From an uncultured bacterium (GTDB lineage Bacteria; Cyanobacteriota; Vampirovibrionia; Gastranaerophilales; Gastranaerophilaceae): a stretch of 64,000 nt of DNA. Both the position numbers and the translations under genes were made by a program. The stretch is taken from the NCBI GenBank assembly GCA_902765215.1, contig CACWZA010000007.1, forward strand, positions 1-64,000. The letters are read 5' to 3'. The notes below the pieces were generated by a model. It searched no databases. It was given only the letters and a program-made list of their open reading frames with translations, and was not told the origin of the DNA. The first letter of the stretch is position 1. The number at the start of each line of letters is the position of its first letter. This document shows positions 1 through 64,000 of this stretch, piece by piece.

Positions 1-3000
1 CTTTGTGGTCGTTGTACCTGCGTTTGTCAATGTGCCGTTTACCGTACCGTTGTTGTTAAAGGTACCGCGGGTTACGGTTATTCCGCCGTTGATTATTGTC
101 TGAGCGTCAGTATTTAATACTGCGTTTCTGTTATTAACGGTTGCTACTATTCCGTTTGAGTTAATTTTTACATGTTCTATGTTCAGAGTAGAAGCACTTG
201 CAATATTAAATCCTGTATAATCACCCATATTGATTGTAGAGATTGCTTCTTCTGTTTTTGCACCTCTGACTGTAAATGTATTTGCACCGGTATTACCCAA
301 GTCTTCTGTCACATCATAAACAGACAGTGCATCCGCAGTGACAAAGTTTCTGTTGTTAAGGTTTGCCTGGTTAACAAATGCAAGAGTATCATGATAAATA
401 TATGATGTTTCTCCGCCTTCTCTTCTGCTTTCTGTTATACCGATTGAGTCGTTTTCTGTATCTGTTGTAGCCAATCCGAGTTTACCGTATACAATTAACT
501 CAGAAATTACAGTATCTTTGTATTCTGTTGTCCAAGCATTATTTGTACGGGCAACAGCATTATGTCTTTCTTCAGGAGTATAACTTATTTCATATTCATT
601 GTTGCCAAACATTTCTCTTACATGATCAGATAATGCCAACTGTACTAAATTATCATAATCATGTGATACGAGTATCTGAACCTTATAATAAGGATCATCT
701 ATATCAGTAAAGTCCATACTGCCCAAAATGTTTATGTCAGATAATGTTATGGTACCGCCCTTGCTTACGGTCTGAAGTTCTAAGATATCGCCATAGTAAT
801 CTTCAACATTAAAATCTAATACCAAATTCAAATCATCATTCAGAGTTAAATCATTAATTATCAGAGTTGAAACATTATCATTTGCAACATCTAAAGTACA
901 ACCGTTAACAACGAGTTTACTTGTATAATCTATATCACGCAAAAGTTTCATTGTACCGTGATTAAGGTTGATTGTATCAACATAAACTTCACCTGCAAAT
1001 GTTGTAACATCGGATGAATTAGTGTTTACATTAACAACACCGATTTCACCGCCGATATACCCGTCAATATAAGAGTTATTTACGTTAACTACGGCATCAT
1101 CATTCATCATTAAAATCAGAGAATATTCATTACCTGTCAGTTTGACATCCTGCAAGGTCAGTTCTGTTTCATTTGCTAATATAAATCCGTCATTACCATT
1201 CAAATCTAATATTGATTTATTATTACCTGAAGTTGCACCCTGAATAGTGAACTTGCCTGCTCCTGTTACACCTAACTCGTCTGTCAGGGTATAAACATTT
1301 TCAGCATCTGCTGTCACAAAACTGCGTTCCGGAGCAGAACTTTGGTTCAACAATGACAAAGTGTTGAGTTTTGTATCAACAGAATCTCCCGAATAATTTA
1401 ATGCATTGATTATAACACTGTCATCAATTGTAGTTGTTTTGATAATTCCCAAAGTTAATATTATATCTACAGTATCATAATGATGTGTATAGTATTCACT
1501 ATCCCAGTCAGATACGTTAGGAATTTCATCAGTATAAGTGTAATCGTTTAATGTACCTGCATTGTATTCTGCTGAAGACAGAGCAAGTTTTAATCCGTTT
1601 GGAACAGTATTAATTACTTTAAGTATAGTTCCGACTTCAGGAAGGGTATCAGCCATGTGGAAATTAATATTATTTATAGTCAATACACCGTCAGAATCGT
1701 TAGCAACAGTAATTGTATCTGTCTGATTATTTACAAAATCCATATCTAAATCTATACGACCGTTTCCGTTAAGTATGTTCAGATTATGGTTAATGAAATC
1801 ACCGTCAGATATATTTAATAACCCGCTGTTGAGATTTAATGTACCCTCAATTACTGCACTTTCGTCAAGAACTAATTCTGAATTGATATAGGTTACACCG
1901 CTGCCATAAATTGTACCGTCCAAAGTACCTGACAGATATAAACCACCCGCATTGTTAACAGTACCCTGCAAAGTTGCAAAACCTGAAGTCAAACTTCCCG
2001 TATTAGTAATATTAATTTCATTTTGCTTAATTACTATACTATCAGCATTTGTAACTTCACCGATAATATTGGTAACCCCTGTGTCACCCGTAATTTTTGA
2101 TGCCAGATTACCGCCGTTTAAGTTCAGAATACCAGCATTTTTAATACTGTCAACTGTTGTAATATTTCCTGCATTGGTAACTAATGTCGTATTTTCTTTT
2201 ATATTAACTTCTGACTGACTTATTTCAGCATTATTTATAACAGTTCCAGATTTAATATTAATAATACCGTTATCACCGCTTACAGAAGAATCTAAAGTAC
2301 CTGCGCTTAAGTTAATAACACCTGCGTTTGTTATACCGCTTCTGATATTCAGGTTAGATGCACCTGTATCAACTTCTGCACCCGTATAAATTGTCATATT
2401 ATTTTGGGAAACTTTATTATTGAAAATAACTTTACCGTCATACTGATGTTCAACTTCATTTTCATCAGTCCATGTACCACCGATATTGATTGCACTTGTT
2501 GATACTGAAGAATCTGTAATTGCACCGTTAAAGGTGATTGTACGCTGACTTGTAACGGTTTCACTTTCAACTTCTTCTTCGTAAGTTTTTGCCTGAAGGT
2601 TTAATACAGCATCGTTATTAATATCATTCAGAACACCTTCCGATGTTAAAATCATTTGACCGTAAGTTGGAGATAATTCATCATTATCTAATGAATATTC
2701 AACTCCTGATTTATTTCCTGTAAATTCAACGTTTTGAGTATCGGCAATAATATTCAGATTACCGGCATTATAAATAGCACCGCCAATACCCTCACCTGTA
2801 GTGAAGTTGTTTGTAAATGAGGAATCTTTTACGGTTAATGTTCCCGCATTATATAAAGCACCACCAATTTCGGCACTGTTTGAATCAAATGTTCCTGAAA
2901 TTATACCTGTACCATCATTGTATACAGCACCGCCGTATACTGATTTGTTAGATGTAAAGAGGGCAGAGAGAGTCATTTCACCTGAGTTATAGACTATACC

Positions 3001-6000
3001 CTTACCGCCGTCTGTCGTATCAAATACATATCCTAAGTTGATGTTTTCAGTGAAGGTACTGCCTGTGCCCTGAAGAGTACCTGCGTTAGATATTGCAGCA
3101 CCATCAAGAGCATCTGTTCTGTCATCATCTTCTTCTATATTTACTCCTTTATATATAGAGTTTTCAAAATTAACAGTACCGTTTTGTTTAACAATAATTC
3201 TTGTGTTGGTTGCTTTGTTATCGCTTTCATCAGCCACAATTCCTTCATTGAAGAATCTTACAACATCACCTGTTGTTTCTGATGTATCTCCGACATTTTT
3301 AATATTTAATAAACCGTTATGTACATATATATCCTGATCTGCAACAGAAGTATAGAGATTAATAGTACCGCCTGTCGGAGCAATTTTATTAATAGTAGTA
3401 ACATTACCAAGTTCATCAACAGTTTTAGTTGTATAAGCAACATTACCTGCATTTATATTTATTGTATTATTACCCAAAGGAATTGATGAACTTACTCTTT
3501 TGACAATTCTGTCATAAATATTAATTTCTCTCGCCTGAACTTCATCATTATCATTAGTGTATGTGCCTGCATTGAGGTTTAATACACCGCTTAAAATAGT
3601 AATACCGAGATTAATAGCATTAGTTGTATCAACCGTATATGAACCGTCAGGATTTTCTGTTACATCAACATTTCTGTAGTTACCCTGAATAAGCGAATTA
3701 CTGTCAAGTGCAAGTATATTAAAAATTCCGCTATTAAATACAGCACCGCTGTCACGCAAAGCTGTAACCGTAGATGACGGATTTACCTGCGAATAGTTAT
3801 TCGTAATTGTTGTGTCAATAAGAGTAAGATTACCGCTATCATTAGAGATAACCGCACCGCTAGGATCTTCACCTGCACCTTTATGAGAGAAGATATTGTT
3901 TGATATTACAGAACCGCTATCAACAACCAAAGTACCTCTGTTTTTAATTGCAGTACTGTAGGTTGTTGAGTAGTTATCATTTATGCGGGAATCTTTCCCT
4001 ATATAAGTATCCCCCTCAATAGCTAATGCCCCGCCATTATCACCACTTGAATAATCAATCTTATTATGGTGTATATTCAGATTGTTTCCAATATACGAAT
4101 TTCCACAAACTGATACAATTGTAAATGCATGACCTTCATTATATTCAAAAGTAGCATAATCACCTAATAATAAACCTCTATTAGCATAAATAGTAGTTGC
4201 CGTCCCAGATTCCGCAGTTGTTTTGTTACCGCTAAAGAGGGCATAATTACCAATCTGCGTATAACCGTTCAGGAATATACCACTTTGGCCATTTGAAATA
4301 CTTTCATTATCTTTAAAGGTAAAATAGTCACCTATTTTATTACTTTCCGACTGTGATGCCAGATATATTGTTGAACCGCCATAGTTTCCTTCTATGGTTG
4401 CATAGTTACCCATGGTAAGAAATGCTGATCTGATTGCGTTAGCTGAATCATAGTATGATGGTGAAGATTCAGAAGTATTTACATATTTATTATTCTTAAA
4501 GGTTGCATAATCACCGATTTCTACCCCGCCATTTGCATATATTGCCGATGATGAACTACTGCTGCTTGATACTCTTGATTCATTATTTTCAAAAGTTGCA
4601 TAGTTACCGATTTCAACACTGCCGGATGCAAATATAACAGCATCACCGTTTCCTGTATTATAATTACCTTTAAAGATTGAATTATCACCTATGGTAAGTT
4701 TAGAATTTGAATCCTGAATTGTTATAGCAGCTGCAGAAATGATTGCACTGTTATTTTCAAAAGTTACATTATCATCTATTGTAAGATTTCCGTTTGAAAC
4801 ATAAACAGCACCTGCACCTGTACTTGCATAATTACCTTTAAAGGTTACATCATTACCTATTTCCACATCACCAATAGAATATATTGCACCTGACGCACCT
4901 GATACAAGTAGATTTTCAAAGGTTGAATAATTTCCTATTGTAGTAGTACCTGTAGCATATAAAGCACCTGATGCCCCCGGGTGATATGGTATATTTTTTA
5001 TTGTTGCATAATTACCCACAACAATATTTCCGCCACCATCCGCATACACCGGAGCATTAGTACCGTTTGTTATTGTTATATCAGAAATAGTTAAATAATC
5101 ACCAAATTCAATACCGCCCGATTCAGAATATACAGACCCTGCCAATGTTTCTTCATTTATAAATTGAGCATAATTACCTATTGTAATTTTTCCACCTGCT
5201 GAAATATCAGCATAATTACCCGCATAATTGCCTTCAAATTTAGCATAATCACCTATCGTTATAGCACCTGCTGCATACAAAGTAGTTGATGTATCATAGG
5301 TACCAGTACTGTTCATAGTATTACTTTTAAAAGTTGCATAGTTACCCAGTTCAACCGTACCTGCTGAATACAAAGCAGATGTATAAGATGAAAGATTATA
5401 GTTACCTTCAAATTTAGCATAATCGCCAAATTCAACATGTGCACCGTTACCATATACTGATACTGCCGCAGAATGACCGTAACTGCCTTTAACCGTTACA
5501 TTGTCACCTGCTATCAAAGATGCAGTATTGGTTTTGCCTGAATCCGTTGAGCCTGAAATTTCAATTGTGCCTGAACCACCGTTTGTATAGTTACCGTCAA
5601 ATGTAACATTATCCCCTATATTGAGGGTTGAATAATCACCCAGAATATATATAGGAGTTGTGTTTCCATAACTACCGGTAAAATATCCGCCATTACCTAT
5701 TGTTAAAGTTACTCTGCTTGAACCTTCAATAGGAGCATTACCGCTTATATATATTGTACCTGAACCGCCTGTTGTATAATTACCTTCAAATTTTGCATTT
5801 TCCCCGATATTAACAGTTGAAGTTCCTGCACCTGTAACATATATAGCACCATAACTGTATGAATGAGTACCTTTAAAAGTAGCATTATCACCTATTGTCA
5901 AATTAGCCGTGCCTGCATTTAATACATTTATACAAATTGCTCCTGCTCCGCCATAAGATGAACTGCCTTCAAAATAAGCATTATTTCCTATTGATAAACT

Positions 6001-9000
6001 TGCATTTTCGGAAGTAATATTTATATCACCGCCATTTGTACTAAAGTTATTCTTAAATACAACATTATTACCAATAGTAACCGGAGCGGCAGAATATATA
6101 GCACCACCGTTTGCATTTGTTGATTTATTGCCTATAAATATTACGTTATCACCTATTGTCAAATCACCTGCATTATATATAGCGCCACCACTTCCTGAAG
6201 TGATATTATCCTTAAATATTACATTGCTTATTGCACCTTTAGAACCCGCTGCAAAATATAATGCACCGCCAAAATTAGAAGACTCTTGTGAACCTGCAAA
6301 ACCGTTCCATGAGTTTGTTATTGTATATGTTACGGCATCAGCAAAATTTGTTGTGATTTCTTCATTGGCATCATACATAATAATTGTACCGACATTTGAT
6401 GCTTTTAATGTATTACCGTCCGGAACAACAATACCTTTATAATGAGTTTCTGATGATGAATCATAACCGTTTATACCGTAGCCGCCGCCCTTAATATTAA
6501 GAGTTGCTTCCGTTCCCTGCATAGTGCCGAGATTTACAGTTACATTTTCATCAGCTCTAAGGGTATATATTCTTTCCGCTACGGTTTGATGAACTGCTGT
6601 ATACAAATCTGCAGCAGAGAAGGTTAAATCCCCTGTTGTATTTGCATAAGTAACGAGAATATTTAAATCATTCGGCATATCTATTGTAAAATTATCCTCA
6701 GACAATTTATAAACAGGCATCAAAGCTTCGTTATCCGTAAGGTTTATAACAACAGGAACAGCGTCATCATAATCTGCAATAATTCTGATTGAATCAATAA
6801 TTATATTATGAGTGACTTCTTCTTCCCCTTGTATCACAGAACTTACAATGATTTTATCCACTTTAGAATTTGCCAAATCAGCATCAATTGATAAATTCAT
6901 ATCAGCATTAAGGGTTAAATTACCCAAATCTACTGTTCCTGTTCCCTCACAAGATTCTCCTGTGTCCTGCATATTAATTCTGCCGCCATTAGCCGTAAAA
7001 TTATTTACATCTAATTCACATCCGATATCGTTAAATTTAATAGCCGCACCATCAGCAAGAATAAGATTATCAGCCGTGATAGCTCCTCTTGTTATCGTCA
7101 AATCAGAATCAATATATGTATCCCCTGAACCCTGAAGAGTTCCTGTTAAATAGTTCATGCCGGTATTTGTGATGTGCATAACACCGTTATTTGTAATTGT
7201 ATATAAATAAGGGTTAGGAATAGTCCCTACGGCAGTAGACAAACTTGCATCTTCAAGAATATTTAACTGCTTCATTCTCAGAAGTCCATTATTAGTAACA
7301 GCACCCGTAATATTAACCGTTCCGTAGAAATATTCTGAACTGCCAATATTAGAAATAGTACCTGAACCGAGGCTTAACTCAGCATCATCGCGTCTTAAAT
7401 ATACTCCGTTTAATACATCACTTGCTTTAATATTAACAGTACCATAATCAATATAAATTACTGAACTAACTGAATTATTAAAGTTTACTACACCTTTATT
7501 ATTCTCATCACCGACATTGATAGTACCAGAACCCATGATTGAACCGCCAAAAGTAATTGAACGCTGTTTTGTAACAGTTTCACCCTCAACTTCTTCTTCG
7601 TAAGTACCGGCTTTGAGATTTAAAATACCTCCGCTAAAATATATATCATTCAAATTACCTGAGGTTTCATCAACCACCATTTGACCAAAGGTCTCACTTG
7701 TGGGATTAGTATCAACAGAAGTAAATATAACGCCTGATTTGTTACCCGAGAACTCAACATTTTGTTCAGATGCAACAATATTCAAAGTTCCATAGAAATT
7801 TATTGCACCGCCACTATTCCCTGAAATATTATTAATAAAGTTTGTATCAGTAATTACAGAATTACCACCAATATATAACGCACCGCCTGATCCGTATGTC
7901 ATATTATTTCTAAACACATCACCTTTTGAAGTAGTCAAACCCTTACCGGAATATAACGCACCTCCGCCTGCTCCTGAAAGAGTTCTATTATTTTCAAATA
8001 AAATATTTTCCCCTAAAGATATTGTTTCATTAGAATATAACGCACCACCCGGGCCGCCTATATTTGTTGCAGCAGCATAGTTTCCGATAAATCTGACGTT
8101 ATCACCTACAGTGATAGTTCCACCATAAACTGCACCACTATACGAATATGTGCTATAGTTTGATTTAAATAATGAATTATCATTAATATTTAATGCACCT
8201 TCTATTGATACTGCACCACCAATACCTAAAGAATAGTTACCAATAAATATTCCGCCAATTGATAAACTCGAAGCATTACCACCAATAGCTCCACCCAAAT
8301 AACCACTATATGACCCCTGAGATGAATTCCCTACAAACACACCATTAACACTTACATTGTTACTGTTGATATTTAAAGCACCACCGTTTACAGTATTCAC
8401 ATTATTCATAAATACAACATTATCAATACTACCGTTAGAACCGGCACTGTAATTAATTGCCGAACCCGGAGATGTTGCACTCATACCATTCCAAGATTTC
8501 GTAATCTGAACATCAACGGCATCTGCGAGATTTGTTGTTACTTCACCATCTTTATCAAGCATTGTATATGTACCGACATTTTCAATATTTAAGGTTCGTC
8601 CGCTTGGAACGGTTATTCCCGAATAATGTTCATCAACTACCGAATCGTAACCGTTTATTCCGTAACCGTTACCGATAATATTCAGAGTTGAGCCTGCACC
8701 CTGCATAGTGCCTAAATCAATATACAGATTATCATCAGCACCCATTTCATAAGTGCGTGTTGAATCAGTCATTTGCACATAATGATACAAATCATCAGGA
8801 CGCATATATACAAATATTAATTTCCCTGTTTCAGGTTTATAGTGAACAACATATTTGTTATCAGGATTATGGCCCGCAAAATTTATTATTTTATTTGATG
8901 TTGTTGTTAAAGCAAAATTAGATTTCAAATAACTATCCGCAACAGTAATAATTGTGTGTTCCGCTGTTGTATCAGAAAGAACTTTTATATCACCTAATAG

Positions 9001-12000
9001 AAATTTGTATGTTGCTCCGCTTTCATCGAAAGATGTTGCACTGAAATTATCCGCTGACGGAACATCACTTGTTGTAGTTCCAACAAGGTCTACATCTATT
9101 TTGAGGTTCAGATTTGCTCCCAGAGTAACCGCCCCAAGCGTATTATTTTGAATTGCACCGTTTTGAAAATCAAGAGTACTTCCTTCTCCTACATTATCAA
9201 AAACATCTGTTGTTAATGAACCTGTTGTAACGGTTGAATCAGTTTGAGTAACAGAACCGAACTTAACTAAAGTATTTGCTTTTGCAATATGAAACTCTGC
9301 AGATGTTACATCATTATTGAATGTATAATCTCCGCCTTGTGACCAAACCTGTCTGTCTGATTCTGTCTTATTGATATTTATTATACCTGAGCCTTCAATA
9401 GTACCGTCAAAGGTTATAGAACTGCCCGTTTCCGCATTCAGATACACTGTACCAAGAGTATAAATATCATTGTATCTTGATTTAGACACACTGTCCTCAA
9501 CCCAATTAACTGTATTATCTTTAAATAATACATCGGTATTATCCGTTGCCTGAATATACAGTACGGTATTTTCCACCCCGTAAACAGCACCGCCCAAAGC
9601 CTCCATTCCTTCTGTTTCTGCCGTTGCGGAGTTGTTTTGAATTACGGAATTTTTAAATAACGGGCGGGCAGTACCTGCACCGTTTCTGTTCATATAAAGT
9701 GCACCGCCATAAGCATTTCCGCCTAATGAGGTTGCATAGTTGCCTGTTATTGTAACACCGTCATAACTTACATTTCCTCCTTGGAATATAGCACCACCCA
9801 TAGCATTACCGTCAACAGTCGTAACGTAGTTATCCGTAATATCGCTTCCTGTAACCTGTGTTCCGTTTGTATAAGCACCAAATTCTATTGCACCGCCCTG
9901 CCCGTTATTTGAACCTGTTGCTGCAACATAATTCTCTCTGAAGTTACCTGTAATAGAACCTGTTTTCCCACTACTATAAAACGCACCTGCAGAAGTCGTT
10001 GTATAGTTCCTTATAAAATCACCTGTAACAGAACCTATACTGTCATAACTGAAAACACCACCGACGTTACCTATAAAATCAGCAGTTATTTCGTTAATTA
10101 TATAAGTATAAGGAGTTGACCCACTACCAAAATAACTATATACACCACGTGCACTGTTATTCAGGAATAAACCGCTTATTGTACCTATTGTACCGCCTAC
10201 GTTATAGACTGACGTAATATTATTATCATAAAATACACCGTTTATAAGTTCTGAACGACCGCCGTTATACACAACACCGTTTTCCCTGCCTGTACCGTTG
10301 CCGACAAAATAAGAACCTTCTATATTCATTGTCCCGCCTGATTGGTTATATATGGCAGCACCGTTCCCGTTAGCAATCAAAATATTATCGTAAAACACCG
10401 AATCCGTTATATTCAAAGTGCCTGAATTCAGTACAGCCCCACCGTGCAACTGTTTGAAACCGCGCATTGATTTATTAACTGTTACAGCCGTAATATTATC
10501 GTCTGAATCTATTGTAAGAGTAACCGCACCGACTTCGTTGATATTAAGAGTCTGACCTGAACCGACTGTCACACCTGCAAAGCCACCACCGTTAATATCA
10601 TGCCCGTTACCGTTAACTGTAAGAGTTGAATTTTCACCTTCCATTGTATCTAAATTAAACTTAACAACATCATCCTTTGTCATTGTATATATTCTGTTAT
10701 CGACAGGCATGTGAACATAAGTGTATAAATTCTTTTCCCCGACAAGGAGCTGACCTTTGCTGTTTGTATTGTCGTCCGTATCAACATAGGTTGTATACAT
10801 TGCCGCATAATCTTTATTTGCGGAAGAGAAAGTCACAACATTATTATTAACAGCAAAATTATCCATTAAAACATAGTTTGCAATATCAATTGTTACAATA
10901 CCCGCATCATTAGCTAAATCAGATATTGCTGTCATATCTGCGATTACAAAATTATAATCACTTCCACTTCCTGCATAACTTGTTGCAGTGAAACTATCAC
11001 CCGTACCCGCATTAAGATCTAAATCAAGTTTTAGATTAAGATTAGACCCGAGTGTAACAGCACCGAGCGAGTGTGAATCAATATGAGTATTTCGGGAATC
11101 TATAACCCCGCCATTTGCATCATTTTTAAAATTATTCGCAGTTAATGAACCATAGGTTACATCACTATTAGTCTGTGTTGTTGTTCCAAATTTTACATTT
11201 GCACCATTATACAATTCAAAATGACCTATTCCAACATCATTATTAAAAATGTATTGCCCGCCTGTTTCAGAAACTGCAACTTGAGATTTAGTCAAATCAT
11301 CTGCAACAACCCAATATGTTTGCCCCGTATTACCTAAAAGAATTTTAGAACCTGTACTCGTAGTAGTTATTGTTCCGTTTACTGTAATAGATTGATTTTG
11401 ATTTGCATTAAGATATAATCTTGAATCAGTACGGAAACCAAAGTCGTTATAATCATCACCTGTTGCACTATAATTACCGATAGTACCTGTTACTGTTGCA
11501 TTGTTTATATTATCTTTAAACAGAACCGGTCTGTCTTTTGAAATAATATACACTGTAGACCAAACGTCAATAGCACCTCCTACGTCTGCCCACGCTGCAG
11601 CATTATTTGTAAAATTAGTATCAATGAATGTAGTAGCACCACCGCCACCGTTATTCACCGCTCCGCCAATTTCTTTTACAATATTATTTCTAACTTCACT
11701 GTTTATAATTGTCAAATTACTGCTATTACTTATTGCACCGCCAATTTTACAGTTATTACCGTCAAAAATAAGGTTTTTACCTGTAAAATATCCTTCATTT
11801 CGTATTGCACCACCGGAAGCATTACCTTCAGCATAATTATTGTTAAATGTGGCATTTTCAATATACATAACAGCATTACTACTATTTACTATTGCACCGC
11901 CACCGCCATAAGTGTAATAAGCATGATTACCTGTGAATACAACATTTTTTATAGAAACATTACCATTATTAGTTATTGCTCTACCGTTGAACCCGTTGAA

Positions 12001-15000
12001 CCCGTCGCCCGTAACTGTCGGAACTTCTTCCACAACTGTCATACCGACATTACGAACATTAAGTGTCTGTCCTGCCTGAACTGTTACTCCGCTCTTTAAA
12101 TTACCGTTAACATCATATCCGTTACCTTCAACAGTGAGAGTTGAATTTTCACCCTCCATTGTTCCGAGATTAAGTGCAACTTCATCATCTTTTTCCATTG
12201 AATATGTTCTGGCTGCAAGAGGGAAATGAATGTATGAATACAGGTTGTTTTCCCCGATCATAACCTGACCTTTGCTGTTTGTATTGTCTGATGTATCAAT
12301 GTATTTTGTATACATTGCAACATAATCTTTGTTTTCCGTAGAAAAATGAAGTAAGTCCTCATCAACCCCAAAATTATTCATTAATATATAGTTTGCAACA
12401 TCAATTGTTACAACACCCGCACTGTCAGACAAATCTGTTGATGATGCAAAATCTTTTATCACAAATTTATATGCATTTCCGCTTGTTGCATAACTTGTTG
12501 CAGAAAGAAAATCACCCGTTCCCGCAACTAAATCTATATCAAGTTTAAGACTGAGATCAGACCCGAGTGTAACTGCACCTAAAGAATGAGAATCAAAATT
12601 AGAGTTTCGGGAATCAACAACACCGCCGTTTGCATCATTTTTAAACTCGGCTAAATTCAGTTTACCGTAACTCATAGTAGAATCATCCTGTTCAACAGAA
12701 CCGAGTTTTACATTAGGACTGTTATATAAATATAATCTCACACCTTTTAATTCATTATTAAAGACATATTCCCCGCCTAACTGGGTTATTAACCCCTCTG
12801 TTACTTCAAAGTCTTCGTCCATTGTATATTTTGGTGCGCTGGCTCTGTTTAATTCAACTGATGAAGAGGTCTCCGCCTCAATAATACCGTTAAAGATTAT
12901 TTTTCTTCCTTCATTGGCGTTTAAAACTATTTTTGAACCTCTGAACAATACATCATGATACTTATAATTGCTTACACTTAAATTATCTTCGGCATCCTTG
13001 GTAATTGTACCGACTTTGTTACCATAAAACTCTACATCTTTTTCATCAGCAATTATGTAAGCCGTTGATCCATCCATCCAAATAGCACCGGTCTTATTAG
13101 AAGCAACATTTCCCGTAAAAGTAGAATCTTTAAACCATGTACTAACATATGACAATGATGCAACGGCAGCATTACCTGTAATCCAGTTATTAATAAAATC
13201 GGCAGATATATTATATAATGTCCCGCCATATATAACCCCACCGACTGCACTATTATTGTTATAATACACATTATCCCTAAAGGTACCGGAAATATTACCT
13301 ATCAATGTAGGAGTTGTCGCACGGATTATTAAACCCTGCATATTATTTGCAGTGTATGCTTTGTTACCTATAAAATCTCCCTCTATACTGTATACTTTAC
13401 CGCCATTTAAATATATAAGACCGCCGTTCATAGTATCAGTATTATTAATAAGGTTATCAGTAAATACACCTGTTATATACTTAATCAACCCGTTGTTATT
13501 GTATAAAAACAGCGCCGGAGCATTACTTGATCCGCCTGTAAATGTATTATTTTTAAACAATATATTTTGAGCATCTAATGTACCGTTGTTATAAATAAAA
13601 CGGGTAGCTAAGAAATTATTTATACCATCACCCGTAATGGTACCATCGCTATCCATACCGACATTTCTCATATTGAGTGACTGCCCGCCCTGAACAGTCA
13701 TACCTTTATGAGAGTTACCGTTTATACTGTAACCGTTACCTTCAACATTTAAAACTGCGTCTGTACCCTGCATAGTGCCTAAATCACTTCCGACAGAATC
13801 ATCAGCAGACATTCTGTATGTACGGACAGGTGAATTAACATTTACAGCATTATATAAATTTGCTTTGCTTACCTTCAAATCACCATCTGAATTGCTATAT
13901 TCAAAGAAATACTGAACCCCGTCAGCAACACCGTCAAAAGTATAATCATCAAAAAGTGTTCCGAAATAATTTTTCAGATTTGAATCTGCAATATTAATCG
14001 AATGAATTGCATAATCAGCCGCATCAGCAATTGTGTTTATTGAGATTATGTTTAATTTTGCATCATCAATTGATGATACAGTTCCGGAAAAACTGTCAGC
14101 AACATCATTATCTAAATCAATATCAATTTTTAAACTTAAATCTGAGTTTAATGTAACCGCACCAAGCACATGCGCATGTGTATTATCATTTCGTAAATCA
14201 AGAACCCCGCCGTTTGCATCATTTTCAAAAGCTGTCAGGTTAAGACTACCATAAGTTGTTGTTAAGTTTTCCTGTTCTTTTGAACCTAATCTGATATCCG
14301 CATTACCGTATACAAATAACTGTTGTGAATCAATAGGGCTGTTAAAATAATATGTTCCGCCGGTTTCGATATTTTCATCGGTTGAAGTTAATTCACTGAC
14401 ATAAACCTTACGGGTTGCATTTGGCTTGTTGATATGCAATTCACCCGTACCTTCAACAGAACCGTCAAAAGTTATTGACTTCCCTTCAGCAGCATATAAA
14501 TATACTGAGGCATAGTTTGCTATATCGTTATAAACAGCCGAATTAGAAACCGTATATGTTCCGTCACCGTTATCTGTTATTGTACCGACTCTGTTGTTTG
14601 TGAAAAGAACATCTTCTGCAACGGCACAAACAGATAAATTACCGCTGTTTGCATAAATTGCACCTGCAGCAACAGATGCAGCATTGTCTTTAAAGATACT
14701 GTCGGTGATTGTAATATTACCTGCTTCTAAATAGATTGCACCCGCTTTGACACCAACGGCATAGTTGTTTTCAAAAGTGGCTGTAATATTGTAGATAGTG
14801 CCCTGATCTTCCGATACAACAGTTCCGCCGTAGTCACTACCTGCCAAAACGTTATCTTTGAAAGTACCTGTAATGTTATGAATAACCCCTTGATATGCAG
14901 AAATTATCCCCCCGCGTGAAACCCCGCTTGGGATAATAATGTTGTTCTCAAAATTACCGCTTATGTTTCCAACCTGAGATGAATTGGTAAACATCAAAAA

Positions 15001-15720
15001 CCCTGACATGTGGGCTGAGGTTGATACTGTATTGTCTTTAATGTCAAGTACAAGATTATATATTCTGGAAGTACTTGTATCACTTCTCAGGAATAACCCG
15101 TTTATGGTTTGGTTTGTAGAGATTGTATGGTTGATAAAAGCTGCTTTTGCACTACTGATAAGTCCGCCTGTTGAGTTATGGATACCAATTACCGAGCTGT
15201 GGGTAGTGTTTCCGCTAAACACTACATTATCAAGAGTAATTGTTCCCATATTTTTGATTACAGGGCTGTTATAAAACCCGCTGAACCCTGTGCCAGTGAT
15301 ATTGCCTTCCGAGTCCATACCAATATTTTTAATTGTCAGTGACTGGCCGTTCCCGATAATCATTCCGCCATAACCATCGGCATCGACACTAAACCCGTCA
15401 CCTATAATCTCAAGAGTAAGACCGCCTAAAGGCCCTAATGTACCCGTAAGAGTTTCATCGTCTTCAAGCTGATAAGTTTTCTCATCAACTGAAGTGTCTG
15501 ATACGGCCTCGTTTAAATCTGTATAAGCAAGAAGGTTGTCATTTCCTGAAGAAAATACCAAACTGTCAGTATAAAACGCTTGTGCAACGACATTCTTAAT
15601 AGCTGCTCTGTCGGTTTTATTAAAATTTGAATTATTAAATTCCTTTGTATTTGCTATACCGGTGCTTATACCTGCCAATATCAGCATCAATGCAATAACA
15701 CTACGCAACGGATTTCGCAT
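1..15720 (-). CDS. Giant modular beta-helix surface/secreted protein (partial, C-terminus beyond window)
   Basis: The frame is open from an ATG at 15720 to base 1 (5240 codons). I sampled it along its whole length and met no stop. The start is set by GGAGA 8 nt upstream and by a signal peptide in the first ~25 residues (basic MRNPLRS, hydrophobic core, small residues before NTKEF). The body is Asn/Thr/Gly/Ser-rich and built of short strands with FxxN and GGA[IL]Y-type motifs, as in chlamydial Pmp repeats and right-handed beta-helix adhesins. Six long modules recur, each opening with a YxMxxDD...LGTMxGxxSTLxVxGNGYxING block near 15430, 13766, 12155, 10638, 8699 and 6517. From about 6400 to 4000 the repeats are shorter (IGDYATFxxN). 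Adhesion or extracellular matrix function is inferred. No barrel or sorting domain is visible because the 3' end is missing. Confidence 0.9.
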   Translation of the reverse strand, partial: MRNPLRSVIALMLILAGISTGIANTKEFNNSNFNKTDRAAIKNVVAQAFYTDSLVFSSGNDNLLAYTDLNEAVSDTSVDEKTYQLEDDETLTGTLGPLGGLTLEIIGDGFSVDADGYGGMIIGNGQSLTIKNIGMDSEGNITGTGFSGFYNSPVIKNMGTITLDNVVFSGNTTHSSVIGIHNSTGGLISSAKAAFINHTISTNQTINGLFLRSDTSTSRIYNLVLDIKDNTVSTSAHMSGFLMFTNSSQVGNISGNFENNIIIPSGVSRGGIISAYQGVIHNITGTFKDNVLAGSDYGGTVVSEDQGTIYNITATFENNYAVGVKAGAIYLEAGNITITDSIFKDNAASVAAGAIYANSGNLSVCAVAEDVLFTNNRVGTITDNGDGTYTVSNSAVYNDIANYASVYLYAAEGKSITFDGSVEGTGELHINKPNATRKVYVSELTSTDENIETGGTYYFNSPIDSQQLFVYGNADIRLGSKEQENLTTTYGSLNLTAFENDANGGVLDLRNDNTHAHVLGAVTLNSDLSLKIDIDLDNDVADSFSGTVSSIDDAKLNIISINTIADAADYAIHSINIADSNLKNYFGTLFDDYTFDGVADGVQYFFEYSNSDGDLKVSKANLYNAVNVNSPVRTYRMSADDSVGSDLGTMQGTDAVLNVEGNGYSINGNSHKGMTVQGGQSLNMRNVGMDSDGTITGDGINNFLATRFIYNNGTLDAQNILFKNNTFTGGSSNAPALFLYNNNGLIKYITGVFTDNLINNTDTMNGGLIYLNGGKVYSIEGDFIGNKAYTANNMQGLIIRATTPTLIGNISGTFRDNVYYNNNSAVGGVIYGGTLYNISADFINNWITGNAAVASLSYVSTWFKDSTFTGNVASNKTGAIWMDGSTAYIIADEKDVEFYGNKVGTITKDAEDNLSVSNYKYHDVLFRGSKIVLNANEGRKIIFNGIIEAETSSSVELNRASAPKYTMDEDFEVTEGLITQLGGEYVFNNELKGVRLYLYNSPNVKLGSVEQDDSTMSYGKLNLAEFKNDANGGVVDSRNSNFDSHSLGAVTLGSDLSLKLDIDLVAGTGDFLSATSYATSGNAYKFVIKDFASSTDLSDSAGVVTIDVANYILMNNFGVDEDLLHFSTENKDYVAMYTKYIDTSDNTNSKGQVMIGENNLYSYIHFPLAARTYSMEKDDEVALNLGTMEGENSTLTVEGNGYDVNGNLKSGVTVQAGQTLNVRNVGMTVVEEVPTVTGDGFNGFNGRAITNNGNVSIKNVVFTGNHAYYTYGGGGAIVNSSNAVMYIENATFNNNYAEGNASGGAIRNEGYFTGKNLIFDGNNCKIGGAISNSSNLTIINSEVRNNIVKEIGGAVNNGGGGATTFIDTNFTNNAAAWADVGGAIDVWSTVYIISKDRPVLFKDNINNATVTGTIGNYSATGDDYNDFGFRTDSRLYLNANQNQSITVNGTITTTSTGSKILLGNTGQTYWVVADDLTKSQVAVSETGGQYIFNNDVGIGHFELYNGANVKFGTTTQTNSDVTYGSLTANNFKNDANGGVIDSRNTHIDSHSLGAVTLGSNLNLKLDLDLNAGTGDSFTATSYAGSGSDYNFVIADMTAISDLANDAGIVTIDIANYVLMDNFAVNNNVVTFSSANKDYAAMYTTYVDTDDNTNSKGQLLVGEKNLYTYVHMPVDNRIYTMTKDDVVKFNLDTMEGENSTLTVNGNGHDINGGGFAGVTVGSGQTLNINEVGAVTLTIDSDDNITAVTVNKSMRGFKQLHGGAVLNSGTLNITDSVFYDNILIANGNGAAIYNQSGGTMNIEGSYFVGNGTGRENGVVYNGGRSELINGVFYDNNITSVYNVGGTIGTISGLFLNNSARGVYSYFGSGSTPYTYIINEITADFIGNVGGVFSYDSIGSVTGDFIRNYTTTSAGAFYSSGKTGSITGNFRENYVAATGSNNGQGGAIEFGAYTNGTQVTGSDITDNYVTTVDGNAMGGAIFQGGNVSYDGVTITGNYATSLGGNAYGGALYMNRNGAGTARPLFKNSVIQNNSATAETEGMEALGGAVYGVENTVLYIQATDNTDVLFKDNTVNWVEDSVSKSRYNDIYTLGTVYLNAETGSSITFDGTIEGSGIININKTESDRQVWSQGGDYTFNNDVTSAEFHIAKANTLVKFGSVTQTDSTVTTGSLTTDVFDNVGEGSTLDFQNGAIQNNTLGAVTLGANLNLKIDVDLVGTTTSDVPSADNFSATSFDESGATYKFLLGDIKVLSDTTAEHTIITVADSYLKSNFALTTTSNKIINFAGHNPDNKYVVHYKPETGKLIFVYMRPDDLYHYVQMTDSTRTYEMGADDNLYIDLGTMQGAGSTLNIIGNGYGINGYDSVVDEHYSGITVPSGRTLNIENVGTYTMLDKDGEVTTNLADAVDVQITKSWNGMSATSPGSAINYSAGSNGSIDNVVFMNNVNTVNGGALNINSNNVSVNGVFVGNSSQGSYSGYLGGAIGGNASSLSIGGIFIGNYSLGIGGAVSIEGALNINDNSLFKSNYSTYSYSGAVYGGTITVGDNVRFIGNYAAATNIGGPGGALYSNETISLGENILFENNRTLSGAGGGALYSGKGLTTSKGDVFRNNMTYGSGGALYIGGNSVITDTNFINNISGNSGGAINFYGTLNIVASEQNVEFSGNKSGVIFTSVDTNPTSETFGQMVVDETSGNLNDIYFSGGILNLKAGTYEEEVEGETVTKQRSITFGGSIMGSGTINVGDENNKGVVNFNNSVSSVIYIDYGTVNIKASDVLNGVYLRRDDAELSLGSGTISNIGSSEYFYGTVNITGAVTNNGLLRMKQLNILEDASLSTAVGTIPNPYLYTITNNGVMHITNTGMNYLTGTLQGSGDTYIDSDLTITRGAITADNLILADGAAIKFNDIGCELDVNNFTANGGRINMQDTGESCEGTGTVDLGNLTLNADMNLSIDADLANSKVDKIIVSSVIQGEEEVTHNIIIDSIRIIADYDDAVPVVINLTDNEALMPVYKLSEDNFTIDMPNDLNILVTYANTTGDLTFSAADLYTAVHQTVAERIYTLRADENVTVNLGTMQGTEATLNIKGGGYGINGYDSSSETHYKGIVVPDGNTLKASNVGTIIMYDANEEITTNFADAVTYTITNSWNGFAGSQESSNFGGALYFAAGSKGAISNVIFKDNITSGSGGAIYNAGDLTIGDNVIFIGNKSTNANGGAIYSAAPVTIGNNVVFKNNFSTNGGDINITSENASLSIGNNAYFEGSSSYGGAGAICINVLNAGTANLTIGDNATFKGTHSYSYGAIYVTGAGTSTVNIGENAKFEGNYTTGGSGTIYISGNAPIEGSSRVTLTIGNGGYFTGSYGNTTPIYILGDYSTLNIGDNVTFDGNYTNGGSGTIEISGSTDSGKTNTASLIAGDNVTVKGSYGHSAAVSVYGNGAHVEFGDYAKFEGNYNLSSYTSALYSAGTVELGNYATFKSNTMNSTGTYDTSTTLYAAGAITIGDYAKFEGNYAGNYADISAGGKITIGNYAQFINEETLAGSVYSESGGIEFGDYLTISDITITNGTNAPVYADGGGNIVVGNYATIKNIPYHPGASGALYATGTTTIGNYSTFENLLVSGASGAIYSIGDVEIGNDVTFKGNYASTGAGAVYVSNGNLTIDDNVTFENNSAIISAAAITIQDSNSKLTIGDNSIFKGNYNTGNGDAVIFASGSVEIGNYATFENNESRVSSSSSSSSAIYANGGVEIGDYATFKNNKYVNTSESSPSYYDSANAIRSAFLTMGNYATIEGNYGGSTIYLASQSESNKIGDYFTFKDNESISNGQSGIFLNGYTQIGNYALFSGNKTTAESGTATTIYANRGLLLGDYATFEYNEGHAFTIVSVCGNSYIGNNLNIHHNKIDYSSGDNGGALAIEGDTYIGKDSRINDNYSTTYSTAIKNRGTLVVDSGSVISNNIFSHKGAGEDPSGAVISNDSGNLTLIDTTITNNYSQVNPSSTVTALRDSGAVFNSGIFNILALDSNSLIQGNYRNVDVTENPDGSYTVDTTNAINLGITILSGVLNLNAGTYTNDNDEVQAREINIYDRIVKRVSSSIPLGNNTININAGNVAYTTKTVDELGNVTTINKIAPTGGTINLYTSVADQDIYVHNGLLNIKNVGDTSETTGDVVRFFNEGIVADESDNKATNTRIIVKQNGTVNFENSIYKGVNIEEDDDRTDALDGAAISNAGTLQGTGSTFTENINLGYVFDTTDGGKGIVYNSGEMTLSALFTSNKSVYGGAVYNDGTGIISGTFDSNSAEIGGALYNAGTLTVKDSSFTNNFTTGEGIGGAIYNAGNLNIIADTQNVEFTGNKSGVEYSLDNDELSPTYGQMILTSEGVLNDINNDAVLNLQAKTYEEEVESETVTSQRTITFNGAITDSSVSTSAINIGGTWTDENEVEHQYDGKVIFNNKVSQNNMTIYTGAEVDTGASNLNIRSGITNAGVINLSAGTLDSSVSGDNGIINIKSGTVINNAEISQSEVNIKENTTLVTNAGNITTVDSIKNAGILNLNGGNLASKITGDTGVTNIIGEVTNADSIVIKQNEINITNTGSLTSGFATLQGTVNNAGGLYLSGTLDGTIYGSGVTYINSELVLDESAVIEGTLNLNSGLLNISDGDFINHNLNILNGNGRIDLDMDFVNNQTDTITVANDSDGVLTINNINFHMADTLPEVGTILKVINTVPNGLKLALSSAEYNAGTLNDYTYTDEIPNVSDWDSEYYTHHYDTVDIILTLGIIKTTTIDDSVIINALNYSGDSVDTKLNTLSLLNQSSAPERSFVTADAENVYTLTDELGVTGAGKFTIQGATSGNNKSILDLNGNDGFILANETELTLQDVKLTGNEYSLILMMNDDAVVNVNNSYIDGYIGGEIGVVNVNTNSSDVTTFAGEVYVDTINLNHGTMKLLRDIDYTSKLVVNGCTLDVANDNVSTLIINDLTLNDDLNLVLDFNVEDYYGDILELQTVSKGGTITLSDINILGSMDFTDIDDPYYKVQILVSHDYDNLVQLALSDHVREMFGNNEYEISYTPEERHNAVARTNNAWTTEYKDTVISELIVYGKLGLATTDTENDSIGITESRREGGETSYIYHDTLAFVNQANLNNRNFVTADALSVYDVTEDLGNTGANTFTVRGAKTEEAISTINMGDYTGFNIASASTLNIEHVKINSNGIVATVNNRNAVLNTDAQTIINGGITVTRGTFNNNGTVNGTLTNAGTTTTK
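4000..15500 (-). repeat. Internal protein-coding repeats of the giant gene
   Basis: Six diverged modules of about 1.5-2.2 kb can be aligned inside the giant reading frame. Each starts with a glycine-rich cap (LGTMxG...GNGYxING...GxTVxxGQTLNIxNVG), runs through FxxN strands, and ends with a conserved block (DSRNxxFDxHSLGAVTLGSDLxLKLDIDL and xSKGQVMIGENNLYxYxHxP). Around 4000-6400 they give way to much shorter units of roughly 25-35 residues around GDYATFxxN. The divergence between modules argues for old duplications rather than assembly artefacts. Confidence 0.75.
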
Positions 15721-15870
15721 TAAATCGTCTCCATAAACCAAATATTCACATGACAAAATAATATATTATCAGTAGTTTTTTCTTTTTATACTAAACTTCA
15801 GCAAAGCAGAAAAATCTGCTCACTTTCGCCTCATTTCATAGTACTCCAAAGGGCATACCCCTGTAACATT

Positions 15871-15899
15871 ATTATAACCCAATTTTTAACACATATCAA
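15871..15899 (-). promoter_or_regulatory. Promoter of the giant surface-protein gene with a long leader
   Basis: On the minus strand TTGATA (15899-15894) is followed after 17 bp by TATAAT (15876-15871). Transcription from here would begin near 15864 and leave a leader of about 140 nt before the ATG at 15720. The leader can form small hairpins, for example AGCAGA/TCTGCT at 15805-15820. I do not recognise a known riboswitch in it. Confidence 0.6.
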
Positions 15900-16381
15900 C
15901 ATTTTAAAGATATTTATTAAATATTTCCCAAATATTACCTAAACCCAGATATATCAAAGCTTTGAACCCAATTTGTGATATACACGGTATTTGTACTATA
16001 TAAGCAAAACCCCCGCAAACCCGCTGTTTGACTGGATATGTAAACTATTTAAAACCACCATTTTATTAAAATTATTGTTACATTTTAAAACATTTTTCCG
16101 GCGGGATAAATTTCAGGTATATTGATTTTTGGCTAAAACCGTCTGCAAACCACTATTTTCAGACAAATTTTCAATAAATATCGTTTGGGTAGAAGACTAC
16201 CTATTTTTTCATGAAAACCATGAACTCATTTTCGCCGAAAGTGCATGATTAGTGCAGTTTATACATGTATAAATATTTTTTCGCAAATAAAAAAGAACTC
16301 TTTACGAGTTCACTAAGATGCATGAAGGAGTTTGTTATTTGGCAATAAATTTTGGAGATATGACATTTTAGGTTAGTTTTC
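15900..16381. other. Intergenic DNA without a recognised gene
   Basis: AT-rich spacer upstream of the giant gene. Apart from the promoter listed separately and a hairpin with A-tract at 16289-16311 (GAACTC/GAGTTC, which reads as a weak terminator on the minus strand), I see no open frame with a ribosome binding site and no RNA gene. Confidence 0.5.
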
Positions 16382-16407
16382 AAAAAAAAGCCGTGCTATC
16401 ATCGGCT
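16382..16407 (-). terminator. Intrinsic terminator of the 70-codon gene
   Basis: On the minus strand the stem AGCCG/CGGCT, extended by TG/CA with one bulged A, is followed by a run of seven T. It lies just downstream of the stop codon at 16420. A second hairpin with a T-run at 16311-16289 may back it up. Confidence 0.6.
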
Positions 16408-16419
16408 GGTGTGATGTGT

Positions 16420-16632
16420 CTACATTATAATATTTAACTTTTTACCAAAAGGAATCGAATTGTCGAGTTCAGCCATTGCCTGAATTTGAGAGAACAATGC
16501 TTTAAACTCGACAATCGAATTATCATTATTGTGTACTGTTTTTTTTGCAACACTATTATTTTTAATATTGTTGATTAAGGATTTTGCTGATATTATTCCC
16601 GAGTATAGTGTTGAGTTGAGAGAGTTAATCAT
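16420..16632 (-). CDS. Small hypothetical protein, 70 aa
   Basis: Short frame with a good ribosome binding site (AAAGGATT, 9 nt before the ATG at 16632) and its own terminator, which is why I accept it despite its size. The product is hydrophilic with no signal peptide or membrane segment and begins MINSLNSTLYSGIISAKSL. The middle is rich in Asn, Lys and Val and the end is KKLNIIM. I do not recognise a family. It sits alone between the giant surface-protein gene and an unknown 166-aa gene, so context does not suggest a role. Confidence 0.6.
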   Translation of the reverse strand: MINSLNSTLYSGIISAKSLINNIKNNSVAKKTVHNNDNSIVEFKALFSQIQAMAELDNSIPFGKKLNIIM

Positions 16633-16805
16633 TTTTTCTAATCCTTTCGCATCTTGTTTGTATAATCTATGTTCCTCAGACTAACATTTTAGTAGTTGAA
16701 ATTTACAAATGTTTACAATTGGGGTTCCAAACGCAGTTATATCTTGATTTAAAAAATCGGTAAAAAATAAAAAATTTTAAAAAATTTTTGAATTATCCCA
16801 AAAAT

Positions 16806-16975
16806 GGCCTCTCCCGCTGAGAGGTCAGAAAATATATCCCCCTCGTTTTGGAAAGAGGGTAAAAGAAAAACACCACCCACCCCAACCCTCCCTGCATTAG
16901 GGAGGGTGCTTTGCACAATATTTACCTTCCCCCCTACCGCAGGGGGGATAGAGGGAGGTGGCGGACAAGCAATAC
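16806..16975. repeat. Dispersed palindromic intergenic repeat (CCCTC/GAGGG family)
   Basis: A cluster of short perfect palindromes: CCTCTC/GAGAGG, CCCTCCC/GGGAGGG and CCCCCC/GGGGGG, spaced by A-rich DNA. Related units occur at 39179-39218 and 62850-62891. The region can be read as a 76-codon frame, but this is only the translation of the palindromes. Such GC-rich palindromes standing out of AT-rich DNA are typical of REP-like dispersed elements. Its function is unknown. Confidence 0.65.
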
Positions 16976-17170
16976 TCTTTAAAGTAATCCCCTTTCAATA
17001 CCACTTTTATATTTACCCCTTCAAAATTTTTTAAAAAATACCCCAAAATTAAAATCAAAATATAACTGAATTTCACCCCTGTAATGTAAAGTTTTGTAAT
17101 AATGAACCATAAACATGTTATTTTGTGGAACTTGGGAAACATAAGAAATCTAAAAATGAGGTATCAAATC

Positions 17171-17671
17171 ATGACTTTCACAATAGACAGATTAAATCCA
17201 ATCAGTTTAGATTTGTACAAGAAAAACAGCAACAAAAGAAGTTTTGCTGATAGTCAAAATAAGTCTTTTGATATCTTGGAAGATTTCGATCCGGTTTCAC
17301 TTGATAACAAAGAAAAAAACAGACAGGAAATTGAAAAAGCTGCTAAGTTAATTTCTATAATTCAATCTGATGAAAGCGGTGACTTCAAAAAAGCTTGCGA
17401 AAAGTACTTAACCAAAGTATCAACCAACACACAAGACCACCACAACAAAGGAGTTCTTGAATTAGTTAATGTAATTCGAGATCATGTATCCGTAACTGTG
17501 GCTAATGCTTCGCAAAACTTCAGAAATAGAGTTTCATATCTATTCAACGAAGATTTCGCAGCAGGCATTGGTTCAGCGATATCTGACTTAGGCAGATATT
17601 GTTGTGACTTGTGTGAAGCTATATCCACAATAGGAAACAACGGGCTTAAATATTCCGAAGTTTCTTGTTAG
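17171..17671 (+). CDS. Hypothetical protein, 166 aa
   Basis: I start this gene at the ATG at 17171 because GAGGT lies 8 nt before it. An in-frame ATG 69 bp upstream has no such site. The product is soluble and polar. It opens with MTFTIDRLNPISLDLYKKN, has a Lys/Glu-rich stretch around residues 40-60, and ends in a segment containing GSAISDLGRYCCDLCEAIS with three Cys. No family recognised. It stands alone, and the following 313 bp contain a structured RNA-like segment before the kinase gene. Confidence 0.65.
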   Translation: MTFTIDRLNPISLDLYKKNSNKRSFADSQNKSFDILEDFDPVSLDNKEKNRQEIEKAAKLISIIQSDESGDFKKACEKYLTKVSTNTQDHHNKGVLELVNVIRDHVSVTVANASQNFRNRVSYLFNEDFAAGIGSAISDLGRYCCDLCEAISTIGNNGLKYSEVSC

Positions 17672-17949
17672 TGGATATGGTGGATATATAACAAAGATTT
17701 CGGCACAGTAATAAATAAAGTAAAGGGGGTTGCAAAATGCAAAATACAACATTAAAGGCAAAACCACCGTAAATATTGAATAAATGATGAATATATGCAT
17801 ATAAACTGAAACCGATTAATTTCGGAACATAGAGAGCAGCCTGAGGCTAGGGGCGAAGTGTCTTTGATTTTAAGATACCTCGCCCCGCTTGGCATTATGA
17901 CACTTTAAACCTGTTTACCCTGATATTTTGCACATTTACCGAATTATAT
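17672..17949. other. Intergenic segment with a strong stem-loop at 17850-17886
   Basis: The segment holds nested inverted repeats: CCGA/TCGG at 17811-17824, AGCC/GGCT near 17837-17849, and a long imperfect stem GGGGCGA...TCGCCCC with inner TCTT/AAGA at 17850-17886. No T-run follows the last one, so it is not a plain terminator. It may be part of a small RNA or an untranslated region. A 12-codon frame at 17737 behind AAAGGGGG is possible but unsupported. Confidence 0.35.
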
Positions 17950-17984
17950 TTTACTAATTTCAAATAATTGTTTATAATATACTC
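17950..17984 (+). promoter_or_regulatory. Kinase promoter, predicted leaderless start
   Basis: TTTACT (17950-17955), 17 bp, TATAAT (17973-17978), then exactly 6 nt to the ATG at 17985. The expected transcription start is the A of the start codon, and no Shine-Dalgarno sequence is present. Confidence 0.6.
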
Positions 17985-20651
17985 ATGAAGAAAAAGTTTT
18001 TTGTGCTAATTTTAATATTTTCTGCAATGAATCTGCTTGCACTACTGGCGTATATGGGGAATGTAAATATCGAGTACAGAAAACTTCAGAATTTGGCTAT
18101 TAAAAATCAAATGCTTTATGATATCGAGTTAATGAATAAGAATATTGCATTTGTGGAAGATTTAGCGGCAACCTTACACAGTTCTGTAGAAAGTACTTTA
18201 TACGATTCAAAAATTAGTGACAAAGAAAAATTGTTCATTAACAGGAGTCTGAATAAAGCAGTTAATACCTTACCGTTTATAACAACAGCAGGCGTTTTTT
18301 TTGAACCATATGCGGTTGAAAAAAGCAAAGAAACTTTACTGTTTTTTGCGTATAAGGATTCAAATAACAAGGTTAATTTCAAGGACGAAAATCAGGCAAA
18401 AATACAAAATTATGATTACCTGAATTCGAACTGGTATCAATCTTCTATGGAGCAATTCAGACATAACAAGAGTAAATTTTGGTTAAAAGCATATCACCGT
18501 TCTCTCGATAAAAGCCAAAAACCAGTTACAACTTTAGCAATGCCTATAGAGGATAGCAACGGCAAGTTAATCGGGCTTATCAGGGTTGACTGGAGTATCG
18601 AAAACATTGAAGAACGCATTGAAAAATTACAACCGACAAAAAATTCTAAAATCTTTTTCGGCTCAAAAGAGTTAGATTATTTTATTTTATGTAACAGTAA
18701 AGAAACTCATGAAAATAAAATTAAAAAATGGTCTGATTATGACCCTGAATACAAAATAAAACCAACTAAAGGACAAGTTACTTTTGAAAAATCAAAAATA
18801 AAAGATAAAACATACATCATTTTCTCAACAATATTGGATAATGATGTTACACTAACTGTATGTGTACCGCGCAGGGAAATATATGCATCAATTGATTTAC
18901 ATAACATACTCATTTGCATACTTATTGTATTAGTTTTTATGGTTTCTTTAGGCACAACCCTGTATTTCGTTTCAAAATCTCTGATAAAACCGTTAGAGAT
19001 GTTAAATAAAAATGCCAAACTGATAGGGAACGGCGATTTTGATAAAAAAATAGAAATCGACAGCGATGATGAAGTCGGCGAACTGGCAAATTCATTTAAC
19101 CTTATGACGGATAATTTAAAAGAACATATTGAAAAAGACAAAGCGAAAAACAGATTTGTGGCTCACATGAGTCACGAAATAAGAACCCCGTTGAACGGGA
19201 TTTTAGGGTTTTTACGACTTTTATCAATAACAAAACTTGATGAAGAACAAAAAGAATATGTAGAAGAAATTAAAAATTCTTCCGTAATTTTGTTAACAAC
19301 AATAAACGATATTTTAGATTATTCAAAAGGTGAAGCAAACAAAATTATACTGGAGCATATTAGTTTTAATGTAAAAGATCTTATAAAAGATTTGAGCTTA
19401 TACACAAGAACAAATTCAAACGACAAAAATATTGAAACAATTACAGAATTTGATGAAAATATTCCGGAAAATATTTTTGGCGACGAGGTCAGATTGCGTC
19501 AGGTTCTGATGAATATAATCAATAATTCCTTAAAATTTACGGAAAAAGGTTATATAAAAATTGCGGCAAAACTCATTGAAAAAACCGGTAATGAAGCAAA
19601 AATCGAGTTTAAAGTTACGGATACCGGAATCGGAATCGCAAAAGAAAAACAGTCAAAAATATTTGAAGAATTTACCCAAGCCGATGAATCAACTACAAGA
19701 AAATATGGCGGAACAGGGCTTGGGCTTGCTATATGTAATAATATAATAACCCTGATGGAAGGCAAATTAGAATTAGACAGTGAAGAAGGAAAAGGTTCTT
19801 CGTTCTATTTCACAATAAAATTTGAAATAAATAATGATTATGTTGAAAAGCAGGAAGAACAAGCACCTTTGGAAGAAATCTTCACAAAATCTTTCAAAAT
19901 TCTTGTTGCGGAAGATAACCCAACAAACCAAAAATTTATAGGAAAATTTTTGAATAAATTCGGATTAGAATGTGAAATAGTTTCTAACGGTAAAGAGGCA
20001 TTTGATTTATTTAAGAGTAAACCGTTTGATCTTATATTATTAGATTGCCAAATGCCTGTTATGGATGGTTATGAAGCCACAATATCAATCAGAAATTACG
20101 AAAAAGAACAAAACCTGAAACCAATTCCTATAATTGCTCTGACAGCAAATGCTTTTAGTTCAAACAAAGAAAGATGTTTATCTTTAGGAATGAATGATAT
20201 CATTACAAAACCTGTAAAAATGGATGATATGATTGCAAAATTTAATAAATTTTTAAAGGTTGAAACTCAAGATACACAAGACATACAGGACACTCAAAGT
20301 TCCAAAAATAATCCAAAAAATAATAACAACTATAAAGAAGAAATAATTAATATTCTTATAGCTGAACTTGGCTTGGAAAAAGAAGATATCGAAGATTTAT
20401 TAGATACTTTCCTGAAAGATTTCAGTGAACAAAAATCACAGATAAAATCTTATTGGGATGAAAAAGATTATGCTCAGGTAAACGAGGTTGCCCATTCTGT
20501 TGCAGGGGCAAGTGCTAATTTAAGAATAGATAAAATATCTGTTCCTGCAAGAGCATTAAATAATTTATTGAGAGATAAAACTGAATACAGCGAAGAAGAG
20601 TTGGAAAAAGCAAAAGAACTTCTTGATGAATTGCTGTTAATTGATATTTAA
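17985..20651 (+). CDS. Hybrid sensor histidine kinase with receiver and HPt domains
   Basis: 888 residues. There is a membrane segment at ~5-27, then an extracytoplasmic Cache-like sensor with a WYQ...FWLKAY...GLIRVDWSIENI pattern, and a second membrane segment at ~304-328. These are followed by a HAMP linker, a HisKA domain with phosphoacceptor H397 in HMSHEIRTPLNG, an ATPase domain with the N box (NIINNSLKFT), G1 (DTGIGI) and G2 (GGTGLGLAI), a receiver with D687 in LLDCQMPVMDG, and a C-terminal HPt domain with H837 in VAHSVAGA. All phosphorelay residues are present, so it should work as a complete His-Asp-His relay. The stop lies 10 bp before a response regulator, the likely final partner. 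The ligand is unknown. Confidence 0.93.
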   Translation: MKKKFFVLILIFSAMNLLALLAYMGNVNIEYRKLQNLAIKNQMLYDIELMNKNIAFVEDLAATLHSSVESTLYDSKISDKEKLFINRSLNKAVNTLPFITTAGVFFEPYAVEKSKETLLFFAYKDSNNKVNFKDENQAKIQNYDYLNSNWYQSSMEQFRHNKSKFWLKAYHRSLDKSQKPVTTLAMPIEDSNGKLIGLIRVDWSIENIEERIEKLQPTKNSKIFFGSKELDYFILCNSKETHENKIKKWSDYDPEYKIKPTKGQVTFEKSKIKDKTYIIFSTILDNDVTLTVCVPRREIYASIDLHNILICILIVLVFMVSLGTTLYFVSKSLIKPLEMLNKNAKLIGNGDFDKKIEIDSDDEVGELANSFNLMTDNLKEHIEKDKAKNRFVAHMSHEIRTPLNGILGFLRLLSITKLDEEQKEYVEEIKNSSVILLTTINDILDYSKGEANKIILEHISFNVKDLIKDLSLYTRTNSNDKNIETITEFDENIPENIFGDEVRLRQVLMNIINNSLKFTEKGYIKIAAKLIEKTGNEAKIEFKVTDTGIGIAKEKQSKIFEEFTQADESTTRKYGGTGLGLAICNNIITLMEGKLELDSEEGKGSSFYFTIKFEINNDYVEKQEEQAPLEEIFTKSFKILVAEDNPTNQKFIGKFLNKFGLECEIVSNGKEAFDLFKSKPFDLILLDCQMPVMDGYEATISIRNYEKEQNLKPIPIIALTANAFSSNKERCLSLGMNDIITKPVKMDDMIAKFNKFLKVETQDTQDIQDTQSSKNNPKNNNNYKEEIINILIAELGLEKEDIEDLLDTFLKDFSEQKSQIKSYWDEKDYAQVNEVAHSVAGASANLRIDKISVPARALNNLLRDKTEYSEEELEKAKELLDELLLIDI

Positions 20652-20661
20652 GAGGTGCAAA

Positions 20662-21294
20662 ATGACAAATAAGGTAATTATTATTGATGATAACGAAACC
20701 AATGTAAAACTGCTTGATTTGGTTTTGACAAAAGCCGGTTTCAAAACGGATAAAATAATAAACCCGAAATTTGCTTTTGATATCATCAAAGAAACAAAAC
20801 CTGCATTGATTCTTTTAGACATAAATATGCCGGAAGTTAACGGGTTAAAGTTGTGTAAGATGCTTAAAAAGGATGCTGAAACAAGAGATATCCCGATTAT
20901 ATTTGTAAGTTCATTATCTGATGTTAAATATATCGCAGGAGGTCTTGCAATAGGTGCTGTTGATTATATCAAAAAACCGATAAAGCCTGATGAAGTTATT
21001 GCAAGAGTTTCCGTTCAGATGCAGATAGCATTAGCGCAAAAGAAATTAAAAAAGACTAACGATGTTCTGCAAAAACAAATAACGGAAGGACTTCTTGAAA
21101 ATTCCGATATGCAGGAGGATTTCTTATATTCTCTAATGCAGATTAAAAAAGGAACAAACACAGATAAAGACTATGAAAGAATAAAGTCTTTTATTAATTT
21201 TGTTGCCAATAATGTTGTAGAAAATTCTCAATATTCCGATGAATTAAATGAAGATTTCATTACCCAAACAATCAAAAAAGCCATAGCGGGGTAA
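20662..21294 (+). CDS. Response regulator, receiver domain with unknown C-terminal region
   Basis: 210 residues, starting at the ATG at 20662 behind AAGAGGTG. The N-terminal ~120 residues form a receiver: acidic pair D9/D10, phosphoacceptor D53 (LLDINMPEVNG), and the conserved Lys before Pro at ~105 (IKKPIKP). The last ~80 residues are helical and polar and match no DNA-binding, HD-GYP or GGDEF domain I know. It may act through protein contacts. It is transcribed with the hybrid kinase, 10 bp apart, and probably accepts phosphate from its HPt domain. The reading frame ends in GGGGTAAA, a motif seen at other gene ends here. Confidence 0.85.
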   Translation: MTNKVIIIDDNETNVKLLDLVLTKAGFKTDKIINPKFAFDIIKETKPALILLDINMPEVNGLKLCKMLKKDAETRDIPIIFVSSLSDVKYIAGGLAIGAVDYIKKPIKPDEVIARVSVQMQIALAQKKLKKTNDVLQKQITEGLLENSDMQEDFLYSLMQIKKGTNTDKDYERIKSFINFVANNVVENSQYSDELNEDFITQTIKKAIAG

Positions 21295-21342
21295 ATATAA
21301 AATAACTCTTGAAATTAATAAAAAATAGTTTATAATAATAGT

Positions 21343-21470
21343 GTAGGGGGAGCCTTACGGCTCCGGTCAGTCCCTACAAATTGCTTGAAATAAGAATCAA
21401 AATGTGTCCTAGTAGCCATAGGGCACATTTTATTATTTCTCGCCATTTGTTCTTCATAAGCATCACCTCC
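21343..21470 (+). ncRNA. Predicted antisense RNA opposite the copy 1 peptide gene
   Basis: Promoter TTGAAA-16 bp-TATAAT (21309-21336) would start an RNA at the G of GTAGGG at 21343. It would run through the complement of the 3' stem-loop and into the complement of the peptide gene. The same promoter layout occurs in copy 2. The 3' end is not defined, so the end coordinate is approximate. Confidence 0.4.
21374..21457 (-). CDS. 27-aa basic/hydrophobic peptide of element copy 1 (candidate type I toxin)
   Basis: The ATG at 21457 has AAAGGAGGTGA ending 6 nt upstream, close to the perfect anti-16S complement. The peptide starts MKNKWREIIK, then a hydrophobic stretch ALWLLGHILILIS, and ends NL. It matches the copy at 28941 at M1, K2, R6, E7, I8, I9, K10, A12, L13, L15, G17, H18, L20, I21, I23, S24 and L27, with the same length and same stop (TAG inside TGTAGGG). 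Size, a single predicted membrane helix and an overlapping antisense promoter resemble type I toxins such as TisB or DinQ. I know no family with this sequence. An in-frame ATG 6 nt earlier is too close to the SD. Confidence 0.65.
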   Translation of the reverse strand: MKNKWREIIKCALWLLGHILILISSNL

Positions 21471-21595
21471 TTTCACGCCATTTGGTCAGTTGAATGTTTG
21501 TCGCGTAGAAATGGAGTTCAACTTATGTAGACCGCCCTACAAAAATATATTAACATATTTTCCTGAAAATTGGAATAGTAAAAATCTTATGCCAT

Positions 21596-21667
21596 GTTTT
21601 GCGTTGAATTACATACTAACCAATAAGTTTCCGAATAAGCAAATGGAGGAGCTCTACCGTAGAGCAC
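21596..21667. repeat. 72-bp direct repeat, copy A
   Basis: Identical to 21894-21965 except for one base (71 of 72). It ends in a palindrome GCTCTAC/GTAGAGC and continues into GTAGAGCACTCCCC, a 14-base match to the D-arm side of the tRNA-Lys at 22242-22314. Both copies read as FALNYILTNKFPNKQMEELY in one frame, but the surrounding frames are not conserved. Confidence 0.75.
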
Positions 21668-21798
21668 TCCCCCCAAAAAAACTCAATAAAAAATTGCGCT
21701 GTCTTGGATTTCTTTCACGCTCACAAAATTTTGTTTGCGGTACTTTGTACCTGTCAACAAAATTTGTTCGCTATCCGGTCGTTGCCGTACAGAAATCC

Positions 21799-21851
21799 GC
21801 TTGGCGCGATTCGAAGGGGTAAATCTTATTCGCGACCTATCCCTTAAAAGG
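21799..21851 (-). pseudogene. tRNA-Lys fragment (anticodon arm and T arm, interrupted)
   Basis: Two blocks match the intact tRNA-Lys downstream: 18 bases (21799-21816, T arm and acceptor side) and about 21 bases (anticodon arm and variable region). They are separated by a ~15-base stretch beginning GGGGTAAAT in place of part of the T stem. The 5' half is missing. It cannot fold as a tRNA and looks like the scar of integration or recombination at the tRNA gene. Confidence 0.7.
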
Positions 21852-21893
21852 AAGGACTCCGTTTGCGTTCAGCAAAAGGTGACTAAATGTCAC

Positions 21894-21965
21894 GTTTTGC
21901 GTTGAATTACATACTAACCAATAAGTTTCCGAATAAGCAAATGGAGGAGCTCTACGGTAGAGCAC
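21894..21965. repeat. 72-bp direct repeat, copy B
   Basis: Second copy of the repeat at 21596-21667, 298 bp away, with one mismatch inside the terminal palindrome (GCTCTACGGTAGAGC). The DNA between the copies holds the tRNA-Lys fragment, so the two repeats frame a small rearranged unit. Confidence 0.75.
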
Positions 21966-22039
21966 GCACTAATAAATTACATAACGGAACTGCGCCTCGC
22001 GTTAAACGCCACCGCTCACACTCCCGTCGAAAACTCAAC

Positions 22040-22179
22040 TGCGGAAGCAAGAGTTGCTTCGCAACTCATTTCCGCAACCGTTTACGCCGAGTCGTGTTTC
22101 GACTCTCACTTGCGGGAATGGAAGTTGCTTCGCAATTCATTCCCGCTGCGTTCGTGGCTCTGCTCGGCTTGTCGAACGC
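22040..22179. repeat. Chain of four GC-rich hairpins
   Basis: Four inverted repeats in 140 bp: TGCGGAA/TTCCGCA with inner GAGTTGC/GCAACTC (22040-22076); GAGTCG/CGACTC (22089-22105); GCGGGAATG/CATTCCCGC with inner near-perfect GAAGTTGC/GCAATTC (22112-22146); and GCGTTCG/CGAACGC (22148-22179). The first and third share the loop TTGCTTCGCAA. The block is clearly richer in G+C than the surroundings. It may be a mobile repeat or structured RNA. No gene is supported here. Confidence 0.6.
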
Positions 22180-22212
22180 TAATGTGTTCTCACCTCTGAC
22201 AAACAATAAAAA

Positions 22213-22240
22213 ACAGGATAGGTAACCTATCCTGTTTTTT
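22213..22240 (-). terminator. Bidirectional terminator after tRNA-Lys
   Basis: A 10-bp perfect stem ACAGGATAGG/CCTATCCTGT around TAA, flanked by T-runs on both strands. It lies directly 3' of the tRNA on the minus strand. Confidence 0.8.
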
Positions 22241-22241
22241 A

Positions 22242-22314
22242 TGCGCTTGGCGCGATTCGAACGCGCGACCTATCCCTTAAAAGGGGAGTGCTCTACCTGC
22301 TGAGCTACAAGCGC
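22242..22314 (-). tRNA. tRNA-Lys (anticodon UUU)
   Basis: A 73-nt cloverleaf on the minus strand. Acceptor stem GCGCTTG/CAAGCGC with discriminator A; D arm with AGCTC...GAGC; anticodon loop CTTTTAA giving UUU; T arm GCGCG-TTCGAAT-CGCGC. CCA is not encoded. A terminator follows at once. Degraded fragments of the same tRNA lie 400-650 bp further along, so this gene has probably served as an integration or recombination site. Confidence 0.95.
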
Positions 22315-22420
22315 AAAATTATTTATTTTTCGACTACAAGGACTTTTCTTGTACCCTGCCCCATAAGTCTATCAAGAACATGTTTTTAAGTCAACTTTTA
22401 ATTTATTCACTCCGTTTCGC

Positions 22421-23686
22421 CTACATATCATTGACCGTATTGTCAAATTTCGGCGAAAATTCTTTTGCTCTTGTTCTTAATTTCGTCTGGATATACCTGT
22501 TTGCCGATTCATTATCATCATTTGGTATAACCAGATTTAAATAATTAATTTTGTTTTCGTTATCAGAAACCTTTTCCTTATTTGGTTTATCAGATGTTTT
22601 TATTTCTTTTTTCTCATCTGATTTTACAGACTTTACTGCTGATTCCTGCTTCTTTAACTCATTATTCCGTTCTTTCAAAACCTTTTTCACAACACTTTTT
22701 CTGACTGTATAAGGTTTTGTCTGGGTGGCTTGGGCAGGAACATCTTTCACCGCACAATAATCAAATATTTTTACATTGAACTTCATTCCGTCTTTTATTT
22801 TTGCCAACAACCCTTTTTTCTCTTTTTTATCCTGCTTATTTTCATTAAAATTCTCTTTAACCTCTAAATCAGGCTGCAACTTCTTTGCAGGAACAATTTT
22901 TTCATGCTTAACAGACACAACCTCTGTTGTCGGAACAATTGGAGTATTAACGGGTTTAACCTCTTTTTCCTCCGATTTTTTTGCAGATTTTTTCGGTAAC
23001 AACTCATCTGTCACCACAATATTTTTTTGCACCCCTGATGTTGATGATAACAAAATAGCATGGGTTTGCTTGCTATCCTTAACATTTTCAAACATCTTCG
23101 GTATCAGTTCTTCATAATATGAATCAACTGCGGTAAGTTTTGGAGTTCCCATATCATATACATTTATGTCCGTTCCCGTAAAGTTCAGGTTTTTATAGAA
23201 CACATCACTGTACAACACCTCATCGTCTTTGACATTGTACATTGTAACCCTTGTAACCACTCTGACATTCGGTTCGGGGTTGGTTATAACAGGCAGCCCC
23301 ATCTTCTTCCAGAACTCTTTTTGCTGAGCAGGGTTCTTCACCTCAGTTGTTGAAGAAATTATCAAAACCTTTGATATCCCAAAAGCATTAGCAATAATTT
23401 TTGCATTATCCAAAGGGTTTTCCGCATAATATTTGAAATTAGGGTTATTAATTATTGATATCTTCAAAACATTGACAGTCGGAGCATTTGCCGTATCAGA
23501 TGCCTCAAGCTTATCAATAAATTTCTTAGCCAAAAGCTCTTCAATATCCGTTTTACCTATAATCGTTCTGTGAGCTGTATCTATTATGCTGTTTGGAATA
23601 ACCAAAAAATTGTACTCCTCCGCAAAAGATGACAGAGAAATAACAAAAACCGTAAATATTGCCAGTATAATTCGTGCTATTTTCAT
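22421..23686 (-). CDS. Exported protein of unknown function with Lys-rich C-terminal half
   Basis: 421 residues. A signal peptide is clear (MKIAR, hydrophobic core, SSFAEEYN cleavage region). Residues ~25-210 look globular, with alternating hydrophobic strands. Residues ~220-400 are low-complexity and Lys/Glu/Val-rich, so probably disordered. I recognise no family, although the N-terminal part could be a periplasmic assembly or lipoprotein-like domain. The start has no Shine-Dalgarno sequence. A GATAAT box 8 nt before the ATG suggests a very short or absent leader. The gene stands alone between tRNA-Lys and an unknown gene on the same strand. Confidence 0.75.
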   Translation of the reverse strand: MKIARIILAIFTVFVISLSSFAEEYNFLVIPNSIIDTAHRTIIGKTDIEELLAKKFIDKLEASDTANAPTVNVLKISIINNPNFKYYAENPLDNAKIIANAFGISKVLIISSTTEVKNPAQQKEFWKKMGLPVITNPEPNVRVVTRVTMYNVKDDEVLYSDVFYKNLNFTGTDINVYDMGTPKLTAVDSYYEELIPKMFENVKDSKQTHAILLSSTSGVQKNIVVTDELLPKKSAKKSEEKEVKPVNTPIVPTTEVVSVKHEKIVPAKKLQPDLEVKENFNENKQDKKEKKGLLAKIKDGMKFNVKIFDYCAVKDVPAQATQTKPYTVRKSVVKKVLKERNNELKKQESAVKSVKSDEKKEIKTSDKPNKEKVSDNENKINYLNLVIPNDDNESANRYIQTKLRTRAKEFSPKFDNTVNDM

Positions 23687-23776
23687 GATTTGTGATTATC
23701 CCAAAACATGATAACAAGAACAAAACGGGCATGCGGTTTTAGTTTAAGAAATATTAAATTTCCGCCCCAAACCAAA

Positions 23777-23802
23777 CAAAAAAGCCGAACCGAAGTTCAG
23801 CT
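23777..23802 (-). terminator. Intrinsic terminator with UUCG tetraloop
   Basis: On the minus strand AGCTGAAC-TTCG-GTTCGGCT is followed by a T-run. It ends the unknown gene at 23835-24530. Confidence 0.8.
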
Positions 23803-23834
23803 TTTTGTTTACAACTTTTTTTCCTGCCAATATT

Positions 23835-24530
23835 TTATGCAAAGATTTCGTCTTTGTTTCCTTGAATAAATCCATAAATAACTTCAGAACCTTCGCCTGC
23901 TTCGTTAATACTTGCACTAATCGCATCAGCTCTGCCGTTTTCAATTGCGTGTGACATATATCTGAAAACTTTAGGTGCACTGTCGCCCAATACTTCCATC
24001 AAGTCATCAACATCTTTGCTGTCGAAACCTGTGAACGCAGTTTTCTTTTTGTTATCAATTTCTGCATGGTTTTCAGTAATGATACCTTTTAATGAAGCGA
24101 TTGCTTCGTCAGTATCTGCTGCCAATTCAGGATGTTTTGCATTATATTCTGCAACTTTTGCAGTCATTTCTGCATCCATTGTTTCTGATAATGCGCTCAT
24201 TAATCCTTCTAATGCTTCTTCATCAGTAAATACAGCAACTTCTTTACCGTCTTTTACTTCAGTTTTTGTTTCAATACCTTTAGATTTACCGAAATCAGCA
24301 CCCATTAAACCTGCTAATTCAGACTTCATCTGTGTTTCAAGAGTTGCCATATCAACATCATTGTTGACATCATTATCGCTGTTTTGCTCGTTAGCTTTTG
24401 CCTTGATTGCATCCCAGCCTGAAACATAAGTGTTTAATTCTGAATCTGTATCAATTTTATCTCTTTGATTTTGCATACTTGCTGCAACTTTACCTAATTG
24501 ATTAAGCAGATTGTTGAAATCGATACCCAT
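23835..24530 (-). CDS. Hypothetical acidic cytoplasmic protein, 231 aa
   Basis: The start at 24530 has AGGAGAA 9 nt upstream, and a UUCG-loop terminator follows. The product is acidic, Ala/Glu/Asp-rich and largely helical by composition (MGIDFNNLLNQLGKVAASMQ at the N-terminus), without signal peptide, membrane segment or Cys. No motif recognised. Its strong ribosome site and terminator suggest a well-expressed single gene. The family may be confined to this lineage. Confidence 0.7.
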   Translation of the reverse strand: MGIDFNNLLNQLGKVAASMQNQRDKIDTDSELNTYVSGWDAIKAKANEQNSDNDVNNDVDMATLETQMKSELAGLMGADFGKSKGIETKTEVKDGKEVAVFTDEEALEGLMSALSETMDAEMTAKVAEYNAKHPELAADTDEAIASLKGIITENHAEIDNKKKTAFTGFDSKDVDDLMEVLGDSAPKVFRYMSHAIENGRADAISASINEAGEGSEVIYGFIQGNKDEIFA

Positions 24531-24683
24531 TTATAATTTCTCCTGTAAATAATATCCTAATTTATTTCCTATGTATATATAAAGGATATATAATCATGAA
24601 AATTGCCATGGTTTTTTCATGTTTGTTAACAAAACTTAATAATATATCTCATGTTTCAGTCATACATTCATAGATGTTCACTA

Positions 24684-24695
24684 TATAATATAACT
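24684..24695 (+). promoter_or_regulatory. -10 box of thiL, predicted leaderless
   Basis: TATAAT at 24684-24689 is followed by exactly 6 nt and the thiL ATG. No Shine-Dalgarno sequence and no clear -35 box are present. Confidence 0.5.
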
Positions 24696-25613
24696 ATGAG
24701 AGAAAACGACTTTATAGAAACGATAAAAAATATTATCGGAGATAAATATATCGGTGATGATTGTGCCTTTCTGAAGGATTTGGGGATTGTAGTCAGTCAG
24801 GATAGTCTGGTTGAATATGTCCATTTCTCGCTTGAATACACCACTCCGTATAAACTCGGATACAAATCTGCAATGGTTAATATTAGTGATATATCCGCAT
24901 CAGGCGGAGAGGGTAAATATATGACTGTTGCCCTGTCTTTGCCTAAAAATACGGAAAACGACTTTGTTGAAGAATTTTATAAAGGACTCAAAGATGCGTG
25001 TCAGGGGATAGAAATTATCGGGGGTGATATCACCGGCTCCGATAAAATTATGATATCCGTAACAATAATCGGAACAACTAACGGCAGAAAAATATCATCA
25101 AGAGCAAATGCAAAAGAGGGGCAGGTTGTTGTCACAAGCGGAGTTCACGGCTCGTCTGCCGGAGGGCTTAAACTTTTACAGGAAAACAAAAATTTATCCT
25201 CAAACCTCGTTGAACGCCATCTTATGCCGAAAGCTCAGGTTGAATTTTCAGAAAAAATATCAAAGAACATAAAAGAAGATTACGCAATGATGGACAGTTC
25301 AGACGGACTTGCAGATGCACTGTTTAAGATTGCAAAATCGAGTGATAAAACCCTCGTCATAGATTTTAAAAAAATCTTGTTTGACAAAGAACTGAAAGAA
25401 ATTTTTCCTGACGATTATAAAAATCTGATGTTATACGGCGGGGAAGATTATCAGATTATAGCGACTGTTCCCGAAGATTTTGCAAAAACTTACGGGCTGA
25501 ATATAATCGGACGGGTTGAAACCAAAATTGAAAATACCCCGGTAAAAATAATAAACTATAATAATGATGAATTAATTATAGATAATCTGGAAAAATGTTT
25601 TAATCATTTTTAA
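24696..25613 (+). CDS. thiL: Thiamine-monophosphate kinase
   Basis: 305 residues. ThiL phosphorylates thiamine monophosphate to the diphosphate cofactor, using ATP. The AIR-synthase/ThiL fold is shown by GDDCAF near residue 20, SQDSLVEYVHF near 40, SDISASGG near 70, GGDITGSDK near 110 and DSSDGLADAL near 200. I place the start at the ATG at 24696 because upstream in-frame codons give residues foreign to the family. The gene is single, 82 bp upstream of nothing related. The mRNA appears leaderless. Confidence 0.92.
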   Translation: MRENDFIETIKNIIGDKYIGDDCAFLKDLGIVVSQDSLVEYVHFSLEYTTPYKLGYKSAMVNISDISASGGEGKYMTVALSLPKNTENDFVEEFYKGLKDACQGIEIIGGDITGSDKIMISVTIIGTTNGRKISSRANAKEGQVVVTSGVHGSSAGGLKLLQENKNLSSNLVERHLMPKAQVEFSEKISKNIKEDYAMMDSSDGLADALFKIAKSSDKTLVIDFKKILFDKELKEIFPDDYKNLMLYGGEDYQIIATVPEDFAKTYGLNIIGRVETKIENTPVKIINYNNDELIIDNLEKCFNHF

Positions 25614-25715
25614 TCGCCATTTAAATCCCCTGTTGGGCAATAGTTTTTTCCGCAATAGTTAATAAAATATTATTGTGTTAAACGACTCAGTTATATTTGT
25701 AAAAAAGGAGAAACT

Positions 25716-26006
25716 ATGAAAAAAACATTATTGGCAGCAACACTGATAGCAGTATTATCGACAACGACATTATCGGCAAACGCATTTTGCTGGAGCAATC
25801 TCAACCCGTTCACATGGGGTTCAAACTGTTGTGGTGCGGCAGCAGACTGCGGATGTAAAAAACAAAAATGTGATCCTTGCAAAAAGACCAAAAAATGCTG
25901 CCCTGCAAAAGATAAATGTAAAACAGAAACACCAAAATGCAATTCTTGTGCGCCAAGCACATGTAACCCGTGCGACAAATTGCAGGAAGAAACAGAAAGA
26001 GAATAA
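25716..26006 (+). CDS. Small Cys-rich exported protein
   Basis: 96 residues behind an excellent ribosome site (AAGGAGAAACTATG). A signal peptide (MKKTLLAATLIAVLSTTTLS, then ANA before FCW) leaves about 72 residues with 14 Cys, many as CxxC or CC (NCC, DCGC, CDPC, KCC, CNSC, CNPC), together with much Lys. After export these could form disulfides or bind metal. The pattern resembles metallothionein-like or disulfide-knotted small proteins, but I recognise no family. A strong hairpin at 26030-26065 follows. Confidence 0.75.
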   Translation: MKKTLLAATLIAVLSTTTLSANAFCWSNLNPFTWGSNCCGAAADCGCKKQKCDPCKKTKKCCPAKDKCKTETPKCNSCAPSTCNPCDKLQEETERE

Positions 26007-26029
26007 AATATTTATCTGACAAAAAATAA

Positions 26030-26065
26030 CAAAGACGGTATCTCTTTTCGGAAATATCGTCTTTG
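26030..26065 (+). terminator. Strong hairpin after the Cys-rich gene
   Basis: A 12-bp stem CAAAGACGGTAT/ATATCGTCTTTG (one G-T pair) closes a 12-nt loop. It is followed by GCTATAG rather than a T-run, so it could be a processed 3' end or a Rho-assisted terminator. Confidence 0.5.
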
Positions 26066-26222
26066 CTATAGTTAGTGATTTTAATATTTGTGTTTTCTGT
26101 AAATATCTTAATATTTACTCGTTTGAAAATTCTGTGACTTTTCAATCTTACACGCTGTATATAAAATGTATGAAAGACACAATTTGCTAATTAATTTTGT
26201 TGGGGTAATAAATTGTTACAAA

Positions 26223-26459
26223 CTACCTTACCCGAACATCATCAAGATTTATTATCCCTGTTTTCAGCCCCATTATGACAGCTTGAGCCCGAGAGGTTAC
26301 ATTCATTTTTTGCAGAATAGATGCAACATGCATCTTGACGGTAGCGACAGAACAATTGAGAATTTTGGCAATTTCCTTATTCTCAAAAAAACAAGCCAAC
26401 AACCTGAAAACTTCGGTTTCTCTGGGTGTAAGTTCTTTGTTTTCCGTATATGCCTGCAT
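26223..26459 (-). CDS. Stand-alone LuxR/GerE-type helix-turn-helix regulator
   Basis: 78 residues, almost only the LuxR-type DNA-binding domain: LTPRETEVFRLLACFFENKEIAKIL, then the recognition helix VATVKMHVASILQKM. No receiver or ligand-binding domain is attached. AAGG lies 8 nt before the ATG at 26459. It is the neighbour of the CRISPR array, divergent from it with a 96-bp gap. A role in controlling the array or the Cys-rich protein gene is possible but only positional. Small GerE-only proteins elsewhere act as transcription regulators. Confidence 0.8.
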   Translation of the reverse strand: MQAYTENKELTPRETEVFRLLACFFENKEIAKILNCSVATVKMHVASILQKMNVTSRAQAVIMGLKTGIINLDDVRVR

Positions 26460-26555
26460 AAATTGAACCTTAATAAAATCTCAAAACATTTATATACTAG
26501 GATAAATTCAGACCAAATGTCTATAAGCCACACGGCTATATTTTTGAAGGGGGGA

Positions 26556-27309
26556 GTTTTGATTTACTCTTAATTTAAAATATGTTATAATAGAACGAAT
26601 GTTATCGGTTGCGGACTTATAGTTTTGATTCACTCTTAATTTAAAATATGTTATAATTTAGTGAGGCTTTAGGAGGCTAACAATGAAGTTTTGATTCACT
26701 CTTAATTTAAAATATGTTATAATTGATTTGTATATTGCGAAATACTGATATTAGTTTTGATTCACTCTTAATTTAAAATATGTTATAATAAAGCGGCAGC
26801 AGATATATGATATGGAGTAGTTTTGATTCACTCTTAATTTAAAATATGTTATAATTTTTATAAAATCTTCACTTATATAGTCAAGTTTTGATTCACTCTT
26901 AATTTAAAATATGTTATAATGCTATTCTTTTATGTGTATATAGGTAAAAGTTTTGATTCACTCTTAATTTAAAATATGTTATAATTTATGTCTCCGGTTT
27001 ATGCTGCAAGAATAGTTTTGATTCACTCTTAATTTAAAATATGTTATAATACAAAATAATTCTACATAATCGTACCTATGTTTTGATTCACTCTTAATTT
27101 AAAATATGTTATAATGCAATATTGACGGTTTTTATCCTATACCGGTTTTGATTCACTCTTAATTTAAAATATGTTATAATTTGTATTCGTTGAACACTTT
27201 CGGGTACATGTTTTGATTCACTCTTAATTTAAAATATGTTATAATGAATTTTCCATAAAATAGAATAAATCGTGTTTTGATTCACTCTTAATTTAAAATA
27301 TGTTATAAT
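26556..27309 (+). CRISPR. Type II-C CRISPR array, 12 repeats, 11 spacers, promoter in each repeat
   Basis: Repeats are 36 bp, starting GTTTTGATTC and ending ATGTTATAAT, at 26556, 26622, 26688, 26754, 26820, 26885, 26950, 27015, 27080, 27145, 27210 and 27274. Spacers are 30 nt (first four), 29 nt (next six) and 28 nt (last). Only the first repeat differs (C to T at base 10). Each repeat carries -35-like TTCACT at positions 8-13, 17 bp, and an extended -10 TGTTATAAT at its 3' end, so each spacer could be transcribed from its own repeat, as in Neisseria. The tracrRNA anti-repeat confirms the plus-strand orientation. Spacer sources cannot be told from this window. Confidence 0.97.
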
Positions 27310-27333
27310 AGGATATACAAAATTAAATAAATA

Positions 27334-27494
27334 TGATATAATAAAAAGGTAAAATATTTTAAGTTAAGAGTCCAATCATAATTGACAAGAGAATAATTGA
27401 TTCCTCTGCTTGTATGTACGAATAAATTCATTCTCTAAACCTTTAAAATTAAATACATCATATAGACATTCTATCAAAAAATTACCAGAATGTC
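27334..27494 (+). ncRNA. tracrRNA with its promoter
   Basis: An extended -10 TGATATAAT (27334-27342) would start transcription near 27348. The anti-repeat lies at about 27353-27382: ATATTTTAAGTTAAGAGT pairs with the repeat (one G-U), then a small CC bulge, then AATCATAA. Downstream, CAAGAG...CTCTGCTTG forms a stem, and AGAGAAT/ATTCTCT offers an alternative pairing. GACATTCT/AGAATGTC (27465-27494) makes a perfect 8-bp hairpin that may end the RNA, with only a weak T-run. It lies between array and cas2 on the strand opposite to the cas genes. The exact 3' end is uncertain. Confidence 0.8.
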
Positions 27495-27829
27495 ATTTGT
27501 TTGTATCCATCTTCGCCTGCATTCTTTTTGTATTTTGATTTTTTGTAGTTTGTTTTTTCTATATTAACGGATAAACTCCATTGTCTGTCCGTTAGGTAAA
27601 ATGCTGTTATTGTTCCTGTTTGCGGAGCAATCAGTTTCAAATTCCTGATATGAATATCCGTTCTGTCATAGGTTACACATGACCTTACATATATTGAATT
27701 TTGGAGCATAAAATATCCCTGTTTAAGTAAAGATTTCCTGAAAGCTGCCGCCTCTTTCATTTCTTCTTTTTCACCAACAGGCAAATCAAAACATACTATT
27801 AACCAACCCATTCTGTATTTACTCCTCAT
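27482..27829 (-). CDS. cas2: CRISPR-associated endonuclease Cas2
   Basis: 115 residues. Ferredoxin-like Cas2 fold with the N-terminal strand MGWLIVCFDLP carrying the conserved Asp, then RKSLLKQGYFMLQNSIYVRSC and TITAFYLTDRQW. It partners Cas1 in spacer integration. It overlaps the end of cas1 by 11 bp, so the two are translationally coupled. The last residues extend into the hairpin that also ends the opposing tracrRNA. Confidence 0.95.
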   Translation of the reverse strand: MRSKYRMGWLIVCFDLPVGEKEEMKEAAAFRKSLLKQGYFMLQNSIYVRSCVTYDRTDIHIRNLKLIAPQTGTITAFYLTDRQWSLSVNIEKTNYKKSKYKKNAGEDGYKQMTFW

Positions 27830-28772
27830 ATTCTCTGTTCCTGTGTTTATCTGTATGCAAATATTGTTGTTTTATTTCGGGTAAAAATATATTTGAACAG
27901 TCATATTTCATATACGCATCGGCTATTTTTTCTACATACATATCAACGCTGTCAACTATTTTATAACTGATTTCATTTATTTTTATACGGTAGCATTTTA
28001 TTGCCATTGATATATATTTTGCCCATTCTTTTATATTTTTGGAGTTATAATCATTCTCAAAATCCTGAACAAATTTATAAAAATAAAAATCTACAAATGG
28101 TCTGTAAACTTCCATCAAATCATATACAAGCGGAGTGCTGTTATATTTCCCCAAATGATGAATACCCAATTCCGGCAATAAACCATGAACAATAATTGCC
28201 CGATATATTAAAGTTTTAATAACTGCATAACCATAATTTAGACAAATATTTTCAAATTCCTCTGCATGTTCATGCTCTCTTTTTACAGGGTTTCCTATTT
28301 CATCAAAATAGTGTTTCCAGTATTGTCTTGCAATATTAGATTCACTAACAAGAGGTCTGTCTGCCAATTTGTACAAATTATGGTCATTATTACCGATAAG
28401 ATCAAGACAATCTGCCTGATTAACAACCTTTGTGTTCAAAACTTTTTTCCATAATCTGATTTCAAAATCTTCATTACGGGCAATCTGATTATAAAAAACT
28501 TTTGGTCTTACTATCCTCTGCAGAGGCAAACTCCACCCTGTCGGCTGATAGGAATTATTACAATGCAAAATAATAACATTAAATTCCAGTAACTTGGCAA
28601 GAGAACTGTTTGTGAATGTTATTCCATGTGTTGCAACAATTATTGCTTTTATATCAGCAATTGAAATCATATTGGTTTCACCTGATTTATATTTGCAGAA
28701 TAAAAGCCCCTTATCAACCGATATTGCACAGTTTGGGGTTGTTAAATGTAATATATGGTAACTCATAGTCAT
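27819..28772 (-). CDS. cas1: CRISPR-associated integrase Cas1 (type II)
   Basis: 317 residues. Cas1 integrates new spacers at the array. Type II Cas1 features are visible: N-terminal beta domain MSYHILHLTTPNCAISVDKGLLF, ISIADIKAIIVATHGITFTNSSL, and the catalytic helical domain with E in EFENICLNYGYAVIK, H in GIHHLGKYN and acidic residues in YDLMEVYRPFVD. An alternative ATG two codons in (28766) fits MSYH starts of relatives. Neither start has a strong Shine-Dalgarno sequence. No csn2 or cas4 is present, which fits subtype II-C. A foreign-looking peptide element separates it from cas9. Confidence 0.95.
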   Translation of the reverse strand: MTMSYHILHLTTPNCAISVDKGLLFCKYKSGETNMISIADIKAIIVATHGITFTNSSLAKLLEFNVIILHCNNSYQPTGWSLPLQRIVRPKVFYNQIARNEDFEIRLWKKVLNTKVVNQADCLDLIGNNDHNLYKLADRPLVSESNIARQYWKHYFDEIGNPVKREHEHAEEFENICLNYGYAVIKTLIYRAIIVHGLLPELGIHHLGKYNSTPLVYDLMEVYRPFVDFYFYKFVQDFENDYNSKNIKEWAKYISMAIKCYRIKINEISYKIVDSVDMYVEKIADAYMKYDCSNIFLPEIKQQYLHTDKHRNREYEE

Positions 28773-28940
28773 GCCATGTTTAATGACAATATTTTAAAAA
28801 ACAATATTTGTTAAGTTTTATTTACAAGCAAATGTATTAAAAATATGTTATAATTTTTCTGTAGGGAAGTCCTTCAAAACTTCCTCCTTAAACGCACAGC
28901 AAACATTCAACTGTCAACTGGTGTTGGAAAGGAGGGAGCG

Positions 28941-29024
28941 ATGAAAAAACATCTGCGGGAAATAATAAAGTATGCCCTACTGCTCATAGGACATACTCTA
29001 ATTTTTATTTCAAACATGTTGTAG
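28941..29024 (+). CDS. 27-aa basic/hydrophobic peptide of element copy 2 (candidate type I toxin)
   Basis: ATG at 28941 behind AAAGGAGGGAG. The peptide has a basic start (MKKHLREIIKY), a hydrophobic core (ALLLIGHTLIFIS) and ends NML. It keeps length and key residues of the copy at 21374-21457 while the third codon positions and several hydrophobic residues differ, which suggests selection on the protein. The stop codon TAG is part of the TGTAGGG arm of the 3' stem-loop in both copies. A single short membrane helix is predicted. Toxicity is inferred from architecture only. Confidence 0.65.
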   Translation: MKKHLREIIKYALLLIGHTLIFISNML

Positions 29025-29061
29025 GGACTGTCAGGGAGTTCATGCAGGGACTCCCCCCTAC
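28980..29061 (-). ncRNA. Predicted antisense RNA opposite the copy 2 peptide gene
   Basis: The TTGAAA-16 bp-TATAAT promoter (29095-29068) predicts a start at the G of GTAGGG at 29061. The RNA would be complementary to the 3' untranslated part and end of the peptide mRNA. The 3' end is a guess. The conserved promoter in both copies is the main support. Confidence 0.4.
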
Positions 29062-29100
29062 ACCTATATTATAAACTATTTTTCTGTTTTTTCAAGTATA

Positions 29101-32100
29101 TTAACCATTATATTTTGAAAATTTTGCTTGAACTAGATATTTTACATTTGTCAATACTTCTACTCCCGAATTGTCTATCAGCCAAGCAACACCAGCACCA
29201 TTTATTGATCTAATTTTATATAAACCTTTTTTAAAAGTATTTTTTCCACCAATAAAATCATCACAAACATTTATTAAACACCCAGAATAATAAATCTCAC
29301 CTTTTCTATATAATTTACACCCCATATTCTCTAATATATCATTTACATCGGTATTCTTTTGATTTGAATAAATAGTCATTACCTTTATGTTATTTTTTGA
29401 ATCATAATATAAAATTCTGCCTTTTTGTCCTTTAGAATGTTTAAATTGATTTTTTGTACCTTTAGTACCAAAATCAACAAATTCGCCTATTCTTTCTCTG
29501 CCGTTGGAATCTTTTTCCAATTCACCTTCCGATACAACAAGCATTACTTTTTTGATATGCGTTTTTCTTTTCGGGTGTATATAATTTTCTAACATATTTG
29601 TCCATTCTTTAGCGGACATTTTTTCTTCTAATTTTGATAACAAATCATTTTTGATAGTTTCATCAATAATATTTTTTATCTTACTTTCTTTTTGATCAAT
29701 AGAAGTAATTTCAACCCTGTTTGTAATATAGTTTTTACCGCCCTTTTGTCTTAAACCATAAATCGTTTCTAATGGTTTAGTATTACCTTTGAACGGTTTT
29801 TTATTTGCATAAGGATAAGGCATAATTGAATCAATAACCTCTTTTACTTTCAACGGGTTAAACCCGTCAATGATATCCTTATCTGTTTCCTTATCATATT
29901 TAAAATCTCTTGAATAACTGATACAAATAGCATCAAGAGCATGGTGCTTGTCATTACTTCTGTTTTTCTTTTCATCATCACCCAAGAAAGAATTTAACCC
30001 ATATCTTTTTCTTATAGCAAATGTTGATGCACCATTATTCACAAATATATGTCGTTTTTCACCCTCAACCTGAAGTCCCCAGCCGAAAATGAATGCCGTC
30101 ATTTGTTGAGCAACTCTTGCAATATGACTTGTTTCTGCAAGTCCGTTATAACTTTCTATTAATTTTGCACAGTCTTCCGGCTTACTTGTTAACAGTTCGT
30201 ATTTCTTTTGACCTAAACTACCTTTGATTTTGTTCAATCTGTTAACATAATCCGCCCATTTTTGCTCATCAGAGGATAACCATTCATAAGGCGTTCTGCC
30301 TTTTTTAAGCTGGTTTTGTTCCCTCAAGCATACAACCTTATTATATAAAGCATCATTTCCGCCCATTGTTCTCGGATAAATATGGTCTATTTCACATTTT
30401 GGAAAATCTGTTATCCCGATTTTTTGACCGCTGTATGCACAACTACCCCCCTGCATTTTTAGTAATTTATGCATTAAGAAATATTTACCGTTTAAAGCAT
30501 CTGCATCTTCTAATTCTTTTTTAATCTGGTCATTTTCTTTTTCCTGTGACTTCATATATGCTTCTGCTTTACTTGCTTTGACCTTACCAAATAAAGAATT
30601 ATCCGCACCCTCTCTTACAAACTCAAAAATGACTTCATCAGGTTTTCCATATTGATTTGCCAAATCTATTATCAAATCTCTAAATATTTGCAAACGGTTT
30701 CGTACAATCGGATTGGTTATATTACCTATCATAATATCCGTTTTTATTCTTGAACTGCTTGCATTTTTCGCATTTTCTTCTCTGTTATCAGAAATATATA
30801 AATTATTCCAATCACCAACTTTAGATAACATCGTTTTTATTTCTTCTTCAGTTATCCCATTAACAGCATTTTTATCATCAACAAATTCTGATATATCCAT
30901 TTCTGTCGGATACAATTCACCTGTCAGAATTATTTTATTCATAATCTGACATGCCCTGCGGCAGAATGAAGAACGACCGGATATATTTGCTTTCATAGGT
31001 TCAATTTTATCTATTATTTTTTTACCCGTTACTTCTTCAATATCTTTCTTAATTATAGTAACATCTAATCTGCCGTCTTTTTCTTTTACTTTTTTCTGCC
31101 ATTTTTCATAAATTGCACTAATTTCATCAGGACTTAATTTCACTTTTTCGCCTGACACATCCGTAAACCTGAGATTTTTGAGTTTCATCAATAAAACAAA
31201 GGTTACATTCTCTATTGTATCTGCTTTGCATACATTTCTTTTTGGTAATAGTTTACATTTTGAGATTATTCTGTTGTCAAAACGCGGAATTTTTTGTCCC
31301 AAAACACCTTGCCAATCTCTTTCAGTTCCCATAAATTTTCTGTAATCAGGATTTACTAAAGAGCCGTATGCCTCTCTGTATTCCCCATACAAAAATTCCT
31401 CTGCACTTATTTTCTTTAATTCAGGTATTTGTTTTTGTGCATTTTGCCATAAAAGTTGAAGTTCATTTTCTATTAATTGTCTTGGCGCAACATAATCAGT
31501 TGTTCTGACTTTTCCACTATTTCCAATACGAATATATGTCTTTAATTCCTGAGGTTTATCTTCTGCCCACAAACCTAACCTTACGGCATCGTAATAACAT
31601 GGAAATTTGTATTTATCAGATTGAATTAATTCAACATCATTTTCTTTTGTATATTTTTCGATAAGTTTTAAATTGTCTTCATCATCTTCTGATTTTGTAG
31701 CCCATGCAACATTCGGATCATAACCGCGTCTTTGAATAGCATTATGTATTGCTTTATATATTTGCCATTTTTCCAAAGGTTTTTCCTGCAATAAAGCAAT
31801 TCTTAACAAACAGGAAGTATAAATCGTATCATCACTTTTTCCGCCAAATTCTTTTGTGAATCGTTTATCTTTTTTATCTAAAACCTCTTGCCCGCACTCT
31901 TGCCATATTTTGTCAAAATATTGTTCTCTTGCTTTATGAGCATCTAATGTTCTTTTTATTCTTCTTCTATCCCTACTTGATACTCTTTCAGCATGGTCTT
32001 TATCTATAATTATAGAATTTGCCTCTTTTATATCATGACCTTCTCTTACACAGTAACCTATACTTGCTTTACCTAAATCAAATGCGAAAACCTTTTTTGC

Positions 32101-32103
32101 CAT
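29101..32103 (-). CDS. cas9: Compact type II-C Cas9 nuclease
   Basis: 1000 residues, near the small end of the Cas9 range. RNA-guided double-strand DNA nuclease. RuvC-I is at residues ~5-18 with D9 in AFDLGKASIG. The arginine-rich bridge helix SSRDRRRIKRTLDAHKARE follows at ~42-60. RuvC-II has E493 in VIFEFVREG. The HNH domain is at ~550-610 with D573/H574 in CEIDHIYPRTMGG and N residues downstream. RuvC-III has H720/H721 and D724 in HHALDA. All catalytic residues are intact. The C-terminal ~250 residues should hold the wedge and PAM-interacting domains. The start has AAGGAAG upstream. No csn2 or cas4 nearby, consistent with II-C. The PAM cannot be derived here. Confidence 0.97.
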   Translation of the reverse strand: MAKKVFAFDLGKASIGYCVREGHDIKEANSIIIDKDHAERVSSRDRRRIKRTLDAHKAREQYFDKIWQECGQEVLDKKDKRFTKEFGGKSDDTIYTSCLLRIALLQEKPLEKWQIYKAIHNAIQRRGYDPNVAWATKSEDDEDNLKLIEKYTKENDVELIQSDKYKFPCYYDAVRLGLWAEDKPQELKTYIRIGNSGKVRTTDYVAPRQLIENELQLLWQNAQKQIPELKKISAEEFLYGEYREAYGSLVNPDYRKFMGTERDWQGVLGQKIPRFDNRIISKCKLLPKRNVCKADTIENVTFVLLMKLKNLRFTDVSGEKVKLSPDEISAIYEKWQKKVKEKDGRLDVTIIKKDIEEVTGKKIIDKIEPMKANISGRSSFCRRACQIMNKIILTGELYPTEMDISEFVDDKNAVNGITEEEIKTMLSKVGDWNNLYISDNREENAKNASSSRIKTDIMIGNITNPIVRNRLQIFRDLIIDLANQYGKPDEVIFEFVREGADNSLFGKVKASKAEAYMKSQEKENDQIKKELEDADALNGKYFLMHKLLKMQGGSCAYSGQKIGITDFPKCEIDHIYPRTMGGNDALYNKVVCLREQNQLKKGRTPYEWLSSDEQKWADYVNRLNKIKGSLGQKKYELLTSKPEDCAKLIESYNGLAETSHIARVAQQMTAFIFGWGLQVEGEKRHIFVNNGASTFAIRKRYGLNSFLGDDEKKNRSNDKHHALDAICISYSRDFKYDKETDKDIIDGFNPLKVKEVIDSIMPYPYANKKPFKGNTKPLETIYGLRQKGGKNYITNRVEITSIDQKESKIKNIIDETIKNDLLSKLEEKMSAKEWTNMLENYIHPKRKTHIKKVMLVVSEGELEKDSNGRERIGEFVDFGTKGTKNQFKHSKGQKGRILYYDSKNNIKVMTIYSNQKNTDVNDILENMGCKLYRKGEIYYSGCLINVCDDFIGGKNTFKKGLYKIRSINGAGVAWLIDNSGVEVLTNVKYLVQAKFSKYNG

Positions 32104-32256
32104 TTCTACTTCCTTTTATATTTATTACAAAAACTATAATAGCATATTGAAATGGATTTTAGTTCTAATGTAAAAATTTTTCCAAAAATTTTAAACATGT
32201 CCGTTTTTGACATAGAGCCATGATAGAATCTTTTCGCTAAATTCAGAAAGGATTTT

Positions 32257-32718
32257 ATGATAGAATTAACATGCACAGGAAATGAAATTATGGCAAGACG
32301 AAAAAGGTTTGATATTTTTTCTGTTATTCTTTTGATAATCGGCTTATTCGGAGCTTTTATCTGTTATAAAAGTCCGTCATCGTTTCAGGAGTTCAACCAA
32401 AAACCTGTTCCAAAAACCTCTCACATGAAAGAGGGCGATTATGTGAATATGTACTGCAAAGGAATAATAGAATACCAACTTCCGGACAGAACCCGTGTTG
32501 ACTGCCTGACTGATGAATATGCTATAGAATACGACTGGGCTAAAAAATGGGCAGAATCTATCGGGCAATCTATGTATTACTCTAAAATGACAGGCAAAAA
32601 ACCTGCCGTTGCCATCATTATCAAAAACCCTTACGAAAGAGTTTATATAAACAGAATTAAAAAAGCCAACCCCGAAATAACAATTTTTGAAATAAAAGCC
32701 GAAAATTACAGCGAATAA
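32257..32718 (+). CDS. Membrane-anchored protein with PD-(D/E)xK nuclease-like domain
   Basis: 153 residues. One membrane segment at ~18-38 (FSVILLIIGLFGAFICY), then a soluble domain containing PDRTRVDCLTDEYAIEYDWAKKWAESIGQSMYYS and KKPAVAIII. The D...E-x-D order, the following helix with IGQ and Y, and the hydrophobic strand resemble the core of PD-(D/E)xK restriction-type nucleases. This is a fold inference, not a proven activity. AAAGGA precedes the ATG at 32257. A second ATG at 32290 (MARRKRF) also has AGGA upstream and would be an equally good start. It is divergent from cas9, 153 bp away. Confidence 0.7.
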   Translation: MIELTCTGNEIMARRKRFDIFSVILLIIGLFGAFICYKSPSSFQEFNQKPVPKTSHMKEGDYVNMYCKGIIEYQLPDRTRVDCLTDEYAIEYDWAKKWAESIGQSMYYSKMTGKKPAVAIIIKNPYERVYINRIKKANPEITIFEIKAENYSE

Positions 32719-32855
32719 TTCCTGTTTTATCCCGTTTAAATAACGCAATTATTAAGTTTCATTTCAATTTTTGTAAATTTTAGCTAAATCAATACCACGA
32801 AAACTATATATGTTGTATGATTAAAAGACACAGATTTAGTGGGGAGGTAATTTTA

Positions 32856-34841
32856 GTGTTGAAAGAGAACAAACAAATCAATTTATCGGAAAATGCGATT
32901 AAAGTATTAGAAAAGAGATATTTAAAAAGAGATGCTTCAGGCAAGTGTATAGAAGGCCCGGCTGATATGTTCAGACGAGTTGCAGATACTATTGCATCAG
33001 GTGATTTAAAATTTGGTGCAACTCAAAGTGATGTGGATAAACTGTCAGACAGATTTTATGATGCAATTACAAATTGCTATTTTATGCCAAATTCACCTAC
33101 TCTGATGAATGCAGGCAGAGAATTAGGTCAGTTGGCAGCTTGTTTCGTATTACCTGTTGAGGACTCACTTGAAGGCATATTTGAAACAGTTAAGAACACT
33201 GCTCTTATCCATAAGTCAGGCGGAGGAACAGGGTTCTCATTCTCAAGATTAAGACCTAAAAACGATGTCGTTCGTTCTACTATGGGTGTTTCTTCAGGGC
33301 CTGTTTCATTTATGGAAGTATTTAACGCTGCAACTGAAGCAGTTAAACAAGGCGGTACCCGTCGTGGTGCTAATATGGGTATTCTCAGAGTTGATCACCC
33401 TGATATTTTGGAATTTATCGACTGTAAAGCAGATAACACAAAACTGAACAACTTTAATATTTCAGTTGCTATTACAGACAAATTTATGGATGCTTATTTA
33501 GCAGGAACAGATTACGATTTGATTCACCCGAATACAAAACAATCTGTCGGCAAACTTAACGCAAAAATGGTGTTTGATAAGATTGTTGACGGTGCTTGGA
33601 GAAACGGTGAACCGGGTATTATCTTCATTGACACAATGAACTATGATAACCCTACACCAAAAATCGGCGCTATCGAATCTACAAACCCTTGCGGTGAAGT
33701 TCCTCTCTTGCCTTACGAAGCTTGTAACCTCGGCTCTATCAACCTTAACCGTATGGTTAAAGAAGAAAACGGCCAATGGGTTGTTGACTGGGATTTATTA
33801 GGCGAAACAACAAGAACTGCTATCAGATTCCTTGATAATGTTATCGCTATCAATAATTATCCGTTACCTCAAATCGACGAAATGGTTACTAACAACCGTA
33901 AAATCGGTCTTGGTGTAATGGGTTGGGCTGATATGCTCATGAAATTAGGTCTGTCTTATGCATCAGAAGAGGGTACAAAATTAGGTGCTCAGGTTATTGA
34001 ATATATTGATTACATTTCTAAATGCGAATCTATCGAACTTTCTAAAGAAAGAGGCAAATTCAAAAACTTTGAAGGCAGTATCTACGATCAGGATAACTAC
34101 TTATATGAAAAATATAAAGGTAAATCAGCAGGTATAATCTCTGATGAACAATGGAAAGAACTTGATGCCCAAATTAAAATTCACGGTATCAGAAACGCAA
34201 CTACAACATGTATTGCTCCTACAGGTACAATCTCAATGATTGCAGGTGCATCAGGTGGTATTGAACCGTTATTCGGTTTGGTATTCTCCCGTTTGATTAT
34301 GGACAATACAGAAATGTTGGAAGTTAACCCAATCTTCAAAGATTATATGGTTTCAAGAGGTCTTTATTCAGAAGACTTAATGAGAAAAATCTCTGTTGAC
34401 GGCTCTGTTGCTCATGTTGACGGTATTTCTGATGAAATTAAACACATCTTCGTAACAGCACACGATGTTACACCGTACTGGCATGTTAAAATGCAGGCTG
34501 CTTTCCAATTACACACAGATAACGCAGTTTCTAAGACAGTAAACTTCGTAGAATCTGCAACCCGTGAAGATATTGAAGAAGCATACATTTTGGCATACAA
34601 GAGCCACCTGAAAGGTATCACTGTTTACAGAAACAATTCAAGAACCTTCCAGCCAATGAACCTCAAAAAAGAGGAAAAGAAAGCGGAAGAACCGATTGCA
34701 GAAGTAAAAGAAGAAGCAGTAGAAGAATACAATCCGACAGGCGAAGTTAAGGTTATTACCTGTCCTGAATGCGGTAACAAGATAGAAATGGCTGAAGGCT
34801 GCTTTATCTGTCTGAACTGCGGTTATTCAGGTTGTTCATAG
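32856..34841 (+). CDS. nrdJ: Class II (B12-dependent) ribonucleotide reductase
   Basis: 661 residues from a GTG at 32856, chosen because GGGGAGG lies 8 nt before it. An in-frame ATG 39 bp upstream lacks a site. Reduces ribonucleotides to deoxyribonucleotides using adenosylcobalamin. Family motifs: PNSPTLMNAGRELGQLAACFVLP, GGGTGFSFSRLRP, the active-site NPCGEVPLLPYEACNLGSINL, and APTGTISMIAG. The C-terminus is a zinc-ribbon (CPECGNK...CLNCGYSGCS), which carries the reducing cysteines in this family. No class I or III genes are nearby. An intrinsic terminator follows. It implies a need for cobalamin. Confidence 0.95.
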   Translation: MLKENKQINLSENAIKVLEKRYLKRDASGKCIEGPADMFRRVADTIASGDLKFGATQSDVDKLSDRFYDAITNCYFMPNSPTLMNAGRELGQLAACFVLPVEDSLEGIFETVKNTALIHKSGGGTGFSFSRLRPKNDVVRSTMGVSSGPVSFMEVFNAATEAVKQGGTRRGANMGILRVDHPDILEFIDCKADNTKLNNFNISVAITDKFMDAYLAGTDYDLIHPNTKQSVGKLNAKMVFDKIVDGAWRNGEPGIIFIDTMNYDNPTPKIGAIESTNPCGEVPLLPYEACNLGSINLNRMVKEENGQWVVDWDLLGETTRTAIRFLDNVIAINNYPLPQIDEMVTNNRKIGLGVMGWADMLMKLGLSYASEEGTKLGAQVIEYIDYISKCESIELSKERGKFKNFEGSIYDQDNYLYEKYKGKSAGIISDEQWKELDAQIKIHGIRNATTTCIAPTGTISMIAGASGGIEPLFGLVFSRLIMDNTEMLEVNPIFKDYMVSRGLYSEDLMRKISVDGSVAHVDGISDEIKHIFVTAHDVTPYWHVKMQAAFQLHTDNAVSKTVNFVESATREDIEEAYILAYKSHLKGITVYRNNSRTFQPMNLKKEEKKAEEPIAEVKEEAVEEYNPTGEVKVITCPECGNKIEMAEGCFICLNCGYSGCS

Positions 34842-34866
34842 ACAAAATATAAAACTTAAACATATA

Positions 34867-34896
34867 AAACAGGGGGTTAACAGACTCCCTGTTTTT
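34867..34896 (+). terminator. nrdJ terminator
   Basis: AAACAGGG/CCCTGTTT stem with a 13-nt loop followed by a T-run, 25 bp after the nrdJ stop. Confidence 0.8.
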
Positions 34897-34987
34897 TGCT
34901 GAACAGAGAATTTAGTACAATCAGCCGACTCATATTCTGTTCACTATTAACATATTTTTGATATAATGAAACAAAAGGAAAATTATT

Positions 34988-36073
34988 ATGAAAGATATGT
35001 TAGATAAAATATTACAGATAGAAAAACGCTACAACGAACTGGGCGTTACTCTGTCTGATCCTGAAGTAATTCAGGACTATAACAAGTTTCGCGATTTATC
35101 AAAACAACGAAAATCAATGGAAGAAACTGTAGAATTGTATTACAAATGGAAAGAAGCCGTTGACGCAATTGAAGATGCAAAACAACTCATTCACGAAGAA
35201 AAAGACGAAGAAATGAAGGCATTTTTAAAAGCTGAAATGGAAGCAAACGAAGCAAAACTTCCTGAATTTGAAGAAAAAATGAAAGTTTTACTTCTTCCGC
35301 GCGACCCGATGGACGACAAAGATATTATGCTGGAAATCCGCGGGGGTGCAGGCGGTGATGAGGCAAACATTTTTGCGGGCGACCTTACCAGAATGTACTT
35401 AAAATTCGCCGATAAACAGGGCTGGAAAACAGAAATACTTTCAAAAACAGAATGTGAAGCAGGCGGATATTCAGAAATTATTATTTCAATAAAAGGTGAT
35501 GCCGTATATTCAAAACTCAAATATGAATCAGGTGTTCACAGAGTTCAGCGTGTACCTGAAACAGAATCACAGGGCAGAGTTCACACATCAACCGCAACTG
35601 TTGCGGTTATGCCTGAAGTTGACGATGTTGAGGTTGAAATCAGACCTGAAGATATCGAAATGTCAACAGCGCGTTCGGGCGGTGCAGGCGGTCAAAATGT
35701 AAACAAGGTTGAAACCGCTGCAAGACTTTTCCACAAACCGACAGGAATTATGATTTTCTGTACGGAAGAGCGTTCTCAACTCCAAAACAAAGAACGGGCA
35801 ATGGAAATTTTGAAGGCAAAATTGTACGATTTGGAAGTACAAAAACAAATGCAGGAAGTAACAGACCTCCGTCGTTCTCAGGTCGGAACAGGGGACAGAA
35901 GTGAACGAATCAGAACTTACAACTTCCCGCAAGGCCGTTTAACAGACCACAGAATAGGTCACAACCTTAATGTATGGACTGTTATTGACGGCGATTTGGA
36001 AGAATTAATCAATCTTTTGATTGAATATGACCAAAAACTGAAACTTGAAAAATTAGCACAAAGTGCAACATAA
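34988..36073 (+). CDS. prfA: Peptide chain release factor 1
   Basis: 361 residues, the normal RF1 length. Recognises UAA and UAG and releases the peptide. The catalytic GGQ is in [14 protein letters not shown] (~residue 240). The stop-codon recognition loop reads VPETESQGR, whose P-x-T tripeptide marks RF1 rather than RF2. A TATAAT box (34962-34967) and AAGGAAAA precede the ATG. The stop is 10 bp before ylxR, so it heads a translation-gene cluster with ylxR, infB, rbfA and truB. Confidence 0.96.
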
Positions 36074-36083
36074 CGAGGTATTA

Positions 36084-36326
36084 TTGGTTAAAAGAAAATG
36101 CGTCGGTTGCGGCGAAATCAAAGACAGAGCAGAAATGCTTAAAATAACAAAGAATAATGCGGACGGAAAGATAGTCATAGAGCCGGATTGCAAGATATTT
36201 GGCAGATCTGCATATTTTTGCTATAATAAAAACTGTCAGGAGCTTGCATTAAAAAAGAACAAACTAAATCGAGCTCTTAAAACCTCCGAGGATTTGAAAG
36301 GGTTACTGGATGGACGAGAATATTAG
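36084..36326 (+). CDS. ylxR: YlxR family RNA-binding protein (DUF448)
   Basis: 80 residues from a TTG at 36084 preceded by GAGGT. A GTG 21 bp upstream overlaps prfA and would add foreign residues. Family marks: KRKCVGCGE near the N-terminus, GRSAYFCYNKNCQELALKK in the middle, and a basic C-terminal helix. YlxR proteins bind RNA and usually sit between nusA and infB. Here prfA replaces nusA. The gene overlaps infB by 17 bp, which implies coupled translation. Confidence 0.9.
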   Translation: MVKRKCVGCGEIKDRAEMLKITKNNADGKIVIEPDCKIFGRSAYFCYNKNCQELALKKNKLNRALKTSEDLKGLLDGREY

Positions 36327-38820
36327 AGTAAGTGAATTAGCGAAAGAATTGGGTTTAACAAGCAAAGAAGTGCTTGAAAAATTTGCCCAAATCTCTATAA
36401 ACATCAAATCTCACTCTAATATCGTTACCCCTCTGCAAATACAAAAACTAAAAGACTTTATCGCTGACGGCTCAAAACTTCCAAGTAAAAAACCGAAGGC
36501 GTTTATTGTTAAAAAGGCCAAAAAAGTAAAGGAAGAACCGCCAAAAGAGGACGATAAAAAAGACGAAACAGCAAAAAAAGAAGCAAAACCTGAAAAAGCC
36601 GAACGCAAACAGGTTGAAGTAGTAAAGAAAGAACCAACCAACAGACTGGAAATCGTTAAACGAGTGCCTCTGAAACGCGTAGAAATTGTTCAGCAGGGCA
36701 ACGGCAAAAAACCTATCCAAAAAGTTGTCGATCCGACAAAACCTAAAAAAGATTTGAAAACCGCTGACGGCGAAGGTAAAAAAGGTTCTGACGATAATGC
36801 AGCTCCAAAATCAGACAAACCGAAAAGACCGATAGAACGCCACATTATCCCTCAGGATATTTACGAAAATAAAGGTTTTTCAAAGAAAAAAGGTTCTTCT
36901 GACAAGAAAAAAGACAAAGATTATTCTAAAAAAGAAGAACAAGAAAGAATTTCATTAGAAAAAGCGGCAGCACAACACCATAAAAAGAAAGTTGTTAAAG
37001 AAGAAGCCGTAGAAGAAGTTAAATCAATCGTTGTTGACAAAGCTATGACAATTAGCGAACTTGCAGACAAAATCCACAAAACCCCTGCAGAAATCGTTAA
37101 ATTCCTTATGTTCCAAGGTGTTATGGCAACAGTTAACCAATTGATTGATGTTGATATTATCAAGAAGGTCTGTGCGGAATATGAACTTGAAGTTCTTGAA
37201 GAAGATTTAGATGCTTATATTGCAGAAGAAGAAAAGAAAGAAGAAATCAAGAAACAGTTTACCGAAGTAGATAAGAAACTGCTCAAAAGACGCGCCCCTG
37301 TTGTCAGTATCATGGGCCATGTTGACCACGGTAAAACAACTCTGCTTGACAGTATCCGTGCATCAAAACACAAAATCGTATCAACCGAGGTTGGCGGTAT
37401 AACACAGTCTATCGGTGCTTACACGGTTTATCTTGATAATAAAAAAGAAAAGAAAATTGTTTTCGTCGATACTCCGGGGCACGAAGCATTTACGGAAATG
37501 CGTGCAAGAGGTGCGAAAGCAACTGATATTGCTATCCTTGTTGTTGCTGCAGATGACGGTATAATGCCTCAAACGATAGAGGCTATTAACCACGCAAGAG
37601 CAGCAGAAGTGCCTATTATTGTCGCTGTTAACAAGATTGATAAAGCGGGTGCAGATCCTGACAAAGTATTAACCCAATTAACCGAACACAATCTTGTACC
37701 TGAAGAATGGGGCGGTGATACTATTACAGTTAAAGTTTCAGCACTTCTGGGGACAGGTATTGACGATTTACTTGAATATATCTGGTTATTAGCAGACCTT
37801 AAAGATTTGAGAGCAAACCCTAAAGCGGAAGCATCAGGGGTTGTAATCGAAGCTAACCTTGATAAAGGTAAAGGTCCTGTTGCTACTTTACTTGTCCAAA
37901 ACGGTACTTTAAGAGCAGGAAACTGCATCGTTGTAGGTACTGCATGCGGTCGTGTAAGAGCACTGTTATCAGACTCGGGTGAAAGAATAAAATCTGCTGA
38001 ACCATCTACTCCTGTTGAGGTTCTCGGGTTATCAGAAGTTCCGTCACCGGGTGAATATTTTGAAGTTGTTCAGAACGAAAAAGAAATGAAAGCAATCGTT
38101 ACCGAACGACAAATAAAAGCAAGAGAAACAAGACTTGATGCAATGTTACCTGCACATATCAGAAAAGAATCAGGTGCGACAGGTGTCGGTGAGGAGGAAA
38201 TTCCACAACTCAACCTTATCATCAAAGCTGATACCTACGGTTCAGCAGAAGCAGTATCACAGGCTATTGCTCAGTTTGAATCAAAAGAAATTATTACAAA
38301 AATTATCCACGTTGGGGTTGGTGACATTTCAGAAGCAGACGTTATGCTTGCATCAGCTTCAGGCGCTCTGATTTTGGGCTTTGCCGTTAAAGAAGATAAC
38401 AACGCAGTTGTTGCGGCAAGCAAAGAACATGTAACTATCAAGAAATATGATATTATTTATCAGATACTTGAAGATATTGAAAAGACTATGATTTCACTTC
38501 TTTCACCTGAAACAAAAGAAGTTGTTGTCGGTACGGCAGAAGTCAGACAAGTATTTACTATCGGTAAAACCATTAAAATTGCAGGTTGTTATGTTACTGA
38601 CGGTAAAATCAACCGTAACAACAAAGCAATCGTTAAACGTGACGGGGCTGAAATCTTCTCAGGCAGCATAGACCAGCTCAAACGATTTAAAGACGATGTT
38701 AAAGAAGTTGCTCAGGGTTATGAATGCGGTATTTCGTTTGTTAAATTCAACGATGTTGAAGAAGGCGATATTATCGAATTTGTAAAAACAGAAGAAATCG
38801 AACGTACCGAACTCGAATAA
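36310..38820 (+). CDS. infB: Translation initiation factor IF-2
   Basis: 836 residues. Delivers initiator tRNA to the 30S subunit in a GTP-dependent way. The N-terminus has an IF2-N module ([19 protein letters not shown]), then a long Lys/Glu-rich linker (~60-240), a second IF2-N-like module ([22 protein letters not shown]), and the G domain with [20 protein letters not shown] and NKID. Domains II to IV follow. AAAGGG precedes the ATG. It overlaps ylxR and lies 9 bp from rbfA. Confidence 0.97.
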
Positions 38821-38829
38821 GGTATAAAA

Positions 38830-39174
38830 ATGACACTACGAAATGAAAGAGTAAGAAAAGAATTGATGCGTGAAATCTCTGATATCTTAAGAAAAGAAGT
38901 CAGAGGTTTGGAAGGTGTTGTATCTATTGTTGATGTAGAAGTATCACACGATAATTCTTACGCAAAGGTCAAATACAGTGTTCTGGGAAACCCTGAACAG
39001 GTAGAAAAAGATAAAGAAGTTATTGAAAAAAGCACCTCTAAAGTAAGATACGAAGTAGGAAAAAGAATAAGATTAAGATTAACCCCTGAAATCAGATTTG
39101 TATACACAGATGCCCTTGAACAAGGTTCAAGAGTAACAGAACTTATTGATAAAATATCAAGAGGCGAAATTTAG
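38830..39174 (+). CDS. rbfA: 30S ribosome-binding factor A
   Basis: 114 residues, normal for the family. Assists late 16S rRNA maturation and cold adaptation. KH-like fold: RVRKELMREISDILRKEV, VSIVDVEVSHDNSYAKVKYSV, and the C-terminal LRLTPEIRFVYTDALEQGSRV. It follows infB by 9 bp and precedes truB, the usual order. Confidence 0.94.
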   Translation: MTLRNERVRKELMREISDILRKEVRGLEGVVSIVDVEVSHDNSYAKVKYSVLGNPEQVEKDKEVIEKSTSKVRYEVGKRIRLRLTPEIRFVYTDALEQGSRVTELIDKISRGEI

Positions 39175-39178
39175 AATT

Positions 39179-39218
39179 GTTCCCTCGCCCCTGCGGGGAG
39201 AGGGTCAGGGTGAGGGGA
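39179..39218 (+). repeat. REP-like palindrome between rbfA and truB supplying the truB ribosome site
   Basis: CCCTCGCCCC-TGC-GGGGAGAGGG followed by TCAGGGTGAGGGG. It belongs to the same palindromic family as 16806-16975 and 62850-62891. Its last arm, GAGGGG, sits just before the truB ATG and is the only Shine-Dalgarno-like sequence there. A frame starting at TTG 39177 merely translates the repeat. Confidence 0.7.
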
Positions 39219-39221
39219 ATT

Positions 39222-40085
39222 ATGTTTGGTTTTCTTAATGTTTATAAACCCGTAGGAAAAACATCTCACGATATTGTGGGATATTTAAGGCGCGTAACCA
39301 AAATCAAACAAATCGGACACGCAGGCACACTAGACCCGTTTGCTGAAGGGGTTTTGCCTGTTGCAATAGGAAAAGCAACAAGGTTAATTGAGTATTTAAA
39401 TAGCGATAAAGCCTATATCGGAAGATTTTGTTTCGGAAAATCAACAGATACCTACGATATTGAAGGCAATGTTGTTGAAACCTTTGATAAAAAGATTACA
39501 AAAGAACAATTTAATAATCTGCCCCTGCCACACGGTGAAATTGAACAATTACCGCCAATCTATTCTGCAAAAAGAGTAAACGGAAAAAAAATGTACGAAC
39601 TTGCAAGAGCGGGAGTTAAAGCAGATGAGATAGATATAAAACCATCTAAAGTTACTATTTATGAAACAAAACTTCTTGAATTTAATGAGGAAGAACAATG
39701 GGCAGATATTTATGTTAAATGTTCAAAAGGCACTTACATACGAAGTATTGCAAACGATTTGGGAAAAGCGCTGAATAACGGCTGTTATTTGTCCAAACTC
39801 AAACGAGTCCTTGCAGGAAATATAGATATTGAAAACAGCATCAATTTAGACGATTTAAAAACACCTGAAGATGTTGAAAAAGTCCTTTTAAATCCTATTA
39901 ATTATTTACCCCTGCCAAAACAGGAATTAAATGATATTGAATATAAACGCATTACTCACGGTATGAATATTTATAACCGAATATCTGAAAAAGACGGGAT
40001 TGTGATACTTGTTAAAGATAATCAACTTATTGCTATTTCAGAAGTAACTCAGGACGGACTAAAGCCAAAAAAAGTTATGATATAG
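39222..40085 (+). CDS. truB: tRNA pseudouridine(55) synthase
   Basis: 287 residues from the ATG at 39222. An upstream TTG frame only reads through the palindromic repeat and gives residues unlike the family. Makes pseudouridine 55 in the T loop of tRNAs. Motifs: GFLNVYKPVGKTSHD at the start, GHAGTLDPFAEGVLPVAIGKATR with the catalytic Asp, YIGRFCFGKSTDTYDIEGNV, and KCSKGTYIRSIANDLG. The SD appears to come from the repeat. Last gene of the prfA-truB cluster. It ends 1 bp from a convergent unknown gene. Confidence 0.95.
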   Translation: MFGFLNVYKPVGKTSHDIVGYLRRVTKIKQIGHAGTLDPFAEGVLPVAIGKATRLIEYLNSDKAYIGRFCFGKSTDTYDIEGNVVETFDKKITKEQFNNLPLPHGEIEQLPPIYSAKRVNGKKMYELARAGVKADEIDIKPSKVTIYETKLLEFNEEEQWADIYVKCSKGTYIRSIANDLGKALNNGCYLSKLKRVLAGNIDIENSINLDDLKTPEDVEKVLLNPINYLPLPKQELNDIEYKRITHGMNIYNRISEKDGIVILVKDNQLIAISEVTQDGLKPKKVMI

Positions 40086-40086
40086 A

Positions 40087-41148
40087 TTATCTGTAAATTC
40101 TGTAAAAACTTTTCTTAATAAGACTTTCCGGGTCTGTATTTCCTTTTTTGAGTTCTGAATCTATAACAACATTTGCTATCTGAAGTTCCCCGTTATCATA
40201 AATTATATGCTGACCTAACTCCCATTCATAAGGCGATGCAGTTCCGAATTTATATTTTTTAGAATTTTCTGAAGTTATTTTTGTATCAAAATGCATAGGC
40301 CCGTAAAGAACACTATCACCTGTTTTAAATCTTGAATATTTAACTCCTCTTGTTGCAAGTAAATCGATAATATTAAGGTATTGTTTATCGCTTTCAAAAT
40401 CACTCTCACAAGAACCCAAAACAAAGGCTTTTGCATTCTTTCCCTGCTGCTCCAGTTGGTCAAGCAGCGCTTTTTCTATCTTATTAAAATTTCTGTTTTC
40501 AGGACGATGCGGATTAAGGTGATTTAAAGTTAATCCTTTATCTCCGTAAATGCCAACAACAGTACATTCCTGAACGGAATCAGTCGCACATCTTTCTTTT
40601 GTTGTAATAGTTTGTTTCATTGTCCACGGACTGTCTACAAAATGGTTATCATCAATATCTTTTCTTTTATCAACATATTCTGCCGTAGAAATCGGTCTTA
40701 TTTTAAGCCCGTTTTTATCGACAATTACCCCGTCAGAGTGAAGATAGTTATCAACATTTTTTTCTTCAGATTTTCTTGAAAATCTGGCTGTACTTTTATC
40801 TTTCGGGTAATAAAATCTCCATGTTTCGTGTTTTTCTTCACCATTTGGCGAGATTGTTGTCTGATTTATATCGGTAATTTTACTTTTTGAGCTGTCTCTT
40901 TTTGTGTATTCATACACTCTTTTTTGGACTTCTTTTTCTTTTGTGAACCTGTCCACTTTATTCTTTTGCTGAACTAAACGCAGATTATTGGCATCTTTAA
41001 AGGTAAAAAGCTCAGTATATTTGGTACTTTCAGGCACAAAAACATAATCAAAACTAACCGCCCCTTCAGGAACAGAAACTTCTCTGATTTTTAACAAAGA
41101 TATTGATCTGTCGACAATTTTGCATGTTGTATTTCTTATAGATACCAT
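40087..41148 (-). CDS. Hypothetical protein, 353 aa, with possible CheD/CNF-like deamidase core
   Basis: No family firmly recognised. There is no signal peptide or membrane segment. The first ~150 residues are polar with many charged repeats. Around residues 190-270 the pattern C-TVVGIYGDKGLTLNHLNP...KAFVLGSCES...NIIDLLATRGV resembles the Cys...His spacing of CheD and related CNF-type deamidases. This is a weak, motif-level resemblance. The gene is convergent with truB (1 bp gap) and divergent from mnmE (103 bp). TATATT lies 9 nt before the ATG, so the leader is short and no SD is seen. Confidence 0.6.
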   Translation of the reverse strand: MVSIRNTTCKIVDRSISLLKIREVSVPEGAVSFDYVFVPESTKYTELFTFKDANNLRLVQQKNKVDRFTKEKEVQKRVYEYTKRDSSKSKITDINQTTISPNGEEKHETWRFYYPKDKSTARFSRKSEEKNVDNYLHSDGVIVDKNGLKIRPISTAEYVDKRKDIDDNHFVDSPWTMKQTITTKERCATDSVQECTVVGIYGDKGLTLNHLNPHRPENRNFNKIEKALLDQLEQQGKNAKAFVLGSCESDFESDKQYLNIIDLLATRGVKYSRFKTGDSVLYGPMHFDTKITSENSKKYKFGTASPYEWELGQHIIYDNGELQIANVVIDSELKKGNTDPESLIKKSFYRIYR

Positions 41149-41239
41149 TTTATTACCAATATATAGAGTACTCGGTAATATAAAAACGGAACATGTATTT
41201 TTTTGTTATTTTAAAAGAGGTTCTTGTTTACATTTGTTA

Positions 41240-41251
41240 TATAATTATTTT
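41240..41251 (+). promoter_or_regulatory. -10 box of mnmE, predicted leaderless
   Basis: TATAAT at 41240-41245, then exactly 6 nt to the mnmE ATG at 41252. No Shine-Dalgarno sequence. Confidence 0.5.
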
Positions 41252-42583
41252 ATGAACATTTTACAGGAATTTGATACAATTGCAGCAATTTCAACTCCTA
41301 TCGCCACAGGCGGGGTAGGTGTTATTCGTATTTCGGGAGATAAAAGTTTTGAAATAGTATCAAAAATATGTTCAAAAAAAGAATTTAGTCCAAATATTAT
41401 CACGCTTTGCTGGATACTGGACGGGGATAAAAAAGTTGACGAAGTACTTATTCTGCCTTTTAAAAACCCAAAAAGTTATACGGGGGAAGATGTTATAGAA
41501 ATTCACTGTCACGGCGGAGTGAATATTGTGAAAAAAATTCTTGAACTTGTGTTGGCAAACGGTGCAAGACATGCAGAACGCGGTGAATTTACAAAGAGAG
41601 CTTTCCTTAATAAAAAAATGGATTTATCACAGGCAGAAGCCGTTGCCGATTTAATACATTCAAAAACAAAAGAATTTGTAATGACTTCCGCTAAAAACCT
41701 GTCGGGAGTACTCGGACAAAAAATATCGGAAATAAGAAAAGATATATTTGAAGTATTGTCAAGAATAGTTGCAGGAATTGATTTTCCGGAAGATGTAAAA
41801 GAACCTGAATACGATTATTTAATCTCAGAATTTGAAAAATCAATAAAAGAAATTGATAAAATATTATCAACAGCAAACACTTCTAATGTACTAAGACAGG
41901 GGGTTTCTGTTGCTATTGTGGGAAAACCGAATGTCGGAAAATCATCTCTTTTTAATACTCTTTTAAACCTCGACCGAGCAATAGTTACGGATATTGCGGG
42001 AACAACAAGAGATATTTTAAAAGAAACTCTCGATTTTGGTATACCTGTCACCCTGATTGATACCGCAGGAATAAGAGATGATGATGAAATATCAAAGGTT
42101 GAAGAAATCGGGATAGAATATTCAAAACAGTCGCTTGATGAGGCTGATTTAGTCCTTTTCCTTTATGATGCTTCAACGGGAATAACCAAAGATGATGAAG
42201 TTATCTGGGATTTGGTAAAAAATAAGAAAAATATCAAAATTGCAAACAAATCAGACCTTACGGATATTGATACGAACGATTTAAAAATATCTACTAAAAC
42301 AGGAAAAGGCATTGATGAATTAAAAACAAAAATTAAAGAAATCGTTTGCGATATTAACCCTGAAACTCTGGAATTTTCAACAAATTTGCGTCAGCAAAAC
42401 TGTCTTGAACAATCAAAATCAGCTCTTTTGATAGCCCTGGACGGTGCTAAACGAGGAGAATTACAGGATATGATTTCTATTGATGTAAAATCTGCCCTTC
42501 TTGCTCTTGATGAGATTACAGGCGAAGTTATAACCGACGATATTTTAAACAACATTTTTGATAATTTCTGCATTGGAAAATAA
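41252..42583 (+). CDS. mnmE: tRNA modification GTPase MnmE
   Basis: 443 residues from ATG 41252. The longer upstream frame is not family-like. With MnmG (not in the window) it makes the 5-carboxymethylaminomethyl group at wobble uridine. N-terminal formyl-THF-binding domain (DTIAAISTPIATGGVGVIRISGD, YTGEDVIEIHCHGG), helical domain, and a G domain at ~215-370 with GKPNVGKSSLFN, TDIAGTTRD, DTAGIR and NKSD. The C-terminal CIGK gives the conserved catalytic Cys. All parts are intact. Confidence 0.96.
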   Translation: MNILQEFDTIAAISTPIATGGVGVIRISGDKSFEIVSKICSKKEFSPNIITLCWILDGDKKVDEVLILPFKNPKSYTGEDVIEIHCHGGVNIVKKILELVLANGARHAERGEFTKRAFLNKKMDLSQAEAVADLIHSKTKEFVMTSAKNLSGVLGQKISEIRKDIFEVLSRIVAGIDFPEDVKEPEYDYLISEFEKSIKEIDKILSTANTSNVLRQGVSVAIVGKPNVGKSSLFNTLLNLDRAIVTDIAGTTRDILKETLDFGIPVTLIDTAGIRDDDEISKVEEIGIEYSKQSLDEADLVLFLYDASTGITKDDEVIWDLVKNKKNIKIANKSDLTDIDTNDLKISTKTGKGIDELKTKIKEIVCDINPETLEFSTNLRQQNCLEQSKSALLIALDGAKRGELQDMISIDVKSALLALDEITGEVITDDILNNIFDNFCIGK

Positions 42584-42603
42584 TTTTTTAAGTGCGTCCA
42601 AAT

Positions 42604-42633
42604 TTGACACACATATAATTTAAACTTTATAAT
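42604..42633 (+). promoter_or_regulatory. Sigma-70 type promoter of the WYL regulator
   Basis: TTGACA (42604-42609), 18 bp, TATAAT (42628-42633), 27 bp before the ATG at 42661, with AAAGGGAG as ribosome site in between. Confidence 0.75.
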
Positions 42634-42660
42634 GTATACAAGTTATAAAGGGAGTAAATT

Positions 42661-43620
42661 ATGGACGATAAACCAAGATATTCAAGAGTTTCTGATATTA
42701 TTCAGTTAATAATTCTTATGCAGTCAAAAATAAACGGAGTTACACTGCAGGATATACAGGAAGAATTTGGTGTATCAAGAAGAACAGCAGAGAGAATGAG
42801 GGATAGTATTATGAATATTATGCCTCATGTAGAAGAAATAGAAACTCATGACAGAATTAAGCGCTGGGGATTTACAAATTATTCTTTGAGAGAAGTTGTT
42901 TCTTTCTCTGCTGAAAATATCGCACTTTTAGAAAAACTTACCCAAAACCTTGATAAAATAACAGCTAAAGAATTGAAAAATATTATCACCAAAATTAAAG
43001 CTTTAAACAGCAGAAGAATAAATTCTATTGAAAACGAGGTTGAATTTTTGATGCACTCGGAAGGATTCGGGATAAGACAAAACCCCGTTTATAAGATAGA
43101 TTTAGACGCTCTTTCAACAATAAGACAGGGGATAAAAGACGGACTTAAAATAACTGCAGTTTATCACGATAAAAAAAGAACACTTGAACCTTTGGGAATA
43201 TTGTTCGGGGAAAAAATACATTTAATTGCAAGAGAACCTGATAAAGGTGAGGGCGAATTTAATTATCTTTTACACAAAATGAAAGATATAAAACTGACAA
43301 GAGAATCTTTTGATTCAAAGGGTTTCAATATTCAGGAATACGCAAACCTGTCCTTTGGAATTTACCATGGTGAAATCTATGATGTAAAACTTTTATTCTC
43401 GCCTGAAGTGGCAGAAGATGTTTTACAATACAATTTCCACCCAACCCAAAAAATGAAACAACTTGAGGACGGTTCAGTAAAAGTATCATTTAAAGCAAGC
43501 GGCGACAGACATATCATCTGGCACTTGTTTAAATGGGGAAATAAAGTTAAAATATTATCACCGGAAAAACTAAAAAAAGCATACAAAGACTATATGTTAG
43601 ATGTACTTAAAGAAATGTAG
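42661..43620 (+). CDS. WYL-domain transcriptional regulator
   Basis: 319 residues. An N-terminal DeoR-type winged helix-turn-helix (RVSDIIQLIILMQ...VTLQDIQEEFGVSRRTAERMRDSI, residues ~8-60). A helical linker follows, then a WYL domain (~130-230) with LEPLGILFGEKIHLIAREP in place of the canonical W-Y-L core, so the ligand-binding pocket is divergent. The C-terminal WCX-like region contains HLFKWGNKVKILSPEKLK. WYL regulators sense nucleic-acid or nucleotide ligands in several defence and DNA-repair settings. The target here is unknown. The stop is embedded in TAGGGGTAAAT. Confidence 0.85.
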   Translation: MDDKPRYSRVSDIIQLIILMQSKINGVTLQDIQEEFGVSRRTAERMRDSIMNIMPHVEEIETHDRIKRWGFTNYSLREVVSFSAENIALLEKLTQNLDKITAKELKNIITKIKALNSRRINSIENEVEFLMHSEGFGIRQNPVYKIDLDALSTIRQGIKDGLKITAVYHDKKRTLEPLGILFGEKIHLIAREPDKGEGEFNYLLHKMKDIKLTRESFDSKGFNIQEYANLSFGIYHGEIYDVKLLFSPEVAEDVLQYNFHPTQKMKQLEDGSVKVSFKASGDRHIIWHLFKWGNKVKILSPEKLKKAYKDYMLDVLKEM

Positions 43621-43841
43621 GGGTAAATTAAAAGATTAGTATAAAAAAGAGTTATTATTAACAAATCTTAATATTATAAATATTCAAATATTTAATTATA
43701 TTTTTCCCTGATTGTTTTTCTTTGATTAAAATAATTTGTTTTTTTAATTTATCATTTTTTATTTTATGTAATTTATTCCGCAAAAATAAACATATTTTTC
43801 TGCCTGCTTGTACCTTAATTTATTCTTTATATCTGTAAATA
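43621..43841. other. AT-rich intergenic DNA upstream of the glnA promoter
   Basis: About 220 bp of very AT-rich sequence with T-runs and no open frame, palindrome or RNA structure that I can support. The promoter and operator downstream are listed separately. Confidence 0.4.
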
Positions 43842-43878
43842 TTGACTGTTTTCGGGAATAACTATTATAATAGTTATT
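43842..43878 (+). promoter_or_regulatory. glnA promoter with 22-bp perfect palindrome over the -10 box
   Basis: TTGACT (43842-43847), 18 bp, TATAAT (43866-43871). The palindrome AATAACTATT/AATAGTTATT spans 43857-43878 and contains the whole -10 box. This is the layout of a repressor operator or a dimeric regulator site. It does not match the NtcA consensus GTA-N8-TAC. The glnA leader is about 50 nt. Confidence 0.6.
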
Positions 43879-43926
43879 GTTATAAAAAAACGACAAACCT
43901 CATATAATTATAAAGAAGGAGAAAAA

Positions 43927-45291
43927 ATGAGCGAATTTACTTACAGACGACTGGATAAAAAAGAATATACAGATGCCGATATTAAAAAGATGATTGAAGA
44001 AAATAATGTAAGATTTATAAAACTTCAATTCGTTGATATGAACGGACAGGTTAAAAATTTGTCTATTCCGGCATCACACATAGACAGAGCGCTGAATAAT
44101 GATATTATGTTAGACGGTTCTTCTATTAAAGGGTTCAGAAGTATTGAAACATCAGATATGTTTTTCTATCCTGATAAAAATACTTTTGAAATTCTTCCAT
44201 GGAGAAATGAAGAAGGATATCAGTCAGCACGCATAATTTGTGATATTTATAATGCAGACGGAACACCGTTTGAAGGCTGCCCTAGATGTAACCTTAAACG
44301 AGTTATGAACGAAGCACAAAAGTTAGGTTTCACAATGAATATTGGGCCGGAAGCTGAATTCTTCCTTTTTGCAAAAGATGAAGATGGTAATATCACAACT
44401 ACAACACAGGATAAAGCCGGTTATTATGATGTTGGGCCGGAAGATTTGGGTGAAGATGTTCGTTCTGATATCGTTACAACTTTGCAGGAAATGGGATTTG
44501 ATATAGAAGCATCCCACCACGAAGTTGCTGACGGTCAGCACGAAGTTGACTTCAGATATGCTGATGTTCTTACAACTGCGGATAATGTAGTTACATTTAA
44601 AATTGTTGTAAAAGCAATTGCTGCTTTACACTATTTGCATGCAACCTTTATGCCAAAACCAATTTTTGGTATCAACGGTTCAGGTATGCACTGTAATATT
44701 TCATTATCAAAAGATGGTAAAAATGCTTTCTATGACGAAAAAGCAGAATATCAGTTATCAGATACTGCAAAATGGGCTATCGGCGGACTTTTGAAACACA
44801 TTAAGAGTATAACAGCTATTCTTAACCCAACAGTAAACAGTTATAAACGATTAGTTCCGGGGTATGAAGCACCTGTTTATCTTGCATGGTCACTTGCAAA
44901 CAGAAGCGCGCTTTTGAGAGTTCCTGCAAAACGCGGTGTTGCAACAAGAGTTGAACTTCGTTCACCTGATCCTGCTTGTAACCCATATTTGGCTTTTGCT
45001 GCAATATTAGAAGCATGTATTGACGGTATCAGAAATAAAATTGATCCGCCTGCTCCTGTTGAAAGCAATATTTATAAACTTACTTCTAAGGAAAGAAAAA
45101 GACAAAAAATTGATTCACTTCCTGGTACACTTAAAGAGGCTGTTGAATTGTTTGACAAATCACTTGTCGCAAATGCGGCTCTCGGACAGCATATTATGAA
45201 TGAATTTGTTACCACTAAAGAAAAAGAGTGGGATTCGTACAGAACCGCTGTTACCAAGTGGGAACTGGATAAGTATTTAGCAAGATACTAA
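43927..45291 (+). CDS. glnA: Glutamine synthetase type I
   Basis: 454 residues. Makes glutamine from glutamate, ammonia and ATP in a dodecamer. The beta-grasp domain has VRFIKLQFVDMNGQVKN and DGSSIKGF. The catalytic domain has GPEAEFFLF, EVADGQHEVDFRY, NGSGMHCNISL, and the PAKRGVATRVELRSPDPACNPYLAF stretch. Near the C-terminus NIYKLTSKER replaces the NLYDLP site of adenylylated enzymes, so it looks like the alpha type, not controlled by adenylylation. AAGAAGGAG gives a strong ribosome site, and a terminator follows directly. Confidence 0.96.
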   Translation: MSEFTYRRLDKKEYTDADIKKMIEENNVRFIKLQFVDMNGQVKNLSIPASHIDRALNNDIMLDGSSIKGFRSIETSDMFFYPDKNTFEILPWRNEEGYQSARIICDIYNADGTPFEGCPRCNLKRVMNEAQKLGFTMNIGPEAEFFLFAKDEDGNITTTTQDKAGYYDVGPEDLGEDVRSDIVTTLQEMGFDIEASHHEVADGQHEVDFRYADVLTTADNVVTFKIVVKAIAALHYLHATFMPKPIFGINGSGMHCNISLSKDGKNAFYDEKAEYQLSDTAKWAIGGLLKHIKSITAILNPTVNSYKRLVPGYEAPVYLAWSLANRSALLRVPAKRGVATRVELRSPDPACNPYLAFAAILEACIDGIRNKIDPPAPVESNIYKLTSKERKRQKIDSLPGTLKEAVELFDKSLVANAALGQHIMNEFVTTKEKEWDSYRTAVTKWELDKYLARY

Positions 45292-45296
45292 TTATC

Positions 45297-45325
45297 AAAA
45301 AGGGAAGTTAAAACTTCCCTTTTTT
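45297..45325 (+). terminator. glnA terminator
   Basis: A 12-bp stem AAAAAGGGAAGT/ACTTCCCTTTTT with a 4-nt loop and T-run, 6 bp after the stop codon. Confidence 0.9.
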
Positions 45326-45326
45326 A

Positions 45327-45683
45327 ATTTATACATGCCTATTTTTTTACAAATCTTTTTGTATAAAAACATGTATAAATTATGTAGAAAACTTTTTTTA
45401 TTCTACATGTTTTAACCGAAAATTTTAAAATTTAAAAATTTTCTACTAAAAAAATAATTTTATACAAAATTTTTTTATAATTTTATACATGGGAAAAATA
45501 ATACTATAACTTAATTTAAAGAAGTTTTCTACAAATATTTGCATCTTATTACTTATTATTATTTTTTTAAATTAATTAAATAAACTAATTAATTCAAAAA
45601 ATAAAAAATTGTTGCAATTTGTATATAAAAGTATATGTAAATCTTTTAATAAAAGGGGTTTTGGTATAGAATATTCTTATACA
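45327..45683. promoter_or_regulatory. Iteron-like cluster upstream of dnaN (candidate oriC or dnaN control region)
   Basis: Ten close variants of the 9-mer TTTT(A/C)TACA occur in 360 bp. Plus strand: 45327, 45399, 45439, 45458, 45481, 45525 and 45675. Minus strand: 45360-45368, 45372-45380 and 45383-45391. TTTTCTACA differs at one base from the cyanobacterial-type DnaA box TTTTCCACA. A nearly pure A+T tract (45541-45610) lies beside them. The combination recalls an origin (boxes plus unwinding element), but genes converge on this site, which is unusual for an origin. The region may instead regulate dnaN. Confidence 0.45.
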
Positions 45684-45706
45684 AATCAATAAACGGGAGG
45701 AATATA

Positions 45707-46870
45707 ATGGAAACTGCAACATTGGAAAATAATGTGGAACAATCAACAACTTCTGAATTATCATTTCAGATAGAAAAAGAAGTTTTATTAAATGGTCTTA
45801 GAATAGTTGAAAGAGCAACAGCTCAAAACGGTTATCAGCCGGTTTTGGCAAACATTTTGTTTGATGCTGCCGATAAAACTAAAATAAATTTATATGCAAC
45901 AGATTTTGATATGACTATCAGTACATCTGTTGAAGCAAATGTTAGTTCTTTAGGAAAAATTACACTTCCTGCAAAGAAAATTCTTGATATTGTTTCAAGA
46001 CTCAATGACGGTATTATAGATTTTGTTCTTAACGGAACTGTAATGACCATTAAAAGCGGTAAGTCAAAATTTGATATAATAGGTATTTCTGCTACAGAAT
46101 TTCCTAAAATTGAATACCTTACAGAAGAAGATAATGAAATTGAATTAGATCTAAAACCTTTTATTATAGGGGTTAAAGAAGTATGTTTTGCAGCTGCTTC
46201 TTTTGAATCTAATAACAACTTATTATCAGGTGTTGTTTGCGATATTAACAAAAATGTTTTGGAAATTGCATCAACAGACGGTAACAGATTATCAAGAGCG
46301 AAAAAGATTATCTCTAATAAAGATGATAAATCTGTTAAACTGATTATTCCTGCTAAAGTTTTACAGGAATTTATGAAGGTTAGTTTCTTTATTGAAGAAG
46401 ATACAATTAAACTTTACACAAAAAATAATAAGATTATGTTTAAATCAGATAATATTACAATGATTTCTAATCTTATGAATGGTCAATATCCGCAATATAA
46501 CCAGTTGATACCTCAAAGTTTCCCTAAAGAAGCAAAGGTTAATGTGAAAAAATTATTATCTGCTTTGGAAAGAGTTTCAACAATGGTTGATGAAAAGAAG
46601 AAAACTGTAAAATTCAGTTTCACAGAAAACAGTCTTAATTTGATGTCTGCTACTCCGGAATCAGGTAATTCTGAAGATGAAATTGATATTTTATACAGCG
46701 GAGAAGATATTCTCATAGGATTTAATTATCAGTATTTATTAGATTTTATTAAGAATGTTGATGCGGAAGATGTAATCATTTGTATGAATACAAACTTATC
46801 TGCAACAGTATTTAAACCAAATAACGAAGAAGATTATATTTATCTTGTTATGCCTGTCCAGATAAGATAG
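45707..46870 (+). CDS. dnaN: DNA polymerase III beta subunit (sliding clamp)
   Basis: 387 residues. Ring-forming processivity clamp. Three repeated clamp domains are visible, with typical blocks LLNGLRIVERATA...QPVLANILF in domain 1, LSGVVCDINKNVLEIASTDGNRL in domain 2, and the C-terminal YLVMPVQIR. The first ~17 residues are an extra polar tail. GGGAGG precedes the ATG. dnaA and recF are not neighbours here, unlike in many bacteria. The gene follows an iteron-like region and ends in a terminator shared with the convergent acyltransferase gene. Confidence 0.96.
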   Translation: METATLENNVEQSTTSELSFQIEKEVLLNGLRIVERATAQNGYQPVLANILFDAADKTKINLYATDFDMTISTSVEANVSSLGKITLPAKKILDIVSRLNDGIIDFVLNGTVMTIKSGKSKFDIIGISATEFPKIEYLTEEDNEIELDLKPFIIGVKEVCFAAASFESNNNLLSGVVCDINKNVLEIASTDGNRLSRAKKIISNKDDKSVKLIIPAKVLQEFMKVSFFIEEDTIKLYTKNNKIMFKSDNITMISNLMNGQYPQYNQLIPQSFPKEAKVNVKKLLSALERVSTMVDEKKKTVKFSFTENSLNLMSATPESGNSEDEIDILYSGEDILIGFNYQYLLDFIKNVDAEDVIICMNTNLSATVFKPNNEEDYIYLVMPVQIR

Positions 46871-46890
46871 AGAGTAAATTTATAAATAAG

Positions 46891-46918
46891 AAAAGCGGTA
46901 AAAATTACCGCTTTTTTT
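46891..46918. terminator. Bidirectional terminator between dnaN and the acyltransferase gene
   Basis: AAAAGCGGTAA/TTACCGCTTTT stem with a 3-nt loop and T-runs on both strands. The stop codon of the minus-strand gene lies in the T-run. Confidence 0.85.
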
Positions 46919-47753
46919 ATTGTTGTTCTTCTTCTTTTTTCTTTTTCCTGTTTTTAATCTTTTTAAGGTGTTGTTCCCATTCTCTGTACCATGCAAGTTT
47001 CTGCTGGAATAATGTGTTGTATCCGTCAAATTGAGCATTTGATACTTCTAAATTTTGTTTATCACAAAGTTTTTCAAGTTTTGATGCCAAATCTGCAGAC
47101 AGTTCTTTTCTGTCTTGTTTATCATCAGAAAGAACAATATTTTCACCCATTTCTATCCATACTTCCGGTCTGTTATCTCTCAGGAAGTAGTAATTTACTG
47201 CAATAGGCAAAACATTAACTTTTCCGTATTCTTTTATTGCTTTTTGAGCAATATAAGCAAGACCTGTCTGAAATTCAATAGGTCTGTGGTTAGGTGGGTT
47301 AATAATTCCCTGAGGGAAAAGATATAAAATTGCTTTAGGATCTTTTAATACTCTGACAGAATATTTTAAAGATTCCATAGCGGTTTGGGCAGATTTTTTG
47401 TTTACACTAAAAGCACCTCCGCGTCTTAACAAAGGGAATCTGTTTAATTCTTCTACCATAAGTCTGATTTCTTTTTTACAAAGTCTGTTGCAGATATTAT
47501 ATCCGACTATACCGTCCCACCAGTTTGTGTGAGGTGCATAAAAGATTGTCGGGTAGTTTTCATCTCTGTTTAAATAGTTTTCATAACCTTTATATCTGAA
47601 AGCACAGAATCTGTCTTCAAGCATATTATAAAAGAATCTGTCAGCAACCCAGAGCCAAAATTTAGATGTTCTGGCAGGTCTGAATTTTTCCTCTTTTCCT
47701 CTTTGTTTGGTAGGTGTGATATCATTATATAATTTACTTAAATCAGTTTCCAT
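46917..47753 (-). CDS. PlsC-like lysophospholipid acyltransferase
   Basis: 278 residues from the ATG at 47753 (GGAAG 8 nt upstream); an ATG at 47768 adds five residues but has no site. Family motif I HTNWWDG (H-x4-D) and the later LYLFPQGIINPP identify the glycerol-phosphate acyltransferase fold, so it should transfer acyl chains to a lipid or glycosyl acceptor at the membrane face. The tail is strongly basic and acidic (KKIKNRKKKKEEE). The exact substrate is unknown. It lies upstream of nothing else on its strand except ispE and rsmA, 66 bp away. Confidence 0.85.
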   Translation of the reverse strand: METDLSKLYNDITPTKQRGKEEKFRPARTSKFWLWVADRFFYNMLEDRFCAFRYKGYENYLNRDENYPTIFYAPHTNWWDGIVGYNICNRLCKKEIRLMVEELNRFPLLRRGGAFSVNKKSAQTAMESLKYSVRVLKDPKAILYLFPQGIINPPNHRPIEFQTGLAYIAQKAIKEYGKVNVLPIAVNYYFLRDNRPEVWIEMGENIVLSDDKQDRKELSADLASKLEKLCDKQNLEVSNAQFDGYNTLFQQKLAWYREWEQHLKKIKNRKKKKEEEQQ

Positions 47754-47819
47754 ACACATTTCTTCCATTAGTTATGCCACATATATATAATAAATTGAAA
47801 TTGTATAAATGTAAATAGT

Positions 47820-48686
47820 TTATTTTTCCGAAACACCGTCGGGTATGAATTTTAAACCATTTTTTACCCAGTAATTTTCCAAAGGTTTAATATTCTCATT
47901 TATTGTAAAATAGGTTGAACCTGAACCTGACATAACAGAATCAGGATAAATATTTTTAATTGTCTGTAATTCTTTATAATCGTTAAATACGGCTGTTTCC
48001 AAATCATTGTATAAAAACTGTTTTATATCTGTTCCTATTTTTAAAGAATCAATCATTTTGTGAGTAAAATCATAGTTTGGTTTATTTTTTATTTGAGAAT
48101 ATTTTGTATATGCTTCTTTTGCACTTATACCAAGATTTACGGGTTTTATGAGAGAAACTTTATTATCTATGAAAGGTAATTTTTCAATGACTTCACCTCT
48201 TGAAGTTGCCAAAAGACAACCCCCCTCAAGACAAACATTGAGGTCTGATCCTAACTGACTGCATAATTCGTGCATTTTTTTTTCAGGTAAAACCTCATTA
48301 AAAATTTTGTTTAATCCGTAGATAGTTCCTGCCCCGTTTGTACTTCCGCCGGCGAGTCCTGCAGATATAGGGATATTTTTTTCAATATTTATATTTATTT
48401 TAAATTTTTGTTCTCTGAAATAAGAATCTTCATCTTCTGATAAAAAATCAAAAAATAATTTTGCGGCTTTATAAACTAAATTCCTTTCATCATAAGGTAT
48501 TTCGTCACTTGTACCGAACAAAATAATTTCCTGTTCTTCGCTTTCTTCAACGGTTATTGTTAAATAATCATACAAATCAATCAGCTGCATAATACTTTGA
48601 ATATTATGAAAACCGTCAGGTCGTTTGTTTAAAACTTCCAGTGTAAGATTTATTTTTGCCGGTGTTTTTATTATTATTTGCTGCAT
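47820..48686 (-). CDS. ispE: 4-diphosphocytidyl-2-C-methyl-D-erythritol kinase
   Basis: 288 residues. Fourth step of the methylerythritol phosphate route to isoprenoids. GHMP kinase features: TPAKINLTLEVLNKRPDGFHNIQSIMQ at the N-terminus, the phosphate loop PISAGLAGGSTNGAG (~residue 100), and VMSGSGSTYF near the C-terminus. It overlaps rsmA by 13 bp, so the pair is cotranscribed, an arrangement common in bacteria. Confidence 0.95.
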   Translation of the reverse strand: MQQIIIKTPAKINLTLEVLNKRPDGFHNIQSIMQLIDLYDYLTITVEESEEQEIILFGTSDEIPYDERNLVYKAAKLFFDFLSEDEDSYFREQKFKININIEKNIPISAGLAGGSTNGAGTIYGLNKIFNEVLPEKKMHELCSQLGSDLNVCLEGGCLLATSRGEVIEKLPFIDNKVSLIKPVNLGISAKEAYTKYSQIKNKPNYDFTHKMIDSLKIGTDIKQFLYNDLETAVFNDYKELQTIKNIYPDSVMSGSGSTYFTINENIKPLENYWVKNGLKFIPDGVSEK

Positions 48687-49516
48687 AATAAAGCCTCTGA
48701 TAACTCTCCAAATTTAGATATAGAAAGAGATTCTCCTCTTGTATTTTCATCAATATCAAGTTTTTTCAAAACATTTATAACAACCTCTTTATCAAAACCG
48801 TTATTAACAAGACAGTTTTTTATATTTTTTCTTCTTTGAGAAAATCCTGCTTTCAAAACTCTGCGAAAATGTGAATAATTACTTAATTCTAATCTTGGTT
48901 TTTCGTTTATTTTTAATCCTACAAGTGCGGAATTTACCTTAGGAGCAGGATAAAAAGATTTTCTTCCTACTAATCTTATAATTTCACATTCTGTCCAGAA
49001 CCGGGCAAGAATAGTGAGAAGTCCGTATTGTTTAGAAGGACTTTTTTCTGTTGCGACCATTCTGCGTGCAACTTCTTCCTGTACCATAAGTACAATTTCA
49101 GAGATTGAATTTCTGTTTTTATTATCCAAATCGTCAATTTCACCAAGCAAATGAGAAATAATGGGAGCGGTAATATAATACGGAATATTTGCTACAACTT
49201 TTATTTTTTGACCGTTTGCAAGAGCGGAAATATCAGTTTTTAAAATATCCTGATGAATAATTTCTAAGTTATCACATTCAAGTTTTTCTAACTCTTTTAT
49301 TGCTTCTTCATCAAGTTCAACTGCAATAACTTTTTTTGCTTTTTTAACGAGTTGTTCTGTTACAAACCCAACTCCCGGACCGATTTCAAGAACAGTATCA
49401 TCTTTTGATATTTGGGAATAATCAAGAATTTCATCAATAACTTCTGAATTGATAAGGAAGTTTTGACCTAATCTTTTTTTTGTTCTGAAAAATTTTGCCC
49501 GTTCAAATAAATTCAT
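48674..49516 (-). CDS. rsmA: 16S rRNA dimethyladenosine transferase
   Basis: 280 residues. Dimethylates A1518 and A1519 of 16S rRNA (KsgA). SAM-binding motif I VLEIGPGVGFVTEQL, the target-adenine motif NIPYYITAPII, and KRLGQNFLI at the N-terminus. The basic FSQRRKNIKNCL segment near the C-terminus is typical. First gene of the rsmA-ispE pair, divergent from a Y-family polymerase gene with 50 bp between. Confidence 0.95.
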   Translation of the reverse strand: MNLFERAKFFRTKKRLGQNFLINSEVIDEILDYSQISKDDTVLEIGPGVGFVTEQLVKKAKKVIAVELDEEAIKELEKLECDNLEIIHQDILKTDISALANGQKIKVVANIPYYITAPIISHLLGEIDDLDNKNRNSISEIVLMVQEEVARRMVATEKSPSKQYGLLTILARFWTECEIIRLVGRKSFYPAPKVNSALVGLKINEKPRLELSNYSHFRRVLKAGFSQRRKNIKNCLVNNGFDKEVVINVLKKLDIDENTRGESLSISKFGELSEALLCSK

Positions 49517-49566
49517 AATTACATTATAATATGGTAAATATTAAATATAAATAAAAAGGTATCGTA

Positions 49567-50763
49567 TTGGAAAAAGAGAAGAATATAAACGATAATATTG
49601 ATATGAAACGACGGGTTATAGCACTTGTAGATTGTGATTCATTTTTTGTATCCTGTGAGCAGGCAGACAGACCGGAACTTAAAAATACTCCTACTTGTGC
49701 TGTTTCAGGCCCGAACGGTTGTGTTGTTTCCCGTTCGCGTGAGGCAAAAGAAGTTGGTGTCCGCATGGGTATGCCGCTTTTTATGGCGAAAAAAGAGTTT
49801 CCTGATGTAAATTATATTGTTTGTGATCATCATAAGTATCATGAATATTCAAAACGCGTTATGGCATGCTTAAATGATTACAGTCCCGATGTTGAAATCG
49901 TTTCTGTTGATGAAGCGTATATTGACCTGACGGGTACGGAAAGATTATTCAAAAAAGATTATGTTGAAATAATAAAAGATATAAGAAAAGTAATTCTCGA
50001 AAAGACTGATATACCTGTATCTATCGGGTTAAGTCATTCAAAAATTCTGGCAAAACTAGCAAGCGATAAAGCGAAAAAAACAGGCGGAATTTTTAAAATA
50101 GGGGTAAATGATATTCAATCTGTTCTTAAAAAGACAGAGATAGATGAAGTTTGCGGTATTGGGCGTGCTAATTCGTTAACTCTCAAACGCAACGGGATAA
50201 TGCTTGCATCAGAATTTATAGAAAAAGATGATGTCTGGATAAAATCAAAACTCGGTATCAACGGGGTTGAATTAAGACACGAATTACTTGGGGAATGTGT
50301 TTCAAAAGTAAACAGTAAAGCAGAACCGCCAAAATCTATTCAGGATACCGGGGTTATTGGTGAAGGTACTTTTTCTGATGATATAAATATAATTAAAATG
50401 GAAATTTCCAGACATTTACACAGTGCTTGTTCAAGATTGCGGTATCATAAAGGTAAATGTAAAATAATAGGTTTAATGTTAAAAACAAAAGATTTTGCGA
50501 TTTATTATGATAAACGAATTATGGTAAAACCTACCGATTTTGAATTAACCTTACAGAAATTTATAAATGAAATGCTCCCAAATTTGTACAGAGAAGGGGT
50601 TTTATACAGGGGAACAGGTATTGTTTTGGATGGTTTGACTTATGGCGGAGAACAACTTTCTCTATTTTCAACTGAAGATGATGAAAAAGAAAAAAACCTG
50701 AGCCAATGCATTGAAAATATAGAAAAAAAATTCGGTAAAAACACTATCAGGACAGGGTTTTAG
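49567..50763 (+). CDS. Y-family DNA polymerase (UmuC/DinB-like)
   Basis: 398 residues from a TTG at 49567 with AAAAAGG 7 nt upstream; the next ATG (49603) has no site and would also keep the catalytic part. Translesion polymerase. Palm motifs: IALVDCDSFFVSCEQ with the first catalytic Asp, SVDEAYIDLTG with Asp-Glu, and the UmuC-type SREAKEVGVRMGMP. Helix-hairpin-helix residues CGIGRANSLTLKRNGI and a little-finger domain follow. UmuC-like by length and N-terminus; no umuD is adjacent. TATAAT at 49523-49528 supplies a promoter. Convergent with atpG. Confidence 0.92.
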   Translation: MEKEKNINDNIDMKRRVIALVDCDSFFVSCEQADRPELKNTPTCAVSGPNGCVVSRSREAKEVGVRMGMPLFMAKKEFPDVNYIVCDHHKYHEYSKRVMACLNDYSPDVEIVSVDEAYIDLTGTERLFKKDYVEIIKDIRKVILEKTDIPVSIGLSHSKILAKLASDKAKKTGGIFKIGVNDIQSVLKKTEIDEVCGIGRANSLTLKRNGIMLASEFIEKDDVWIKSKLGINGVELRHELLGECVSKVNSKAEPPKSIQDTGVIGEGTFSDDINIIKMEISRHLHSACSRLRYHKGKCKIIGLMLKTKDFAIYYDKRIMVKPTDFELTLQKFINEMLPNLYREGVLYRGTGIVLDGLTYGGEQLSLFSTEDDEKEKNLSQCIENIEKKFGKNTIRTGF

Positions 50764-50774
50764 ATAAAATATAT

Positions 50775-51695
50775 TTACCCTTCAAGTGCGGAAGCACCGG
50801 ATACAATTTCAATAATTTCGTTTGTAATAGAAGTTTGACGGGCTTTATTAAAGGAAACAGTTAATTCCTTAATCATTTCTTCTGCGTTATTTGTTGCTGC
50901 TGACATAGCAGTCATACGGGCAGCAAGTTCACTTGCATAAGCTTCTAATAAAGCATGGAAAATTTCGTTCGTTATGTACATAGGAACGATTTTCTTTAAA
51001 ATTTCCTTAGGGTTTGGAATAAATTCCATAAGCGCATCAAGTTTATGTTCTTCCTTATTATATTCAATCTTAACAGGTAAAAGTTCCCAATGCTGAATAG
51101 AATAAGACATCATATTATTGAATCTTGTTGTTATAACTTCAATTTTGTCTATTTCGCCTGAAACATAATCTTCTGCAATATCTTCAGCAATAATGTTTGC
51201 TCCCGATGAATTAGGATTATTCATTACGGCAATATATTTTTTGACGATATTAATATCTTTTCTGTGCTGGAGAGCCACAATACCCTTTTGACCTGCAACA
51301 TAGAGTTTTGTTTCAATACCTTTTGAAGAATTTTCTTCAATGCGTTTAAGAACTTCTTTTATAATATTAGCATTATAAGCACCGGCTAACCCTTTATTTG
51401 AGGTAATTACAATAATACCTTCCGTTTTTACTTCCCGTCTGGTGAGCAGGGCAGGATAATTATTGATTGCGTGAGCATATTTTTCACTGCTATCCTGAAG
51501 GTCAGGTTGTTCACCTATTGTTGAAAGCATTCGTTTAAACATTACAAGCAATTCTTCTGAAAAAGGTCTTGATGATTTTACGGTATATTCAGCTTTTTTA
51601 ATCTTTGCTGCAGCAACCATTTTCATCGCTCTTGTAATCTTTTGAGTGTTTTTAACACTGTTTATTCTTGTTTTTATATCTTTTAAATTAGGCAT
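50775..51695 (-). CDS. atpG: ATP synthase F1 gamma subunit
   Basis: 306 residues. Central rotor shaft. Conserved N-terminal helix MPNLKDIKTRINSVKNTQKITRAMKMVAAAKIKKA and C-terminal helix with ELTVSFNKARQTSITNEI. Last gene of the ATP synthase operon. No beta or epsilon gene follows, as in cyanobacteria where atpB-atpE (beta, epsilon) lie elsewhere. The stop is part of GGGTAAAT. Confidence 0.96.
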   Translation of the reverse strand: MPNLKDIKTRINSVKNTQKITRAMKMVAAAKIKKAEYTVKSSRPFSEELLVMFKRMLSTIGEQPDLQDSSEKYAHAINNYPALLTRREVKTEGIIVITSNKGLAGAYNANIIKEVLKRIEENSSKGIETKLYVAGQKGIVALQHRKDINIVKKYIAVMNNPNSSGANIIAEDIAEDYVSGEIDKIEVITTRFNNMMSYSIQHWELLPVKIEYNKEEHKLDALMEFIPNPKEILKKIVPMYITNEIFHALLEAYASELAARMTAMSAATNNAEEMIKELTVSFNKARQTSITNEIIEIVSGASALEG

Positions 51696-51719
51696 TATTT
51701 ACTCCCGGTGCCCTGTTTT

Positions 51720-53231
51720 TTATAAACTATTATTATATTTTGTTAATTCTTTGCGAAGTTCTTCCGCATCTGCATCTTCGAGGTTTGAACCTGCGTTCAG
51801 TCTTTGAACAAGTTCAGGAAGATTTGCTTCTAAATGTTCAAACCAGCCTTTTTTGTAGCCCGATATATCTTTATTTTCAATACCATCAAGGAAACCTTCG
51901 TTTGCGGCAAAAAGGATAGATACCTGTTTTGCAACACTCAAAGGTTGATATTGAGGCTGTTTTAAGACTTCTGTCAGTTTTTGACCACGAAGAATTTGTT
52001 TCTTTGTTGTTTCATCAAGATCTGATGCAAACTGAGCAAAAGCTTCAAGTTCTCTGTATTGAGCAAGGTCTAATCTTAACTGACCGCCAACTTTTTTGAT
52101 AGCTTTTGTCTGAGCGGCACCACCTACACGGGATACTGAAATACCCGGGTTTATTGCAGGTCTGATACCTGCGTTAAAAGATGATGATTCAAGGAATATC
52201 TGACCGTCCGTAATAGAGATAACATTTGTCGGAATGTATGCTGATACATCACCTGCCTGAGTTTCAATAATAGGTAACGCTGTAATACTTCCGCCTCCGA
52301 GTTTGTCGGATAATTTAACGGCGCGTTCAAGTAATCTTGAGTGAAGATAGAAAATATCCCCAGGATATGCTTCACGTCCCGGCGGTCTGCGTAAAAGCAA
52401 ACTCATTGCACGGTATGCCTGAGCCTGTTTTGTTAAATCATCATAAATAATCAAAACGTGTTTACCCTGTTCCATAAATTCTTCTGCCATAGCAACACCT
52501 GCAAATGGTGCAATATATTGCATAGGTGCAGGTTCATCCGCAGTTGCGGAAACAATTATTGTATAATCCATTGCACCGTATTCTTCTAATGTTTTTGCGA
52601 GGTGTGCAACGGTTGATGTTTTTTGTCCGATTGCAACATAAACACAAATAACATCCTGACCTTTTTGGTTAATAATTGTGTCTATTGCAATAGCTGTTTT
52701 ACCTGTTTGTCTGTCCCCGATGATAAGTTCTCTTTGACCACGGCCGATAGGTGTAAGAGCATCGATAGAAGTCAAACCTGTTTGCAGCGGCTGATGTACT
52801 GATTTTCTTGCAACAATCCCCGGAGCAACTCTTTCTACAGGTCTTGTTTTATCGTAAATAATATCGCCTTTGCCGTCTATAGGACGTCCCGTAGGGCTTA
52901 CAATACGTCCGATAAGACCGTCACCGACAGGAACAGATGCAATTCTGCCTGTTGTTTTTACTATCATACCTTCTTTTATGTGTGCAAATTCACCTAAGAT
53001 TACGACCCCGACATTATCTTCTTCAAGGTTTAACGCAATACCGAGTGTACCTTTTCCGTCGTCAAATTCTACAAGTTCGTTTGACATAACATTTCTCAAA
53101 CCGTATACATGAGCAATACCGTCACCTATTTTCAGTACACTACCGACATTTGATACTTCGGTTTTTGCGCCGTAATTTTCTATACTGTTCTTTATAATTG
53201 AACTAATTTCATCAGGACTTATTACTGACAT
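51720..53231 (-). CDS. atpA: ATP synthase F1 alpha subunit
   Basis: 503 residues. Non-catalytic nucleotide-binding subunit of the F1 hexamer. Walker [16 protein letters not shown] (~residue 170), [31 protein letters not shown], and the [36 protein letters not shown] block. Complete. 14 bp downstream of atpH. Confidence 0.97.
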
Positions 53232-53245
53232 TTTATACCCTTTCT

Positions 53246-53800
53246 TTATATAGTAATTTCTTTATTAATTTCCTGTAATTTGTGTTGAAGTGAGCAGTCA
53301 ACAATATTATCTCCGGCTTCAAACACTAACCCGCCAATCAGACTGCTGTCTGTTGCCCAGTCTAATTCGATTTCTTTGTTTAATATTTTTTGTAATTTTA
53401 CTTTTATCATTGCTTTTTCGTTATCGTTTAACTCAATAGCAGATACGATTTTTATTTCTAAAAGTCCGTTTTGTCTGTTTAATTCGTTTTTATATTCTTT
53501 TACTATTGAGTTAAAAATGTTAAATCTGTTTTTATCAATGAGTAAATTTAAAAAGTTCAGAACAATTTCGTTTATATTGTTTCCAAAAATTTTATTTATA
53601 ACACCCTTTTTCTCGTCATTTGAAACGATAGGTGATGACATAACTTTTTGCAGGTCATCGGAATTATTAAGAGATGTCTGAACATCTTTTATCTGGCTGA
53701 AAATATCTTCTTTGGATAATTTTTCGCCTGAAAATTCCATCAACGCATTTGCGTATCTTTGGGCTACAATTTTATTTTCGTTTTCTTCTGCTTTTGTCAT
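53246..53800 (-). CDS. atpH: ATP synthase delta subunit
   Basis: 184 residues from the ATG at 53800, one base after the atpF stop; a TTG 12 bp upstream inside atpF is less likely. Stator subunit linking F1 to the b/b' stalk. OSCP-family features: [12 protein letters not shown] at the start and [27 protein letters not shown] at the C-terminus. Translation is probably coupled to atpF. Confidence 0.94.
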
Positions 53801-53801
53801 C

Positions 53802-54314
53802 TTATAAATCAATACCTTTCAGGGCTTCAATACTTTCATTGATATATCTTATGTGTAAGTTTCTGTCCTCTTTTAAAAGTTTTTCAATATGGTTTTTAGC
53901 CATATTTATTGCTGTTTGTGCTGTTTCGTTTGTAAGATTTAATCTTAATTTTTCTGTATTTGTTTCAATTGCTTTTTGGGTACTTTTTGAGAAATTTTCA
54001 GATTGTTTCTGAGCATCCTCAACAAGTTTTTCACCGACAATAACAGCATTTTTTGCAGATTTATCGATAATATCAAGGATTTCTTTGTCTACTTCAATCC
54101 CTTTTTCCTGTGTTTCATAGAGGTTTTTGAGTGCATCTTCGTGTTCTTTTTTAGAATTGTTTATTTTATCCTCAATACTTTTTCTGCCTTTTTCCAAAGC
54201 GCCGGCTATGTCAAATTTATTTATTATCCAACCCAGCAAAAACAACATCAAAACAAAGTTGAACAGGTTTGATAATAAGATTTTATTCCAGATTTCCAGT
54301 AAAGTATTTATCAT
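53802..54314 (-). CDS. atpF: ATP synthase F0 b subunit
   Basis: 170 residues. An N-terminal membrane helix (NLFNFVLMLFLLGWIINKF) and a long charged coiled-coil tail that forms the peripheral stalk. The start ATG overlaps the stop of b' (TAATG). The two b-type genes in a row are a cyanobacterial/plastid trait. Sequence is distinct from the b' subunit upstream. Confidence 0.94.
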   Translation of the reverse strand: MINTLLEIWNKILLSNLFNFVLMLFLLGWIINKFDIAGALEKGRKSIEDKINNSKKEHEDALKNLYETQEKGIEVDKEILDIIDKSAKNAVIVGEKLVEDAQKQSENFSKSTQKAIETNTEKLRLNLTNETAQTAINMAKNHIEKLLKEDRNLHIRYINESIEALKGIDL

Positions 54315-54751
54315 TAGTTTTCTACTTTCGTTTCATAACCAAGCACCTTAGATGCAACAGCACTTGCAAGGTCGTTGAGTTGAGCTTTTAACAATAATTT
54401 AGCCTCTCTTTCATCGCCTTCAAGTTCAGCATTAGCAATCGCCAAATCTTTCTTAGCTAAATCTCTTGCCGTAGATAAAATTGTTTCCTTTCTTTCTTTA
54501 TATTCGGAAACCTTTTTATTGAAATTATCTTTGGCAATCAGACGGGACTTTTCGATATTTGCCTGCTGCTGTTGTTTAAGGTTTTCTGTTTTTTCTTCCG
54601 TTAATTTTGCTGCATCTTTTTCTTTTTGGATAATCTCTGCGCGTTCTTTTTGGATACGGGCGAGAGGTTTATACAAAATAGAATTCATAATCATCATAAA
54701 TATGATGAAACTGAACATTGCAACAAAGAAGGTTGCATTAAATTCTAACAC
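54314..54751 (-). CDS. atpF2: ATP synthase F0 b' subunit
   Basis: 145 residues. One membrane helix (FFVAMFSFIIFMMIMNSILYKPL) then a coiled coil rich in Glu, Lys and Gln. Shorter than b and without the extra charged repeat, matching the b' type that pairs with b in cyanobacteria. Its stop overlaps the b start by one base. The symbol follows common usage; cyanobacterial annotations sometimes call it atpG. Confidence 0.9.
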   Translation of the reverse strand: MLEFNATFFVAMFSFIIFMMIMNSILYKPLARIQKERAEIIQKEKDAAKLTEEKTENLKQQQQANIEKSRLIAKDNFNKKVSEYKERKETILSTARDLAKKDLAIANAELEGDEREAKLLLKAQLNDLASAVASKVLGYETKVEN

Positions 54752-54768
54752 TCTTTACCACCTTTGTC

Positions 54769-55002
54769 TTATGAGAAAATTAATAAAAGTGCGATAAATA
54801 AAGCGTAAATAGAAGTTGCTTCCGCAAGACCTGCACCAATGATGAAGTTTTTGAAAGCTTCTGCTTTGATTTCAGGTTGTCTTGCAATAGCATCTAAAAC
54901 ACCTTTAGTTGCAATCCCAAGACCAAGACCGCCGCCTAATACGCCGAGTGCTGCAATACCTGCACCTAATCTTGATGCATCAAATATTTGTTCTGCTGCC
55001 AT
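54769..55002 (-). CDS. atpE: ATP synthase F0 c subunit
   Basis: 77 residues, two membrane helices with the polar loop ARQPE. The ion-binding Glu is in GAGLAEATSIY. In sodium-type rings the first helix carries Gln and the Glu is followed by Ser or Thr; here the Gln position is Leu and the next residue is Ala, so proton coupling is likelier. It has the glycine-rich first helix (GVLGGGLGLGIA) needed for ring packing. Confidence 0.95.
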   Translation of the reverse strand: MAAEQIFDASRLGAGIAALGVLGGGLGLGIATKGVLDAIARQPEIKAEAFKNFIIGAGLAEATSIYALFIALLLIFS

Positions 55003-55087
55003 AATTTTTCCTTTCTTTTTATAATTTTTCCTAACTTTCTTTTTATGATTTTAATTTAATAACATTTACCCCTTTACCCCTTTACCC

Positions 55088-55786
55088 CTACTCTTCCTGA
55101 ACAGACATTGTTATGTATGTTGAAGAAAGTAGTGCGAATACGAGTGCCTGAATAAGTGCTACGAATAATTCAAACAACATAAACGGTAAAGGTAAGAAAC
55201 ACGCAACCATACCGACGAAGGTTGCTATCATTATTTCACCTGCCAAAATGTTGGCAAAAAGTCGAAGTGCGAGAGAAAATGGTCTTACAAAAAGTTCAAG
55301 AGTATCAATGAGGGTAATAATAAGTTCACCCATTGACCAGCCCTTGAAGAAATATTTTCCTTTATTAACCTTAACTCCGTAATACATACAGTAGATAGCA
55401 ACTACAATAGCCATTGCCGAAGTCATATTAATATCATTGTTTGGTGAAGCAAGTTCTCCCTGTGCAAGGTGAACAATTTTAAAAGGAATTTGTCCCACAA
55501 GGTTTGCTGTCAGAATAAACATAAACAAAGTAAGGATAAGAGGGTTATGTTTTTTAGATTCTTCCTCTCCCATACTTCCTGCAGTTATTGCAGAGAAATA
55601 ATTTATTATTGATTCTCCGATATATTGCAATCTTGTCGGGATAACTGATGCATTTTTTACAATCATAATTGCACCAATCAACAAAATTCCCATCGCAAGC
55701 CACATAGTCAGCAATGTGTCAAAATTAACGCTGACAGCGTGTCCTGAAATAATTTTTGTTATGACCCAGTGGGTGCTTTCACTCAT
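55088..55786 (-). CDS. atpB: ATP synthase F0 a subunit
   Basis: 232 residues, about five membrane helices. Essential Arg in FSLALRLFANILAGE and the C-terminal ELFVALIQALVFALLSSTYI. Forms the ion half-channels against the c ring. First gene of the operon; no atpI is recognisable upstream. The stop lies in a threefold GGGGTAAA run (55063-55090). Confidence 0.95.
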   Translation of the reverse strand: MSESTHWVITKIISGHAVSVNFDTLLTMWLAMGILLIGAIMIVKNASVIPTRLQYIGESIINYFSAITAGSMGEEESKKHNPLILTLFMFILTANLVGQIPFKIVHLAQGELASPNNDINMTSAMAIVVAIYCMYYGVKVNKGKYFFKGWSMGELIITLIDTLELFVRPFSLALRLFANILAGEIMIATFVGMVACFLPLPFMLFELFVALIQALVFALLSSTYITMSVQEE

Positions 55787-55813
55787 AGTAATACTCTCTC
55801 TTTTTCTGCTTAA

Positions 55814-55842
55814 ATCGTATCATATATACCAATTTTATGCAA
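55814..55842 (-). promoter_or_regulatory. ATP synthase operon promoter
   Basis: On the minus strand TTGCAT (55842-55837), 17 bp, TACGAT (55819-55814), about 28 nt before the atpB start. It lies directly after the terminator of the upstream gene, so the operon starts here. Confidence 0.6.
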
Positions 55843-55848
55843 GAATGT

Positions 55849-55884
55849 AAAGGGTGCGATTTTCTTTAAAATCACACCCTTTTA
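55849..55884. terminator. Terminator between the unknown pair and the ATP operon
   Basis: A 15-bp stem AAAGGGTGCGATTTT/AAAATCACACCCTTT with one mismatch and a tight loop, with T-rich flanks. It separates the 55909-57381 pair from the ATP synthase operon on the minus strand. Confidence 0.75.
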
Positions 55885-55908
55885 TCTGATAAAAATTTTA
55901 TATTTTTT

Positions 55909-56640
55909 CTATTTTACCCTGCTTAAAATTTCTTCTATACCGTAAGGCATTGATGAAGGTACGGTTCTTAACTGATTTTCAACATTATGCGGGTTAGAAA
56001 CTAAGTTTCTTGCAATATTTACAGGATCTTTGTAGAAAGCGTTCACAAATTCCATATATTTGTCATAACCCTGTTTGCTGATTGCGAAAATATCTTTTGT
56101 AGAATATTTTTGATTTGTTTCTTCTGCGAGTTCTGAGTGCAGTTTTGCACGTTGTTCTTCTGAAAGTTTAATCTCTTTATCGAGATATTTGATAGAAAGT
56201 CCGCCTGTGTAGTCTGATTCTGATTTAACATTTTCAAACCCGACAGAAATTTTGTATTCAGGCTGGTGCATATCTCTGTACTCGATATGGTTAGTGCCGT
56301 CAGCGTTATGAGTTAATTTCTTTCTGATGTTTGTTTTAAAATTGTCAATTACAGTCATTTCAGGTTCTTTTGACCATAATTTGTATTTTTTTGCAATTCG
56401 TGATGATTCTTTTGGTACAGATTTTGTTGTTAATACATGACCGTTTTGGATTTCTGTTAATTTTTCCCCTCTTGGAACGAAGAATAAGTCATATATCTTT
56501 CTTGCGATGTTTACACCCTGTTTAATCTGACCTTTTTTGGGTGCCTGTTTTATTCCGGTGAATGCCGGTCTGATGTTTTTGTTTAAGTTTAAGTTTGTGT
56601 TGTTGTAACTTCTGATTGGTTGATTTGCGATAATGTTCAT
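55909..56640 (-). CDS. Hypothetical protein paired with a JAMM-domain protein
   Basis: 243 residues. No signal peptide, membrane segment or catalytic motif is seen. The N-terminal ~30 residues are Asn-rich and disordered (SYNNTNLNLNKNIRPAFTG). The rest is mixed alpha/beta with a Glu/Lys-rich middle (EIKLSEEQRAKLHSELAEE). It lies 9 bp downstream of the JAMM protein gene and shares its terminator, so the two are one operon. It could be a partner or substrate of that enzyme, which is positional inference. The RNA-binding or structural role cannot be guessed. Confidence 0.7.
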   Translation of the reverse strand: MNIIANQPIRSYNNTNLNLNKNIRPAFTGIKQAPKKGQIKQGVNIARKIYDLFFVPRGEKLTEIQNGHVLTTKSVPKESSRIAKKYKLWSKEPEMTVIDNFKTNIRKKLTHNADGTNHIEYRDMHQPEYKISVGFENVKSESDYTGGLSIKYLDKEIKLSEEQRAKLHSELAEETNQKYSTKDIFAISKQGYDKYMEFVNAFYKDPVNIARNLVSNPHNVENQLRTVPSSMPYGIEEILSRVK

Positions 56641-56649
56641 ATTTAACCT

Positions 56650-57381
56650 CTATTTTTTTAGTAAAGAATAATTCGTAATATATCTCATTCCCATACCCGG
56701 AGCATGGGCTCTGAGAGTGTCATCAACTAACCCTGCCTTAAATTCTTCTGATAAAGATTCTGCATTTACTTCTGCATCTTCACAAGAATTAGAGGAGTAT
56801 TGATGAAAAGCATTGTTTTCTTTTTTTGCTTCATTTTTTTCTTTGAACCATCTTGTAACTTTGTTTCCTTTGATTGGTTCTTTATATCTTTTTGCAACGA
56901 GAGAAAATTCACCGTCACTATTAATTGCTATAACCTGATTTATGCCTAATTTTCTCATTGTTGTAATATCAGGACGGCTGATTGGGTATCCGTTCGGATG
57001 ACTGTGCATAATACCGATGTTTTCTTTGTCCAGAATTAATTTTTCAAGATTAGTAAGGTTACATTTTGAAGTATCACCTAAAAATTCACCGATAACGCGG
57101 TTTTCTTTCAGGTTGAAAACAACGGCATGTTCGTTCATGCCTTCTTTTAATGCCTGTACACATCTTGCTGTGCTGTATCTGAGCATTGATTTTGTGCAGT
57201 CAAATTTTTCCTGCAGCGGGCGAACATAATTTTCTGCCGTTTCTAAAATAGCACGGTTTTGTTCTGCGAGAATTTCGCTGCCGTTTGTAAGGTTTTGAGC
57301 CTCATTTTTTGCGGCTTTTGCCAAACGCTTTGCTTCTCGTACACTTTTATTAAATTCTACTGGATCGAAACTAACCTTCAT
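56650..57381 (-). CDS. JAMM/MPN+ metalloprotease-like domain protein
   Basis: 243 residues. After a basic helical N-terminus (~1-75) there is a JAB/MPN domain: an upstream Glu in EHAVVFNL, then HSHPNGYPISRPD with the zinc-binding His-x-His and Asp and the catalytic Ser. IAINSDGEFSLV follows. This is the layout of JAMM metallo-isopeptidases and of RadC-like proteins; the activity is inferred. The residues after ~170 are Lys/Glu-rich and unrelated to known domains. Promoter region upstream (57382-57564) is shared divergently with the next gene. Confidence 0.75.
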   Translation of the reverse strand: MKVSFDPVEFNKSVREAKRLAKAAKNEAQNLTNGSEILAEQNRAILETAENYVRPLQEKFDCTKSMLRYSTARCVQALKEGMNEHAVVFNLKENRVIGEFLGDTSKCNLTNLEKLILDKENIGIMHSHPNGYPISRPDITTMRKLGINQVIAINSDGEFSLVAKRYKEPIKGNKVTRWFKEKNEAKKENNAFHQYSSNSCEDAEVNAESLSEEFKAGLVDDTLRAHAPGMGMRYITNYSLLKK

Positions 57382-57564
57382 ACCATGTTCAAGATTGATG
57401 AAAATTAAAATTGCCTAAAAAATTGGAATTGTAACATTTTATTAACAAAAAATGAAAAAATTTTGGTAAATTTTTGTAACAAATTCTTAATGAACAAAGA
57501 CATGAACTAAAGATTTGGCTGAAATTGTCGTCATGCATGAAAAAGGGACAGATAAGGATTCGTC

Positions 57565-58239
57565 ATGGGTTTATCATCTTCACAGGCAAGATTATTAAAT
57601 TTGACTTCAAGAATGCACCAGATTGAGTACAATGCTGCGCGTATTGAAGCCATGAAATTGCAAATGGCGAATGAATCAGATAAGGCATATGACGAGTATT
57701 TGGAAGCACTGGATGCAAGAAAAGTTGTTGTAAAAACTATTCACACAGACGGTACAGTTACGTTTGTGGATATTACTGGCTACGATACTCTGACAAAAGC
57801 AGGTTACAGACTGTATTATGCTGATGGTGAAGAGTGCGGAGAATGGCCGGAATGGGCAGATAATACGGATATTGAGGTTAAATGTTCAATGGATCCGATT
57901 AATTGTACTCTGACAAGTCAGATTTTGACTAACCTTATTGATTCCGGGGTATTTGTCCTTGCCAAAAAAGCTGCAGATGATACAGAACCGCTTGTGGTTG
58001 AAGAACTGACAAGTGTTGCTAACGATACAGGTTTAATGGAAGTACAAGATGAAGTCGACCTTAAAAAGGCAGAAGCGAAGTATGAATCTGATATGCGTCG
58101 TATTGATATGAAGGACAGAAAATACGATACGGATCTCGCTGCCTTAGAAACAGAAAGAAACGCAACAAAACAGGAGATGGAAACACTTCAGACGGTTGCA
58201 AAAGATAACGTCGACAGAACATTTAAATTGTTCAGTTAA
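57565..58239 (+). CDS. Hypothetical helical protein, 224 aa
   Basis: Starts at an ATG with AAGGA 9 nt upstream. The first ~50 residues (SSQARLLNLTSRMHQIEYNAARIEAMKLQ) and the last ~70 (KAEAKYESDMRRIDM...AALETERNATKQEMETLQ) are predicted helical coiled coils around an acidic, Asp/Thr-rich middle. No signal or membrane segment. The layout of N- and C-terminal coils around a variable core is like axial or filament proteins, but I recognise no family. A terminator (58305-58331) follows. Confidence 0.7.
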   Translation: MGLSSSQARLLNLTSRMHQIEYNAARIEAMKLQMANESDKAYDEYLEALDARKVVVKTIHTDGTVTFVDITGYDTLTKAGYRLYYADGEECGEWPEWADNTDIEVKCSMDPINCTLTSQILTNLIDSGVFVLAKKAADDTEPLVVEELTSVANDTGLMEVQDEVDLKKAEAKYESDMRRIDMKDRKYDTDLAALETERNATKQEMETLQTVAKDNVDRTFKLFS

Positions 58240-58304
58240 GAGGTATTTAAAAGAGTTTCAAAAATATAATTTTCCCTATAATTTTCCCTATATTTTTTCA
58301 CACG

Positions 58305-58331
58305 CCACTTCTTTCACAAGTGGTTTTTTCT
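58305..58331 (+). terminator. Terminator of the 224-aa gene
   Basis: CCACTT/AAGTGG stem, 7-nt loop, then TTTTTTCTTTT. A second inverted repeat GGGGTAAAT/ATTTACCCC (58340-58380) spans the end of hydE on the other strand. Confidence 0.7.
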
Positions 58332-58369
58332 TTTGATGGGGGGTAAATATTATATTTTTTAAATTTTTT

Positions 58370-59401
58370 TCATTTACCCCTGTGGAAACCTTTTGTTTCG
58401 GAAACGAATCTTCCTATTGATTTTATTTTTCCTTCAATACAGTTTCTGCATTTGCCGGAATGTTCATTCAGGCAGATTTTATTAGGATAAATTTCATATT
58501 TCACTTTATATTCCGTATCGAGAATATTAGGCATTACAACATTAGCACCGCTTTTTAGTGCAATAATTCTGCCCATAGGGTTGATTGTTTCCATGGCGGT
58601 TGTGGCAGGAATATTTATATCAGGTAAAAGCATACGGACAATTGCCATAACTTTAAGAGCCATATCAAAATTTTTCGGGTTTAATTCACCCTTCAGCGGG
58701 GTATCAGGATGAGGGATAAACGGCCCTATTCCTATCATATCCGCATCAAGTTCTTTAAAGAACAGAATATCGTCTGCAAGAGATTCAACCGTTTGGTTTG
58801 GAAGTCCGACAAGACAGCCTGTCCCGACTTCGTACCCAAGTTTTTTTATGTTGTATAAACATTGTTTCCTGTTTTCTAAACTCATCTTCGGGTGCATTGT
58901 TTTATATAATTCTTCATCAGTAGTTTCTATTCTCAAAAGATATCTGTCTGCTCCCGCATCTTTGTATGCTTTATATTCTTCAAGGGTTTTTTCACCTATA
59001 CTCAGGGTTATTGCCGTATCAAATTTTTTAATCTCAGAGATAATATAGCAAAGTTTTTCCGTATCATAGAAACTATCCTCACCCGATTGAAGAACAATTG
59101 TTTTGTAACCGAGTTCTGTTCCCTGTTTTGCGTATTTTATAATTTCGTCGGGTTCTAATCTGTACCTTTCGATTTTGGTATTTGGAGAACGCAAACCGCA
59201 ATATTTACAACTGCATTTACATATATTGGAAAATTCTATAAGCCCTCTTAAGTGCACACCGTCTCCGACGTTTTCTTCACGAACACGGTCAGCATATTTG
59301 TATAATTCCTCTCCGTCTGAGTTTAAAAGTGATAGTATTTCATCTTTTGAAAGAGAATGTTCTTTATAGGCCTTTTCCAAAATATTATTCAAAGATGTCA
59401 A
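58370..59401 (-). CDS. hydE: [FeFe] hydrogenase maturase HydE (radical SAM)
   Basis: 343 residues. Radical SAM enzyme needed to build the H-cluster of [FeFe] hydrogenase. The Fe-S motif is CKCSCKYCGLR (C-x3-C-x2-C), followed by YKTIVLQSGED, GYEVGTGCLVGLPNQT and GIGPFIPHPDTPL, and the HydE-type C-terminus with NEHSGKCRNCIEGKI. BioB or PylB relatives differ in these ends. hydF, hydG and the hydrogenase are not in the window. It overlaps the upstream GGDEF gene by 17 bp and so is coupled to it. The stop codon forms part of GGGGTAAATGA. Confidence 0.9.
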   Translation of the reverse strand: MTSLNNILEKAYKEHSLSKDEILSLLNSDGEELYKYADRVREENVGDGVHLRGLIEFSNICKCSCKYCGLRSPNTKIERYRLEPDEIIKYAKQGTELGYKTIVLQSGEDSFYDTEKLCYIISEIKKFDTAITLSIGEKTLEEYKAYKDAGADRYLLRIETTDEELYKTMHPKMSLENRKQCLYNIKKLGYEVGTGCLVGLPNQTVESLADDILFFKELDADMIGIGPFIPHPDTPLKGELNPKNFDMALKVMAIVRMLLPDINIPATTAMETINPMGRIIALKSGANVVMPNILDTEYKVKYEIYPNKICLNEHSGKCRNCIEGKIKSIGRFVSETKGFHRGK

Positions 59402-60413
59402 CTTTATTTCTTCCTCTTTCTTTTGCTCTTGATAAAGCAGTTCCTAATGCTTCGATAAACTGTTCAGGCTGTTCAAATTTAGAATAGTTTGCACATAAAC
59501 CTACACTGACAGTAATATTTGTCTTTTTGTCATCTTTTTCAAATTCGTGTCTTGAAATTTCTGTTCTCAGTCGTTCAATAGGTATAAGAGCTTTTGTAAT
59601 AGGAGTGAAAGGAAGCATAATAACAATTTCTTCACTGCCATATCTGTAAATAGGGTCAGTCCGTCTGAATACGCGTTTAAGCAGATTGCTTAATTCTGTC
59701 AGGACGAAATCTCCGAAAGGTCTGCCGAATTTATCATTGATTTTCCCTAAATAATCAATATCAATTATTGCTAATGAGAAATTGTAGATATAACGGCGTG
59801 CCTTTGAAAATTCAAATTCAAAAGCGTTATCAAATTCCTGTCTGTTATAAAGCCCTGTCATAGGGTCATATAAAGCTCTTTTTGACTGTTCGTTAAACAA
59901 ATATCTTAGTTTGAAAATAAGTTCAAGTTCATTTGTTATAATCTGCAAAAATGCTTTTTGTTCCGCATCAAGTTTCTTTGTTGATGCAAAGAAAAATCCG
60001 CCCGTAAGTTTTTCTGCATATTTAAAAGGTTCAATAACAACTGTTTTGAAAGATTTAAATCTTAACTTACTTTCTTCTGTTACATCACCTGTGATAAGGT
60101 TACACTGAACGCGGTTTATTTGCTTGAAAGGTTCCATTTCATCGAAAAATTTGTCACTTATACTGTTTGTTAAATCAATGGTGACATTTTTATTCGGATA
60201 TGAAAGATTAAGGACGTTTATGGCATTCTCGTCATCTTCATTGAAGAAGACACCGCAGGCATCGTAAGGAACATATTTTCCGATAATATTGAAGATGTTT
60301 TCGGATAAAGTATCCTCAAATTTGACCGAATCAATAAGTCCTCTGAAATCTTCCGTTAAGGTTGAGTTAATAAGTAATTCTTTCAGTTTTTTAGTCAATT
60401 TCTTTTCTGCCAT
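59385..60413 (-). CDS. GAF-like and degenerate GGDEF domain protein
   Basis: 342 residues from the ATG at 60413; an ATG at 60443 would add ten residues but would leave almost no leader after the TACAAT box. The first ~170 residues look like a GAF-type sensor (NIIGKYVPYDACGVFFNED...GGFFFASTKK). The rest is a GGDEF diguanylate cyclase fold: YDPMTGLYNRQEFD, SLAIIDIDYLGKINDKFG. The signature loop reads YGSEEIV instead of GG(D/E)EF, so catalysis is uncertain and it may be a sensor of cyclic di-GMP or GTP. Coupled to hydE. Confidence 0.85.
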   Translation of the reverse strand: MAEKKLTKKLKELLINSTLTEDFRGLIDSVKFEDTLSENIFNIIGKYVPYDACGVFFNEDDENAINVLNLSYPNKNVTIDLTNSISDKFFDEMEPFKQINRVQCNLITGDVTEESKLRFKSFKTVVIEPFKYAEKLTGGFFFASTKKLDAEQKAFLQIITNELELIFKLRYLFNEQSKRALYDPMTGLYNRQEFDNAFEFEFSKARRYIYNFSLAIIDIDYLGKINDKFGRPFGDFVLTELSNLLKRVFRRTDPIYRYGSEEIVIMLPFTPITKALIPIERLRTEISRHEFEKDDKKTNITVSVGLCANYSKFEQPEQFIEALGTALSRAKERGRNKVDIFE

Positions 60414-60524
60414 AATTTTCCAATCTCTAATTCTTCCACACATATTATTGTATCAGATTAAAATTATAGTTGAATAGTCATATTATATGAAATTTTGTTT
60501 CTATACATTTATTTTAAAATTTGG

Positions 60525-60536
60525 TATAATGAACTT
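60525..60536 (+). promoter_or_regulatory. -10 box of the GH57 gene, predicted leaderless
   Basis: TATAAT at 60525-60530 and exactly 6 nt to the ATG at 60537. No Shine-Dalgarno sequence in between. Confidence 0.5.
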
Positions 60537-62759
60537 ATGGAAAACTTGTCCGGAAAGAATTTATCAGTCGCTTTTTATTGGCACATGCACCAGCCTGTAT
60601 ATGAATTAGACGGTGTATTTTTAATGCCTTGGGCAAGACTTCACGCAGTCAAGGACTACCTTGATATGGTGAATGTTATAGAAAAATACCCCCGACTGAA
60701 ACTTAATATAAATATTGTTCCGGCACTTCTTGATGAACTTATTCAGTATACGGAAGAAGGGTTTAATGATATCCATTCAAGTCTTACCGTGTCTGATATA
60801 GAGGAACTTGCCCGCAGCGAAAAAGAATATATTTTGAATAACTTTTTTAATTCAAAATATGAAACGATGATTTATAATTATCCGACCTACAGAAAACTTT
60901 TTAAAAAAAGATTTGCAAGTAATTCTATTACGGTTGATGATTTCAGTAATCAGGAATTTTCTGATTTAATGGCGTTGTTTAATCTTTCGTGGATTGACCC
61001 GACGCATTATGAAAGATATCCGGAACTCGAAAAATTAGCGAAAAAAGGGCATAATTATACCCAAAAAGATAGAATTAAAATAATAGAATTTCACAAAGAA
61101 ATAATAAAAGAAATAATTCCGACTTATAAACGGTATATTAAAGAAGGCAGAATAGAACTTACCACAAGTCCTTATTATCACCCGATAATGCCTATCCTTT
61201 GCGATTATGAAACCGCTGCAAAGAACCTTCCTAACAGAGAAAATTTACCTATAAACTTTGATTTAACCGATGATGCTCATCATCATGTAAAATCGGCTCT
61301 CGACAGAATTCAGGAAGTTTTCGGAATCCGTCCGAGAGGGATGTGGGCTTCAGAATATTGTCTGACTGACAAGGTTTTGGATGTGTTTTCCGAGGAAGGA
61401 ATAAAATGGACTGTTTCTGATGAATCTATTCTCTCGGAAAGTATTAATTTTGAATTTATAAGAGATTTTAAAGGGAATATAGAAGATCCTTATTATCTTT
61501 TGAAAACTTATACTTATAACCAGTCACCTCGCGATATTGATGTTATCTTTAGAGATTCTCTTTTGCCAAATCTGATAAACTTTGAATATTCAAATATAGA
61601 TTCACAAATTGCGGCAGGCGATTTGTACAATAAAATTAAATCTATTCAAAACAAATTAACGGTTTCACCTGACGATACTCATTTACTGACAATTGCACTG
61701 GACGGTGAAAACTGTTGGGAAAACTATGCAAATGACGGTTTCGATTTTCTGAATACTATTTATTCAAAACTGGAAAATGATGATACCGTTGAGACGGTTC
61801 TGATAAGTGATTATATTTCTCAGGACAGAAATAAAAAGACTCTGAATAAGATATATCCGGGTTCATGGATAAATAAAGATTTTAATTTCTGGATAGGTGA
61901 TCCTGTTAAGAATCTGGCATGGCAATATTTGAATAATGTCAGAGCTGATTTAACAGATTTGATTGAGAAAAAACCGCATCATGAAAATATACAGAAGGCG
62001 TTGAGAGAACTCTATATAACAGAGGGTAGTGACTGGTTCTGGTGGTATGGTGAACCGAATAAATCAGGTCAGGATAATGTTTTTGACTTCTTATTCAGAG
62101 AGCATTTAAAAAATACTTATAAACTTATGGAAGAAGCATATCCTGAATATTTGGATGCATCAATTATAAATACTGCGTACGAAAACGAAGAAGTCGGCAC
62201 AGCAAACATTCCGCAGATAAATTCGGGGTGGTTATTCTCTGACAGTATTGATTTGATTGACGGCCCTGTTTTTCAGGAAAGTAAGGTTTTTGACAGTATA
62301 AATTACGGGTTTGATAACGATAATATTTATTTCAAACTTGCGCTCAATCCTTTGTATAAAGAACAGAGTGAGGGTAAACCGAGAATACATCAGTTCCATA
62401 TTTATACAAAAAATGCGACTATAAAACAAACCTGTTCAAGTATAAAAGTTACCCATAAGACGGAATCTGTTTTCCCGATTTTGAAAACAAAATATCATAA
62501 CGAACTGATTATAACCATAATTAATAATAAACTTTATCCGTCTTACTTATCAAAATCAATTCCTGATAATTTGTGGGTGCTTGTTGACTCTCAGGGGTTG
62601 AATATATCGGAAAACGAAACGGTGGATATCTGTATTCCGTTTGATGATTTGGATATAAGCAGCGGGGAAGAAATGGAATTTTTCTTTATGCTTACAAATC
62701 ACGGTTTGAGATATACCTTTATGCCAAAGGACAGCCCGCTTGTAATAAGGCGTCCGTAA
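60537..62759 (+). CDS. Glycoside hydrolase family 57 enzyme (glucan-acting)
   Basis: 740 residues from the ATG at 60537, where the -10 box lies too close for any upstream start. GH57 motifs in order: FYWHMHQPVYEL at the N-terminus (His-Gln-Pro), SPYYHPIMPIL, WASE with the nucleophile E273 in GMWASEYCL, and D389 in ALDGENCWE as acid/base. Family members cleave or transfer alpha-glucans such as glycogen. The last ~170 residues form a beta-rich accessory domain. No signal peptide, so it acts on cytoplasmic glycogen. A terminator follows at 62772. Confidence 0.9.
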   Translation: MENLSGKNLSVAFYWHMHQPVYELDGVFLMPWARLHAVKDYLDMVNVIEKYPRLKLNINIVPALLDELIQYTEEGFNDIHSSLTVSDIEELARSEKEYILNNFFNSKYETMIYNYPTYRKLFKKRFASNSITVDDFSNQEFSDLMALFNLSWIDPTHYERYPELEKLAKKGHNYTQKDRIKIIEFHKEIIKEIIPTYKRYIKEGRIELTTSPYYHPIMPILCDYETAAKNLPNRENLPINFDLTDDAHHHVKSALDRIQEVFGIRPRGMWASEYCLTDKVLDVFSEEGIKWTVSDESILSESINFEFIRDFKGNIEDPYYLLKTYTYNQSPRDIDVIFRDSLLPNLINFEYSNIDSQIAAGDLYNKIKSIQNKLTVSPDDTHLLTIALDGENCWENYANDGFDFLNTIYSKLENDDTVETVLISDYISQDRNKKTLNKIYPGSWINKDFNFWIGDPVKNLAWQYLNNVRADLTDLIEKKPHHENIQKALRELYITEGSDWFWWYGEPNKSGQDNVFDFLFREHLKNTYKLMEEAYPEYLDASIINTAYENEEVGTANIPQINSGWLFSDSIDLIDGPVFQESKVFDSINYGFDNDNIYFKLALNPLYKEQSEGKPRIHQFHIYTKNATIKQTCSSIKVTHKTESVFPILKTKYHNELIITIINNKLYPSYLSKSIPDNLWVLVDSQGLNISENETVDICIPFDDLDISSGEEMEFFFMLTNHGLRYTFMPKDSPLVIRRP

Positions 62760-62771
62760 AAAAGATAAAAC

Positions 62772-62803
62772 AAAAAACCGAGGATAATATTCCTCGGTTT
62801 TTG
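62772..62803 (+). terminator. Terminator of the GH57 gene
   Basis: AAAAACCGAGG/CCTCGGTTTTT with an 8-nt loop, 13 bp after the stop. Confidence 0.9.
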
Positions 62804-62849
62804 TTATATTGTTGGGCAAATATGTTCAACCTACAACTTATATTATTAT

Positions 62850-62891
62850 AAAACCTCACCCCAACCCCTCTCCTTAAAAAGTAGAGGGGTT
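62850..62891. repeat. Palindromic intergenic repeat of the CCCTC/GAGGG family
   Basis: AACCCCTCT/AGAGGGGTT around an 11-nt loop, preceded by CCTCACCCC. The unit is related to 39179-39218. It lies between two terminators, a typical place for such elements. Confidence 0.65.
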
Positions 62892-62900
62892 ATAAAAACA

Positions 62901-62932
62901 AAAAACCGAGAGAAAGTTCTCTCGGTTTTTTT
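62901..62932 (-). terminator. gapA terminator
   Basis: AAAAACCGAGAG/CTCTCGGTTTTT with a 6-nt loop. On the minus strand it ends the gapA transcript 44 bp after its stop. It closely resembles the GH57 terminator. Confidence 0.85.
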
Positions 62933-62975
62933 GTTATGTGTAATGAGTAAATTAAAATTATTTACCCCTTTACCC

Positions 62976-63998
<1,023 letters not shown>

Positions 63999-64000
63999 GT

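Follow-up and report, generated by a model that had tools for sequence, protein, structure and literature searches.

A Predicted Type I Toxin-Antitoxin-Like Module with an Element-Specific Recognition Repeat in Gastranaerophilales

The window analyzed here, a stretch of 64,000 nucleotides from the contig CACWZA010000007.1 of an uncultured member of the Gastranaerophilaceae, carries two copies of a compact element that is likely to be a self-contained type I toxin-antitoxin-like module. This reading is inferred from comparative sequence analysis: conservation and co-variation are shown, whereas transcription, silencing, and toxicity are inferred. An initial annotation of copy 1 had described a 27-codon gene, sense and antisense promoters that face each other and in which the -10 is followed by 6 nt and GTAGGG, and a two-level 3' stem-loop, all of which held exactly where it had placed them. 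Its suggestion of a type I toxin-antitoxin system is supported by element-specific matching of the predicted antisense RNA to the mRNA and by strand-specific hairpins, with toxicity and expression still unproven. It contained neither the hairpin within the open reading frame (ORF) as a likely antisense terminator, nor the element-specific direct repeat, nor the separation of cas9 from cas1 by copy 2.

Anatomy of the Element

Copy 1, delimited by its homology to copy 2, extends on the minus strand over 21308..21561, from the -35 of the antisense promoter through the sense promoter. The sense promoter (21547..21555, minus strand) has an extended -10, TGTTAATAT, which is kept in relatives, and a poor -35. 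By direct reading, 6 nt separate its -10 (TAATAT) from GTAGGG at 21540, the predicted mRNA start, and this spacing is conserved. A predicted 5'UTR hairpin (21466..21516, minus strand), supported by a family-wide fold bias toward the sense strand, sequesters the ribosome-binding site by CUCC/GGAG pairing and holds the repeat DR5 (ACTGACC, 21484..21490, minus strand) in its loop. The conserved Shine-Dalgarno sequence AAAGGAGGTGA (21463..21473, minus strand) precedes the 27-codon peptide gene MKNKWREIIKCALWLLGHILILISSNL (21374..21457, minus strand), which starts with ATG at 21457 and stops with the TAG inside GTAGGG. Directly past the stop lies DR3 (ACTGACC, 21365..21371, minus strand), identified by comparison with DR5 and by folding, and its complement, GGTCAGT, forms a bulge in the fold of the predicted copy 1 antisense RNA. 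The two-level stem-loop (21343..21377, not assigned to one strand), with the sequence GTAGGG..GGAGCC-GTAA-GGCTCC..CCCTAC, is supported by covariation and folds and would form both the 3' end of the mRNA and the 5' domain of the antisense RNA. The antisense promoter (21309..21336, plus strand) consists of TTGAAA at 21309, a 16-nt spacer, and TATAAT at 21331, with GTAGGG at 21343 after a further 6 nt, and is conserved family-wide.

Two side features of the region may be recorded. Two 79-nt direct repeats (21589-21667 and 21887-21965, 96% identical) contain tRNA-Lys-like fragments and lie near an intact tRNA-Lys (22241-22315). Degenerate direct repeats are abundant at about 2500-14000, where the sequence looks like repetitive adhesin-like coding sequence.

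Distribution in the Gastranaerophilaceae

A structure-aware search for homologs, which the initial annotation had suggested, was carried out with a covariance model built from 16 copies. Among 383 genomes from 41 genera of the same family, 140 genomes in 27 genera contained the element, usually in 1-6 copies. Together with the two copies in its own genome, this indicates that the element is more than a chance arrangement. Genomes of the genus also each gave several matching stretches in a DNA search. In larger samples of the class and phylum, the listed matches were confined to the same family, and a broader covariance model added matches from two further families of the order, G070 contributing two and G074 one. 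Named records with the core pattern are 'Candidatus Gastranaerophilales' or uncultured metagenome-assembled genomes, mostly from the rumen. Searches of plasmids and phages (DNA and tblastn) gave no element matches, and Rfam gave only chance matches to the element at gathering and permissive thresholds. Short blastn matches in G047, G028, and other genomes were rejected as shared promoter or CRISPR-repeat-like stretches.

The distribution is multi-copy and patchy, with dispersed and tandem copies. The flanking genes are heterogeneous, any one Pfam family occurring in at most 3 of 80 flanking proteins, so that the element is a cassette rather than the leader of one particular gene. One copy (L233) is found on the predicted viral contig IMGVR_UViG_3300018493_000459 (8666-8840), near a CI-like repressor and an Mrr-type restriction endonuclease, and its peptide, MNEPIRQKIKCALNVIGHILLIISSLL, is identical to that of another copy (L084).

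Two further sequences are of separate interest. A copy from another family of the order (L215; G074 contig 49, 1-800) has CTG and no ATG at the start position, and the same terminator-like hairpin, AAGACCGGCGATTTTGTGTGTCGTCGGTCTT, on both of its flanks. In G069, the surroundings of the match at 1501-1532 of L016 contain a distinct small frame, MNDINLSLFLIILLILCIKNDAHLKR, preceded by AAAGGGGGGCGATGCT and with a TTGAAA-type convergent promoter close by, which may possibly be another type I-like cassette.

The Encoded Peptide

Nearly all of the 103 parsed copies have a frame of 24-29 codons after a Shine-Dalgarno sequence, ending in the TAG that opens (G)TAGGG. For the comparison of anatomy, the copies were grouped into 32 clusters (<80% identical); the frame is intact in all 32, and a recognizable Shine-Dalgarno sequence is present in nearly all. 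The peptides range over forms such as MKNKWREIIKCALWLLGHILILISSNL, MKRQIIKYALTILGHILQIISLFI, MNRELIKKALLVIELLIRLIIVLI, and MIQKVIKTTITVIIAVLRIIIIWL. Their sequences diverge and their plan is constant: short, mostly basic at the N-terminus (net charge 0 to +3), and hydrophobic over a stretch of 17 residues. None of the ten peptides tested had a match in Pfam or NCBIfam. The pN/pS ratio is 0.57 in the peptide frame, 0.75 and 1.53 in the other sense frames, and 0.59 in one antisense frame; because the last value is close to that of the peptide frame, pN/pS alone does not prove coding and is only supportive.

Homologs with a broken frame and preserved flanks had been named at the outset as evidence that would refute the type I reading. 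Only about 6 of the 103 examined copies are of this kind, having lost the frame or the 5' half and retained the antisense half. In L138, L136_1015, L103, and L141, the peptide is interrupted by frameshifts (at runs of A in two copies) or by premature stops, and the 3' stem-loop and the antisense promoter region are kept.

A Predicted Antisense RNA with its Terminator in the Peptide Gene

In most clusters, an antisense promoter consisting of TTGAAA or TTGACA, about 16 nt, and TATAAT lies beyond the stop codon. Comparison of the two promoters revealed that the sense promoter has a good -10 and a poor -35, and that the antisense promoter is closer to the consensus. On the antisense strand, a terminator-like hairpin with a T-rich tail is situated inside the peptide gene in 32/32 clusters. 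Its mean energy is -14.5 kcal/mol, compared with -4.3 kcal/mol for synonymous recodings, and just 2 of 320 controls were equally good. The pairs of this hairpin covary. G-U wobbles that can form only in the antisense RNA number 35, against 2 that can form only in the sense RNA, although 20 of the 35 come from one pair. The fold energies also depend on the strand, with the sense strand favored for the 5'UTR (p = 0.0005) and the antisense strand for the ORF (p = 0.00003).

In copy 1 the hairpin occupies 21399..21438 (plus strand), and the combination of this predicted intrinsic terminator with the promoter leads to the prediction of an antisense RNA of about 95-100 nt, running on the plus strand from 21343 to about 21438. 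The promoter, start, and terminator of a separately promoted antisense RNA are thus predicted and conserved, and no transcript has been observed. The sense transcript has no textbook terminator past its 3' hairpin.

A Proposed Recognition Repeat

DR3 recurs as DR5 in the 5'UTR loop over the Shine-Dalgarno sequence, and the two repeats match within an element and differ between elements; the 7-nt repeat is ACTGACC in copy 1 and ACTGTCA in copy 2. The longest stretch shared by DR5 and DR3 averages 7.5 nt within an element and 4.6 nt between mismatched elements, and none of 20000 permutations came up to the mean observed within elements. The result was replicated with 18 newly fetched copies, which had been found with a model that excluded the 5'UTR (6.2 vs 4.3 nt; 0/20000). 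This element-specific match implies that each antisense RNA would be able to recognize the 5' loop of its own mRNA. Folding supports the accessibility of both partners: the anti-repeat, in the bulge of the antisense 5' stem-loop, is 76% unpaired, compared with 40% for the whole antisense 5' domain, and DR5 is 63% unpaired, compared with 47% for the 5'UTR. The predicted duplex of the antisense RNA with the 5'UTR is on average more stable for own pairs than for swapped pairs (-23.6 vs -20.1 kcal/mol; 0/20000), although the lowest energy does not in every case belong to the own antisense RNA.

Copies in the same genome or in tandem are mostly each their own best match (in G000, 7 and 7 on the diagonal and 4 and 4 off it). 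Exceptions occur among close paralogs that share repeats, namely C184, C80, and C201 of G003 and the L094 tandem pair, so that the specificity is not absolute.

These data bear on the possibility that the antisense strand is itself the functional unit, a small regulatory RNA with targets in trans, to which the peptide frame is secondary. The best promoter and the hairpin resembling an intrinsic terminator are both antisense, as this explanation would have it. It is nevertheless extremely unlikely: the start codon and the Shine-Dalgarno sequence are retained, and from one element to the next the anti-repeat follows the 5'UTR of the cognate mRNA, which points to that mRNA as the target.

Predicted Pairing of the mRNA Ends

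It had been proposed at the outset that the 5' GTAGGG could pair with the 3' CCCTAC and lock the mRNA ends together as in hok-like mRNAs. This part held, and is supported by covariation of the ends in relatives, such as GTAGGA..TCCTAC (L037) and GTAGAG..CTCTAC (L043), and by element-specific 5'-3' pairing. The leader that follows the 5' GTAGGG is complementary to a 3' motif past the stop, as in CAGACTC/GGGTCTG, AGTTCC/GGAACT, and TAGTACC/GGTACTA, and the complementarity is greater for own than for swapped combinations (0/20000). In folds of the full-length mRNA, the first 21 nt form on average 11.2 pairs with the 3' region, compared with 5.0 for swapped and 2.5 for shuffled leaders; out of sample, the corresponding values were 7.6, 3.6, and 1.1. 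A toxin mRNA that is born translationally occluded, by the sequestered Shine-Dalgarno sequence and the 5'-3' lock, is supported by folding and covariation only. The agreement between DR5 and DR3 extends beyond the few bases that can pair with the leader, from which it is inferred that the repeat requires the antisense RNA as its explanation.

Copy 2, the CRISPR Locus, and Mobility

Copy 2 (28836..29098, plus strand), recognized by homology to copy 1, with which it is 73% identical, and by the covariance model, is a whole cassette between cas1 (27819-28772) and cas9 (29101-32103, with an HNH domain by Pfam) of a Cas9-type locus. Its peptide gene, MKKHLREIIKYALLLIGHTLIFISNML, is read directly at 28941..29024 (plus strand), and its antisense promoter and predicted start (29061..29095, minus strand) consist of TTGAAA-16-TATAAT with the start at 29061. 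In seven other genomes examined (L174-L180), cas9 and cas1 are adjacent without the element, and the element at this site is shared only by G003, a genome of the same genus. Conversely, G003 lacks copy 1 at the corresponding place. The element therefore reaches new sites by a route that remains unknown. No target duplication was apparent on inspection of the copy 2 sequence, which was not searched systematically, and neither transposon-like ends nor a link to a transposase was seen.

The initial annotation had offered, as an alternative, a mobile unit with inverted-repeat ends that carries a peptide gene. The occurrence of copies at new sites upholds this in part, yet transposon-like ends and target duplications were not seen, and RNA pairing accounts for the GTAGGG/CCCTAC ends. 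A related explanation takes the element for a miniature mobile unit or structured repeat with an incidental ORF, its conserved features serving mobility or transcription. This explanation has in its favor the new sites (copy 2 within cas9/cas1, copy 1 missing from G003) and the inverted ends. It is very improbable. Besides the lack of a visible target duplication or transposase link, the Shine-Dalgarno sequence, start, stop, and hydrophobic pattern persist over 32 clusters, and the element-specific repeats and 5'-3' pairing call for recognition between RNAs rather than for DNA ends.

The CRISPR array of the Cas9 locus (26546-27460) has a 36-nt repeat that, as in Neisseria-type arrays, ends in an extended -10 (ATGTTATAAT), and a partial anti-repeat, AAGTTAAGAGTCCAATCA, at about 27360 (plus strand) suggests a tracrRNA just past the array on the plus strand. 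The copy 2 promoter resembles the adjacent CRISPR repeat (AAAATATGTTATAAT), and a link like that of CreTA, a CRISPR-regulated toxin-antitoxin system, was considered. It was set aside, because such an extended -10 recurs at CRISPR-repeat spacing in a relative and because the spacers of the adjacent array had no match beyond chance to either copy; the crRNA-like antitoxin and the promoter-matching spacer of CreTA are features that the element does not meet. Separately, the antisense promoter of copy 2 (in the region 28773-29100) is directed at cas1-cas2 and could alter their transcription after the split from cas9.

Proposed Mechanism

In the preferred reading, a type I-like module, the sense RNA would encode a short, mostly N-basic, hydrophobic peptide, with its Shine-Dalgarno sequence hidden in the predicted 5' hairpin. 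The extreme 5' leader of the mRNA would pair with the region surrounding and following the stop, so that the full-length mRNA would be born locked, and 3' trimming or other processing may unlock it. A convergent RNA would start from the better promoter just beyond the stop and end at the predicted hairpin within the ORF, presenting in the bulge of its 5' stem-loop a sequence complementary to DR3 and DR5. This putatively unstable RNA would pair in cis with the 3' half of the mRNA and, via the bulge, with the 5' loop, which may block translation or make the duplex a target of RNase III. Loss of the antisense RNA would allow the peptide to be made, to enter the inner membrane, and to harm or arrest the cell. 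As each copy has a private recognition sequence, most copies in the same genome should not cross-neutralize.

The same cis-antisense control could also govern a non-toxic small membrane protein, such as a regulator or stress peptide, in which case the RNA logic would be right and the product would not be a toxin. Toxicity cannot be read from the sequence, and some small proteins under cis-antisense regulation are non-toxins. This explanation is nonetheless unlikely. The multi-copy, patchy, dispersed and tandem distribution with layered translational control fits a toxin-antitoxin system better, as do the neighbors of the viral-contig copy and the frame-broken copies that keep the antisense half, and one RNA chassis is common to very different peptides.

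Relation to Known Type I Systems

In the Fst/Ldr family, which includes par of pAD1 (RNA I/RNA II), repeats that vary among paralogs are thought to confer specificity (PMC7472228). The element resembles Fst/par in its convergent promoters, predicted short antisense RNA, direct repeats that would be transcribed in both RNAs, and Shine-Dalgarno sequence predicted to be sequestered by a stem-loop (PMC7472228). However, its peptides lack the PXXXG motif and the charged C-terminal tail of Fst/Ldr; no intact family peptide inspected contains proline, and the C-terminal net charge is -1 to +2. Also unlike Fst/Ldr, no shared bidirectional terminator was seen beyond the gene, the predicted antisense terminator being within the toxin ORF, and the 5' leader-3' end lock is additional. 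Fst/Ldr systems occur in Firmicutes or enterobacteria, the element in Gastranaerophilales.

In hok/sok and aapA/IsoA, the full-length toxin mRNA is inert through a 5'-3' long-distance interaction and a local anti-Shine-Dalgarno hairpin (PMC6733600). The mRNA of the element is likewise predicted to have an anti-Shine-Dalgarno hairpin and a 5'-3' fold-back, which is element-specific. The peptide has no Hok-type sequence (no Pfam or NCBIfam match), and in contrast to both systems the predicted antisense RNA lies over the 3' part of the gene and would gain access to the 5' loop through the direct repeat. MsoT1/MsoA1, a candidate type I system described in Microcystis in 2025, encodes a protein of 63 residues with two predicted membrane helices and has close homologs in Cyanobacteria (PMC12390103). 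Like the element, it comes from the cyanobacterial side of the tree, and its antisense RNA spans the 3' end of the coding region together with the 3'UTR (PMC12390103), an arrangement predicted for the element as well. The peptides of the element differ in having 24-29 residues and one hydrophobic stretch, and the element occurs in dozens of genera of one Gastranaerophilales family; no direct sequence comparison with MsoT1 was made. The logic of the element is thus closest to that of Fst/par with a hok/AapA-like 5'-3' lock, and by the features tested it falls outside Fst/Ldr, hok, and MsoT1.

A bolder reading, which is as likely to fail as to hold, is that the element represents a new architectural class of type I toxin-antitoxin systems, widespread in Gastranaerophilales. 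A fixed RNA chassis, comprising the 5'-3' lock, the loop-borne private repeat, and the terminator overprinted in the toxin codons, would carry very different membrane peptides of 24-29 residues, with a recognition code of its own for each copy, and would have spread to new sites, one of them within a cas operon and another on a contig predicted to be viral.

According to the 2025 paper that adds a first candidate from Cyanobacteria, type I systems had so far been recorded only in Proteobacteria, Firmicutes, and Tenericutes (PMC12390103), and no paper linking them with Gastranaerophilales was found in the literature searched. Annotation by known families misses the element because its gene has fewer than 30 codons and there is no Pfam, NCBIfam, or Rfam match. 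If the type I reading is true, it would provide a clear case of an RNA terminator written in toxin codons, and dozens of toxin-antisense pairs, diverged in nature, whose specificity of recognition between RNAs may be read as a short code of about 6-10 nt. It would also extend type I systems, in large numbers, beyond those three phyla to a lineage of the gut and rumen that is represented mainly by assemblies.
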